Program-made: the position numbers and the translations under genes | In this document: piece by piece, positions 1-49,255 of the stretch | Numbering within the stretch: the first letter of the stretch is position 1 | How the letters are laid out: each line of letters opens with the position of its first letter | Notes under the pieces: model-generated | Databases searched by the model: none | Told to the model about the DNA's origin: nothing | What the model saw: the letters and a program-made list of their open reading frames with translations, nothing else | NCBI GenBank assembly: GCA_016195965.1 | Contig: JACPYR010000001.1 | Location: 1-49,255, forward strand | Direction: 5' to 3' | Source of the DNA: Nitrosomonadales bacterium | GTDB lineage: Bacteria; Pseudomonadota; Gammaproteobacteria; Burkholderiales; Gallionellaceae | DNA: 49,255 nucleotides

Positions 1-140
1 GGACTTCACCACCATCACACAGCAGGAGATTAACCACGCGATGAAACGATTGAACAACAGACCGAGAAAACGGCTTGGATTTCTGACACCCGCTCAGGTA
101 TTCTTCAAGTCAGGTGTTGCACTTCAAAATTGAATCCGCG
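1..140 (+). mobile_element. IS30-family element, terminal fragment with the 3' end of its transposase
   Basis: Reading from base 2, an open frame runs to a TGA at 131-133 and gives the last 43 residues of an IS30-type transposase, including the LNNRPRKRLGF-TPAQVF signature typical of that family's C-terminus. The element end follows directly (CACTTCAAAATTGAATCCGCG, up to 140). Bases 2-140 are identical to the reverse complement of 49117-49255, so the window begins and ends inside two copies of the same element in opposite orientation. The upstream part of the transposase is outside the window. Confidence 0.9.
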
Positions 141-161
141 CCTCACATAGGAGTCCGAATC

Positions 162-395
162 ATGAATTTCACGGTTGAACAAATTGCCGAAGAGGCACTT
201 TCTCTTCCAAGCGAAGCACGGGCGCTGCTTGCCGACCGCCTGGTTGAGAGTCTTGATCCCTTGGAGGATGGCTATATTCGGCAGCTTTGGGCTGCCGAGG
301 CGCGTGCACGTCGAGATGACGTCAGGAGTGGTGCGATTAAAACCATTCCTGGACCGGAGGCCTTAGAGCGCGTGCGAAAGTCGGTAGAGAGATGA
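162..395 (+). CDS. Addiction-module antitoxin (Unstab_antitox/TIGR02574 type)
   Basis: A 77-residue acidic protein (MNFTVEQIAEEALSLPSEAR...) of the short 'putative addiction module component' family. These antitoxins neutralise a RelE/ParE toxin and usually repress their own operon. The ATG at 162 is preceded by AGGAG at 150-154; an upstream in-frame extension would run into the IS30 end and is not credible. The stop overlaps the toxin start (ATGA, 392-395), as in most type II pairs. The IS30 end stops only 21 bp before the start codon, so the native promoter has probably been displaced and the pair may be read from the IS. Confidence 0.85.
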   Translation: MNFTVEQIAEEALSLPSEARALLADRLVESLDPLEDGYIRQLWAAEARARRDDVRSGAIKTIPGPEALERVRKSVER

Positions 396-655
396 GATTT
401 GAGTTTCACCCTGATGCGCTTGACGAGTATGAGGATGCTGCTCGCTATTACACGGGATGTCAGGTTGGTTTGGAACTTCGTTTTATCGCGGCGGTTGAGC
501 ATGTCATCCAGCAGATTATTGAAGCGCCTGAACGCTGGCCTGTGCTTGAGGACGACATCCGCAGATGCTTGGCTCGCGTTTTTCCTTATGCGGTTCTCTA
601 CTCGCATGAAACTGATTATGTGCTGATTATCGCTGTAATGCATAGTCACCGCTAG
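392..655 (+). CDS. RelE/ParE-superfamily toxin
   Basis: An 87-residue basic protein starting MRFEFHPDALDEYEDAARYY, the usual opening of ParE/RelE toxins: a first beta strand followed by a helix with a conserved H/P-A-x-x-E pattern. The C-terminus carries the family's final strands (RVFPYAVLYSHE...VLIIAVMHSHR). Members either poison gyrase (ParE) or cleave mRNA (RelE); the sequence alone does not decide which. It overlaps the antitoxin gene by 4 bp, indicating translational coupling. The length is normal and the frame is intact. Confidence 0.87.
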   Translation: MRFEFHPDALDEYEDAARYYTGCQVGLELRFIAAVEHVIQQIIEAPERWPVLEDDIRRCLARVFPYAVLYSHETDYVLIIAVMHSHR

Positions 656-772
656 CCAGGATATTGGCACAATAGAATCGCACCCTCGGCTATTTAGCGT
701 TGTTCTTTAGTTCGGTTGCCGTGATTCTTTCCAGCATCCATAATTGAGTCTCGTTTCCAACCGGGGCCAGTC

Positions 773-2170
773 TTGAGCAATCAATCTCCCTTTCCTTCAG
801 TGGATCGCGTCCTCAATCTGAGTGCGATGCAGCCGCTGATTGCGCGCTTCGGGCGGACGCATACGGTCGCGACATTGCGCGCGGTGCTGGACGAGGCGCG
901 CGCGGGTTGGCGCAACGGCGCGGCTGGGCTGGGCGAGGATGAGGCGGTCGCGCGTTGCGCGCAGCGGCTGGAGGAAGGCGAGCAGCCTTCGTTGCGGCCT
1001 GTGTTCAATCTGACCGGCACGGTGCTGCACACCAATCTGGGGCGCGCGTTGTTTCCGGCTGAAGCCGCGCAGGCGGTAATGGATGTGCTGACGCAGCCTT
1101 GTAATCTGGAATTCGATCTCGACAATGGCAAGCGCGGCGACCGCGATACTCACGTGGAAGAACTGCTGTGCGAGTTGACCGGGGCCGAGGCCGCAACCGT
1201 GGTCAACAACAATGCGGCGGCGGTGTTGCTCGCGCTCAACGCGCTGGCCGCGCGCAAGGAGGTAATCGTGTCGCGCGGCGAGCTGGTCGAGATCGGCGGC
1301 GCGTTCCGGGTGCCCGACATCATGGCGCGCGCAGGTTGCCGTCTTGTTGAAGTGGGCACGACCAACCGCACCCATCTGCGCGACTTCGAGACGGCGATCT
1401 CGACTAAGACCGGACTGCTGCTCAAGGTGCATGCCAGCAACTATGCGATAGTCGGTTTCACTGCAGCCGTGGCGGAAAACGAGCTGGCAGAGCTCTCGCA
1501 TAGTCATGGCCTGCCGTTGATGATCGATCTGGGCAGCGGCACATTGGTCGATCTTGCACGCTGGGGTTTGCCCGCCGAGCCCACGCCGCAGCAGGCGCTG
1601 GCGGCGGGCGCGGATATTGTCACGTTCAGCGGCGACAAACTCCTGGGCGGGCCGCAGGCGGGCATCATTGTCGGGCGGCGCGAACTGATCGCGAAGATCA
1701 AGAAGAATCCGCTCAAGCGCGCGTTGCGCCTGGACAAGATGACGATCGCCGCACTCGAAGCCATCCTGCGGCTGTATCGCGATCCGGATCGACTGGCCGA
1801 GCGCTTGCCAACATTGCGATTGTTGACGCGCCCCGCAGACGCAATCAAGGAGGTTGCCGCAAGATTGTCACTGCCGTTGCAAAATAAATTATCAGGGCAT
1901 TACAGCGTAGAGCTGTGCGCCTGCTCCAGCCAGATCGGCAGCGGCTCGTTGCCGGTCGAGCGCCTGGATAGTGGCGGCATCGCGATCCGCCCGACCAGAC
2001 AAGGGCGCGGTGAAGGAACGGCGCTGGAGAAACTCTCTGCCGCATTCCGTGCACTGCCGGTGCCGGTGATAGGCCGCATCGAGGAAGGTGCGCTGATATT
2101 CGACCTGCGCTGCCTGGAAGACGAGGCCGGATTCATCCATCAACTTGTATCGCTGAACGTCGCGCCGTGA
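773..2170 (+). CDS. selA: L-seryl-tRNA(Sec) selenium transferase
   Basis: SelA is a PLP enzyme that converts Ser-tRNA(Sec) to Sec-tRNA(Sec) using selenophosphate. The 465-residue product has the N-terminal segment SVDRVLN, the family block [18 protein letters not shown] (about residues 78-95), and the PLP-lysine region [18 protein letters not shown] (about residues 284-301). Length matches the family (about 463). The start is a TTG at 773 with a poor ribosome site; it places the first conserved motif about where it lies in characterised SelA proteins. The gene overlaps selB by 4 bp (GTGA). No selD and no selenoprotein gene lie in the window. Confidence 0.96.
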
Positions 2171-4044
2171 TCGTCGGCACCGCAGGACACATCGACCACG
2201 GCAAGACCACTCTGGTGAAGGCGCTCACCGGCGTCGATACCGACCGCCTCAAGGAGGAGCAGGAGCGCGGCATCACGCTCGATCTCGGCTACGCTTATAC
2301 GCCGTTGCGCAACGGAGAGGTGCTGGGATTCATCGACGTGCCGGGGCACGAGAAGCTGGTGCACAACATGCTGGCCGGTGCGACCGGCATCGATTTCGTG
2401 CTGCTGGTGGTCGCCGCCGACGATGGCCCTATGCCGCAGACCCGCGAACATCTTGCGATTCTAAATTTGCTCGGACTGTCGCGAGGCGCAGTGGCTCTGA
2501 CCAAGGTCGATCGTGTGCCGGAAGAACGAGTGGCGCAAGTGCATTCCGAAATCACCTCGCTGTTGATGGGAACCCCGCTCGAAGGCAGCCCGATCTTTCC
2601 GCTCTCAGCGGTGAACGGCGCAGGGGTGGATGCGCTGCGTGGCTATCTCGACGAAGCTGCGCTGGCGATGCCGCCGCACGCCGCGACGGGTAATTTCCGG
2701 CTCGCGGTGGATCGCTGTTTCACCTTGAGCGGCACCGGTACGGTGGTCACCGGCACGGTGTTTTCCGGCACGGTGCAGGTGGGCGATCAACTGTTGCTAT
2801 CCCCTGCCAATATCCAAGTGCGGGTGCGCGGCATACACGCGCAGAATCGCCAGTCCGAAACCGGCATGACGGGTCAGCGCTGTGCGCTCAATCTGGCGGG
2901 GACGGATTTTAGTAAAGATTATGTGCGGCGCGGCGACTGGATACTGGCCGAGCACGCGCACGGACCAACGCAGCGGCTGGATGTACGCTTGCATCTGCTG
3001 GCGGGCGCGGACAAACCGTTGCGTCACTGGTCGCCGCTGCATTTCCATCTCGGCGCAGTCGATGTCATGGCGCGTGTGGTGTTGCTGGAACATGATGTGC
3101 TCGAACCGGGAGCAAGCGGCTTGGCGCAGGTCGTGCTCGACCGGCCTATCGGCGCGCTGCACGGCGACCGCTTCATCATCCGCGATCAGTCCGCCAGCCG
3201 TACCCTGGGCGGGGGCAGAGTGCTCGATCCCTTTCCGCCTGAGCGCAAACGCCGCACAGCAGAAAGATTGGCCTTGCTTGCCGCACTCGAACAGCCTGCG
3301 GCACGCGCGGTTTTGCAGGGAATGTTGGAAGCCACACCCAACGGAATCGATCTGCATCGTTTTACGTTGTGCTGCAATCTCACGCCGGATGAGTTTGCTG
3401 CGCTGCGCCGCGAAGTGATGCTGGCCGAAGTTGAGAGTACCGCTTTTCCGATACAGGCATGGGAAGCTTTGCAACAGGCAGTGCTCGCGCAACTGGCGGA
3501 GGTGCACAGGCTGTCACCTGAAATACTGGGGCCGGATGTGGGCAGATTGCGCCGCCTGGCTGCACCGCGATTATCGCGCGCTGTCTTTGCCAACCTGCTC
3601 GGACGATTGCGGGATGAGGGGCGCATCGCGCAGAAGGGCCCTTGGTGGCACTTGCCTGAACACCGCATCACGCTTTCTTCCAGAGACCAGCTCATCTGGG
3701 ATAAGGTGAAACCGCTGTTGCAGGATCAGCCGTTCCAGCCGCCCAGGGTGCGAGATCTGGCCAACACATTTAAGGTGGAAGAAGATCGCATGCGTAGCTT
3801 GATGCAGCAACTGGCGGCGATGGGCGAGATATACCGCGTGGCGCACGACCATTATTTCATCGCGCCAGCGGTCGAGCAGCTGGCCGAGATAGTCCGCGGA
3901 ATCGCAGCGGAGCACGGCAGTGTAACGGCGGCTTCGTTTCGCGACCGCATCGGCACCGGGCGCAAGCTGGCCATCCAGATACTGGAGTTCTTCGATGCCA
4001 GCGCCGTGACGCGGCGTGCGGGAGATGCGCATTACCTGCGCTGA
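2167..4044 (+). CDS. selB: Selenocysteine-specific translation elongation factor
   Basis: SelB delivers Sec-tRNA(Sec) to UGA codons marked by a SECIS hairpin. The 625-residue protein starts at GTG (2167), four bases inside selA. It has GTPase motifs G1 ([12 protein letters not shown]), G3 (DVPGHE) and G4 (TKVD), EF-Tu-like beta-barrel domains, and a long C-terminal region of winged-helix domains that binds the SECIS. The last 36 codons and the stop lie in a 127-bp segment (3936-4062) that recurs at 11814-11940 beside selC. The gene itself is intact, so the selAB operon should be functional with the selC tRNA 8 kb downstream. Confidence 0.96.
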
Positions 4045-4062
4045 AGAGTTTCGGGTAGTATT
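3936..4062 (+). repeat. 127-bp direct repeat, left copy (selB 3' end plus 18 bp)
   Basis: Bases 3936-4062 match 11814-11940 at 126 of 127 positions; the only difference is G3966 versus A11844. The repeat covers the last codons of selB, its TGA stop and 18 bp of downstream DNA ending GGGTAGTATT. The two copies bracket 7.75 kb of accessory DNA. This is the arrangement left when an element integrates into the 3' end of a gene and restores the reading frame at one junction. Confidence 0.93.
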
Positions 4063-4108
4063 TTGTGCGCTGCCGCTTGATTGATTTAAGGAAGCGCCGA
4101 TTAAGTCC

Positions 4109-4143
4109 TCCGTTCGTGGTGAGCTTGTCGAACCATGAATGGA
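4109..4143 (+). repeat. Dispersed TTCGTGGTGAGC/TTGTCGAACC palindromic repeat
   Basis: An imperfect inverted repeat with the outer arms TCCGTTCGTGGT and ACCATGAATGGA around the core GAGCTTGTCGA. Related cores (CCTGAGCCTGTCGAAGG, CCTGAGTATGTCGAAGG) occur at 29664-29682 and 47840-47857. This motif type is scattered through many proteobacterial genomes in intergenic DNA. Confidence 0.7.
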
Positions 4144-4306
4144 GGTCGATTTATATTCAACGTGTCAAACTGAAGCTGTCTGGCTGGAGCCTCGCTCGTT
4201 GCGTGATGACATTGCGACGAGCGGTCAAAGGCAGCCTCGTGGCTGATGCGAAATCCTCGGGTAAAAGCAAACGGCAGCAGAGCTTGTATACCCAAACACC
4301 CGGAAA

Positions 4307-4356
4307 AACGTCACGACCTGTCGTTCGGCATGTTTAAAATGCATTCACTTCGTAAT
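4307..4356 (+). promoter_or_regulatory. Putative WYL operator and promoter of the regulator gene
   Basis: Inverted repeat AACGTCA-CGACC-TGTCGTT (4307-4325), nine bases, then TAAAAT (4335-4340) as a -10-like box, then GCATTCACTTcGTAAT (4341-4356). The same architecture with the same spacing occurs at 7720-7769. The operator overlies the place where a -35 box would be, so binding could block or replace -35 recognition. The leader to the ATG at 4441 is about 100 nt. Confidence 0.6.
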
Positions 4357-4440
4357 AATGGCCGGATCGGAAATGATGTGCATTACAATGCTTGCAGATA
4401 ATTTGATAAATCAAAAACAAAAAATAAGGGACTCACACCA

Positions 4441-5337
4441 ATGAGTGCAGGGGTACATGACACGCTGGTTTATCGTTTGTCGATGATGCTGGTGAAGTTC
4501 AATCAGGGTGAGAAACTCGATCCTCAAGATTTGGCCGATGAGTTTGGGGTAAATGTCCGTACCATTCAGCGCGACCTGAACGAGCGGTTCGCCTATTTGC
4601 CGTTGCAGAGAACCGGCACCAGATACCACCTCGATCCGGCTTTCCTGGGAAAACTGAACACGCGTGACATTGAGCGCTTTGCCAGTCTGGCCGGTGTACG
4701 CGGGCTGTTCCCTTCTCTGTCAGATGAATTCATGCGCGACATCTTCGATTCACGCATTCAATCGGCGCTGCTGGTGAAGGGGCACGATTACGAGAGCTTG
4801 GCAGGTAAGGAGCAGATGTTCCGGCAACTGGAGCAGGCCATCATTGCTCGTCGCCATGTTGCGTTGGATTACAACAAGACTGACGGCATCAAGCATTATG
4901 AACCAATCACTCCCTTCAAGCTGATGAACCACAAGGGTATCTGGTATCTTGCGGCACGCGATAGCGACAAGCTGAAAACTTATTCCTTTGCAAAAATAGA
5001 ATCGCTGCGCTTGCTCGATACCCAATTCGAGCCCGATCCCTCTATCGACAAGACGCTAGCCGAAGAGGACGGAATCTGGATGGGAGAAGAGAAGAAGGAA
5101 ATCGTGCTGAAGGTTGCCCGCGAAGTGGCGGGATATTTCAAACGCCGCAAGCTGATCGCGAACCAGGTGATTGAAAAGGAACTGGAGGATGGCGGCCTTA
5201 TCCTGTCCGCCAAAGTGGGACACATCAATCAGGTGCTGCCGATTGTTCGCTACTGGATACCGCACATACGCATCATTAGCCCGGAGGGGTTGCAGGATGA
5301 GCTGGAGTCCGAAATTCTTGGATATATCCAGTTATAG
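4441..5337 (+). CDS. HTH-WYL family transcriptional regulator
   Basis: A 298-residue regulator. The N-terminal winged HTH (about 8-60) has the segment LADEFGVNVRTIQRDLNE. The WYL domain (about 125-205) contains HVALDYNK, a KGIWYLAARD segment carrying the W-Y-L signature, and the SFAKIESLRLL stretch. A WCX-like C-terminal domain follows (about 220-298), with IRYW-like and SPEGLQDELESEI motifs. Family members sense nucleotide-type or DNA-damage-linked ligands and often control phage-defence operons; that is family knowledge. An inverted repeat in its own promoter has a twin at 7720, suggesting autoregulation plus control of a second operon. The next gene starts 14 bp after its stop, implying co-transcription. 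Confidence 0.9.
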   Translation: MSAGVHDTLVYRLSMMLVKFNQGEKLDPQDLADEFGVNVRTIQRDLNERFAYLPLQRTGTRYHLDPAFLGKLNTRDIERFASLAGVRGLFPSLSDEFMRDIFDSRIQSALLVKGHDYESLAGKEQMFRQLEQAIIARRHVALDYNKTDGIKHYEPITPFKLMNHKGIWYLAARDSDKLKTYSFAKIESLRLLDTQFEPDPSIDKTLAEEDGIWMGEEKKEIVLKVAREVAGYFKRRKLIANQVIEKELEDGGLILSAKVGHINQVLPIVRYWIPHIRIISPEGLQDELESEILGYIQL

Positions 5338-5351
5338 ATTAGGAGGCGTAG

Positions 5352-6467
5352 ATGGAAGACACGAAGAATACAGTAATCAGGTTTCTGGTTGCTTTTGCAA
5401 GTCTGATATTGCTTTATCTGCTTGTGGTGTTTGTAGCTGGTGTTGTTCAACTGGCCGAAGCTGCAGATCGAATTTATCATGGGCTTGGCCAACCAGTCTT
5501 TCTGGGGCTAATGTCACTCTTTGTCGCTTTTGTTGCATCTCCTTTATACATCTATTTCAGATTTCCGCGAGCGCTCGTTCCTCCGACGGAAGCATCTGGC
5601 CCTGAGTTTGACAAATATATGTATCAACTGAGGGCGCAACTAAAGAAAAATCCTAGGCTGGCTGGCGTTCCCCTAGCGAGTGATGAAGACGTTAAATCTG
5701 CTCTAAATAAGCTTTCTAAGGAGGCTGAGGCTGTAATCATAAGTGCAGCGAAAAACGTTTTTATTGGGACGTCCATCTCGCAAAATGGTCGGCTCGATGG
5801 ACTGATCACTCTTGCAACCCAAGGAAAAATGGTTTGGAAAGTAGCTTGTATATATAGCCAGCGGCCATCTCCGAAACAAATGCTATACCTGTATTCAAAT
5901 GTCGCAACAAATGCATTTTTGGCAGAGTCAATTGACGATATCGACTTATCTGAAGTAACTGGTCCGATACTGAGCTCTGTTGGTATAGGCGTGTTGGCTT
6001 CAGTTCCTGGCGCATCTGTAATCATGAACAGTATTGCAAGCGGAGCTTCTAACGCATTTCTCACATTAAGAGTTGGTTGTATAGCCAATCAATATTGTGA
6101 ATCCATTACAAAACCAAATCGTTCTGTCGTAAGACGAATAGCAACGCTAACGGCAGCCTCACTGGTTACAAATATCGTGAAAGAAAATTCTGTTCAGCTT
6201 CTCGCTTCGGTGTGGAATGTAGTTGCTAAAACTTCAGGAAATGCGGTTGATGCTGTAAAGAGTACCGCCGGAAGGGTTGCGGATTCCGTTTCTGAAAGTG
6301 TTAACACCGCCGGAGCGTCAATTAGGACAGCTGTTGATTGCACCAAAGATGCGGCAGGGAAAGTGACTTGTGTGGTTTCGCAAAGGGTTGAGTCTGCTGG
6401 GAGCTCTATCAGCACATTACTTGATAGCGCAAAAATAATGGTTGGTGTCGCTTCTAAAGATAAGTGA
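5352..6467 (+). CDS. DUF697-like membrane protein
   Basis: A 371-residue protein with GGAGG eight bases before the ATG, 14 bp after the WYL regulator. Two N-terminal membrane segments are visible (about 10-33 and 48-71). The middle resembles the DUF697 family, with VGIGVLASVPGASVIMNSI and NAFLTLRVGCIANQYC (about residues 216-260), a stretch typical of membrane-associated DUF697 proteins. The C-terminal 90 residues are a low-complexity amphipathic region (AVDAVKSTAGRVADSVSESV...). Function is unknown; DUF697 proteins are often tied to envelope stress or GTPase partners. Base composition is AT-richer than in the flanking sel genes. Confidence 0.75.
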   Translation: MEDTKNTVIRFLVAFASLILLYLLVVFVAGVVQLAEAADRIYHGLGQPVFLGLMSLFVAFVASPLYIYFRFPRALVPPTEASGPEFDKYMYQLRAQLKKNPRLAGVPLASDEDVKSALNKLSKEAEAVIISAAKNVFIGTSISQNGRLDGLITLATQGKMVWKVACIYSQRPSPKQMLYLYSNVATNAFLAESIDDIDLSEVTGPILSSVGIGVLASVPGASVIMNSIASGASNAFLTLRVGCIANQYCESITKPNRSVVRRIATLTAASLVTNIVKENSVQLLASVWNVVAKTSGNAVDAVKSTAGRVADSVSESVNTAGASIRTAVDCTKDAAGKVTCVVSQRVESAGSSISTLLDSAKIMVGVASKDK

Positions 6468-6669
6468 GCCAATACGGAAATGGTAGTTTGACGAGCACTT
6501 GATGTTACCAAGTGCTACTTAGAGATTGAATTAGTACTGATGATGTTGCATCGACAGGTTGATCCTGCCACCCCCTGTCTCAGGACGATTTTCTTGGTTT
6601 CGAAAATAAAAAATTATCATCAGAATCTAATGTTTTATTCGCGATACTGTTGTTACTACGGAGGTGAAA

Positions 6670-7494
6670 GTGACACACACTACATTCATAAAAATTGTTG
6701 GCTGGTCTCAACTTCTGTTGAGCGCATTGTTGGCGGCTTCAATCATCTGGGTCTATTCAACTTATCAATCATCATTCGGTTACTTGGCTCAGTCGATTTA
6801 TTCAACGGTTCTCACGACATCTGATGTAATTATCCAAATTTCTGACAGCATTAAAAGTCGTGAAAAATTGGCAGATGAGGTTGGTAGCACACTGAACTCA
6901 CTGCGGGATACAGTCTCAGCATTACAGAAGCTGGCAAAATCCCATGGAGAAATCTTGCCTCAGTATGCAAAAAATCTTAATGATGCATCATCTGTATCCT
7001 CAGATCTTTCCTTGAAGATTGGGGAAATGAGCGATGCACTTATGTTTAAAGTGCCAACCAGTGTTTATTGGGATCACATGAAGCCTGTCTTGGTCTGGAC
7101 TGCGCCACTTGGTAGTCAAGCACAAGCTTTTAAGTCTCATGCTCAGCAAATAAAAGGGATGAGCGACAGCCTGAAGGCCACATCAGGATATCTTAGTAAC
7201 GATGCGGCGCAGGTGAATAGTGCATTTATGGCGAGTTGTGATCACGTGATTCGGCTATTGGATGAAACCGCGAGTTCTGTAGTGCGCTTAAAGGATCAAG
7301 ATATACCGGGCGCAGTAGCAAAACTTGAGGCTGCATCCAGTAATTTTAGGGAGATTAGCGGGAAGGTCAATGATGCAGGTAATTTTGCACTAGGTTTGCT
7401 ATGTCTCGGCTTGATTATGGCTACCTTATGTGCGTTCCAGAGTGTTGGAATGATTTTAATGGCGAGGCAGCAATCACAGTTACTCGCTGGGTAG
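6670..7494 (+). CDS. Two-TM membrane protein with a long helical periplasmic region
   Basis: A 274-residue protein of unknown function. I chose the GTG at 6670 because GGAGG at 6660-6664 lies five bases before it; a GTG at 6664 would overlap that site. One membrane helix lies near the N-terminus (about 8-28, LLLSALLAASIIWVY) and another near the C-terminus (about 238-262, FALGLLCLGLIMATL). Between them is a mostly helical, Ser/Asp/Lys-rich region resembling the sensor part of chemoreceptors or kinases, but no HAMP or signalling domain follows. It could be a membrane scaffold or sensor. Codon use is AT-rich like the neighbour upstream. Confidence 0.7.
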   Translation: MTHTTFIKIVGWSQLLLSALLAASIIWVYSTYQSSFGYLAQSIYSTVLTTSDVIIQISDSIKSREKLADEVGSTLNSLRDTVSALQKLAKSHGEILPQYAKNLNDASSVSSDLSLKIGEMSDALMFKVPTSVYWDHMKPVLVWTAPLGSQAQAFKSHAQQIKGMSDSLKATSGYLSNDAAQVNSAFMASCDHVIRLLDETASSVVRLKDQDIPGAVAKLEAASSNFREISGKVNDAGNFALGLLCLGLIMATLCAFQSVGMILMARQQSQLLAG

Positions 7495-7799
7495 GGGTGT
7501 TCATTGCGGATAAGCTGTCGATCACAATTTAATAGATATCTCCAAGCGGCTGGCAGCCAAGATACTGTTTTTAATTATATAAGAAACTGACTTTGTTCTT
7601 ATACCAGTCAGACTGGTACTGCTCTGGCTCACTAGCCATATTCCTGCTCTGATCTTTTAATTTGCAACTGCTCTGGTTGCTATTCCCTGAATATTCCGGC
7701 TTGTCGAAATAATTCATAAAACGACACGCCCTGTCGTTGCCCCCTTCTATGATGCATTCACTTGGTAATTTCTGCCAAGCAACATAGGAGGGTAATCAA
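7495..7799. other. Intergenic region holding the second WYL-type promoter
   Basis: 305 bp with no coding potential that I can support. Apart from the operator and promoter block at 7720-7769 and the ribosome site GGAGGG at 7788-7793, I see only AT-rich sequence with short degenerate CTGGT repeats around 7600-7680. Confidence 0.6.
7720..7769 (+). promoter_or_regulatory. Putative WYL operator and promoter of the second operon
   Basis: A perfect 7-bp inverted repeat, AACGACA-CGCCC-TGTCGTT (7720-7738), nine bases, then TATGAT (7748-7753) as a -10 box, then GCATTCACTTgGTAAT (7754-7769). Operator, spacing and downstream block match those in front of the WYL regulator (4307-4356). This is the strongest evidence in the cassette that the regulator has two targets. 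Confidence 0.65.
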
Positions 7800-7979
7800 A
7801 TGATTTGGATCGCGATGCTGGCAACCTCGTTTGTGTTCATCAAACTCGGGATGCTCTTGGTATTGGTCAAAGTGCTCACACTCGGGGTGATGGGAGCCGC
7901 CCTCGTCATTGCCGGGCTGGTGGGGGCGATTATCTGGCGCAAGGTTTTATCCAAAAATCGAGCAGGCAATGCTCCTTAA
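7800..7979 (+). CDS. Small 59-residue membrane protein
   Basis: An ATG at 7800 with GGAGGG seven bases upstream opens a 59-codon frame. The protein is almost entirely hydrophobic: a first helix (about 2-14), a second spanning about 18-46 and ending VGAIIWRKVL, then a short basic tail. It is the first gene after the second WYL-type promoter. It could be a holin-like, toxin-like or regulatory membrane peptide; nothing in the sequence decides. It is conserved enough in codon bias and signals to be called a gene. Confidence 0.7.
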   Translation: MIWIAMLATSFVFIKLGMLLVLVKVLTLGVMGAALVIAGLVGAIIWRKVLSKNRAGNAP

Positions 7980-8058
7980 CCTGAACGGCTCTCTCAACAT
8001 GCGCGCAAGAGATGGGCAGGTCGAAGCCCATCCTCCTCATCCTCGTCTCCGAAACGGA

Positions 8059-8355
8059 ATGAAAAAATCGGCAACATTTTTGTTACCTGCCCTTGCGTCT
8101 TTTCATGCTGCGTTAGCTGATGAGAGTGTGGCGATCAGAGAAGGAAGTGTTTTTATCACCGTGAGGACTGACGGGCAACGCGACTGGCGAGCAAACCATT
8201 ATCGTGTTGAAAATGGGCAGATCGTGACAATTCGAGCGGATGGCCAGCGTGATTGGAACGCCAATGTGTATCGCATCGAGGGTGGTCAACTCGCCCCTGT
8301 CAGCCCGCAAGGGAAACGCGATTGGAACGCACCGGCAATATCGCTGAAAAAATAA
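8059..8355 (+). CDS. Secreted protein with three DGQRDW-type repeats
   Basis: A 98-residue protein. The likely start is the ATG at 8059, which gives a clean signal peptide (MKKSATFLLPALASFHAALA, cleavage near residue 20). The mature part is three tandem units of about 26 residues, each with D/P-G/Q-x-RDW followed by N-A-N-x-YR-I/V-E-x-GQ: TDGQRDWRANHYRVENGQ, ADGQRDWNANVYRIEGGQ and a final truncated PQGKRDWNAP. The ribosome site is weak. The stop overlaps the next gene's start (TAATG). No function known. Confidence 0.7.
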   Translation: MKKSATFLLPALASFHAALADESVAIREGSVFITVRTDGQRDWRANHYRVENGQIVTIRADGQRDWNANVYRIEGGQLAPVSPQGKRDWNAPAISLKK

Positions 8356-9722
8356 TGATGGATAATTTTATGGGACATATGATGAAAGAAAAATATTACG
8401 GAATTGCACTGGCCTGGTTGGTGACTACATTGTTATTAACTGCATGTGGCGGAGGGGGTGCAAGCACCGGTGCCACAACGCCAGCCAATGCGGCGCCCGT
8501 TGCAAACGCTGGCATCATTCAGAATGTTGTGACGGCGACTTTGGTAACGCTTAATGGCAGCGCCAGCTCCGACGCCAACGGTGATCCGCTGACCTACAGT
8601 TGGACACTGTCCTCTAAACCGGCTGGCAGCGCGGCAACCTTGACGGGCTCAACTTCGGTAGCGCCGACCTTCACGGCGGATGTGGCGGGATCGTATGTTG
8701 TCTCACTGGTGGTGAATGATGGCAAGGTGAACAGCGCGGCTGCCACTGTAACAATCACGGCGACCATCGCCAATGCCGCACCGGTTGCCAATGCTGGCAC
8801 AGCACAGAATGTCGTAACCAATACACTGGTCACCTTGAACGGCAGCGCCAGCTCAGATGCCAACGGTGATCCGCTAACCTATAGTTGGACGCTGACCTCC
8901 AGACCGATCGGCAGCTTGGCAGTCTTGATTGGCGCGACATCGGTAGCGCCGACCTTCACGGCGGATGTGGCGGGATCGTATGTTGCCTCGCTGGTGGTAA
9001 ATGACGGTAAGGTGAACAGTGTTGCTGCAACGGTAACCATTACGGCGACCATTGCCAATGCCGCACCGGTTGCCAATGCGGGTACTGCACAGAATGTCTT
9101 AATCAATACACTGGTCACTTTGAACGGCAGCGCCAGTTCAGATGCCAACGGCGACCCGCTGACCTACAGCTGGACACTGACCTCCAAACCGGTCGGAAGC
9201 TTAGCCGCTTTGACCGGTGCAACCTCGATAGCACCAACCTTCACGGCGGATGTGGCGGGAACCTACGTTGCCTCGCTGGTGGTGAATGACGGCAAGGTGA
9301 ACAGCACGCCAGCCGCAGTCACGATTACGGTTATCAATCCAGGGATTTATCTCAGTGAGAATACGGGGATGTTCAACCCCAACTACACACCAGTGTCGTT
9401 CCCATATGCCTCTTCGGCAATGGTAACCGCGTCATTGTCGGGCATACCCGCGCCGACTACCTACAAGGTTGCCGAGTTCAGCATGACGGCAGTGGGTGGC
9501 AACTATACCGTGCAGAATCTGGCTGCTGTTGATGCCAATGGCTTCGTTGTTCCGTATTTCACCGGGTTGTCTAACGGTCAGACCATCGCAAATGGATCAG
9601 CCGTCATGTTCTCACTTGTTTCTCCGTTAACGGGGGGACGAACTGCAAATATCACATACCGTTTTTCCATACTGGAAACGGGTGGAACATTTAATTACAC
9701 CGTGCAATTGAGAACGAATTAA
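8355..9722 (+). CDS. Lipoprotein with three tandem PKD-like domains
   Basis: The product has a lipoprotein signal (LVTTLLLTACGGGG, lipobox LTAC). Several ATGs compete (8355, 8358, 8370, 8379, 8382); 8379 or 8382 gives the most typical signal peptide length. Three near-identical 95-residue units follow, each opening NAAPVANAG, passing through NGSASSDANGDPLTYSWTL and ending SLVVNDGKVNS, the layout of PKD/REJ-type immunoglobulin-like folds. A unique C-terminal domain of about 125 residues follows. Such proteins are outer-membrane anchored with adhesive or scaffolding roles. A terminator follows at 9771. Confidence 0.82.
   Translation: MMDNFMGHMMKEKYYGIALAWLVTTLLLTACGGGGASTGATTPANAAPVANAGIIQNVVTATLVTLNGSASSDANGDPLTYSWTLSSKPAGSAATLTGSTSVAPTFTADVAGSYVVSLVVNDGKVNSAAATVTITATIANAAPVANAGTAQNVVTNTLVTLNGSASSDANGDPLTYSWTLTSRPIGSLAVLIGATSVAPTFTADVAGSYVASLVVNDGKVNSVAATVTITATIANAAPVANAGTAQNVLINTLVTLNGSASSDANGDPLTYSWTLTSKPVGSLAALTGATSIAPTFTADVAGTYVASLVVNDGKVNSTPAAVTITVINPGIYLSENTGMFNPNYTPVSFPYASSAMVTASLSGIPAPTTYKVAEFSMTAVGGNYTVQNLAAVDANGFVVPYFTGLSNGQTIANGSAVMFSLVSPLTGGRTANITYRFSILETGGTFNYTVQLRTN
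8484..9338 (+). repeat. Three 285-bp tandem repeats inside the PKD-like lipoprotein gene
   Basis: Units start at 8484, 8769 and 9054, each at a GCCAATGC block, with an exact 285-bp period. Long stretches are nearly identical between units, for instance the segment encoding SVAPTFTADVAGSYV. The high DNA-level identity means unit number can change by slippage or recombination. Confidence 0.85.
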
Positions 9723-9770
9723 TCGTCTCTGAAAAAATAATTTCACGCGGCTCTCCGTTTCGCTGAAATC

Positions 9771-9807
9771 AAAGGCTCACCGCTGCGAGGTCGGGAGCCT
9801 TTATTTT
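9771..9807 (+). terminator. Rho-independent terminator-like hairpin
   Basis: AAAGGCTC at 9771-9778 pairs with GGAGCCTTT at 9794-9802 and is followed by TTATTTT. It sits 49 bp after the PKD-like lipoprotein gene and separates it from the next gene. Confidence 0.7.
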
Positions 9808-9912
9808 CGATAGCCTGTTTCTGGAAAGATGCATTGCATCACAAACATGATCAGAATCAAAAACCAAAGGCTCGCGTGATTAATGTCCCTAACGAACGTT
9901 GAATAAAAATTG

Positions 9913-10428
9913 ATGAGTATATTGACAGGAAAGAGGGTAGTGTGCCCCGCGATTTTATTGGCGGTTTTCCTGGTTGCAGCCTGCAATCAGAATGATAATA
10001 TCTCACCAACGACACAAGAGCAGTTAATTGAGGCCATCGATAAAGCCACGGTCAATCCAATCAAGCTCCAGGGCGAGTTGTCGGATATGTTCGCATTCGG
10101 CAGCAAGTATACCGATTTACAGCGCGAAAACATGCTCGGGAATATTGTGGGCAACGTCATTCAATGGGAGCTTCCTGTTTATGAGGTCACCCTCAGCGGG
10201 GATGTTTACAAAGTACAAACCAAAGGAAGTATGCGAGTAGGTGATGTGGGAACAGATTTAATCCCTGCAACCATATACATTACGCCACGTAGCGACAGTG
10301 ATCGCAGGTTGATGGAAACACTGAAGACCGATGACATGATTTCTTTCAAAGGTGTGGTTTCAACGATCATTTTAAGATCGTATATTGTGGTCGAGCCAGC
10401 TATACTCATTAATAATGATAACCACTGA
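9913..10428 (+). CDS. OB-fold (tRNA_anti-like) lipoprotein, function unknown
   Basis: A 171-residue protein from the ATG at 9913 (a TTG at 9910 is less likely). It has a lipoprotein signal peptide ending LVAAC (lipobox cysteine at about residue 25). The mature part resembles the OB-fold 'tRNA_anti-like' family of small secreted proteins: an ENMLGNIVGNVIQWELPVYEV block, a variable loop, then strands DDMISFKGVVSTII. These proteins often occur singly or fused to other membrane modules; the role is unknown. The next gene begins 24 bp after its stop with an AAGGAA ribosome site, so the two are probably co-transcribed. Confidence 0.7.
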   Translation: MSILTGKRVVCPAILLAVFLVAACNQNDNISPTTQEQLIEAIDKATVNPIKLQGELSDMFAFGSKYTDLQRENMLGNIVGNVIQWELPVYEVTLSGDVYKVQTKGSMRVGDVGTDLIPATIYITPRSDSDRRLMETLKTDDMISFKGVVSTIILRSYIVVEPAILINNDNH

Positions 10429-10452
10429 GTAATATTTTAAGGAACCTAATAA

Positions 10453-11367
10453 ATGCAAAATGCACTTCGGATTACCTTGGGTTTATTTTTGGCAGCTGTA
10501 GTTCTTTGCTCATGGTTCCATCCTCTGGATTCGTCAGCCGATCAACAAGTAGATGCCGGGATGAAGAGAGCGGTGATTAGCTTTGCTGCTGCAAGAACAT
10601 TGAATGCTGCTATTTCTTTATTGCAAAGTACAGAGTTTTCATTTCAATTGGGCGCGGGGGTGTCTATTGCTCCTGGTCAATGGCTCGACCCTGTCAACGA
10701 TTTGGTAGAGCAGTTCTCTACGCTAATGTTGGCGGCTAGCGTCGCTTTCGGTGTTGAGAAAATATTAATTAGCATCGGCTCTGGTTGGTTGATATCACTT
10801 GCGCTCACATCCGCTGCCCTCGGTTGGGCATGGTATTACTTCAGAAGAAAACAACCACCAGCTTACCTCTCCAAAATGCTTGTAATTATATTAATGGTTC
10901 GCTTTGCGATACCCGTAATAACAATTGGATCTGACATGCTTTTCAATAATTTCTTGGCCTCCGATTATGAGTCGAGCCAAAAAATAATTGGCGCAACAAG
11001 AGATCAACTGTCTGAGATATTTCCGTCAGTTCATTCAGCATCGGCAGCTCCATCCACACCTTCTGATTCAGCAAATAAGGGGAGGCTATTCATACTCCCA
11101 CCTTGGCTTGGCGGAGGAGCTAAGCCGACGACGCCTGAGGTGGATACTGGTTCGAAGGAAGAATCCATTCTCAACCCTACTGCATGGAAAGAAAAAATTA
11201 AGGCTGCAAGGATAGCCACCGAAAATGTAGCTGAGCATGTAATTAAATTGATGGTGGTCTTTTTGCTTCAAACCTTAGTTCTTCCCCTGCTCCTTCTCTG
11301 GGGTATATACGGCATTGCTAGAAGTGTATTTAAGTTCCCTCAGATGAGGTCTGAAGTTAACCAGTAA
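10453..11367 (+). CDS. Integral membrane protein of unknown function
   Basis: A 304-residue protein. It has an N-terminal membrane anchor (about 5-22), a soluble stretch of about 70 residues containing ARTLNAAISLLQSTEFSF and SIAPGQWLDPVNDLVEQFS, three central membrane helices (about 92-175), a Ser/Pro-rich loop, and a final helix (about 265-292, LMVVFLLQTLVLPLLLLWGIYG). The QWLDPVNDLVEQFSTLML block resembles a conserved gammaproteobacterial family of uncharacterised membrane proteins. It is the last gene of the cassette before the repeat at the selC side, and is AT-rich like the other cargo. Confidence 0.75.
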   Translation: MQNALRITLGLFLAAVVLCSWFHPLDSSADQQVDAGMKRAVISFAAARTLNAAISLLQSTEFSFQLGAGVSIAPGQWLDPVNDLVEQFSTLMLAASVAFGVEKILISIGSGWLISLALTSAALGWAWYYFRRKQPPAYLSKMLVIILMVRFAIPVITIGSDMLFNNFLASDYESSQKIIGATRDQLSEIFPSVHSASAAPSTPSDSANKGRLFILPPWLGGGAKPTTPEVDTGSKEESILNPTAWKEKIKAARIATENVAEHVIKLMVVFLLQTLVLPLLLLWGIYGIARSVFKFPQMRSEVNQ

Positions 11368-11813
11368 TGGATAAATTGGATTTCACTAAACCTGCGTATC
11401 TTTTTCTGCCTCCTTAGGATAGATTGATTCGGAGAGCGGGCCACCTTCAATGTGTCGTTACTGTTCGCGAACGTCTGCACACTTTATGGTTTTAGGTTTT
11501 CACACTGTGCGCTGCCTCGATCAGCCGAAAGTGAGCGGAGGTTTAGGCGAGTACTGATGAAACAATTAGCCATTCGACTACGCTGGCTAATGACACCGCC
11601 AAGTCGCTGGTTATGTTCGAGTCCCGCAGCTGGGTGCGGGGTGGGCGCCCAGTCAGATCACTTTATTTCTTGCTCCACGTCGATATTCGATTGGCATAAC
11701 GTGGTGCCGTCCTCACCCCCAGCCCCTCTCCCGCGAGCGGGCGAGGGGAGCAAGAGCCGGGGGTTATTTGGATTGAACCGTTTTCTTGGCGACAACGGTT
11801 TTGTTCGCTGCGT
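11368..11813. other. Non-coding right edge of the cassette
   Basis: No gene is supportable here. Visible structure: an 8-bp inverted repeat ATTAGCCA/TGGCTAAT (11564-11590); a GC-rich dispersed palindrome CCCCTCTCCCGC-gag-CGGGCGAGGGG (11723-11748); and mixed-composition sequence that looks like accumulated debris. The long open frame 11452-11922 simply reads through it into the duplicated selB tail. Confidence 0.55.
11711..11751. repeat. GC-rich dispersed palindromic repeat
   Basis: The sequence CCTCACCCCCAGCCCCTCTC followed by CCGCGAGCGGGCGAGGGGAG forms a strong hairpin. It belongs to the widely dispersed 'CCCTCACCCC...CTCTCCC' type of intergenic repeat in proteobacteria. It lies in the non-coding right edge of the cassette. 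Confidence 0.6.
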
Positions 11814-11940
11814 GTTTCGCGACCGCATCGGCACCGGGCGCAAACTGGCCATCCAGATACTGGAGTTCTTCGATGCCAGCGCCGTGACGCGGCGTGCGGG
11901 AGATGCGCATTACCTGCGCTGAAGAGTTTCGGGTAGTATT
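11814..11940 (+). repeat. 127-bp direct repeat, right copy (displaced selB 3' end)
   Basis: A second copy of the selB tail and 18 bp of downstream DNA, one mismatch from 3936-4062. It encodes the last 36 residues of SelB (from about [19 protein letters not shown]) and its stop, with no upstream selB sequence. It ends 48 bp before selC, so the ancestral order was almost certainly selA-selB-selC without the intervening 7.75 kb. Confidence 0.93.
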
Positions 11941-11988
11941 GGTGTGCTGTCATGCAAATTTCTTGGCAAATTTTTTGACCGAAAGTTT

Positions 11989-12085
11989 GGAAGAGATTCG
12001 TTCCCCGGTGGGGCGGCCAGACTTCAAATCTGGCAAGGGCCGTCAGACGATTCTTGGTGGGTTCGACTCCCACTCTCTTCCGCCA
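11989..12085 (+). tRNA. selC: tRNA-Sec (anticodon UCA)
   Basis: A 97-nt gene with the features of bacterial tRNA(Sec). The extended acceptor stem GGAAGAG pairs with CTCTTCC and is followed by an encoded GCCA. The anticodon loop ACTTCAAATC carries TCA, the variable arm is long (GGGCCGTCAGACGATTC region), and the T-loop is GGTTCGACTCC. The GGCGGCCAGACTTCAAATCTGG segment, written here only to indicate the anticodon arm at about 12012-12033, closely follows the E. coli gene. It serves SelA as substrate and SelB as cargo. selC genes are also frequent island integration sites; here the insertion lies just upstream. Confidence 0.96.
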
Positions 12086-12092
12086 TCTATTC

Positions 12093-12123
12093 AGTCCGGG
12101 CGAGGTGAATTTTTGCCCGGACT
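12093..12123 (+). terminator. Hairpin downstream of selC
   Basis: AGTCCGGGC (12093-12101) pairs perfectly with GCCCGGACT (12115-12123) around a loop containing five Ts. There is no T-run after the stem, so it may end or process the selC transcript rather than act as a classical terminator. Confidence 0.5.
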
Positions 12124-12234
12124 TCATCCTGAGTTTAACGGTTGTTTGCGCGGGGCCGCCGATCAGACAAGCGGCTGAAGGTATAATGCGCGCTTCGGGT
12201 TGCGGCTGAGTTCCGCGTAATTTTGGGAGTGGTC

Positions 12235-13008
12235 TTGTTTAAGCTCATCGGTGTCATTGCGGGTTATTATTTTTTCGGATTCTTCGGGGCGCTGTTGGGC
12301 CTGTTCGTGGGTTCGTTTTTCGATCGCATCAGGGTGTATGGTTCGGGCGGGGTGAACCCGTTGCAGAATGCGCTGCGCCAAGCGGTATTTCTCGAGACGG
12401 TGTTCATCTCGATGGGCAAGCTGGCCAAGGCCGATGGTCATGTCTCGCAGGACGAGATCGATCATGTCGAACAGTTCATGCAGAAACTGAACATGACTGC
12501 CCAGCATCGCCAGCAGGCGATCAAATTGTTCAAGCAGGGCGCCGATCCGGCGTTCGACATCGCGCCGACTTACCGGCGCTTCATGTCGGTTTGCGGACAC
12601 ACCAAGAATCTGAAGCAGGTGCTGCTGGTTTATCTGATCGTGATGGCGCTTGCGGACGGGCATTTCCATCCTGCTGAAGAAGCATTGCTGACCGAGATTG
12701 CCGGTTATCTTGGCTATAGCCCGTCCGAATTCAAGCATGTGATGGACATGGTGCTGAATCAATCGCACTTTGGCGGCGGGCAGGTCAACCCGGCCGCAGC
12801 GCTGGACGATGCCTACAAGGCGCTGGGTGTGAGCAAGGACAGCAGCGACGCGGAGATCAAGCGCGCCTACCGCAAGCTGATGAGCCAATACCACCCGGAT
12901 AAGCTGATGGGGCAGGGCATGCCGGAAGACATGATCGCGATGGCCACCGAGCAGGCCAAGGAGATACAGGTGGCTTATGATTTGATCAAGAAGAGCAGGA
13001 ATATTTGA
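12235..13008 (+). CDS. djlA: DnaJ-like co-chaperone with TerB domain
   Basis: DjlA is an inner-membrane J-domain protein that recruits DnaK. The product has an N-terminal membrane helix with glycine motif (about 3-25, [17 protein letters not shown]), a TerB-like helical domain (about 50-170, with [18 protein letters not shown] and [15 protein letters not shown]), a glycine-rich linker, and a C-terminal J domain with the HPD motif in [13 protein letters not shown] prefer the TTG at 12235, which follows GGGAG by five bases; TTG 12223 and GTG 12229 are alternatives in the same frame. A TATAAT box lies at 12182. The stop overlaps the next start. Confidence 0.92.
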
Positions 13009-13682
13009 TGTCTACCTCACTGCCCGTTCTTTCGCTGCTTGAAACCCGTGTCCTTGGCGTGCTTGCCGAGAAGCAGCGCACGGTTCCGGATTCCTATCCT
13101 CTGACGCTGAATTCGCTGGTCTCCGGCTGCAACCAGAAGAGCAGCCGCGATCCTGTGCTGGAGGCTGCCGAGTCCGAAGTGCAGGCGGCGCTGGATAGTT
13201 TGCGGACGCTGTCGCTGATCGTGGAGACCAGCGGGGGCAGGGCTTCGCGTTATGGGCACAATGTCGAAAAGGTGCTGCATATTCCTACGCAATCCACCGC
13301 CTTGCTGGCGATGCTGATGTTGCGCGGCCCGCAGACGGCGGGAGAGCTGCGCATCAATTGCGAGCGGCTGCATAAGTTCGCGGATATTTCCTCGGTGGAG
13401 AGTTTTCTGGTCGAGCTGGCCGAGCGGGCGGCAGGGGGACTGGTGGTGGAGTTGCCGCGCCAGCCCGGTGCGCGCGAAAACCGCTGGATGCATTTGCTCT
13501 GCGGTGCCCCGGTCACCGAGGAGCATGCGCCCGCCGGAACAGCCACCGCTGTGGCCGATGTGACCGTTGGGGAAATCGCCGCACTCAAGGCCAATGTCGC
13601 GAAGCTGGAGGCGGAGGTGGCCGAACTGCGCGCGATGATGGACAGGCTGTATGCCGAGCTGGGTGTGAAAGCGGCACCGTGA
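13008..13682 (+). CDS. yceH: YceH-family (DUF480) protein
   Basis: A 224-residue protein of the YceH/DUF480 family, two winged-helix domains with an unknown, possibly regulatory, role. Hallmarks are [21 protein letters not shown] near the N-terminus (given as the span of about residues 11-31), [15 protein letters not shown], and [11 protein letters not shown] in the second domain. The last 25 residues form a short coiled coil ([20 protein letters not shown]). The ATG overlaps the djlA stop. A strong bidirectional hairpin follows. Confidence 0.9.
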
Positions 13683-13714
13683 TGTGGCGCAAGCCGTGAG
13701 CCAGTCTAAATAAA

Positions 13715-13741
13715 AAAGGGGATGCCGCTGGCATCCCCTTT
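13715..13741. terminator. Bidirectional rho-independent terminator
   Basis: A perfect 12-bp stem, AAAGGGGATGCC-gct-GGCATCCCCTTT, lies between the convergent yceH and ppiC-type genes. T- and A-runs flank both sides, so it can serve both transcripts. Confidence 0.9.
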
Positions 13742-13759
13742 CGATTGTTGTGTTGCCGA

Positions 13760-14548
13760 TTACTCGATCTTGGCTTTGCTGCGCAGATCGGCAATGTATT
13801 CCTGTACAGCCTGCTGCTGGATGCGCTGCTGAATCTGCGGCTTGAGTTCATCAAACGATGGCACTTTCAGTTCGCGCACGTCATCCAGTTTTACCACATG
13901 CCAGCCATATTGTGTTTTGACTGGCTCCTTGGTGTATTCGCCTTTTTTCAAGTTAAGCAATGCATTGGCAAAAGGCGGAACGAAATTGCTTGGTACCGCC
14001 CAGCCCAATGATCCGCCGTTCACTGCGGAACCCGCGTCTTTGGATTTTTCCTTGGCGAGCTTGTCAAACTTGGCCTTCTTGCCGAGTTGCGCGATGATGG
14101 CTTTGGCTTCACTTTCGGTCTCCACCAGGATATGGCTCGCGCTATATTCGCTCTTGCCGAGATTGACTTTCAGTTTGTCGTATTCCAGCTTGAGTTGCTC
14201 TTCGCTGGGCTGGTGATTCTTAGCGTAGTCCTGAACGAATGAACCGACCAGTACCGATTGCACGGCCAGTTCGGTTTGCTGGATGACCTCCGGGTCTTTG
14301 TCCAGTCCCTTCTTCTTGGCTTCCTGCACCAGCACTTCCAGGTTGATCATGTCATCGCGGACGGCCTTGCGCAGTTCCGCGCTGTCAGGTTGGCCTTGTG
14401 CGGTGGCGATCTTGACGCGCAGATCGATGCGCGCTTGCGGAATGGATACTCCATTTACCACGGCGGCGGATTTTTCCTCGGCAAAAGCCGGGTTGGCCAC
14501 CAGTGCGCTCAGTATTGCCAGCGTTGCAAATTTTCCAGTTTTCAGCAT
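13760..14548 (-). CDS. Periplasmic PpiC-type (parvulin) peptidyl-prolyl isomerase
   Basis: A 262-residue exported foldase. It has a signal peptide (MLKTGKFATLAILSALVANPAFA), an N-terminal helical chaperone segment (about 30-125, SurA_N-like), and one parvulin domain (about 130-225) with SASHILVETE, GGSLGWAVPSNFVPPFANAL and TQYGWHVVKLDD. Such proteins assist outer-membrane protein folding. It is last in a tight minus-strand run that also includes bolA, a YciI-type gene, yciB and msrB. Confidence 0.92.
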   Translation of the reverse strand: MLKTGKFATLAILSALVANPAFAEEKSAAVVNGVSIPQARIDLRVKIATAQGQPDSAELRKAVRDDMINLEVLVQEAKKKGLDKDPEVIQQTELAVQSVLVGSFVQDYAKNHQPSEEQLKLEYDKLKVNLGKSEYSASHILVETESEAKAIIAQLGKKAKFDKLAKEKSKDAGSAVNGGSLGWAVPSNFVPPFANALLNLKKGEYTKEPVKTQYGWHVVKLDDVRELKVPSFDELKPQIQQRIQQQAVQEYIADLRSKAKIE

Positions 14549-14583
14549 GCTTGGGTTCCCTTCAATAAATTATAAATTGACAG

Positions 14584-14850
14584 TTAGATTTCATCGGGCG
14601 TCTTCGCCTGTATGGTGAGGGCGTGTATTTCGCGCTTCATCAACTCTCCAAGCGCGGAATATATCATACGATGGCGTGCAATCGTATTACAGCCGACAAA
14701 CTGCGCCGAGGCAATGTGCAGCACATAATGTCCGCCGCCGTCCCGCGCGCCGGCATGTCCGGCATGTTTGTGGCTTTCGTCTATGATTTCCAGGCTCGTC
14801 GGGCTCAGCGCGGCTAGCCGCGTGCGTATATCCGTTATGCGGGCATTCAT
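14584..14850 (-). CDS. bolA: BolA-family protein
   Basis: An 88-residue BolA protein, a partner of monothiol glutaredoxins in [2Fe-2S] handling and a stress-linked morphology factor. The family block is present: [20 protein letters not shown] near residues 19-38, the conserved central [10 protein letters not shown], and the C-terminal [13 protein letters not shown] helix, with the conserved C-terminal histidine in [13 protein letters not shown]. Its start codon overlaps the stop of the YciI-like gene upstream (ATGA), implying coupling. Confidence 0.92.
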
Positions 14851-15149
14851 TGCGGAAAGGTCTTTCTGAACGGCTGCACGCTGACCCCGGCGTACACGCC
14901 AGCAGCGACATAAGGATCGGCGTTGGCCCAGTCCCGCGCGTCCTGCAAGGAAGCAAATTCGGCGACGATCAGGCTGCCTGTGTATCCTGCCGCACCGGGG
15001 TCAACGGCATCTACGGCGGGGAATGGGCCGGCCAGCAGCAATCGTCCCTGGTTCTGCAGTTCCTGCAGGCGCGCTACATGCGCGGGCCGTGCCGCCAGGC
15101 GCTTCTCCAGGCTATTGGGCGTATCCTGCCCCACTATTGCGTACCACAT
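14847..15149 (-). CDS. yciI: YciI-family protein
   Basis: A 100-residue YciI domain protein: [20 protein letters not shown] start, the [20 protein letters not shown] block, and [22 protein letters not shown] before the end. The family adopts a ferredoxin-like fold with a conserved His/Asp pair and has no settled function. It lies directly downstream of yciB in the same orientation, the same neighbourhood as in many betaproteobacteria. It overlaps bolA by 4 bp. Confidence 0.9.
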
Positions 15150-15163
15150 CTATACAGCCTCCA

Positions 15164-15706
15164 TCAGTTGTGTTCCTTCTTTTCATCGATATATTTCGAC
15201 AGCCATACACCCTGAGCCAGGATGAACACCAGCATCAGTCCGGTGAAGCCGAACAGTTTGAAATTTACCCAGCTGTCGGTGGAGTAATTGTAGGCGACAT
15301 ACAGGTTGATGAAGCCCAGCACTAAAAAAAACAGGCTCCAGCTCATGTTGAGGCGATTCCAGGCGTGGACCGGCAGGGCGATTTTTTCGTGCAACAACGC
15401 GCGCATCAGGTTTTTGTGGAACAGCAAATTCGAGAACAGCAGGATCACGGAAAACAGCCAATACAATGCGGTGGGTTTTAACTTGATGAAGCTTTCATCA
15501 TGCAGCAGCAGCGTTGCGCCGCCAAACACGCTGACGATCGCGAAGGTCACCCACAGCATCATATCGACCTTGCCGTGCCGGTATTTGGTCCAGATGATCT
15601 GGATGACGGTCGCACCTATCGCCACTGCGGTGGCGACATAAATGCCTTGGAATTTGAAGGCGACGAAGAACAGCAGGACGGGAAATAAATCGAATAACAG
15701 TTTCAT
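15164..15706 (-). CDS. yciB: Inner-membrane septation-type protein YciB (IspZ)
   Basis: A 180-residue polytopic protein with about five membrane helices, starting [20 protein letters not shown], the diagnostic opening of the family. Further markers are [20 protein letters not shown] and the C-terminal half with [20 protein letters not shown]. YciB is involved in envelope integrity and normal cell division. Length matches homologues. It is the fourth gene of the minus-strand run beginning at the peroxiredoxin. Confidence 0.93.
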
Positions 15707-15737
15707 GGTAATAACAGTTTGGTGGTGAGGGCAGGGG

Positions 15738-16136
15738 TTAATTTTTGTCCAGCGTCAGTGCGGCGGAATTGATGCAATAACGCAATCCGGTAGGTCGCGG
15801 GCCGTCGGGGAAAACATGCCCGAGGTGCGCGCCGCATTGTTTGCAGCATATTTCCTCGCGTGACATGCCGTGGCTGGTGTCGATTCGCGACATGATACTT
15901 TGGGGTTGGCTGGGTTGCCAGAAGCTCGGCCAGCCGCTGCCGGAATCGAATTTTGAAGATGAATCAAACAGGGCGCTGCCGCAGCACACGCAGCGATAAA
16001 TTCCGGCGTCATGGCAATCCCAATATGCGCCGGTAAACGGCGGCTCGGTGCCGCACTGGCGGCACACCCGGTATTGCTCGGGTGTGAGTTCGTTGCGCCA
16101 CTCTGCATCGGATTTTTCAACGGGTTTATTCATCAT
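15738..16136 (-). CDS. msrB: Peptide-methionine (R)-S-oxide reductase
   Basis: A 132-residue MsrB. It reduces the R form of methionine sulfoxide in proteins. The four zinc cysteines appear as CVCCGSALF and [12 protein letters not shown]. The substrate-binding block is [11 protein letters not shown], and the catalytic cysteine is in RYCINSAAL near the C-terminus, so it is a Cys rather than a Sec enzyme. An extra cysteine pair ([11 protein letters not shown]) replaces the usual RHKGTE-type sequence. Two adjacent ATGs (16136 and 16133) are possible starts. Confidence 0.94.
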
Positions 16137-16139
16137 TTC

Positions 16140-17549
16140 CTACAGTACTTCACCGGCATGATCCGCCAGGCGAGAACGCTCGCCGCGCAGCAGTGTGACG
16201 TGGCCGCCGTGTTCCCAGCCCTTGAAGCGATCAACCACATAGGTCAGACCCGAGCTGCCTTCGGTCAGATAGGGGGTGTCGATCTGCGCGATGTTGCCCA
16301 TGCACACCACCTTGGTGCCGGGGCCGGCGCGCGTGACCAGCGTCTTCATCTGTTTGGGCGTCAGGTTTTGTGCCTCGTCGATGATCACGTATTTGTTCAG
16401 AAATGTGCGACCGCGCATGAAGTTGAGCGACTTGACCTTGATACGCGAACGTATCAAATCGCGCGTCGCGGCACGTCCCCAGTCGCCGCCTTCTTCGTCG
16501 GACTTGTTCAGCACATCGAGGTTGTCTTCCAGCGCGCCCATCCACGGGTTCATTTTTTCTTCCTCGGTGCCCGGCAGGAAGCCGATGTCCTCGCCGACCG
16601 GAACCGTCACGCGGGTGATGATGATTTCGGAATACAGCTTGGATTCCAGCGTCTGCAGCAATCCGGCGGCGAGCGTCAGCAGGGTTTTGCCGGTGCCGGC
16701 CTGGCCCAGCAGCGTGACGAAATCGATCTCCGGATCCATCAGCAGGTTGAGCACGAAATTCTGCTCGCGGTTGCGCGCGGTGATGCCCCACACGTTGTTC
16801 TTGCTGTGGGTGTAATCGGTCAGGGTGCGCAGCAGCGCGGTCTGATCATTTTGTTCCAGCACGATGGCATAAAACGGTGTCCCATCGCTTTCATGATAAA
16901 CGAATTGATTGACGAAAAATGCGGCGCACAGCGGGCCGTGTATCTGGTAGTAAGTGTGGCCTTCTTTCTGCCAGGATTTCATGTCCTTGCTGTGCCGCTC
17001 CCAGAAGTCTTCGGGTAGAGGCAGCACGCCGGTATAGAGCAGGTCGCTGTCTTCCAGCACTTTGTCGTTGAAATAATCCTGCGCTTCCAGGCCCAAGGCG
17101 CGCGCCTTGATGCGCATGTTGATGTCCTTGCTGACCAGGATCACCGCGCGTTGCGGCTGCTGTTTTTGCAGCCCGATGACGACGCCGAGTATCGCGTTGT
17201 CCGCCTTGCCCAGTTCCAGGTTCTGCGGCAGCTCGTATTTGACGAAACTGGTTTGCAGGAACAAACGTCCCGAACAATTCTTGTGCGCGGCGGATTCGAG
17301 CGCAATACCGGCCTCGATATTGTGCGGCGCATCGCTGACAATCTGGTCCAGGAAACGGCTGGCCTGCCGCGCGTTCCTGGCGACTTCGGTCATGCCTTTT
17401 TTCTTGTTGTCCAGCTCCTCCAGCACGAACATCGGCAGGCAAATATCGTGCTCCTCAAAACGGAACAGGCTGGTCGGGTCGTGCAATAGCACGTTGGTGT
17501 CCAGCACGAACAGCTTGGTATCGCTTGCCAAAGTTTTACGTGGGGGCAT
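16140..17549 (-). CDS. PIN-PhoH family ATPase (YlaK-type)
   Basis: A 469-residue protein with an N-terminal PIN nuclease domain (about 10-150; LFVLDTNVLLHDP with its conserved aspartates, and ILVSKDINMRIKARALG) and a C-terminal PhoH ATPase domain. The Walker A motif is GQAGTGKTLL (about 260-270) and the Walker B region KYVIIDEAQNLTP. PIN-PhoH proteins act as RNA helicase/ribonuclease enzymes in some bacteria; the physiological role here is unknown. Length is normal. It lies 9 bp after the peroxiredoxin gene and 3 bp before msrB, in one transcription unit. Confidence 0.93.
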   Translation of the reverse strand: MPPRKTLASDTKLFVLDTNVLLHDPTSLFRFEEHDICLPMFVLEELDNKKKGMTEVARNARQASRFLDQIVSDAPHNIEAGIALESAAHKNCSGRLFLQTSFVKYELPQNLELGKADNAILGVVIGLQKQQPQRAVILVSKDINMRIKARALGLEAQDYFNDKVLEDSDLLYTGVLPLPEDFWERHSKDMKSWQKEGHTYYQIHGPLCAAFFVNQFVYHESDGTPFYAIVLEQNDQTALLRTLTDYTHSKNNVWGITARNREQNFVLNLLMDPEIDFVTLLGQAGTGKTLLTLAAGLLQTLESKLYSEIIITRVTVPVGEDIGFLPGTEEEKMNPWMGALEDNLDVLNKSDEEGGDWGRAATRDLIRSRIKVKSLNFMRGRTFLNKYVIIDEAQNLTPKQMKTLVTRAGPGTKVVCMGNIAQIDTPYLTEGSSGLTYVVDRFKGWEHGGHVTLLRGERSRLADHAGEVL

Positions 17550-17558
17550 GACGTTCCT

Positions 17559-19119
<1,561 letters not shown>

Positions 19120-19138
19120 TTTTTCACAGGAGGATGAG

Positions 19139-19567
19139 ATGAGCAATCCTTTTACCGTCAGTCTGGTCAGTTGGCACGATGGCGAACCGTTACTCAGATC
19201 AATACGCGAGGTGGTGTTTATCCGCGAGCAAGGCGTACCCACAGAACTGGAATGGGACGGTCTGGATGAAAGTTGCCGGCATGCGCTGGCCCTGAGCCAT
19301 CAGGGCGATGCCATCGGCTGCGGGCGGATGCTCCCCAACGGTCACATCGGGCGCATCGCGGTGCTGCGGCAGTGGCGCAAGCAAAAAGTCGGCACTGCGA
19401 TCATGGAAGCTTTGCTCGATTATGCTCGCGCGCATGATTACCCGCAGGTGGACGTGGACGCGCAGACCTACGCGGTGCCGTTCTATCGCAATTTTGATTT
19501 CGTCGAACAAGGCAAGGAATTCATGGATGCCGGCCTGCCTCACATCAAGATGTTTCTGAAACTTTAG
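19139..19567 (+). CDS. GNAT-family N-acetyltransferase
   Basis: A 142-residue acetyltransferase of the ElaA/GNAT type with AGGAGG five bases before the ATG. The acetyl-CoA site is IGRIAVLRQWRKQKVGTAIM (about 76-95), with the Q/R-x-x-G-x-G/A pattern in RKQKVGTA. The N-terminal FIREQGVPTELEWDGLDE is shared with the ElaA-like subgroup, and the C-terminal YAVPFYRNFDFVEQGKEF is conserved. Substrate unknown. It follows the L,D-transpeptidase by 19 bp in the same operon. Confidence 0.88.
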   Translation: MSNPFTVSLVSWHDGEPLLRSIREVVFIREQGVPTELEWDGLDESCRHALALSHQGDAIGCGRMLPNGHIGRIAVLRQWRKQKVGTAIMEALLDYARAHDYPQVDVDAQTYAVPFYRNFDFVEQGKEFMDAGLPHIKMFLKL

Positions 19568-19646
19568 CCAGCCGCGATCGTTATTGGGGCATTCGATGCG
19601 AGATTCGTGATCTGCCGCGTGGCTTATACGTTTAGATTGGAAAAGT

Positions 19647-19886
19647 ATGAACAGGGATGAAGTTCGCAACATCATCGAAGCGACACTCAGGGGTGGCGAT
19701 AAAACGCCGGGACTATTCGATCTGCCCAGGATCATGGGCATTCGATCGGAAATTCAGTCCTGCACTTCAATAAACGATGTCATTGGGATAATAGAGAAAC
19801 ACCGCAGCCTGCTATCCAAAGCCTTCGGCTTGAGAGATGAGGTTATCGAGCAGACGATGAAGAAGCTGAGCGCGCTGGAGAGTTGA
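19647..19886 (+). CDS. Small hypothetical protein, 79 residues
   Basis: An open frame with ATG at 19647 (MNRDEVRNIIEATLRGG...) and a weak GGAAA site. The predicted product is helical and acidic/basic mixed, with no family I recognise. It lies between the GNAT gene and a hydrolase gene in the same direction and has a codon pattern compatible with a real gene. It could be a small regulatory or accessory protein. Confidence 0.5.
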   Translation: MNRDEVRNIIEATLRGGDKTPGLFDLPRIMGIRSEIQSCTSINDVIGIIEKHRSLLSKAFGLRDEVIEQTMKKLSALES

Positions 19887-19956
19887 TCGTTGCGTTTGAG
19901 GTCGGCAGCGGCCATTTGTGATGAAGCTTCATGGCTATGCGGAGTCCGGAATAACG

Positions 19957-20595
19957 ATGATGACAGACAAAGCGGAAACGGTGATTCTGATACACGGTCT
20001 CTGGATGCATGGCCTGGTTATGCTTCTCCACCAGCGCTGGCTGCGCGCAGAAGGATACGCGGTACGCAGATTTTCCTATCCATCCTGGCGGGGAGGCCTG
20101 GCCGACAATGCACATTCGCTGTCCGGCTTCATCCATGAAACCCCGGGTGAGATCATCCACCTGGTCGCGCACAGCCTCGGCGGCCAGGTTGCGTTAAAGA
20201 TGTTGTCGCAGGAACCCGATGCCCGCATCCGCCGCGTCGTGTTGCTGGGGACTCCGTATGCGGGTTGCCATTGCGGCCTCACTCTCTCCGCGTTGCCTGT
20301 GCTGACGGCGCTGGTCGGACGCACGTTCAAGGAGTGGTTCAGTTTGCCTCGCCCCGTTCTGCCGCCGACGGTGGAGGTCGGCATCATCGCCGGCACTCGC
20401 CCTATAGGGCTAGGGAGATTGATTCCCGGACTGCCGCACCCCAACGATGGCCTCATTACGGTAGATGAAACACGCATCGCTGCTGCCAAGGACCGCATGG
20501 TACTGGGCGTCAGTCATTCCGGCATGCTCGTGTCCCGCGCCTGCGTCTTGCAGATCGCCAGTTTTCTAAAGAAGGGGCGCTTCAACCATGCTTAA
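19957..20595 (+). CDS. Alpha/beta hydrolase
   Basis: A 212-residue serine hydrolase. The N-terminal ETVILIHGLWMHG block holds the oxyanion-hole region, the nucleophile elbow is HLVAHSLGGQVALK, and a C-terminal histidine lies in GVSHSGMLVS. The conserved LLGTPYAGCHCG and PNDGLITVDETRI stretches resemble lipase/PGAP1-like hydrolases. Substrate unknown, no signal peptide. The start is uncertain: I take ATG 19957 or 19960; an upstream GTG at 19918 would add 13 residues without a ribosome site. Confidence 0.85.
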   Translation: MMTDKAETVILIHGLWMHGLVMLLHQRWLRAEGYAVRRFSYPSWRGGLADNAHSLSGFIHETPGEIIHLVAHSLGGQVALKMLSQEPDARIRRVVLLGTPYAGCHCGLTLSALPVLTALVGRTFKEWFSLPRPVLPPTVEVGIIAGTRPIGLGRLIPGLPHPNDGLITVDETRIAAAKDRMVLGVSHSGMLVSRACVLQIASFLKKGRFNHA

Positions 20596-20709
20596 CGCGA
20601 AGCGATTCGTTTTCCTCCTCGCCCGGCAAGGCTGGATAACCAGCGACTTAGCTGCGGGTTTTTGCAGCTTAGTCGAATGGCTAGTTGCTTTATCCAGAGG
20701 GGTGCGGGC

Positions 20710-21834
20710 ATGGCGCGTTTCATTATCTGGGTTGGCTGCGCCATGTCCGTTAGACTGATTGCTGCGGCGCTGCTGTGCCTGTTTTTCGCAGGCTGCACCA
20801 GCGTCGCCTACTACGCCCAGGCAGTTCAGGGGCAGATGCGGCTGATGGTGGGGGCACGGCCTATTCCCGAAGTGGTCAACGATACCGCAACCGATCCGGG
20901 GCTGCGCCAGCAACTCGAACGGACGATCGCCATACGGGAATTTGCCAGCAGTGAACTCGCGCTGCCGGATAACGGCAGCTACCGTTCCTATGCTGACCTC
21001 GGACGCCCCTACGTCGTCTGGAATGTCTTCGCTGCGCCGGAGTTTTCGCTGGAACCGCAACAGTGGTGCATGGTATTCATCGGCTGCGTCAACTATCGCG
21101 GTTACTATGACAAGAACGACGCCGAACTGTACGCCGGAGAATTGCGGCAGGCGGGAGCCGACACCCATGTCAGCGGCGTCCCGGCTTATTCCACCCTGGG
21201 CTACTTCAATGATCCGGTGCTGAACACTTTTTTGCGGTTTGGCGAACAGGAAGTTGCGCGCATTATCTTCCATGAACTTGCACATCAGCTCGTTTACGCC
21301 GAGGGCGATTCCGCCTTCAACGAATCGTTTGCCACAGCAGTTGAAAATGAAGGCATGCGCCGCTGGCTGAACCAGTCGGCACCACAGGAGCGGCTGCGGG
21401 ATTTCGCGAGGCAGCTGGAACGCAAGGCCCAGTTTCAGCGTCTGCTGGCGGACAGCCGCGACAAGCTGCGCGCCCTCTATGCATCAGCGCTGGAGCCTGA
21501 TGCGAAGAGACGCGCCAAGGCCGGAGTGATCGCGGCAATGAGACAGAGCTACGCCGACCTGAAATCGAGTTGGGGCGGCTACGCTGGTTATGACCAGTGG
21601 TTCAGCCAACCCATCAATAACGCCACGCTGGGGTCTGTCTCCCTGTACGCGCAATGGGTGCCGGCATTCCAGGCCATGCTAGAACAGGAAGGAGGAAGTC
21701 TGCCGCGCTTCTATCTGCGCGTGGCCGGACTTGCCCATTTGACGAAAGCCGAAAGATCGGCGGAACTCGCAAAGTTTTCGCCCAGCCTGACGGGCTCTGC
21801 CGAGCCGTCTCCTGATTCGCTCGCTTTAAAATGA
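20710..21834 (+). CDS. Predicted zinc aminopeptidase lipoprotein (Aminopep/DUF2265 family)
   Basis: A protein of about 374 residues with a lipoprotein signal (LLCLFFAGC). The zinc motif HELAH lies in ARIIFHELAHQLVYAEGDSA, matching the HExxH gluzincin pattern of the proteobacterial Aminopep family, and NESFATAVENEGMRRWL follows as the third-ligand region. I chose the ATG at 20710, preceded by GAGGGG; the ATG at 20743 (MSVRLIAAALL) gives a more usual signal peptide but lacks a ribosome site. The enzyme is probably anchored in the outer membrane with a periplasmic catalytic domain. Confidence 0.85.
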   Translation: MARFIIWVGCAMSVRLIAAALLCLFFAGCTSVAYYAQAVQGQMRLMVGARPIPEVVNDTATDPGLRQQLERTIAIREFASSELALPDNGSYRSYADLGRPYVVWNVFAAPEFSLEPQQWCMVFIGCVNYRGYYDKNDAELYAGELRQAGADTHVSGVPAYSTLGYFNDPVLNTFLRFGEQEVARIIFHELAHQLVYAEGDSAFNESFATAVENEGMRRWLNQSAPQERLRDFARQLERKAQFQRLLADSRDKLRALYASALEPDAKRRAKAGVIAAMRQSYADLKSSWGGYAGYDQWFSQPINNATLGSVSLYAQWVPAFQAMLEQEGGSLPRFYLRVAGLAHLTKAERSAELAKFSPSLTGSAEPSPDSLALK

Positions 21835-21970
21835 GCCATAAAATTGTACCGCGCCGTCGGAGGGCTTCCTCTGAAGAGTAGTGGTGCGTCAAGCTGGCGT
21901 GCCAGAGGTGAATTCTGTACATCGCTGGAATCGAGCATTTTCTGCACGTCTGGCGGGAAGGCGTTGGCGT

Positions 21971-23008
21971 TTAAACATCGGGCAGCGCATAAGGCAGCGG
22001 CAGGAATTGCAATGCGTCACCCTGCAATGACTTCCAGCGCAGCGTCTGGGTTTCACGGCTGGCAATCTGTACCGATGCCAACACATCGTAACCGCCGCCC
22101 GGCGCGGGTGCCGCGTTGACGATCATACCGCTGGCTTGGCCTTCCATGTCCGAGCTGAACAACTCGTCGCCTGCTTGTGGTGCAACGCTGCTGGCCAGAT
22201 GGGCCAGGTACATGCGGCGTTTCAGTTTGCCCAGATACTGGGTGCGCGCGACGATTTCCTGGCCGGGGTAGCAGCCCTTTTTGAAACTCACGCCGCCGAT
22301 GAGTTCGAGATTAACCATCTGCGCGACGAACTGTTCCTGGGTTTGCGGCAAAATGACCGGAAGGCCGGAGCGGATGTTGAGCCAGTCCCAGCATGCGCTG
22401 CCGACCGGTTTCGCTTGCCGGGCCAAGGCGGTCCATAGCGCTGGCGCGTGTTGCATCGTGGTGTTGAGTTGAAAGCGGCTGTCGTCAAGTTTGATTACGC
22501 TTCCTGCAGTCACGGTAGCTGCTGCCAACCGTTGCTGGGGCAATTCGCCGCATTGTGCGCGCAAAATATCCTGGGTTCCAGAACCGGACAGTCCCAGCGA
22601 AATGATTTCATCGCTGGCGTCGGTAATCTTGACCTTGGAACGCAGCACATACATGCTCAATTTTTTGCGTATGGTCTCGGACTGAGAGCGGGGTAGTTGC
22701 AACAGGTAATCGTCGCCATCGCTCCAGATCAGCATGGTCGTCAGCATCCTCCCCTTTGCGGTGTTCAGGCTGCTCAGTTGCGCCCGTGTATTGCTGGCTT
22801 CACGGATATCGTTGCTCAGCAGATTTTGCAGGAAGGTTTGCGCCTCTTCGCCGGACACGCGCAGCGTGCCAAACTGCCCCAGATCGCACATCACGGTTTT
22901 TTGCGCTGTCGCCTCCAGTTCGGCAGTTGTGTCGCCAAAGTGCCGTACTACGCCAGCCTCGATGGATGCGCCGTGTTGTGTGAGAAAGGTCTGCCAGTCT
23001 GTGTTCAT
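21971..23008 (-). CDS. ygfZ: Folate-binding Fe-S repair protein YgfZ
   Basis: YgfZ binds tetrahydrofolate and helps assemble or repair Fe-S clusters. The 345-residue product carries the hallmark KGCYPGQEIVARTQYLG (about residues 244-260), with the conserved cysteine, and the GcvT-like fold blocks LRVSGEEAQTFLQNLLSNDI and LNTAKGRMLTTMLIW. Length and motif match characterised YgfZ proteins. It is transcribed alone on the minus strand, divergent from the AsmA-like gene, with 250 bp between them. Confidence 0.93.
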   Translation of the reverse strand: MNTDWQTFLTQHGASIEAGVVRHFGDTTAELEATAQKTVMCDLGQFGTLRVSGEEAQTFLQNLLSNDIREASNTRAQLSSLNTAKGRMLTTMLIWSDGDDYLLQLPRSQSETIRKKLSMYVLRSKVKITDASDEIISLGLSGSGTQDILRAQCGELPQQRLAAATVTAGSVIKLDDSRFQLNTTMQHAPALWTALARQAKPVGSACWDWLNIRSGLPVILPQTQEQFVAQMVNLELIGGVSFKKGCYPGQEIVARTQYLGKLKRRMYLAHLASSVAPQAGDELFSSDMEGQASGMIVNAAPAPGGGYDVLASVQIASRETQTLRWKSLQGDALQFLPLPYALPDV

Positions 23009-23261
23009 GGTTGTTTATGCGGGTTGTTGGAAATTCCGGAGCGCAGTGTTGAGCAACGGCAAGCCCGTGTCAATCTTGAACCATTAGGCATAATTCAGTT
23101 CGTATTGGCAGATGAGGGGGCAATATTTAGAATGGGTATGATTTTTCATAAGTGGTTCGGCTAAAATGACGGCGAGCAATGGCGGTTGATTTGTACTAGG
23201 ATAGTCCCTGAAGAGGTGATTTACGGTCATAATTCGTGCATGCGATCAGTTAAAATAAAAT

Positions 23262-25991
23262 ATGGACAATAAAACAGTTTTTGTCAGGACCGTGAAGGGC
23301 GAAGACGAGATGGAGAACCGTGCGTCGCGTCTTTCCGTCGATGTCAAGCGCGCCTTGCTGATGGTGGACGAGCGCTCGACCTTCGGCGAAATATACAAGC
23401 GCGCTGCGCCCAGCATGCGCGCCAGTCTCAGCGAAATGTTCCTGGAGCTGGAAAAGGGCGGTTTTATCCAGGACAAGGCGCTGAACGAAAAAGGCCACAA
23501 GACGTCCGAGCTGCCCAAGATGTCCGTGCCATCCCACATGGTTGTTCCAGCCAAGACACCTTCACCACCCAAACCACCGGTTGACAACGGCGAAGAACTG
23601 GATTTCATGTCCGGGTTTTCTGCGACTCCGTCGGCAGGAAAATCCGCCGGAGAGGATCATGCGGCAAAGTTGAGGGCGGAGGCGGATGAAAGAGCCAGAC
23701 GCGAAATTGAGGCCGAAAAAATAAAGGCACAGCGGGAGGCGGAAGCCATTCTGCATAAGGCGGAACAGGAGGCTAACAGAATCCGTGAAGAAACGGCGCG
23801 GCGTGCCAGGGAAGAAGCGGAGGCGGCCAGGCTGAAGGCGGAGCTGCAAGCCAAGAAGGCGCGCGAAGAGCTTGAGGCGGCCAGATTGAAAGCGGAGCAA
23901 GAGGCCAAGCAGCGTCTTGAGGCTGCGGCGAAAGAGCGGCAACGTGCCGAAGCTGCACGTTTGGCGGCGGAGCAAGAGGCCAAGAGAGTACGCGAAGAGC
24001 TTGAGGCGGTCAGATTAAAATCGGAGCATGAAGCCAAGCAGCGTTTTGAAGCTGCGACGACAGAGCGGCAACGTGCCGAAGCCGCACGTTCGGCGGCGGA
24101 GCAAGAGGCCAAGCAGCGCCTTGAAGCTGCTGCGAAAGAGCGGCAGCAGGCCGAGGCTGCGCGTGTAAAGGCCGAACAAGAAACCAAGAGGATGCGCGAA
24201 GAGCTTGATGCGGCGAAATTGAAAGCCGAACAAGAGGCCAGATCGCATCAGGAGTCTGCAGCAACGGCGCAGGCTGCTTCGGCTGTGAAGCCGGGCGGCT
24301 TTGCTTTCGGTGCGTTCCAGGTAGATGAAGCTGTGGCTGAGCAGGACAAGAGTCAGCAACCCTCGCCACAATCCGTTCATGAAGAAATTGCTGCTTCGAC
24401 CAAGAAGCAATCATTTGCTTTTGGTTCGTTCGAGGTAGGCCAATCACTGGACGAACAAGTCACACCGGTACCTCAGCCCGGCGAAGTGGCGAGGACCGCC
24501 GAGGAAATCAGTCCGCCGGTTAAGCCCCAGGCAACAGCGCCAGTGGAGCCGTCCAGTAACGAGCAGGAGCAACTGAAACGACAGGAACAAGAGCGTATTG
24601 CTGCGGAAGCGGCCCAGGCCAAGGAACTGGCTAACGCCCAAGCCAAGGTTTGGGCCGAAGCCGAGCAGCGGGCGCTTGATGTTGCCAAGGCCAACATGGA
24701 ACGATTGGTTCAACAGGCCGAACATCCCTCTGAGGAATACAAAGAGATTGTAAAGCTGATCCCCTCTTTGCGGCCCAAGCGCAAGATATTCACGTGGGGG
24801 CGGCTGGCGGGAGTGATGATATTCCTGGTGGTGCTGTCGGTCATCGCGTTGTTTGCCGCCCCCTATGTGCTGCCGATGCGGGATTACATGCCCAAGGTGC
24901 AGAAAATGTTATCGGCCCAATTGCAACAGCCGGTGCATATCGGCCATTTGTCCGGGCGCTTCCTGCCCACGCCGCGTTTGGAGCTGGGCGAGATATATAT
25001 TGGCGATGCCAAACAATTCCAGGCCGAGCAGGCATACCTGAATTTTGCTTTGGGTGGATTGTTGGGCGATGTAAAACCGATCAGCAGCATCGACTTGCAG
25101 GGGGTCAAAGTGAAAGGCGCCAGTTTGCAGAATGCCTCCTTGTGGCTGCAGCAATTGGCGGCCGATAAGCAATATCCGGTGGCGCGCATGTCGATCAGCA
25201 AAGGCGCGGTGGATGCGGATGCTTTTGAATTGAGCGGAATTGAAGGCGATTTGAACTTCGATCCGTCCGGGAAGTTTACCAAGGCCAATTTGCGCGCCAA
25301 TGGCGGTAAATATCTGCTGGGCTTGAGTGCGGCGCCGGAAAATAAACTGCAAGTCGCGTTTTCGGTACGCGACGGAACCTTGCCACTGTTGCCGAATTGG
25401 CCATTCGACGATCTGAGCGCGAAGGGCATGTTAAGCGGCGATGGCATGCAGATCAGCGACTTCGATTCGCGGATTCATGGAGGTGTCCTCCAGGGAAGCG
25501 TGACCATCGACTGGCGTTCGGGTTGGCATGCACAGGGCGACCTGAGTGCGAAAACGATCACCATGCAAAAATTGGACAAGCTGCTGGATGGCAATGTCGA
25601 TGGTTCGGCACGCTTCAAAATGGCTGCGGCAAACTTGGCGGACCTGGCGGATTCCGTTGTACTGGATGGCAGTTTCACGTCCAGAGATGGGGTGATCAGC
25701 GGTCTGGATATCGTCGAAACCGCGCGTCTGCAAAGCAAGGAAAACCTGCCCGGTGGCAGGACGCATTTCGATACGCTCACCGGGGTGATTGCCTATGCCA
25801 ACAATACCTATCACTTCAAGCAGGTGAAAGTTGTGTCCAGCGCATTGAAGGCAAGCGCAAACTTTGACGTCGCAAAGCAGCAGTTGACGGGAAAAATGAG
25901 CGTCGGTTTGTCGCTGCATGATGAGTCTGCGCCTGCCGAACTGAAGCTTGGCGGAGTCATAGACAATCCCACATTGCGCTCTGAACGCTAG
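23262..25991 (+). CDS. Coiled-coil / single-TM / AsmA-like fusion protein
   Basis: A 909-residue protein of unusual architecture. Residues about 20-75 look like a winged-helix or PatA-like N-terminal unit (SRLSVDVKRALLMVDERSTF). Residues about 130-335 are a very long charged coiled coil built of imperfect repeats such as KAEQEAKQRLEAAAKERQRA. Two FAFGAFQVDE / FAFGSFEVGQ motifs follow at about 345-395. One membrane helix lies at about 515-540 (LAGVMIFLVVLSVIALFAAP). The last 365 residues are an AsmA-like periplasmic domain (RMSISKGAVDADAFELSGIEG, RIHGGVLQGSVTID, HFDTLTGVIAYAN). AsmA proteins shuttle or insert lipids and envelope proteins; the cytoplasmic coiled coil is not usual for them. Confidence 0.82.
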   Translation: MDNKTVFVRTVKGEDEMENRASRLSVDVKRALLMVDERSTFGEIYKRAAPSMRASLSEMFLELEKGGFIQDKALNEKGHKTSELPKMSVPSHMVVPAKTPSPPKPPVDNGEELDFMSGFSATPSAGKSAGEDHAAKLRAEADERARREIEAEKIKAQREAEAILHKAEQEANRIREETARRAREEAEAARLKAELQAKKAREELEAARLKAEQEAKQRLEAAAKERQRAEAARLAAEQEAKRVREELEAVRLKSEHEAKQRFEAATTERQRAEAARSAAEQEAKQRLEAAAKERQQAEAARVKAEQETKRMREELDAAKLKAEQEARSHQESAATAQAASAVKPGGFAFGAFQVDEAVAEQDKSQQPSPQSVHEEIAASTKKQSFAFGSFEVGQSLDEQVTPVPQPGEVARTAEEISPPVKPQATAPVEPSSNEQEQLKRQEQERIAAEAAQAKELANAQAKVWAEAEQRALDVAKANMERLVQQAEHPSEEYKEIVKLIPSLRPKRKIFTWGRLAGVMIFLVVLSVIALFAAPYVLPMRDYMPKVQKMLSAQLQQPVHIGHLSGRFLPTPRLELGEIYIGDAKQFQAEQAYLNFALGGLLGDVKPISSIDLQGVKVKGASLQNASLWLQQLAADKQYPVARMSISKGAVDADAFELSGIEGDLNFDPSGKFTKANLRANGGKYLLGLSAAPENKLQVAFSVRDGTLPLLPNWPFDDLSAKGMLSGDGMQISDFDSRIHGGVLQGSVTIDWRSGWHAQGDLSAKTITMQKLDKLLDGNVDGSARFKMAAANLADLADSVVLDGSFTSRDGVISGLDIVETARLQSKENLPGGRTHFDTLTGVIAYANNTYHFKQVKVVSSALKASANFDVAKQQLTGKMSVGLSLHDESAPAELKLGGVIDNPTLRSER

Positions 25992-26010
25992 CTCAAACGC
26001 CCGCTGTAAA

Positions 26011-27159
26011 TCAGGGTGCCAGCTTTACTGCAAGGTGTTTTCGGGTTTGTTTTTTTCCCCGCAACACGGTCAGGCTGACCGTATCACCGGCCAGTCTGGA
26101 CTCAAGGGATTCGAGCAGTTCGTCCGAGTTGGCTATCGGCTTGTCGTCAATGGCGATGATGACATCACCGATCACGATGTTGCCAAACACATCACGGCTT
26201 AACGGCTGCAATCCGGCGTTTCCGGCAGGCCCGTCTGGCGTGACGTCAAGCAAAGCCACGCCTTTCTTGATGCCCAGCGCCGCGAGGAGCTGTTCGGGGG
26301 CAAACTGAACTCCCAGCATGGGGCGTTCGAATTTTCCGTCACGGATCAGGCGCGGGACGATGCGGTTGATCTCATCGACAGGAATGGCGAAGCCGATCCC
26401 GGCCGATGCGCCGGACGGGCTGTAGATCGAAGTATTTACACCGATCAAACGGCCCGATGAATCGAGCAGCGGGCCGCCCGAATTGCCCGGATTGATCGCC
26501 GCATCGGTCTGGATGACACCGCGTATCTTGCGCTGCGTGACCGATTCGATCTCGCGGTTCAGCGCGCTGATGATGCCGGTGGTCAGCGTCTGGTCCAGCC
26601 CGAAGGGATTGCCGATTGCGTATACCCGTTGGCCGACGATCAGATCGCGGCTGGTGCCGATGGGAATCGGCTTGAGTTTTTCGCGGGGCGCATCGATTTG
26701 CAGCACCGCCAGGTCGCGGTCGGGAAATGCGCCGACCAGTCTGGCTTTCCAGGTGCTCTGGTCATGCAGCGTGATGGTCGCGGCATTGGCATTCTTGATT
26801 ACATGGAAGTTGGTGACGATGCGGCCTTGCTCATCCCAGACAAAACCGCTGCCGGTACCGCCGGGGATCTGCATCACATCAAGCGAGAAAAAATCGCGCG
26901 CATACTCAAGCGTAGTGATGTGCACGACAGATGGCGAGGCCGATTTGAACAGTGCGATGTTCGCTTTCTCGTCAGCGCCTAGCGGGCCGCGTGGGGTCAC
27001 TGCGCGCGGTGCGGCTGCTGCCGCGTGGGCGCTGGATACACCATGCATTGCACTGGGCAACCAGTCCGGCACAGGCGCAACCATCATCAGGCATGCAAGT
27101 GCGGCGTAAAGTTGCGGTCCGGACGGCAGGCCGCAGCGAGGTTTACCGTATGTGTCCAT
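26011..27159 (-). CDS. Periplasmic Do/HtrA-type serine protease
   Basis: A 382-residue HtrA-like protease. A signal-like N-terminus is followed by the protease domain with the catalytic triad: His in GRIVTNFHVIKNA, Asp in FPDRDLAVLQID, and Ser in AAINPGNSGGPLLDS. A single PDZ domain follows (about 285-375; RDVFGNIVIGDVIIAIDDKPI). Such enzymes degrade or refold misfolded envelope proteins. It lies in the orientation opposite to the coiled-coil/AsmA gene upstream, with their ends convergent (20 bp apart), so they are not one unit. Confidence 0.93.
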   Translation of the reverse strand: MDTYGKPRCGLPSGPQLYAALACLMMVAPVPDWLPSAMHGVSSAHAAAAAPRAVTPRGPLGADEKANIALFKSASPSVVHITTLEYARDFFSLDVMQIPGGTGSGFVWDEQGRIVTNFHVIKNANAATITLHDQSTWKARLVGAFPDRDLAVLQIDAPREKLKPIPIGTSRDLIVGQRVYAIGNPFGLDQTLTTGIISALNREIESVTQRKIRGVIQTDAAINPGNSGGPLLDSSGRLIGVNTSIYSPSGASAGIGFAIPVDEINRIVPRLIRDGKFERPMLGVQFAPEQLLAALGIKKGVALLDVTPDGPAGNAGLQPLSRDVFGNIVIGDVIIAIDDKPIANSDELLESLESRLAGDTVSLTVLRGKKQTRKHLAVKLAP

Positions 27160-27180
27160 ACCTCATGTCAAAATCAACGC

Positions 27181-28374
27181 TCAGGCGAGCGCCTTGGCGA
27201 TGCGCTCCAGCGCTTTTTTGAGATTGTCCATCGAGGTGGCGAAGGAGAGACGGATATAGCCATCGCTGCCGAATGCCGAGCCGGGCACCACGGCTACCCC
27301 GGCTTCCACCAGCAGATATTCGGACAATGCGATGTCGGTCGCTTCCTTGATGGTGCCCTTCTTGTGCAGCGTGGCGATCGCCCCTCTGGCGTCGGGGAAG
27401 GCGTAGAACGCGCCGCCCGCCATGATGCATTTCAATCCCGGGATCTTGTTCAGTTCGTTTACCACAAACACATGGCGCTCGCGGAACGCCTTGAGCATGG
27501 GCGTGATGCAGCCCTGGTCGCCGTTCAGAGCCGCTTCCGCCGCCACCTGCGAGATCGAAGTCGGGTTGGAAGTGCTTTGCGACTGGACATTCTCCATCGC
27601 GGTGATGATGGCCTCAGGTCCTGCCGCATAGCCGATGCGCCAGCCGGTCATCGCGTAAGCCTTGGATACGCCGTTCAGTACCATGGTGCGCGGATACAGA
27701 TCGGGGCAGGCATTCAGGATGTTGACGAACTTCGCATCGGTCAGCGCAATGTGCTCGTACATGTCGTCGGTCGCGATCAGGATGTTCGGATGGCGGCGCA
27801 ACACCGCGCCCAGCGCCTGCAGGTCTGCCAGCGTATACACCGCGCCGGACGGGTTGCTAGGGCTGTTGATCACCACCATTTTTGTTCTGGGCGTGATCGC
27901 CGCTTCCAGTTGTGCGGGCGTCAGCTTGAAACCCTGCTCGATGCCCGCCTGAACGATTACCGGCTTGCCTTCCGCGATGATCACGATATCTGGGTACGAC
28001 ACCCAATAAGGGGCGGGCACGATCACCTCGTCGCCGGGATCGATCACCGCCAGCGCGAGATTGAAGAAGCTCTGCTTGCCGCCGCAGGAAACCAGGATTT
28101 GTTTCGCGGTATAGTCCAGACCGTTGTCGCGCTTGAACTTGGCGATGATGGCGTTCTTCAGCGTGGGCGTGCCGCCGACGGCGGTGTATTTGGTGAAGCC
28201 CCGGTTGATCGCGGCGATCGCCGCATCCTTGATGTGCTGCGGCGTGTCGAAATCCGGTTCGCCCGCGCCCAGCCCGATGATGTCCTTGCCTTCAGCTTTC
28301 AATTTTGCCGCGCGGGCAGTGACGGCGAGAGTGGGGGAGGGCTTGATGGCTTGTACGCGGGTCGAGAGTTTCAA
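27181..28374 (-). CDS. Pyridoxal-phosphate aminotransferase (aspartate aminotransferase, class I)
   Basis: A 397-residue fold-type I aminotransferase. Family blocks include IIGLGAGEPDFDTPQHIKDA, the SNPSGAVYT stretch that positions substrate, the PLP lysine in NGVSKAYAMTGWRIGYAAG, and the C-terminal arginine region GYIRLSFATS. It interconverts aspartate or related amino acids with 2-oxo acids; prephenate activity is possible in the Ib subgroup. It lies just upstream of the htrA-like gene in the same direction, 22 bp apart. Confidence 0.93.
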   Translation of the reverse strand: MKLSTRVQAIKPSPTLAVTARAAKLKAEGKDIIGLGAGEPDFDTPQHIKDAAIAAINRGFTKYTAVGGTPTLKNAIIAKFKRDNGLDYTAKQILVSCGGKQSFFNLALAVIDPGDEVIVPAPYWVSYPDIVIIAEGKPVIVQAGIEQGFKLTPAQLEAAITPRTKMVVINSPSNPSGAVYTLADLQALGAVLRRHPNILIATDDMYEHIALTDAKFVNILNACPDLYPRTMVLNGVSKAYAMTGWRIGYAAGPEAIITAMENVQSQSTSNPTSISQVAAEAALNGDQGCITPMLKAFRERHVFVVNELNKIPGLKCIMAGGAFYAFPDARGAIATLHKKGTIKEATDIALSEYLLVEAGVAVVPGSAFGSDGYIRLSFATSMDNLKKALERIAKALA

Positions 28375-28472
28375 GATAATTCCTTGCTGATTAATCGTGA
28401 GGGCGAATTATACCCTCGCCGGGGAAAGAGTCGAATCGGGGATATGAAATCCAGGATGGCATCCGGGCAGGC

Positions 28473-28865
28473 TCAAATATTCTTGTTCCAGGGATATTTC
28501 GGCGGCACGAGCAGCCAGGCAATGACCACCAGCATTCCAAATGCCGTGTAAGCAACGGTAAAAACCCAAGGGGGAAAATCATAGAACAGAATCTCATGCA
28601 GCCAATGCTGGATAAAAGAGCCCGAATAAGCGCTGCCGCCCGCCGCTGCTCTGGACCGGCTTTCCCACTCGGTAAGCGTGCACACCATGCCCAGCCAAGC
28701 TTCCGCGATGACGATGCCAATGGCCAGAAGGTGGGCTAACCTGAACCACCAGTTCCTGATCCAATTCCAACGGTCATACTTTCCGAACAGGACTGCAACC
28801 AGCCCGAGCATGACAAAGGCCACGAACAACGCATGTGTGACGAGAATGAAATCAGCCAGGAGCAT
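28473..28865 (-). CDS. DUF2784 membrane protein
   Basis: A small integral membrane protein of about 130 residues from ATG 28865 (MLLADFILVTHALFVAFVML), four membrane helices, matching DUF2784. Conserved elements are the RWNWIRNWWFRLAHLLAIGIV stretch (position about 33-53) and the FIQHWLHEILFYDFPPWVF block. An upstream extension to 28904 has no ribosome site. Function is unknown. The gene stands alone between divergent neighbours. Confidence 0.8.
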   Translation of the reverse strand: MLLADFILVTHALFVAFVMLGLVAVLFGKYDRWNWIRNWWFRLAHLLAIGIVIAEAWLGMVCTLTEWESRSRAAAGGSAYSGSFIQHWLHEILFYDFPPWVFTVAYTAFGMLVVIAWLLVPPKYPWNKNI

Positions 28866-29064
28866 GCCACGCCTGGAGTTACCGCAGGCCGGCCAGGGAA
28901 ACACCGCCGGCTTTTTCGAGTGTAAGCATATTGCCTTGCCCCTGGAGAATGTTATGTGGCCGGGATTATAGCTGTTCGCAGTAATGGCTTGGATTCCATC
29001 GGTAGCAGCAGTTTGCCGATGGAGTGATAATAGCTATTCATGTTCGTTTGTTGTTTACATAATC

Positions 29065-30069
29065 ATGAGACTCGGCATAGACCTCGGCGGCACAAAAATA
29101 GAAATCATCGCGCTCGATGATAATGGCCGCGAACTGTTGCGCCGCCGTGTGCCCACCCCGCAGGGCGATTACTACGAGACCTTGCAGGCCATCGCCGCGC
29201 TGGTTCGCGATGCCGAAGCCGAACTGGGGCAGCGTGGCACGCCAGGTATCGGCACGCCAGGCACGATCTCGCGCGCCACCGGGCGGCTGAAGAACTCCAA
29301 CTCGATCGTGCTCAACAATCAGCCTATCCTGCAAGACCTGGAAGCACTGCTGCAACGCAAGGTCAAGATCAGCAATGACGCAAACTGCTTTGCGCTTTCC
29401 GAAGCGACGGATGGTGCAGCGGCCGGGGCGTCTGTGGTGTTCGGAGTGATCCTCGGCACGGGTGTGGGCGCAGGCATTGTCGTCAACGGCCAGGTGCTGA
29501 CCGGGCCGAACGGGATTGCAGGCGAATGGGGGCACAACCCGCTGCCATGGCCCGAGGCACACGAGCTGCCCGGCCCATCATGCTACTGCGGCAAGCAAGG
29601 CTGTATCGAAACCTTCCTCTCCGGGCCGGGCATGATGAGGTTGCATAATAAAGGATCCGTTCGGCCTGAGCCTGTCGAAGGCATGGATTCCGCATGTGTT
29701 TCGACTGGCTGTGCGTGTGCTGTTGGGGCGAATGCCCCATACAGCCACGGCCTACCTCTTGCGGGTACAACACGAACGGAGGTGGGTAGTCCGGCAGAGA
29801 TCGTGCAGCGCGCGGAGCAGGGCGATGCTGCCTGCGAGCGTAGCTTGCAAACCTACGAGCGCCGCCTCGCGCGCTCCCTCGCACACGTCATCAACATCCT
29901 CGACCCCGACGTCATCGTGCTAGGCGGCGGCATGTCCAACATCGGGCGGCTGTACGCGAACGTGCCGAAGCTGTGGGGTGAGTGGGTGTTCTCGGATCGG
30001 GTGGATACCCGGCTGGTGAAAAACAAGTATGGTGATTCCAGCGGCGTGCGAGGGGCTGCGTGGCTGTAG
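29065..30069 (+). CDS. ROK-family sugar kinase with an in-frame repeat insertion
   Basis: A 334-residue sugar kinase: N-terminal phosphate site [16 protein letters not shown], the EWGHNPLP zinc-histidine block, the zinc cysteines in [12 protein letters not shown], and the C-terminal [12 protein letters not shown]. Fructokinase- or N-acetylmannosamine-kinase-like specificity is likely. The family is normally about 300 residues. Between the zinc motif and the helix starting [12 protein letters not shown], about 40 extra residues occur (from about residue 198), encoded by DNA at 29656-29780 that starts TCCGTTCG and ends CGAACGGA and contains the dispersed CCTGAGCCTGTCGAAGG core. The frame is kept open. 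Activity after insertion is uncertain. Confidence 0.85.
29656..29780 (+). repeat. Dispersed repeat inserted inside the ROK kinase gene
   Basis: The segment is bounded by TCCGTTCG (29656-29663) and CGAACGGA (29773-29780), and contains GCCTGAGCCTGTCGAAGGC after its left end. The outer arms and core match the repeat at 4109-4143. The middle (about 85 bp) is not shared with that copy. It adds residues not expected in ROK kinases. Confidence 0.65.
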
Positions 30070-30075
30070 GCCGTA

Positions 30076-30146
30076 GTAGGTTGGGTGGAGCGTAGCGATA
30101 CCCAACAATCCAGACGATGGGTATCGCGTTGCTCAACCCATCCTAC
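30076..30146. repeat. GTAGGTTGGGT-type inverted repeat
   Basis: Two arms of about 30 bp in inverted orientation: GTAGGTTGGGTGGAGCGTAG... (30076-30105) and ...GCTCAACCCATCCTAC (30116-30146), with a 10-bp gap. The repeat sits directly after the ROK kinase gene. A related, interrupted copy lies at 47774-47872. This type is common in beta- and gammaproteobacteria. Confidence 0.75.
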
Positions 30147-30205
30147 GCTTGCTAGGAGCCGAAGACGAAGCCAACACAGTAATCTTTATTTAATGCGAAT
30201 TGGAA

Positions 30206-30574
30206 TTAGCTTTGTTCCGGTGAGTAATACAGCGTCTTGCCGCACTGCGTGCAGAAATGCTCGCGGTGGAAGGTGCGGTTCATCAGCGCCCGCACATGGA
30301 TGCGGTCGTTGCCGCACACAAAACATGAAACCCGGTTGCCATTCAGATGATCCGGGTGTGCGGACTTGTACCACTCATAGGTCATTTTCTGGAAACGCGA
30401 TAACTGTTTCAGCCAGTAAATGGCGATAGCGGCTGGGAGCAAGACGAATCCTCCACCCCACAGCAGATTGAATGTATTGCCGCTATGTAGGCCGCTTAAC
30501 AATGAAGGCAAGCCGATCACGACAAAGATCGAGCAAAACGCCACGATAAAGATTTTCCGGAAAGTGTATTTCAT
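30206..30574 (-). CDS. Membrane protein with C-terminal zinc ribbon
   Basis: A 122-residue protein from ATG 30574, preceded by GGGAG. Two membrane helices (about 6-26 and 31-52) are followed by a cytoplasmic zinc-ribbon-like tail: SCFVCGNDRIH and HFCTQCGKTLYY, four cysteines in CxxC pairs. Function unknown; such domains often bind RNA or serve as structural zinc sites. It is the last gene of the minus-strand group starting at the TPR gene. Confidence 0.75.
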   Translation of the reverse strand: MKYTFRKIFIVAFCSIFVVIGLPSLLSGLHSGNTFNLLWGGGFVLLPAAIAIYWLKQLSRFQKMTYEWYKSAHPDHLNGNRVSCFVCGNDRIHVRALMNRTFHREHFCTQCGKTLYYSPEQS

Positions 30575-30650
30575 GCAAATGCTCCCGATGGAATGTGGCG
30601 GTGGGGTGAAACGCCCCACGCACGCTGTCCCGGCGCGCAGGGGGCGCTAT

Positions 30651-31184
30651 TCAGAACATATCCGCCTGCCGCTTTTCCTTTGTGACGCGCTCGTTGGACG
30701 ATTGCTGCTGGAAGGCCTGCTTCAAACCATTGGTCAGGTACAGCACCTTCATCTCGAACGACAGATGCGGCGCATCCAGTTCGATGACCGAGTCGCCCTG
30801 CTTCAGCTTTGCGGAAGCGTTTCCTACGAAGGGCACTTCGCTATCCACCAGCTTGTACTTGGCGGAAAGCGCTTTCAGCGTGGGTTTGAAGCTGTCTTTC
30901 GGCAAGGTCATCAGTACGCCCGCCAGTTTGTCCGCGCGGTCGAAAATGAACGTTACCTTGGATAATCCCTCGATGCCCAGCCCGCGGCCATCGCCCTGCA
31001 ACATCCTGCCGCCTGAATATTTGTTGGTTCCCGCATCGGAAAGATCGCTCTTGTCGCCCACCTGCTGTTTCACCTGCGCGTAGGTGGCGACGCCGAGTTC
31101 CTGCCCGAACGGGGCTGCGTTGTTAGCATACGCATGGGCAATTAACGAAAAGAACAGCGAGAGTATGAATACTAAATTTTTCAT
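30651..31184 (-). CDS. Secreted protein of unknown function, 177 residues
   Basis: A signal peptide (MKNLVFILSLFFSLIAHAYA) and a mature domain of about 155 residues with NAAPFGQELGVATYAQVKQQ and GRGLGIEGLSKVTFIFDRAD. I do not recognise the family. It lies 38 bp after the membrane protein gene upstream in the minus-strand group, so it is probably periplasmic and co-expressed with that set. Confidence 0.72.
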   Translation of the reverse strand: MKNLVFILSLFFSLIAHAYANNAAPFGQELGVATYAQVKQQVGDKSDLSDAGTNKYSGGRMLQGDGRGLGIEGLSKVTFIFDRADKLAGVLMTLPKDSFKPTLKALSAKYKLVDSEVPFVGNASAKLKQGDSVIELDAPHLSFEMKVLYLTNGLKQAFQQQSSNERVTKEKRQADMF

Positions 31185-31222
31185 GATTTCCTCATTGAGA
31201 TTTATTTAGTTAAACCTTCGTT

Positions 31223-31765
31223 TTATTTGAAGGACAAAATATGGCATTGACACACATCAACCCAAGCTAGGCTTAGTACAACCGAACCAACGACAAGCGA
31301 AGCCGCAGAACACAAAGTGACTTCTTTTTTCAATTTTTTGTCGGCATCCGGGCTGGCATTAAAAATGTCGGTTTCCCACCGATATATTACCCAAGCAAAT
31401 CCCCCAAAAATTGCTGCGAACAGAAGAAAGCCCAAGGCAGACATTTCACTTACTTTACACAATGCAGAAATAGCCAAGCCGACCGTCACTCCGAAAATTG
31501 ATGCCATCCAGTTCACTATTGATACATTGCGGACCGCTTGTTTGAAAGGAGCTATGTCCATAGAGTGCAAACCAACCAGTCCCGTTACACCAAGCAGAAA
31601 GAAATAACTTCCGGCAAGTAAAAATCCAAGTAGCGAATTCTTCAAAACAGCGTCCAGAAGAAAACCTCCAATATTTTGTCCGAGTAAAGAAAATGCCAAG
31701 CCCAGAATAAACCCAAAAGCAGCATATAGCGTGGGCAAGCTCCAACCTTTCTTCTCCTCCATCAT
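31223..31765 (-). CDS. Polytopic membrane protein of unknown function
   Basis: A 180-residue protein with five or six membrane helices (about 9-30, 32-50, 55-66, 84-104, 110-128 and 150-170). No recognisable domain. The ATG overlaps the stop of the TPR gene by 4 bp (31762-31765), showing coupling. Base composition is AT-richer than neighbouring conserved genes. Confidence 0.72.
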   Translation of the reverse strand: MMEEKKGWSLPTLYAAFGFILGLAFSLLGQNIGGFLLDAVLKNSLLGFLLAGSYFFLLGVTGLVGLHSMDIAPFKQAVRNVSIVNWMASIFGVTVGLAISALCKVSEMSALGFLLFAAIFGGFAWVIYRWETDIFNASPDADKKLKKEVTLCSAASLVVGSVVLSLAWVDVCQCHILSFK

Positions 31766-32685
31766 TTCTCTCCCAGATAGGTGGCAATGCTATTGGCGCT
31801 TTCGATATCGCCAATCTCGCGGTACAGCGCCTCGGCTTTTTCCAGCCATTGGCGCGCTTCGCCAACATTCCGCTTCGGGTTGTCCTTGGTGCTTGTCAGC
31901 CAGCCTAGCCTTTCACAAGCCGCAGCTTCCCAATATTTGTCACCCACCAGACGGATGGCGTTCAGGCCCGCCAGCAACTCTTTTTCTGCTGCCGGGTATT
32001 GTTTGGCTTCGCGCAGGATATCGCCCAGGTTGATCTGCTGATGTGCAGCAGCATGCGCATCGCCGTTGCGGCGATCGATGGCGATGGCCTGGCGCAGCAG
32101 CTTGATCGCCTGCTGGTATTCCTTGCGCTGGCCATGGATCAGCGCGATGTTGTTGAGCGTGCTGGCCTGTTCCGCTTCCGGCTGCATGGCCAGCGCTTCG
32201 CGGTAAAGCTGGAGCGCGCGCTCCAGGTCGCCGCGTTCTTTTACAACCAGTGCCAGATTGTTCAAGGTTATTGCCGAATTTTTTTTGTCGCCCAGTTCGT
32301 GAAAGGCCTTGAGCGCGCGCTGGTCGTACAGCTCGGCGCGATCCAAGTCGCTCAGCCCGGCATAAGTTAAGCCCAGCGAGTTGTATATGACAGCCAGTTC
32401 CTTGGTGGTCTGCGACAGCGCTTCCACGCGCTGTAAGGCGGGCAGCGCATCGCGCGTGCGCCCCATGCTGTTGTAGGCGCGACCCAGGCAGAGCTGGGCG
32501 TAGCGCTCGTCGCTGCGGTCGAGGTTGCCGCGTTGCAGCAACTGCTTAGCCTCGCTTTCGGCACGGGCGTAATCCTGCGCGTCGAGGAAGTTGAAGCAGG
32601 TAGTGGCATCGGCCTGCGCCAGGCCGGGCAGCAGGCTGGCGATGAGGATGGCATGTGGAATAATGTTTTTTTCTATTGTGTACAT
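31762..32685 (-). CDS. Periplasmic TPR-repeat protein
   Basis: A 307-residue protein with a signal peptide from ATG 32685 (MYTIEKNIIPHAILIASLLPGLAQA) and AGGGAG seven bases before it. The mature part is a series of tetratricopeptide units, e.g. ELGDKKNSAITLNNLALVVK, GDLERALQLYREALAMQPEA and EYQQAIKLLRQAIAIDRRNG, across about residues 45-250. TPR proteins act as scaffolds for protein complexes. It leads a minus-strand operon of envelope proteins. Its predicted promoter lies at 32895-32923 and a 13-unit TGCT repeat lies in the leader. Confidence 0.82.
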   Translation of the reverse strand: MYTIEKNIIPHAILIASLLPGLAQADATTCFNFLDAQDYARAESEAKQLLQRGNLDRSDERYAQLCLGRAYNSMGRTRDALPALQRVEALSQTTKELAVIYNSLGLTYAGLSDLDRAELYDQRALKAFHELGDKKNSAITLNNLALVVKERGDLERALQLYREALAMQPEAEQASTLNNIALIHGQRKEYQQAIKLLRQAIAIDRRNGDAHAAAHQQINLGDILREAKQYPAAEKELLAGLNAIRLVGDKYWEAAACERLGWLTSTKDNPKRNVGEARQWLEKAEALYREIGDIESANSIATYLGEK

Positions 32686-32772
32686 CTGATTCTCCCTGAG
32701 TAGTTGAATTCGCGTCTGCAGTGGCATGACGGTTCCATGATGGTTCAGGGAGGTGCGCGCGGGGCGCAGTAT

Positions 32773-32886
<114 letters not shown>

Positions 32887-32894
32887 GGTTGGGC

Positions 32895-32923
32895 AGTATA
32901 GCTATGACCGCAATTGCGGGCAA
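32895..32923 (-). promoter_or_regulatory. Putative sigma-70 promoter of the TPR operon
   Basis: On the minus strand, TTGCCC (32923-32918), a 17-bp spacer, and TATACT (32900-32895). This places a transcription start near 32887, upstream of the microsatellite, so the repeat would be transcribed as part of the leader. Confidence 0.5.
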
Positions 32924-33019
32924 CCGCAGGGCTTCAGGGCTTGATTCCTGTCAACGCAAAATAGCAGAACTTTGAACTTGCAATCAAGCATGCGCCAGCG
33001 AATGCGCATCAGCTTCGCT

Positions 33020-33184
33020 TCAAGGTTTGCTGCTGTTCTCACGCGCAACCTTGGCTATTCTCAAAAAGGCCGCGAGTTCTTCCACCCAGCGTAAACGCTG
33101 TTCCGGCGTAAGCTGGCGAAACGCGCGCAGGCGCTCGTCGCTGACGTAGTAGGTGCGGTCGCCGGGATCGAAGGGCTGGTTCAT
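33020..33184 (-). CDS. 54-residue protein paired with the nucleotidyltransferase
   Basis: An ATG at 33184 overlaps the stop of the nucleotidyltransferase gene (ATGA) and opens a 54-codon frame: MNQPFDPGDRTYYVSDERLR, then helical LTPEQRLRWVEELAAFLRI. The overlap and matching GC content support a real gene. Small proteins of this kind commonly follow DUF6036-type nucleotidyltransferases and may be their partner. No function known. Confidence 0.65.
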   Translation of the reverse strand: MNQPFDPGDRTYYVSDERLRAFRQLTPEQRLRWVEELAAFLRIAKVARENSSKP

Positions 33185-33669
33185 GACTGTTGCTTAATGC
33201 GTTTCAAGTGTTCGATGTCGGACAGGTCTATCGGGCGACCGACGGCTTGTTTGAGGGAGATGAGGTCGTCTATGGCGACGACTCGAACCGGGGTGTTGGC
33301 GACATTGAACACGGTGGCGCGTTGCGCCATGCCGGAAAATTCCACGGGCGGGAACAACAGCACGTCCACGGTCACGCCGGCGAGATCAGGCGTGCGCAAG
33401 GCGAAGGCTTCGAGGTTACGTTCCTTGTGCCACTGGCGCAGCAGCTCTATGTCGTTGAGCGATTCCAGTGGAACAGGGAGGACGGGAGCGAGTTTGAGTT
33501 CTTGTGCGGTTTCGATGAGGTGCGCAAGATTATCCGGGGTCATCGCGACGGTGATGTCCACGTCCATCGTGGCGCGCTCCACGCCGTGCAGCGACACGGC
33601 CAAGCCGCCGATCAGCAGATAATCCACGCGGTGGCGGTCGAGGGTGGAGAAGAGGTCGAGATAGAACAT
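33181..33669 (-). CDS. DUF6036-type nucleotidyltransferase
   Basis: A 162-residue protein of the nucleotidyltransferase fold. The start resembles DUF6036/AbiEii-type proteins: VDYLLIGGLAVSLHGVERAT followed by MDVDITV (the DxD-like metal pair), then conserved VTVDVLLFPPVEF and VVAIDDLISLKQAVGRPIDL blocks. Related enzymes act in abortive infection or toxin-antitoxin modules by adding nucleotides to tRNA or proteins; that role is inference here. It overlaps the next gene by 4 bp, giving a two-gene cassette. Confidence 0.75.
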   Translation of the reverse strand: MFYLDLFSTLDRHRVDYLLIGGLAVSLHGVERATMDVDITVAMTPDNLAHLIETAQELKLAPVLPVPLESLNDIELLRQWHKERNLEAFALRTPDLAGVTVDVLLFPPVEFSGMAQRATVFNVANTPVRVVAIDDLISLKQAVGRPIDLSDIEHLKRIKQQS

Positions 33670-33706
33670 GACGCTAGTCTACTCAATGTTGGCATGGTGA
33701 ACAATG

Positions 33707-33724
33707 TTACAGGTTTGCCTGTAA
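33707..33724 (+). promoter_or_regulatory. Palindrome on the uvrB promoter
   Basis: A perfect 7-bp inverted repeat TTACAGG-tttg-CCTGTAA lies 16 bp before the uvrB start and overlaps a possible -10 box TAAAAT (33722-33727). uvrB is a usual SOS gene, so this may be a damage-response operator, though its CAGG/CCTG polarity differs from the classical CTGT-N8-ACAG LexA box. Confidence 0.5.
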
Positions 33725-33739
33725 AATGCGCCCCTCACC

Positions 33740-35764
<2,025 letters not shown>

Positions 35765-35815
35765 GACGTAGCGCCTAGTGTAGTGTTGCATTCTGTTTGG
35801 AACTTAACTTCTCCA

Positions 35816-35885
35816 GTGGGAGCGGCTTTAGCCGCGATTGGTCGCTCGAGTTCACTGTCCGCATCGCGGCTAAAGCCGCTCCCAC
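35816..35885. repeat. REP-type palindrome (GTGGGAGCGGCTTTAGCCGCGAT)
   Basis: Two perfect 23-bp arms in inverted orientation (35816-35838 and 35863-35885) separated by 24 bp. This is the widely dispersed GTGGGAGCGGCTTTAGCCGCG element. It lies between the convergent uvrB and ankyrin genes, and the ankyrin gene's last codons and stop are inside its right arm. Confidence 0.88.
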
Positions 35886-36457
35886 AAAGGACTTCGAACC
35901 AGGGCCGATGCGCCGCGTTTGAGCAGCATCTCGACTGCTTCCAGATTGCCTTTTTGCGCCGCGCTCATCAGCGGCGTGATGCCCTGTTCGGATGGGGCGT
36001 CTAGGTCGAAGTCGAAGCTCAGCACGGATTTGATGTGGGGCAGGTTATCGCGTTCGATAGCCTTGATCAGCGCGGTTGTCGCGTCGGGGTTGGGCGCGGA
36101 TTTCTTTTTGGGCTCCAAACCGGTGGGCAGCAATTTTAAACCGTAATTCAGCAAGTACACGCAGATCAATGCGATCAAGGTCGCCATGAAAATTTCGCGG
36201 CTCAATCCGTATCGTTCAGCCCAGGTGTCGGGCAGGTTGGAGCCGATGATGAGGAGCGTGAAAAGCAGAAAAAAGAAAAATCGCACATACAGCATCAGTG
36301 CGAGCATGACCAGCAGCCCCAGTATGGGCATGATGACGCCGGGGTCGATATGCCATTCGGCCAGAACAGGCGCTGGAAGATTGCTGAGCAGCGCCATTGC
36401 ACCGACCAGGCTGAGCAGAGTCCATTCGCGAATTTGCTTTTGTTTGACGATGTCCAT
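35870..36457 (-). CDS. Membrane protein with ankyrin repeats, 3' end overwritten by a REP element
   Basis: A protein of about 195 residues from ATG 36457 (MDIVKQKQIREWTLLSLVGA). Three or four membrane helices (about 12-30, 42-65 and 84-105) are followed by two ankyrin units (TTALIKAIERDNLPHIKSVL and TPLMSAAQKGNLEAVEMLLK). After the second unit (LLKRGAS) the reading frame enters the REP palindrome, and its last eleven residues and TAG stop (ALVRSPLWERL*) come from it. Ankyrin arrays normally end with a complete unit, so the protein is probably truncated. Confidence 0.75.
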   Translation of the reverse strand: MDIVKQKQIREWTLLSLVGAMALLSNLPAPVLAEWHIDPGVIMPILGLLVMLALMLYVRFFFFLLFTLLIIGSNLPDTWAERYGLSREIFMATLIALICVYLLNYGLKLLPTGLEPKKKSAPNPDATTALIKAIERDNLPHIKSVLSFDFDLDAPSEQGITPLMSAAQKGNLEAVEMLLKRGASALVRSPLWERL

Positions 36458-36533
36458 AATGTTTTGGGGTATGAATATCGGACTTGAAATGTACCGCATT
36501 TGGCCTTCGTTTGCACCGTGGAGCGATAAATAA

Positions 36534-37703
36534 TCAGGGCGTGATTCGATCCTCTTCGTTGTTCAAGGTAACCCTTTGCGAGTGATGCAGCTGTTTCAGA
36601 TAGCGTTGCGACTGCATCTCGATCAGGCGGCTTAAAGTGCGCAACGATTCGCCGGATGCCATGGTGTAGATTTTTTCCAGCGTGGTCGCCGCCGCAGCCA
36701 CCAGCCTGACGTTGTTGTCGTACAGCACATCGATCAACCAGGTGAAACGCTTGGCTTCGGCGCCATGTTCGGCGGTTATCTGCGGGATATGCGACAAAAA
36801 CACCGTGGGGTATTGGTGCGCGATTTCCAAATATTCCTCCTGCGCATGCGCGCCGCCGCACAGCTCGTTGAAGTCGAACCAGACCACGCTACGCGCGGTT
36901 TTTTTTACCGGGATAGCACGGCCCAGAATTTCGACATGCGCCGCATGGCTACGCGTTTCTCCGGCGATCAAATCAAATAGCGCATCCATGCGCGTTTCAC
37001 CGGCGGCAACGCTTTCCGCATCGTGGGCGACGATGAACAGCGGCTCACGGCTCATCGCGCGCAGCCGGTAGTCGTTGCCGCTGTCGATGTGCAGCACCTT
37101 AAGCTCGCGCTTGAGCAGCTCGATGGCGGGCAGGAAATTCTGCCGCTGCAGACCGTTTGGATACAGGCCGTCGGGCGGGTAGTTGGAGGTGGTGATCAGC
37201 ACCACGCCGCGTTCGAACAGCGCCGCGACCAGCCGTCCCAGGATCATCGCATCGGCAATATCATCGACATGGAACTCGTCCAGGCATAGCAATCGGGTGG
37301 ACTTGGCGATCTTGTCGGCCAGCGCGAGCAGCGGATCGTCTTTCCCGGACAGAGTCTTCATCTCGTGATGAATCTCGGCCATGAAATTGTGGAAGTGGAT
37401 GCGTCGTTTGCGGCGATAGGGCAGGCAGGCATAAAACGCATCCATCAGGAAGGTCTTGCCGCGCCCGACCCCGCCCCACAGATACAAACCCTTGGGTACC
37501 TCGGGGCTGAGCAGGCTGCGCCCCAGGAACTGGTTGCGTTTGGATTTGAATTCCACCAGCTGATGCCAGAGCACATCCAACTCGGCTATCGCGGCGGCTT
37601 GTGCGGCATCATGCACATAGCCGGGCGCCGCACTGGCGGCCCGATACCAGGCTTGCGGGCTGATGTTGCCGTCAGGAGTCGAAGGGAGGAGGTGTCGGGA
37701 CAT
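36534..37703 (-). CDS. zapE: ZapE/AFG1-family cell division ATPase
   Basis: ZapE is an AAA+ ATPase linked to the division ring during constriction. The 389-residue product has Walker A GGVGRGKTFLMDAFY (about 78-92), the sensor-like RLLCLDEFHVDDIADAMILG with Walker B (LDEF), and an arginine-finger-region RHLLP-TPDG start. The conserved TTSNYPPDGLYPNGLQRQNF is highly specific for the family. Length is normal (about 375 in E. coli). Transcribed from the minus strand, divergent from the helicase gene. Confidence 0.95.
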   Translation of the reverse strand: MSRHLLPSTPDGNISPQAWYRAASAAPGYVHDAAQAAAIAELDVLWHQLVEFKSKRNQFLGRSLLSPEVPKGLYLWGGVGRGKTFLMDAFYACLPYRRKRRIHFHNFMAEIHHEMKTLSGKDDPLLALADKIAKSTRLLCLDEFHVDDIADAMILGRLVAALFERGVVLITTSNYPPDGLYPNGLQRQNFLPAIELLKRELKVLHIDSGNDYRLRAMSREPLFIVAHDAESVAAGETRMDALFDLIAGETRSHAAHVEILGRAIPVKKTARSVVWFDFNELCGGAHAQEEYLEIAHQYPTVFLSHIPQITAEHGAEAKRFTWLIDVLYDNNVRLVAAAATTLEKIYTMASGESLRTLSRLIEMQSQRYLKQLHHSQRVTLNNEEDRITP

Positions 37704-37837
37704 GATCGCTATATTTTTCTAGTGTAACTTAAACTGGAAGTGAAACAAATGCTTAGGATAGTAAGGTGATGTTTAAGGGGGTGGCGTATAATGGCGGTGC
37801 TGGAACAGGGGGGCGAACATTTTGAAGAGATTAAAAA

Positions 37838-39220
37838 TTGAATACGATTAGTTTTGCAGATTTAAAGCTGGCACCGGAAATACTCAAGGCGCTGGCCGAG
37901 TCAGGTTACACCAATCCCACACCGATACAAGCTCAAGCCATTCCCCTGATATTGGAGGGTTGCGATTTGATGGCAGGCGCGCAAACCGGCACCGGCAAGA
38001 CGGCAGCTTTTTCACTGCCGCTGTTGCAGAAATTATTGCCACACGCCAGTTCCAGCGCCTCGCCTGCGCGCCACCCGGTGCGTGCGCTGATCCTGGTGCC
38101 GACACGCGAGTTGGCGATTCAGGTGGAAGAGAGCGTGAAGGCATATGCCAAGCATAGCAAATTGCGCTCGCTGGTGGTGTTCGGCGGCGTGGACATCAAG
38201 ACGCAGACGCCCCATCTGAAAACGGGCGTGGAGATACTGGTTGCCACACCGGGGCGCTTGCTGGATCACGTCGAAATGAAAACGGTGCAATTGAACCAGG
38301 TGCAGATGCTGGTGCTGGACGAGGCGGACCGCATGCTGGACATGGGTTTCATGCCTGACCTGAGGCGTATCCTGGCGTTGCTGCCCAAGCAGCGGCAAAA
38401 CCTGATGTTCTCGGCGACATTCTCCAACGAGATCAAAAAGCTATCGGCGGAATTCCTGCATCATCCAAAACTTATCGAAGTGGCGCGCAGCAATGCAACC
38501 GCCGAGAACGTCACACAAAAAGTTTACCTGGTCGAGCAGGCCGACAAGCATGTGTTGCTCGCACAATTGTTGCGCGGCAGCGATGCCACGCAGGTGCTGG
38601 TATTCACCAAGACCAAGATTGCGGCCAGCCACCTCGCCAAGCAGTTGCAGAAGGACGGCGTTGCCGCCGATGCGATCCATGGCGACAAGACTCAACTGGA
38701 GCGCATGCAGGCGCTGGATGCTTTCAAGAGCGGCAAGGTCACGGTGCTGATCGGGACTGATGTCGCCGCCCGCGGCCTGGACATCGACCAGCTGCCGATG
38801 GTGATCAATTACGAAATCCCCAGCGCCCCGGAAGATTACGTGCACCGCATCGGACGAACCGGACGTGCGGGTGCGTCCGGCAAGGCGATTTCGCTGGTGT
38901 CGCCGGAGGAGGAAAAATATCTGGCAGAGATCGAGAAGCTGATCAAGCACGAGATCCCAAAAGAAAAGGCAGACGTTTCCCACTCATCAAGAGGCAGATC
39001 ACCGCGCGGTGCGCATCATGAACGCGAGCCGAGAGCCGAGCATGCCGAGCGCAGCCATGCGCCGCGCCCACACGCGCCGAAAAAGCCCAGCCACGATCCA
39101 TGGTTCGACAAGCCTTACGAACCGAGCGTTACCGCGGCTGCACCTGCCAAACAACCGGAGCAACCCGCAAACAAACCGAAGAAGGAAGTCGCTGCGCTGT
39201 TTGTGCGCCGTCCCGGCTGA
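37838..39220 (+). CDS. rhlE: DEAD-box RNA helicase, RhlE-like
   Basis: A 460-residue DEAD-box helicase starting at TTG 37838 after GAAGAG. Motifs in order: Q motif region [15 protein letters not shown], motif [12 protein letters not shown], Ia [55 protein letters not shown]. The C-terminal tail is basic and disordered ([20 protein letters not shown]). RhlE-type enzymes work on ribosome assembly and mRNA decay. A TATAAT box lies at 37787-37792. Confidence 0.93.
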
Positions 39221-39238
39221 TATCCGAATCCGGGAAAA

Positions 39239-40990
39239 TCAAATATCAAACTGCAATTTCGCCAGCCTTGCATAAAGCCCGCTCTGTTTGCGCAAGTCTT
39301 CAGGCGTGCCGGTTTCGACGATGAGGCCATGCTCCATCACCGCGATGCGATCGACCTTCTGCACGGTCGCCAGGCGGTGCGCGATGATCAGCGTGGTGCG
39401 GCCGCGCATCGCGGCGTTCAGACCTTGTTGCACTAAAATTTCCGATTCCGCATCCAGCGCGCTGGTGGCTTCATCCAGCAGCAACAGCGGCGCGTTTTTC
39501 AGCATCGCGCGCGCGATCGCGATGCGCTGGCGTTGCCCGCCGGACAGGCGCGTGCCGCGTTCGCCCAGAAATGTCTGGTAGCCCTGCGGCAATCGGTTGA
39601 TGAATTCATCAACCAGCGCGGCCTTCGCTACGGCGAACACTTCATCGTCGCTGGCGTCGGGGCGACCGTAACGGATGTTGTCCAGCGCGTTGGCCGAGAA
39701 GATCACCGCGTCCTGAGGCACGATCGCGATCTTGTCGCGCAGATCGTGCAGCGACAGTTGCCGGATGTCCTGCCCGTTGAGGCGGATCGCGCCAGCACTG
39801 ACATCGTAGAAGCGCAGCAGCAATTGGAACAGTGTGGTCTTGCCCGCACCTGATGGGCCAACCAGCGCGATGCTCTGGCCTGCCGGGATGTCGAGCGTGA
39901 TGTTATCCAGCGCGGCCGTTTCGGGACGCGACGGATAGCGGAAGCTGACCTGCTCGAAGCTGATCGCCGCCTGTGTGGGATGCGGCAATGATTGCGCAAT
40001 AGCGGTTTCGGCGATGCTGGATTCCGCGTGCAGCAGCTCCAGCAAACGTTCGGTCGCCCCAGCCGCTCGCATTACATCACCCCACACCTCCGCCATCGTG
40101 CCGACGCCGCCCGCCACCAGCGCCGCATAGAGGATGAACGAGGCGAGCTGGCCGCCGGTCATGCTGCCCTGCTGCACCTGATTCGCGCCTACCCACAGCA
40201 CGAAGATGATCGTGCCCGTTACCGCCGTGATGATCAGCGCGGTCATCGCGGCGCGCACCCGGGTGCGGTGTATCGCGGTGTTAAAACTCAGTTCCGCGCT
40301 GTAGGTGTAGCGTTGCGTTTCGCGCTGCTCCTGGGTATAGGCCTGCACGGTCGGCACCGCGTTGAGTATCTCGCCGGCCAGCGCCGATGCATCCGCGATT
40401 TTGTCCTGCGATTCGCGCGAAAGCTTTTTGACTCTGCGTCCGATCAGGATGATGGGCAGCGTCAGCACCATCATCAGACCGAGGTTCAGCGAGAACAGAT
40501 AGAAGCTGGTAATCGCCAGCATCACCATGCCGCCTGCGAACTGGAACAGGCTGCGCAGGCCATTGGAAATCGAGCTGCCGACCACGGTCTGGATCAACGT
40601 CGTGTCGCCGGTCAGCCGCGACAGCACCTCGCCGGTTTGCAGCGTCTCGAAAAATTGCGGCGACTGCCGCAATACACGCGCATATACCGCGCTGCGTAAA
40701 TCCGCCGTGACTCTTTCACCCACCCAGCTCACCGTATAAAAGCGCGCCGCCACCGCTACAGCCCACACGCTTGCCAGTCCAAACAGCGCGGCGAAATGCC
40801 CATTCAAGCTCTGTGTGGCCAATAGTGTTGCATGAGGCGGCGCGCCACGCGTATTTGCGCCTTGCCCGAAACCGAAGTCGATCAGGTCGCGAAACGCCAG
40901 TGGCAACAGCAGCACCGTGCCGGAAGCGAGGCACAGCAAAACAAACGCCAGCACAACCCGCAAGCGATAGGGGCGCAGGAAAGGCAGCAA
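39239..40990 (-). CDS. ABC exporter, fused permease and ATPase (MsbA-like)
   Basis: A 583-residue half-transporter with six N-terminal membrane helices (LRVVLAFVLLCLASGTVLLLP start of the first; helices through about residue 310) and a C-terminal ATPase domain: Walker A GPSGAGKTTLF, signature RLSGGQRQRIAIARAM, Walker B LLLLDEATSALDAESE. MsbA-type proteins export lipids or hydrophobic compounds; specificity is not decided by sequence. The start is problematic: no ATG or GTG occurs in the frame upstream, and an ATT at 41044 (or 41038) sits six bases after AAAGGA, while the TTG at 40990 lacks a ribosome site. Confidence 0.93.
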   Translation of the reverse strand: MLPFLRPYRLRVVLAFVLLCLASGTVLLLPLAFRDLIDFGFGQGANTRGAPPHATLLATQSLNGHFAALFGLASVWAVAVAARFYTVSWVGERVTADLRSAVYARVLRQSPQFFETLQTGEVLSRLTGDTTLIQTVVGSSISNGLRSLFQFAGGMVMLAITSFYLFSLNLGLMMVLTLPIILIGRRVKKLSRESQDKIADASALAGEILNAVPTVQAYTQEQRETQRYTYSAELSFNTAIHRTRVRAAMTALIITAVTGTIIFVLWVGANQVQQGSMTGGQLASFILYAALVAGGVGTMAEVWGDVMRAAGATERLLELLHAESSIAETAIAQSLPHPTQAAISFEQVSFRYPSRPETAALDNITLDIPAGQSIALVGPSGAGKTTLFQLLLRFYDVSAGAIRLNGQDIRQLSLHDLRDKIAIVPQDAVIFSANALDNIRYGRPDASDDEVFAVAKAALVDEFINRLPQGYQTFLGERGTRLSGGQRQRIAIARAMLKNAPLLLLDEATSALDAESEILVQQGLNAAMRGRTTLIIAHRLATVQKVDRIAVMEHGLIVETGTPEDLRKQSGLYARLAKLQFDI

Positions 40991-41044
40991 GTCCCGTAAA
41001 GAGGACAGGCGTTTAGTGGCGGCTGGTTGTGCTGGAATGGAAAT

Positions 41045-41576
41045 GGGTTATCCTTTTATAGCTACTTGATAATCCCAAGGCAATGGGCGATGGGGAAATT
41101 ATAGGAGAATCGTCTAAGAGTGCGCCACAAGCAGCTTGATGCAAATGCATGCTGATTTATCCGGCAACCATGCAATCTCCAGCCATTCGTTTTGAGCGGA
41201 CATCTTTTGAAAGCTTAGTCGGATGTCTGCTCGTTCCATCCGTATTTTTTTCAACAGCCGCCATTCGCCGGGTCAATTTTCATCTAGGTAAATTCCTAGC
41301 TTTTCTCTTTATGCTGTTCCAATGACAGGTCGGAATCCTCTGATGGTGCAAATGCGGATTATCTGTCCATAATAATTCCAATGAAAGCGCTTTCCATTTC
41401 TGATGTGTTTTTAAAATTTAAATTTATTTGAACAATTAAATTTTGTTCACCAAGGGCGTCATATGCAGGTGTGTGCGAGATGCAGCTATTATTCGTTGAA
41501 CAATTTAAATTGCCTAGAAAATTGCCTAGAGCAGCCATCCTGTTTCATTGTAACTTATCGTTAGGAGATCGCTATC
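41045..41576. other. AT-rich intergenic stretch
   Basis: 532 bp with no gene I can support. Visible: a 12-bp palindrome GAAAGCGCTTTC (41383-41394), long A/T runs around 41405-41450, a direct repeat ATTGCCTAGA (41509-41518 and 41521-41530), and the ribosome site TTAGGAG before the next gene. Composition is clearly unlike the flanking exporter gene. Confidence 0.5.
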
Positions 41577-41819
41577 ATGGAAACCTCTACAATTGAAACA
41601 AAACCAAAAGCCAAATCGCTGGAATCCAAACAAGAAAAACTTAGAGAATTGCATGCGCAACAAGAAAAACTGAAAGAATTGCAATCCGAATTGGACATCA
41701 TGGAATCGAAAATTAAAAATGATGAGAAGTTAGCCAGAGAGGATATTAAATTTCTCGGGGAGCTCGGCTGGCTTAGCGCAGCGGCAGTAACGATAGCCGC
41801 GATAGCTTCCAGCGTTTAA
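41577..41819 (+). CDS. Small coiled-coil protein with C-terminal membrane anchor
   Basis: An 80-residue protein: a charged coiled coil (LESKQEKLRELHAQQEKLKE and further heptads, about 15-58) followed by a hydrophobic C-terminal segment (LSAAAVTIAAIASSV). The ribosome site AGGAGA precedes ATG 41577. A 32-bp perfect palindrome follows its stop as a terminator. Function unknown; the layout suggests a membrane-tethered helical bundle or holin-like peptide. Confidence 0.68.
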   Translation: METSTIETKPKAKSLESKQEKLRELHAQQEKLKELQSELDIMESKIKNDEKLAREDIKFLGELGWLSAAAVTIAAIASSV

Positions 41820-41873
41820 TTGATAGTCTTGCAGGCGTTTGTTATAAGCGCAGCAAGCTTATAGCAATTTTAA

Positions 41874-41905
41874 AAAGCAAAGGGCGGGTACCCGCCCTTT
41901 GCTTT
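41874..41905. terminator. 32-bp perfect palindrome, likely bidirectional terminator
   Basis: AAAGCAAAGGGCGGGT (41874-41889) and ACCCGCCCTTTGCTTT (41890-41905) are perfect reverse complements with no spacer, so the hairpin loop must form from its central bases. A GC-rich stem with A/T-rich ends fits a strong terminator between two small genes. Confidence 0.8.
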
Positions 41906-41987
41906 CTTGTTGAAAATATTCTCCCCATTATTCGCCCATCCCAATGTTTGAATAAAGTTGCTATTGAGCAATTATAAGGAGGTTTTT

Positions 41988-42746
41988 ATGAGGCGGCTCC
42001 TACCCTCGCTGCTGATCGTAATCCAGACATGGTTTGGTCATGTTCATGCCGACGAGCAAGAGCAATCATCAGCCAATAACAGCGAACCGCCGATGGTGAT
42101 GATAGCCCCAGGCAGTTTTAATATGGGCTCTAACATTCCATTTTCAGATGAAAAGCCGATACACCAAGTTAATATCGGTTACGCCTTTGAGCTTGGCCAA
42201 ACCGAGGTTACACAAGGACAGTGGAAAGCGGTAATGGGGGAGAATCCGAGCCATTTCAGCAAGTGTGGAAACGATTGCCCTGTGGAGAATGTCAGCTGGC
42301 AGGATGTGGTCAGCTTTATCAAACAGCTCAACGTGAAAACCGGCAAGGAATTCCGGCTTCCCAGCGAAGCGGAATGGGAATACGCGTGTCGAGCTGGAAA
42401 AAATGATGAATACTGCGGCGGTAGTAGTATAGACAAGGTTGCTTGGTACCAGCTTAACGGGGGTGCAAGAACCAGTTCAGCAGCACAGAAAGCTCCGAAT
42501 GGCTGGGGCCTTTATGACATGAGCGGCAACGTCTGGGAATGGACGCAAGATTGCTGGAATAAAAGCTACAACGGAGCGCCGACCGATGGGTCCGCCTGGG
42601 AAAGCGGCGACTGTGGCATGCGGGTGATTCGCGGCGGTTCATGGAGTAACAGCCCGGACTACTTACGTGCAGCCAATCGTTTCAAAAGCGGTTCGGGCAC
42701 CAAGGAGATCGAGCTGGGTTTTCGCGTGGCCAGATCGCTCAAATAA
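41988..42746 (+). CDS. Secreted SUMF1/FGE-like protein
   Basis: A 252-residue protein of the formylglycine-generating-enzyme-like (SUMF1) family. It starts at ATG 41988, seven bases after AAGGAGG, with a signal peptide (MRRLLPSLLIVIQTWFGHVHA). Family blocks are MVMIAPGSFNMGSN, LGQTEVTQGQWKAVMGENPS, RLPSEAEWEYACRAG, and the C-terminal GGSWSNSPDYLRAANRF followed by GFRVARS. Most such bacterial proteins lack the two catalytic cysteines of true FGE and act as EgtB-like or regulatory modules; the role here is undetermined. Confidence 0.82.
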   Translation: MRRLLPSLLIVIQTWFGHVHADEQEQSSANNSEPPMVMIAPGSFNMGSNIPFSDEKPIHQVNIGYAFELGQTEVTQGQWKAVMGENPSHFSKCGNDCPVENVSWQDVVSFIKQLNVKTGKEFRLPSEAEWEYACRAGKNDEYCGGSSIDKVAWYQLNGGARTSSAAQKAPNGWGLYDMSGNVWEWTQDCWNKSYNGAPTDGSAWESGDCGMRVIRGGSWSNSPDYLRAANRFKSGSGTKEIELGFRVARSLK

Positions 42747-43346
42747 TGCATTGTAGATGAGCTATCAATTCTCGCTTGGCATGACACGACACGATTTCAG
42801 AAGTAGCTCTTGATATATGAAGTGGTAATAGTACAAACCTCCTAAGTCCATGCTTTCTTTAGTGTTACTCTCAGCAACAGGTATGCACTAGGCATAAAAG
42901 TCGTTTACTGCCATGGTAAAATTTGATCAACCTTATAGCATTCAGTTGTCTATTTGATGGAGATCGTCATGGCATGCCGGTTCAAGAAAGCACGCTAAGA
43001 GCTGTTAATGTTGGCCAACGCATTCATCTCCCTTGGGCAATTTGAACCGGCTAGGACAAGCGTCGTGTACGCATGAGTAACAGTTGGGGGACAGTATGCG
43101 ATCTGAATAATTAAACAGTTTACTCCCGCACTGAATCGCTCAATATGAAGCAGTTTTTGATCGCTGTTCCGGCATTCTGCCCAGTTGGGAGCGGGCATAA
43201 TTAAATTGCCAAATCCGGCCGGCCTGTTTGGGCGGAGACTCGAAAAAGCAAGGAACGTAAAGTCACGCAGATGGTGAAAGCAGCTTAGGTGTATTGCTTT
43301 TGAAGAGAGTTACCGTACTCGAAGTACAGAATATCCAAGGGAATTA
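42747..43346. other. Intergenic region before the chemoreceptor
   Basis: 600 bp without a supportable gene. It holds a long-range inverted repeat GCCGGTTCAA (42976-42985) / TTGAACCGGC (43042-43051), a GGCCGGCC core at 43216-43223, and, next to the chemoreceptor gene, a segment (43225-43320) with partial resemblance to the c-di-GMP-I (GEMM) riboswitch. Otherwise I see nothing definite in it. Confidence 0.5.
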
Positions 43347-44971
43347 ATGATGCTAAATGATACGAAAATCAGCTCGCGTTTGACGGCTCTTCTGGGTTTT
43401 ATTTTGTCAGGGCTGATCGTGGTCGGCGTGATGGGGTTGTTTGTTGCCAACAAGATCGCGGGCCAGATGGAAGAGGTGCTGGTCATGAAAGTGACGCCGC
43501 TTATCCATCTGAACGCAATCTCCAGAGCAAACCTGAGCAACCGGATAGCCATCGCCAATGCGATCGTGCAACCCGAGCGGATGGCCGAATTCAGCGAGAC
43601 CGTGGCAAAAAACAAGGCCGAAATCGATACGCACTGGGAAGCCTTCATGACTTCGTTGACCGATCAGGAAGACAAGGATCTGGCGAAGACATTTGCCGAT
43701 TTGCGCGGGCAGTTTGTCGAAAAAGCCGTCAAGCCGGCCGTGGCCGCGATGCGCACCAACAATGCGGACGAGCTCAAGAGAATCATGGTAGAAAATGTCA
43801 ATCCTCTCTACATTCCAATGTTTAATGCGATGGATGCGATTGTCGAGATGGAGAAAAACGATATCGAGAAGTTGCACAAGGATGGGGATGAGCTCTATCG
43901 CAAAACCCAAATGATTTCCATTGCGCTGATTCTGGTTGGCGTGATATCGGGTTCCTTGTTGGGAATGTCCATCATCCGCGGAATTCGCCGCTCGGTCGAT
44001 GAGATGCGCAACGTAATGGTGACCATGTCGGCGGACGGAAATTTAAATGCGCGCGCCAAAGTATACGGCAAGGATGAAATCGGCCAGACGGCGGTCGCAT
44101 TCAACACGCTGATCGATGGTTTTGCCAACATCATCCGCCAGGTCAATACCAGCGCAGTAACGGTATCCGGCACTGCGGCCAAACTGGCCTCTTCCTCCGC
44201 GCAAATCGCGCAAAGTTCGCTGACGCAAAGCGAGGCGGCTGCCTCCACCGCCGCTGCCGTCGAAGAAATAACCGTCAGCATCAATTCGGTGGCAGCCAAT
44301 GCCGAGAAGTGCGCAAGCTGTCCGAAAAGAGCCTGCAGCAGACCCAGCAGGGCAATCAGGATGTCAACATCATGATAGGCGAGATCGGCCATGTCCACGA
44401 TGCCGTCACGCAGATCGCCGGGTCGGTGAAGGAGTTTGTCGACAGCACCCGCGCAATCACCGGCATGACCCAGCAAGTCAAGGAAATTGCCGACCAGACC
44501 AATTTGCTGGCGTTGAATGCGGCGATCGAAGCGGCACGCGCCGGGGAACAGGGGAGGGGTTTTGCGGTGGTGGCGGACGAGGTGCGCAAGCTGGCGGAAA
44601 AATCCGCCAAGTCCGCCAACGAAATCGACCATGTGACCAACTCGCTGAACCAGAAATCCACTTCCGTCGAAGAAGTGGTGCAGGCCGGCTTGCGTTCCTT
44701 GAAGGCGACGCAGGACCAGGTTGAACATGTTTCGTCCGTGCTGAATGAGGCAGGGTTATCGGTAGAGCAATCCAGCCGTGGCGTGCGCGACATCGCCGCA
44801 GCGGTCGGCGAGCAAAGCATGGCCAGCACCGAGATTGCCCGCAACGTCGAGAAGATCGCGCAGATGTCGGAAGAGAACCATGCCGCAGAACAATCCGCCA
44901 GCCAGGACATTGCGCGCCTGGAAAGCCTGTCCAGAGAGTTGCAAGCTGCCGTGAGCCGGTTCAGGGTTTAG
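43347..44971 (+). pseudogene. Methyl-accepting chemotaxis protein, broken by a frameshift
   Basis: A chemoreceptor with AAGGGA before ATG 43347: membrane helix 1 (about 12-34), a four-helix-bundle periplasmic sensor, helix 2 near 190-210, and a HAMP region (RGIRRSVDEMRNVMVTMSAD). The frame then fails near 44304-44308: after NSVAANAE the sequence GAGAAGTGCGC would read on as VRKLSEKS if one G were added (GAGGAAGTG). The downstream frame (to 44971) has the full signalling tip [20 protein letters not shown] and [10 protein letters not shown]. As sequenced, the receptor lacks its signalling half. Confidence 0.88.
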
Positions 44972-45087
44972 TCAGATTCATCGCCAGGATGTCAGTGCGA
45001 ATTTCCTGATCGTCATCCATGCTTCGGATCGGTAGTTATGTTCGAACGGGTTGTGGAAAGATCATTGAAGCGGCTGAACCATTACCG

Positions 45088-46491
45088 CTACAGCGCGCGC
45101 ACCTTCACTGTCTTGCCTTTGACCTTGCCTGCCGACAGTTTGCGCACGGCCTCGGTCGCGATGTTGCGCGCGACGGCGACATAGGTTGAGAAATCGGTCA
45201 CGGTGATTTTGCCGACCTGCTCTCTGGTGAACCCCGCTTCGCCGGTGAGTGCGCCCAGCACATCTCCGGGGCGGATTTTTTCCTTGCGTCCGCCGAGTAT
45301 CTGCAAGGTCGTCATCGGCGGTACCAGCTTGGTCACCTCTTCGTTTTGCAATTCGGCCAGTTCGTGCCACTCCGGTTTGATGCCCATCATCTGCGTGATG
45401 GTCATCACGCGGCGCTGGTCGGATGGGCTGCACAGGCTGAGCGCCCAGCCATTTTCGTCGGCGCGGCCGGTGCGACCGATGCGGTGGATGTGCACCTCGG
45501 GGTCGGGCGTGATGTCGACATTGATTACCGCTTCGAGTTGAGCGATGTCCAGGCCGCGCGCGGCCACATCGGTCGCCACCAGCACCGAGATGCTGCGGTT
45601 GGCGAACTGGATCAGCACCTGATCACGTTCGCGCTGCTCCAGATCGCCGTTCAGCGTCAGCGCCCTGATGCCCTGCGCATGCAGCGCTTCCAGCAGCGAG
45701 CGGCATTGCTGCTTGGTGTTGCAAAATGCCAGCGTGCTCACCGGGCGGTAATGCCTGAGCAGCGTGGCCACGGCCTGCAACCGGCCCTCGTTGCTCACTT
45801 CATAGAAGCGCTGGCGTATCTTGCTTTCCTCGTGCTGTTCGGCCAGCTTCACCTCCTGCGGCGCGCGCATGAACTGTCGTGCCAGCCGCGCGATGCCGTC
45901 GGGATAGGTCGCCGAGAACAGCAGGGTCTGGCGCTGCGTCGGGCAACGTTTTGCGATGAACGCGATGTCATCGACGAAGCCCATGTCCAGCATCCGGTCC
46001 GCCTCGTCCAGCACCAGCGTGTTCAGCGCCTCCAGATTCAGCGTGCCGCGATCGATGTGGTCCATGATGCGCCCCGGGGTGCCGACGACGATATGTGCGC
46101 CGTGCTCCAAGCTGGCGATCTGCGGGCGCATCGTGCTGCCCCCGCACAATGTCAGTATCTTGATGTTGTCCGCTGAACGCGCCAGACGGCGGATCTCCTG
46201 CGTCACCTGGTCTGCCAGCTCGCGCGTCGGGCATAGCACCATCGCCTGCACCGCAAAGCGGCGCGGGTTGAGATTGGTGAGCAGCGGTAGCCCGAACGCC
46301 GCCGTTTTACCGCTGCCGGTCTTTGCCTGCGCGATCAGGTCGTGGCCTGCCAGCGCGACAGGCAGGCTGGCCGCCTGGATAGCCGTCATCGTCAGGTAGC
46401 CGAGTTGCTGCAAGGTCTCCTGCATGGCGGGCGACAGCGGCAGTGCGTTGAAGGAGTTGCCGGTGGTGGAGGGGAGGGGGTGGTCGGTCAT
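45088..46491 (-). CDS. dbpA: ATP-dependent RNA helicase, DbpA type
   Basis: A 467-residue DEAD-box helicase: Q motif, motif I AQAKTGSGKTAAFG, Ia [62 protein letters not shown]-terminal RNA-binding domain (about 395-467; KEKIRPGDVLGALTGEAGF, KITVTDFSTYVAVARNIA) matches the DbpA/CsdA family that targets 23S rRNA hairpin 92 for large-subunit assembly. Length and domain order are normal. Minus strand; the upstream hypothetical gene lies 29 bp away. Confidence 0.94.
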   Translation of the reverse strand: MTDHPLPSTTGNSFNALPLSPAMQETLQQLGYLTMTAIQAASLPVALAGHDLIAQAKTGSGKTAAFGLPLLTNLNPRRFAVQAMVLCPTRELADQVTQEIRRLARSADNIKILTLCGGSTMRPQIASLEHGAHIVVGTPGRIMDHIDRGTLNLEALNTLVLDEADRMLDMGFVDDIAFIAKRCPTQRQTLLFSATYPDGIARLARQFMRAPQEVKLAEQHEESKIRQRFYEVSNEGRLQAVATLLRHYRPVSTLAFCNTKQQCRSLLEALHAQGIRALTLNGDLEQRERDQVLIQFANRSISVLVATDVAARGLDIAQLEAVINVDITPDPEVHIHRIGRTGRADENGWALSLCSPSDQRRVMTITQMMGIKPEWHELAELQNEEVTKLVPPMTTLQILGGRKEKIRPGDVLGALTGEAGFTREQVGKITVTDFSTYVAVARNIATEAVRKLSAGKVKGKTVKVRAL

Positions 46492-46520
46492 GGCATTACT
46501 CTGAATAGCGGATTGTTAAA

Positions 46521-47015
46521 TCACCCTTCCTTGCGCCTGCGTGTTGCAAAAGACTGGTATGGCTTGCGCTGCCCCGGGCGTTTGAGATCTGCCGCCGGTT
46601 TTGGTTTGGGGATCAGCAGATTTTTCCCCGGACTTTTTTTCGCAGCCCGGTGTTCGGCAATGGCCGCAGCGATTTGTTCCACAGGCAGCAGAATGATCGC
46701 GTGTTCGCCGTTCAGGTGATAATCGGCGAGGTTCTCCTTGATGTCGTGGATGCGTTCCGGGGGCTGGGCTTTCTTCGCATGCCCTGACAGTATCTGCTGC
46801 GCATCCGGCGTCAGCATGTAGCCGCCGTCCTGCGCGCAAATCAAGCCGTATTCGGAGAGCCGGTAAAACGAATCGGATAATTTCGTTTCGGGAGGAATTG
46901 CGCCCTGCGTCAGATCGGTTGCGGCGACGATCTCGACCAGCGCTGCGGGACGGCGCTTGGAAGCAAGCGACATCGCCAGCAACAGGATTGCATCAACATC
47001 GTGGACTGGATACAT
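46521..47015 (-). CDS. Hypothetical protein with winged-helix-like N-terminus
   Basis: A 164-residue protein. The first 80 residues (MYPVHDVDAILLLAMSLASK, ALVEIVAATDLTQGAIPPET, FYRLSEYGLICAQDGGYMLT) look like a two-stranded winged helix, and the C-terminal tail is rich in Lys/Arg/Pro (KSPGKNLLIPKPKPAADLKR), suggesting nucleic acid binding. I do not recognise a family. It stands between dbpA and the flavin reductase gene on the same strand. Confidence 0.65.
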   Translation of the reverse strand: MYPVHDVDAILLLAMSLASKRRPAALVEIVAATDLTQGAIPPETKLSDSFYRLSEYGLICAQDGGYMLTPDAQQILSGHAKKAQPPERIHDIKENLADYHLNGEHAIILLPVEQIAAAIAEHRAAKKSPGKNLLIPKPKPAADLKRPGQRKPYQSFATRRRKEG

Positions 47016-47196
47016 CGGATAACCTTTGCAAATCGAAAATTGTGACTACAGGCGGCGCCAAATGCGCAGTGGTTTGCGGGAGCGGCATAGTCTCCGTTAT
47101 GTCATTCTCTCATTTTATGGGGATCGGCGTGGCCGAGAATTTCGGCTTAAGCAGTGGCGGTTACGAATTTCATTCCGTTTGCTGCGGATACCATCG

Positions 47197-47733
47197 TCAC
47201 GCCATTCGTGAAGGCAGCTTGATCGTCTCTCCTCCCACCATGAACACCCCCTTGCCCTGATGATGCAAGGTGCGCGGATTTTTCATTGATTTGTCTATCC
47301 ACGCCTTGATCACCTCCAGCACGAAGAAGTTGTATTTGTTTACCATCCGCGTATCCGCCACCTGGCACTCCAGATTGGCATAGCACTCGGCGATCAGCGG
47401 CGCTGCCACCTGCGATGCGGGCAGCGGCGTCAGCTTGAACTTGTTGAACTTGTCCACTTTTTTGCCCGAGCAGTTGCCTATGCCGACCATCTGCTTCGCC
47501 AGTTCTATCGTCGGAATGCTGATCACGCATTCCTTTGTCGCAACCAGCGCAGCGAAGCTGTGATTTCGCCCGCTGATAACGCAACCCACCAGCGGCGGCT
47601 CGAACTCCATCATCGTATGCCACGACTGGGTCATGATGTTCGTCTTGCCATGGTGCGCGGTGGTGATCAGCACCACCGGCCCAGGCTCCAGCAATTGGTA
47701 AACTTTGGGTAATGGGAATGATTTTATCGTCAT
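47197..47733 (-). CDS. Flavin reductase-like domain protein
   Basis: A 178-residue protein of the flavin reductase (FMN-binding) family, starting at ATG 47733 seven bases after AGGAGAG. It has the PVVLITTAHHGKTNIMTQSW block, VGCVISGRNHSFAALVATKE, ECVISIPTIELAKQM and the C-terminal DKSMKNPRTLHHQGKGVFMV segment. Enzymes of this fold use NAD(P)H to reduce flavin or bind FMN as a cofactor for small oxidoreductases; substrate unknown. Minus strand, 39 bp after the repeat pair at 47774-47872. Confidence 0.85.
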   Translation of the reverse strand: MTIKSFPLPKVYQLLEPGPVVLITTAHHGKTNIMTQSWHTMMEFEPPLVGCVISGRNHSFAALVATKECVISIPTIELAKQMVGIGNCSGKKVDKFNKFKLTPLPASQVAAPLIAECYANLECQVADTRMVNKYNFFVLEVIKAWIDKSMKNPRTLHHQGKGVFMVGGETIKLPSRMA

Positions 47734-47773
47734 TGCAGCTCTCCTTACATTGAAGAACACGAAGCAAGCTTGT

Positions 47774-47872
47774 GTAGCATGGGTTGAGCAATTCGATACC
47801 CATCGCAGATAACGATTATGTTGGGTATCGCTAAGCCTGTCCTGAGTATGTCGAAGGACTCACCCAACCTAC
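47774..47872. repeat. GTAGGTTGGGT-type repeat interrupted by a CCTGAG...TGTCGAAGG repeat
   Basis: The left arm GTAGCATGGGTTGAGCAATT...CGATACCCATC (47774-47804) and the right arm starting GTTGGGTATCGCT (47820) form the same inverted repeat as at 30076-30146. In the right arm, the run to CACCCAACCTAC is split by about 27 bp containing CCTGTCCTGAGTATGTCGAAGG, the core of the other dispersed repeat family. One repeat has therefore inserted into another. Confidence 0.75.
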
Positions 47873-47875
47873 TGT

Positions 47876-48511
47876 CTAAGCGCGCGCATCCGCCTGCTGC
47901 AGCGCCTCGGCAAACATCGCCACCGGCTGCGCGCCGGAGACGCCAAACTTCTCGTCGAATACGAAGAACGGCACGCCGCTGATGCCGAACCCCGCTGCGC
48001 GCGCCTCGTCCGCGCGCACTGCATCGGCATAAGCATCGCTCTCCAGCATTGCCAGCGCATCCTGCTCGCCAATGCCGAATTCGGGCGCCAAGCGGGCCAG
48101 CGCGGCGCGGTCGCCCACCGGCAGCGCCTCGGAAAAATAAGCCTGCATCACGCGCTCGGTCGCGCGATCTCCCACGCCCCGTGAAACTGCGAAATGCAGC
48201 AAGCGGTGCGCATCGAAGGTATTGCCCGGGCGCGCCTTTTCCAGATGGTATTTCAGCCCGATCTCGGCGGCGATCCCGCTCACGTTCGCATTCATCTGTG
48301 CCGCCTGCTGCGGGCTGACGCGATATTTGCTCGCCAGCAACTCATTCAGCGTGCCCGGATGCTGGCGCGGCGCTTGCGCATCTAGTTCAAAGCTGCGCCA
48401 GATCACCTGCACGTCATCGCGCTGCGCAAAATCGGCGAGCGCCGTTTCAAAGCGCCGCTTGCCGATATAGCACCAGGGACAGATCACGTCCGACCAGATT
48501 TCGATTTTCAT
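47876..48511 (-). CDS. DsbA-family oxidoreductase (FrnE/2-hydroxychromene isomerase type)
   Basis: A 211-residue thioredoxin-fold protein. The redox motif is CPWC in MKIEIWSDVICPWCYIGKRR, and later blocks are LEKARPGNTFDAHRLLHFAV and GFGISGVPFFVFDEKFGVSG, the pattern of the DsbA-like FrnE family. Members act in isomerisation or redox sensing; the substrate is unknown. No signal peptide, so it is probably cytoplasmic. Minus strand, downstream of the DUF4276-type gene. Confidence 0.87.
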   Translation of the reverse strand: MKIEIWSDVICPWCYIGKRRFETALADFAQRDDVQVIWRSFELDAQAPRQHPGTLNELLASKYRVSPQQAAQMNANVSGIAAEIGLKYHLEKARPGNTFDAHRLLHFAVSRGVGDRATERVMQAYFSEALPVGDRAALARLAPEFGIGEQDALAMLESDAYADAVRADEARAAGFGISGVPFFVFDEKFGVSGAQPVAMFAEALQQADARA

Positions 48512-48563
48512 GGGCGTTACTTACTCCTGCAAAAATAATTCGACTCCTGTACCAATGTCACTG

Positions 48564-49127
48564 TTACCCCTTTGCTATGTTGTCCTTAATGTATTCATCC
48601 AATCTCTTGAAAGACGAGCACCTGATTAAGTTTGACAAAGTAATTTTCTCAGCCAATTTTTCATTGTGCGTAGTATTCAAATACCGTTTCTTTCCCATTT
48701 TCCAGACTAGATCACGCAAATGCTCTTTAGGCGATTCGATGCTTTCACAGTCCGTAATTTTGTTAGGTGCTTTGCTTAAATTAAAAACTGACTTGATAGC
48801 TGTTGCATCAGACAATAGCCAAGCTTCCATTTCTTGAATAGGAATTACTATAATGGTATTCGGATATTTTTCTGGCGGTACCTTGGCCACCAATTTTCTC
48901 CTTAATTCTGACTCCTTATTTCTATCTAAATCATGAAATATCAGAATATGTTCGCAGCCTCTTTTGATTAAATTTTCCGTCCAGCTATCACACTTTTGCC
49001 GAAGTTTTCCACAACCATTACCTACAAACTTTTTCACTGAAACACCACCACTGCCAAGATACTTGGCCAGTATGTGACTGACAACGCTCACGTCGCTGGC
49101 ATCTTCCGCAATAACACGCGGATTCAA
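48564..49127 (-). CDS. DUF4276-type protein, 5' end replaced by the IS30 end
   Basis: A 187-residue reading frame: RVIAEDASDVSVVSHILAKY near the start (a TOPRIM-like strand-helix with acidic residues), IFHDLDRNKESELRRKL, IIVIPIQEMEAWLLSDATAI and SPKEHLRDLVWKMGKKRYLN. These match the DUF4276/OLD-nuclease-like group, often paired with an AAA+ ATPase in defence loci. The only plausible start is a TTG at 49127, which lies inside the IS30 end; the native first codons are lost and the partner gene, if any, would lie beyond the IS. Base composition is AT-rich, unlike its neighbours. Confidence 0.78.
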   Translation of the reverse strand: MNPRVIAEDASDVSVVSHILAKYLGSGGVSVKKFVGNGCGKLRQKCDSWTENLIKRGCEHILIFHDLDRNKESELRRKLVAKVPPEKYPNTIIVIPIQEMEAWLLSDATAIKSVFNLSKAPNKITDCESIESPKEHLRDLVWKMGKKRYLNTTHNEKLAEKITLSNLIRCSSFKRLDEYIKDNIAKG

Positions 49128-49255
49128 TTTTGAAGTGCAACACCTGACTTGAAGAATACCTGAGCGGGTGTCAGAAATCCAAGCCGTTTTCTCGGTCTGT
49201 TGTTCAATCGTTTCATCGCGTGGTTAATCTCCTGCTGTGTGATGGTGGTGAAGTC
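49117..49255 (-). mobile_element. IS30-family element, terminal fragment (inverted relative to the left end)
   Basis: Identical to the reverse complement of bases 2-140, with the transposase 3' end in the same frame (stop at 49124-49126 on the minus strand). The element end abuts the first codons of the DUF4276-type gene. Since both window ends are this same sequence, the contig probably ends at unresolved copies of one IS. Confidence 0.9.

Follow-up and report, generated by a model that had tools for sequence, protein, structure and literature searches.

The window analysed here, a stretch of 49,255 nt, contains a region that looks like a mobile DNA cassette. Its genes and regulatory features, all on the forward strand, are as follows.

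3936..4062, +: 3′ end of selB, left copy of the 127-nt direct repeat that bounds the cassette
4307..4325, +: operator 1, AACGTC-N7-GTCGTT, lying over the −35 position, with its centre at about −31 of promoter 1
4335..4340, +: −10 element of promoter 1, TAAAAT, 9 bp past the operator
4341..4356, +: discriminator and start-site region, common to promoters 1 and 2
4441..5337, +: transcription regulator of WYL-WCX type, 298 aa, predicted to activate both promoters (Pfam WYL and WCX; alignment A1; closest folds DriD, then PafBC)
5352..6467, +: DUF697 protein, 371 aa, hydrophobic helices at its N-terminus, separated from the WYL gene by 14 bp and in a variable-cargo position
6664..7494, +: protein of 276 aa, two membrane helices predicted close to its termini, without a Pfam family
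7720..7738, +: operator 2, AACGAC-N7-GTCGTT, with a perfect ACGAC-N7-GTCGT core
7748..7753, +: −10 element of promoter 2, TATGAT
7754..7779, +: sequence following the −10 and leading into a predicted 5′ hairpin (7761–7779; weak, z −1.2 to −1.4)
7800..7979, +: predicted membrane protein of 59 aa with two helices
8059..8355, +: predicted secreted protein, 98 aa, carrying DGQRDWNAN-type repeats (relatives in L011, L012, L027, L029, L030 and L034)
8370..9722, +: PKD-repeat protein, 450 aa, with three 285-nt repeats and, by eye, a lipoprotein-like start
9913..10428, +: lipoprotein by prediction, 171 aa (relatives in L013, L015, L030, L032 and L041)
10453..11367, +: membrane protein of 304 aa with multiple helices (relatives in L013 and L041)
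11814..11940, +: right-hand partner of the 127-nt direct repeat, at 99% identity, followed by a tRNA-like gene read as selC

Two promoters in the cassette

Re-reading the letters gave AACGTCA-CGACC-TGTCGTT for operator 1 and AACGACA-CGCCC-TGTCGTT for operator 2, each separated by nine bases from its −10 element, with GCATTCACTT-N-GTAAT directly 3′ of each −10 (4341–4356 and 7754–7769). Sites, spacing and coordinates were exactly those given in a first-pass annotation of this DNA. A repeat finder placed the two promoters in a pair of 52-nt repeats (4305–4356 and 7718–7769) that are 77% identical and extend no further; within them, the nine bases separating the operator from the −10 differ in sequence, with the flanking ends kept. 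A sigma-70 scan found neither of the two window promoters.

The full motif had two matches in the whole genome assembly (2.73 Mb, 82.9% complete), both in the window, as opposed to none in the reversed control, and the 19-bp palindrome occurred without mismatches at these two places only. With up to two mismatches, the palindrome yielded 22 matches versus 44 in the reversed control; not being above control, it leaves only the exact form informative, and we rejected the two-mismatch palindrome as a genome-wide target list.

Promoter design across relatives

All 38 sites with an exact core carried a −10 (NANNNT) exactly 9 bp downstream of the operator (N9). When at most one mismatch was allowed, the −10 stood at N9 in 40 of 45 sites, whereas any one of 29 other spacings accounted for 0–8 of the 45. 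Five of the seven one-mismatch matches lacked the −10, four of them being palindromic sites read in reverse and one apparently a chance match. Of 28 matches with two core mismatches, only four had a −10 at N9; of 23 further loci, mostly distant, eight did. For a non-redundant set, 44 sites were reduced to 30 by dropping those at least 75% alike; they had been hand-picked at an operator score of at least 18, with L080–L082, found by a pattern including the −10, added, and with the reverse reading of the window palindrome (18.8) and all lower scores, including L037 and L035, omitted. A−11 and T−7 were present in 30/30 of these promoters, 28 of which had been picked by the 19-bp operator alone and the others, L081 and L082, by a pattern already demanding the A and the T. 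Taken alone, a fixed spacing between operator and −10 is also compatible with a repressor that occludes the −35.

In 34 of the 45 sites, not one of the six TTGACA positions was matched at a 17-bp spacer, and with any spacer of 15–19 bp allowed, the best −35 match was 2–4 of 6, slightly below the random expectation. As judged from the DNA sequence, there is no recognisable −35 box, and the operator occupies its place in the fashion of DriD. Downstream of the −10, the conserved block had previously been proposed as a second recognition element. Conservation of this block across the family was absent, contrary to that proposal: only G at −6 (20/30) and C at −1 (21/30) were prominent in the non-redundant promoters, the longer block being a feature of the Gallionellaceae copies. 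This longer block leads into a 5′ hairpin, weakly supported, that was predicted in all four folded copies of promoter 2 (the window, L011, L012 and L030).

Assigning the first gene behind the site by a simple ORF rule (39 sites) gave the WYL gene in 15 cases and a small two-helix membrane protein in 11; the family of the 59-aa protein at 7800–7979 comprises the small proteins most often found behind the site, the WYL gene itself excepted. The collection of these small proteins used a start pattern demanding a W near the start, so that their invariant W3 is partly due to selection. Found without the W pattern were 11 small membrane proteins (ORF rule) and a BLAST cluster of eight in seven loci.

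The WYL protein and its likeness to known regulators

Pfam matched the WYL and WCX families in the 298-aa protein and no HTH family at E ≤ 0.001. This is a single WYL gene, with no second WYL subunit among the other Pfam-scanned proteins of the cassette. PADLOC, applied to three cassette proteins, matched only the WYL protein, with generic CRISPR-associated WYL models first, and returned nothing for the other two. The AlphaFold model was modest (pLDDT 75.7, pTM 0.45): residues 6–49 formed three helices and then two short strands, and, as regards the three-helix bundle with which DriD-type activators contact polymerase, residues 90–117 had a pLDDT below 50. The best Foldseek matches were full-length DriD chains, and DriD and PafBC ranked above BrxR and CapW; by sequence profile, PafBC came before DriD. 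Overall identity to DriD was ∼18%, with no sequence match to the DriD HTH. The WYL pocket segment reads K.FSF.K here, versus R.WRLDR in DriD and PafBC, so ssDNA sensing may not apply. Alignment A1 omits L041, whose range holds a stop codon.

DriD of Caulobacter crescentus is a DNA-damage WYL activator that drives the small membrane protein DidA and does not drive its own gene. Core and spacer of both window sites match its operator consensus, ATACGAC-N7-GTCGTAT: reading the letters, the inner core ACGAC-N7-GTCGT scored 10/10 at 7720 and 9/10 at 4307, and of the 14 consensus positions 11 and 10 agreed, respectively, compared with 11, 12 and 7 in three DriD promoters. In our own alignment of the three DriD promoters, the hexamers at the same offset are CAAGGT (didA), CAATCT (CCNA_03891) and CAAGCC (bapE), each with the published conserved G−14 plus A−11; for bapE, four placements tied at 7/14 consensus positions and the one most like didA was chosen, and the bapE hexamer has no T−7. 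The resemblance further includes the WYL-WCX architecture with an N-terminal DNA-binding region, an operator that covers a poor −35 and keeps a fixed distance to the −10, and a small membrane protein as a target. Unlike in DriD, a site also stands before the WYL gene itself, the targets are cassette-borne envelope genes, the distribution is scattered and there is no known damage response; the low identity and the pocket segment set the two apart as well.

Two mycobacterial systems are also comparable. PafBC acts by sigma adaptation at tTGTCRgtg-8 nt-TannnT promoters, and, as there, the cassette protein is of WYL-WCX type and a TGTC element lies 16 bp before the start of the −10. PafBC, however, is a heterodimer that has a non-palindromic site and binds only with polymerase, whereas here a palindrome adjoins a single WYL gene rather than genes for two side-by-side subunits. 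SiwR of Mycobacterium smegmatis is a homodimeric WYL activator with a 19-bp imperfect palindrome spanning −35 to −10; it differs in controlling DinB-like genes.

We consider it likely that a DriD-like homodimeric WYL activator encoded at 4441–5337 drives both promoters, that of its own gene included. The homodimer would bind GACA-N5-TGTC (ACGAC-N7-GTCGT), centred at about −31 over the missing −35, and, once bound, would hold the housekeeping RNA polymerase on a −10 exactly 9 bp downstream. Copy 1 would thereby serve the regulator itself and the DUF697 gene, giving positive feedback, and copy 2 the 7800–9722 group, whose first gene encodes the conserved small two-helix membrane protein. A nucleic-acid ligand would switch the WYL protein; we infer this switch, as we do the protein's role as the binder, its dimeric state and activation.

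The first-pass annotation had instead drawn an analogy with BrxR and CapW. CapW is a repressor, as is BrxR, whose inverted repeats have a 5-bp spacer and lie near its own gene, downstream of its −10, where it is thought to block polymerase. A repressor of this kind could sit over the −35 of both promoters and be freed by a ligand, and the shared WYL fold, the same 5-bp spacer near the regulator's own gene and a model that also matches the BrxR and CapW folds would agree with it. However, the palindrome here lies upstream of the −10, at N9, and replaces the −35 as in DriD, and the fold ranks DriD and PafBC higher. Moreover, a repressor requires a working promoter, yet no −35 is recognisable, and a repressor would gain nothing from holding the −10 at exactly 9 bp in 38/38 sites. 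BrxR/CapW-type repression was therefore rejected as the first choice on the basis of operator position, and we regard it as unlikely; the regulator is probably an activator, as far as operator geometry and fold can tell.

Site and WYL gene in other genomes

An exact-core site was present at 24 of 32 WYL loci, namely at all 24 with 65–91% identity and an N-terminus; L031 had a partial WYL match (residues 60–284) preceded by >5 kb of sequence, and no site. In 158 family genomes, the site pattern occurred in all five with a close orthologue (68–100% identity), and in the class sample it occurred in both genomes with an orthologue at E ≤ 1e-60 (2/369). It was found without such an orthologue in 4 of 367 class-sample genomes (3/369 in the reversed control); these four sites (G334, G513, G229 and G161) are taken as chance, likewise G067:C9. 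We see in the recurrence of the site beside WYL orthologues in relatives decisive support that the observation is real. By comparison, the earlier proposal of one regulator for two operons is well supported: the site goes with the WYL gene across hosts and is rare without it. The genome also encodes a second WCX protein, C46. We rejected a different host WYL protein as the regulator: 16 further family genomes had weak WYL matches (the 22 with any WYL match, minus the five close orthologues and G083), and none had the pattern.

Could the element be read by a different host factor, such as an alternative sigma factor or a global regulator, with the WYL gene as a mere target? Operator and fixed −10 could in principle form a bipartite sigma-factor promoter, and three family genomes (G013, G129 and G157; assemblies 87, 94 and 100% complete) have the pattern and no WYL match in the assembly. 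Their sites, however, lie 0.2–0.4 kb from a contig end, and the one in G013 precedes the small membrane protein gene; our guess is that the assembly is broken at the cassette. The pattern also travels with the WYL orthologue across host groups, its count without an orthologue stands against a similar one in the reversed control, and the palindrome, identical to the DriD core consensus, fits binding by a dimer, all of which makes this explanation very improbable. That the two promoters are alike merely as recent copies of one another, as their 52-nt repeat might suggest, is hardly credible, given that the operator-to-−10 spacer differs while both its ends are kept and that 24 other loci have the same elements with diverged intervening sequence, so that the relatives already contradict it.

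The best reading is a positively autoregulated WYL activator with a small regulon of its own, horizontally scattered. Much more tentatively, and with doubt outweighing belief, the system may be a portable, self-amplifying switch carried by islands and phages, converting a nucleic-acid signal into expression of a conserved two-helix inner-membrane protein plus swappable membrane-acting modules (the DUF697 pair, glycine-rich membrane proteins, and a CrfC-like dynamin with YjcZ and patatin), and serving, independently of SOS, as a DidA-like checkpoint or as abortive defence able to cross phyla together with its promoters.

The analysis links a scattered, uncharacterised WYL family, by DNA geometry, to an experimentally solved activation mechanism, and it supplies an exact sequence rule for finding targets (ACGACA-N3-CCTGTC, 13 bases, then ANNNT). 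The tiny membrane protein, as the commonest target besides the regulator, offers an experimental handle. If the activator model is true, DriD-style activation would reach from a single damage response in Caulobacter to cassettes dispersed among Beta-, Gamma- and former Deltaproteobacteria.

Operator and −10 element at a fixed spacing

The first-pass annotation had described twin operators (4307–4325 and 7720–7738), each followed at equal spacing by a −10 element (TAAAAT, 4335–4340; TATGAT, 7748–7753) and a conserved block, and all of this is present in the sequence exactly as claimed. The two promoter blocks make a 52-nt direct repeat with 77% identity. The genome-wide scan suggested there likewise bore out a restricted motif: the full pattern had two matches in the window's own assembly (2.73 Mb, 82.9% complete; none for the reversed control), and the exact palindrome was confined to these two positions. 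With up to two mismatches allowed, palindromes showed no excess (22 versus 44 in the control).

We used 32 loci with WYL relatives, taken from one scan of genome contigs. Searching these and the window (33 sequences) for the exact core ACGACA-N3-CCTGTC, with downstream bases ignored, returned 38 occurrences, all 38 of which had a hexamer 9 bp downstream (N9) with A as second and T as sixth base. With at most one mismatch in the core, a −10 element stood at N9 in 40 of 45 cases, compared with 0–8 of 45 for each of 29 other spacings; with two mismatches, the number was 4 of 28. A-11 and T-7 were present in 30/30 non-redundant promoters, 28 of them picked blind to the −10, and C-38, G-37, C-35, C-30, C-29, T-28, G-27 and C-25 of the operator were invariant. 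No base of the would-be −35 at a 17-bp spacer matched TTGACA in 34 of 45 sites, the best hexamer over 15–19 bp spacers reached 2–4 of six matches, slightly under random, and a sigma-70 scan of the cassette detected neither window promoter. The operator is nearly symmetric, with CC at −30/−29 on the same strand in every site; each site therefore has one direction.

Co-occurrence of the site with the WYL gene

The exact core was found in all 24 loci with 65–91% WYL identity and the N-terminus present; the other eight of the 32 comprise five partial WYL matches and three relatives at 35–36%. Among 158 family genomes, eight carried the pattern including the −10 (reversed control, two), namely all five with a close orthologue plus G013, G129 and G157, in which the site lies near a contig end and the assembly has no WYL match. 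Eight of the 12 individual matches lie beside a close orthologue, three are the contig-end cases, and one (G067:C9) looks like chance. In a class sample, the pattern occurred in 6/369 genomes (reversed control, 3/369): the only two whose orthologue reached E ≤ 1e-60, and four others. Within 23 further loci, all except two at 24–46% identity, 17 carried GACA-N5-TGTC in the ∼500 bp upstream, allowing no more than one mismatch, with varied flanks. Since 8 of these 17 also had the −10 at N9 (shuffles, 0.00–0.03 per locus), the spacing rule weakens with distance.

Comparison with characterized WYL regulators

Promoter geometry as in DriD and PafBC, the different repeat placement of BrxR, and both structure and profile rankings make it probable that the WYL protein (4441–5337) is a DriD-like activator. 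The published DriD consensus is ATACGAC-N7-GTCGTAT, lying over a poor −35 at a single distance from the −10 (PMC12340889). When the three DriD promoter sequences given there are aligned on the second half-site, the N9 offset falls on CAAGGT, CAATCT and CAAGCC; G-14 and A-11 are common to all three and T-7 to two. For bapE, four placements tied at 7/14, and the one most like didA was taken. Promoters of PafBC are described as tTGTCRgtg-8 nt-TannnT, which puts TGTC 16 bp ahead of the −10 start, as in the window sites (PMC5656591), whereas the BrxR repeat is placed downstream of the −10 (PMC9122601).

A structure search with the AlphaFold model (pLDDT 75.7, pTM 0.45) ranked DriD first (E 5e-14), followed by PafBC (2.7e-13), BrxR (1.8e-8) and CapW (2.5e-7); TM-scores against full-length chains were ≤0.5, probably due to uncertain domain placement in the model. 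Sequence profiles gave the order PafBC (1.6e-10), DriD (1.8e-8), BrxR (4e-4). In the profile alignment, the pocket segment reads RSWRLDRM in DriD and KTFSF-KI in the window protein, so the ligand should not be assumed. The small membrane protein DidA is reported as a DriD target (PMC4211646), and by description this parallels the window system in kind. Among the matches listed, judged by titles and abstract starts and with few subscription journals covered, DriD–DidA was the only published description of such a WYL–small protein pair that we found.

Genes behind the sites and the probable mobile setting

Sorting by eye the first gene behind each of 39 sites in 25 sequences (the 38 exact ones and the window's first; simple ORF rule) gave WYL 15 times, a small two-helix membrane protein 11 times, small lipoprotein-like ORFs six times and something else six times; for one site no gene was found. 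Once loci added later are counted, 14 have this small membrane protein behind a site, at 27–40 nt past the expected start. This family (53–81 aa; invariant M1, W3, F13 and L26, W3 partly through selection) includes the 59-aa window protein (7800–7979), which had no Pfam, NCBIfam or PHROG match. Strong matches (E < 1e-19) occurred in 5/158 family genomes, four with a close WYL orthologue plus G013; four more had weaker ones (5e-5 to 2e-12, two with internal stops), and G067, which carries the WYL gene, gave none. A hairpin (CUUGGU..GCCAAG, 7761–7779) is predicted in the window gene's leader and in L011, L012 and L030, some pair letters varying among the copies; z-scores are weak, at −1.2 to −1.4.

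Other modules adjoining the WYL gene vary: a 168- plus 328-aa pair, a zinc-ribbon plus 392-aa pair, or a CrfC-like dynamin (under NCBIfam's own cut-off) with YjcZ-like protein and patatin phospholipase, the last in loci L025, L026 and L033, with two or three sites each. The window's DUF697 gene occupies this variable position. The 7.9-kb cassette, with selA-selB upstream, lies between selB and a tRNA-like gene, bounded by direct repeats:

3936–4062: left copy, 127 nt, piece of the selB 3′ end
11814–11940: right copy, 127 nt, selB 3′ end piece, 99% identical to the left

It holds the WYL-WCX and DUF697 genes and those for membrane proteins of 276, 59 and 304 aa, a secreted repeat protein, a lipoprotein and a PKD protein; scanned cassette ORFs matched no recombinase family. 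The predicted secreted protein (8059–8355; DGQRDWNAN-type repeats) had no NCBIfam or PHROG match and has kin in the L011, L012, L027, L029, L030 and L034 cassettes. By position and sequence, the tRNA-like gene beyond the right repeat is read as putative selC. In the related genome G042, selB end to selC matched as a single piece (query 2–272 in 231 bases, 75%), consistent with an empty site; 9/31 genomes matched in this comparison, mostly over the tRNA-like part alone.

Hosts named for the 32 loci include Gallionella and other Betaproteobacteria, Geobacteraceae and other former Deltaproteobacteria, Pseudomonas and Methylococcales, with some metagenome-bin names apparently misassigned. On an IMG/VR contig (L084, 491–6150), a WYL gene, divergent small membrane protein and zinc-ribbon/409-aa module adjoin an ORF (4684–6150) that by eye resembles a large serine recombinase; the set is apparently prophage cargo. 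An E. coli plasmid (CP057032.1) carries a 27% identical WYL gene; the genes after it bear the annotations chemotaxis protein and cobalamin adenosyltransferase. Any WYL match occurred in 22/158 family genomes, one at 42% identity. As close orthologues (68–100%) were present in only five, the gene is sparse and scattered, the pattern that would be expected of horizontal transfer.
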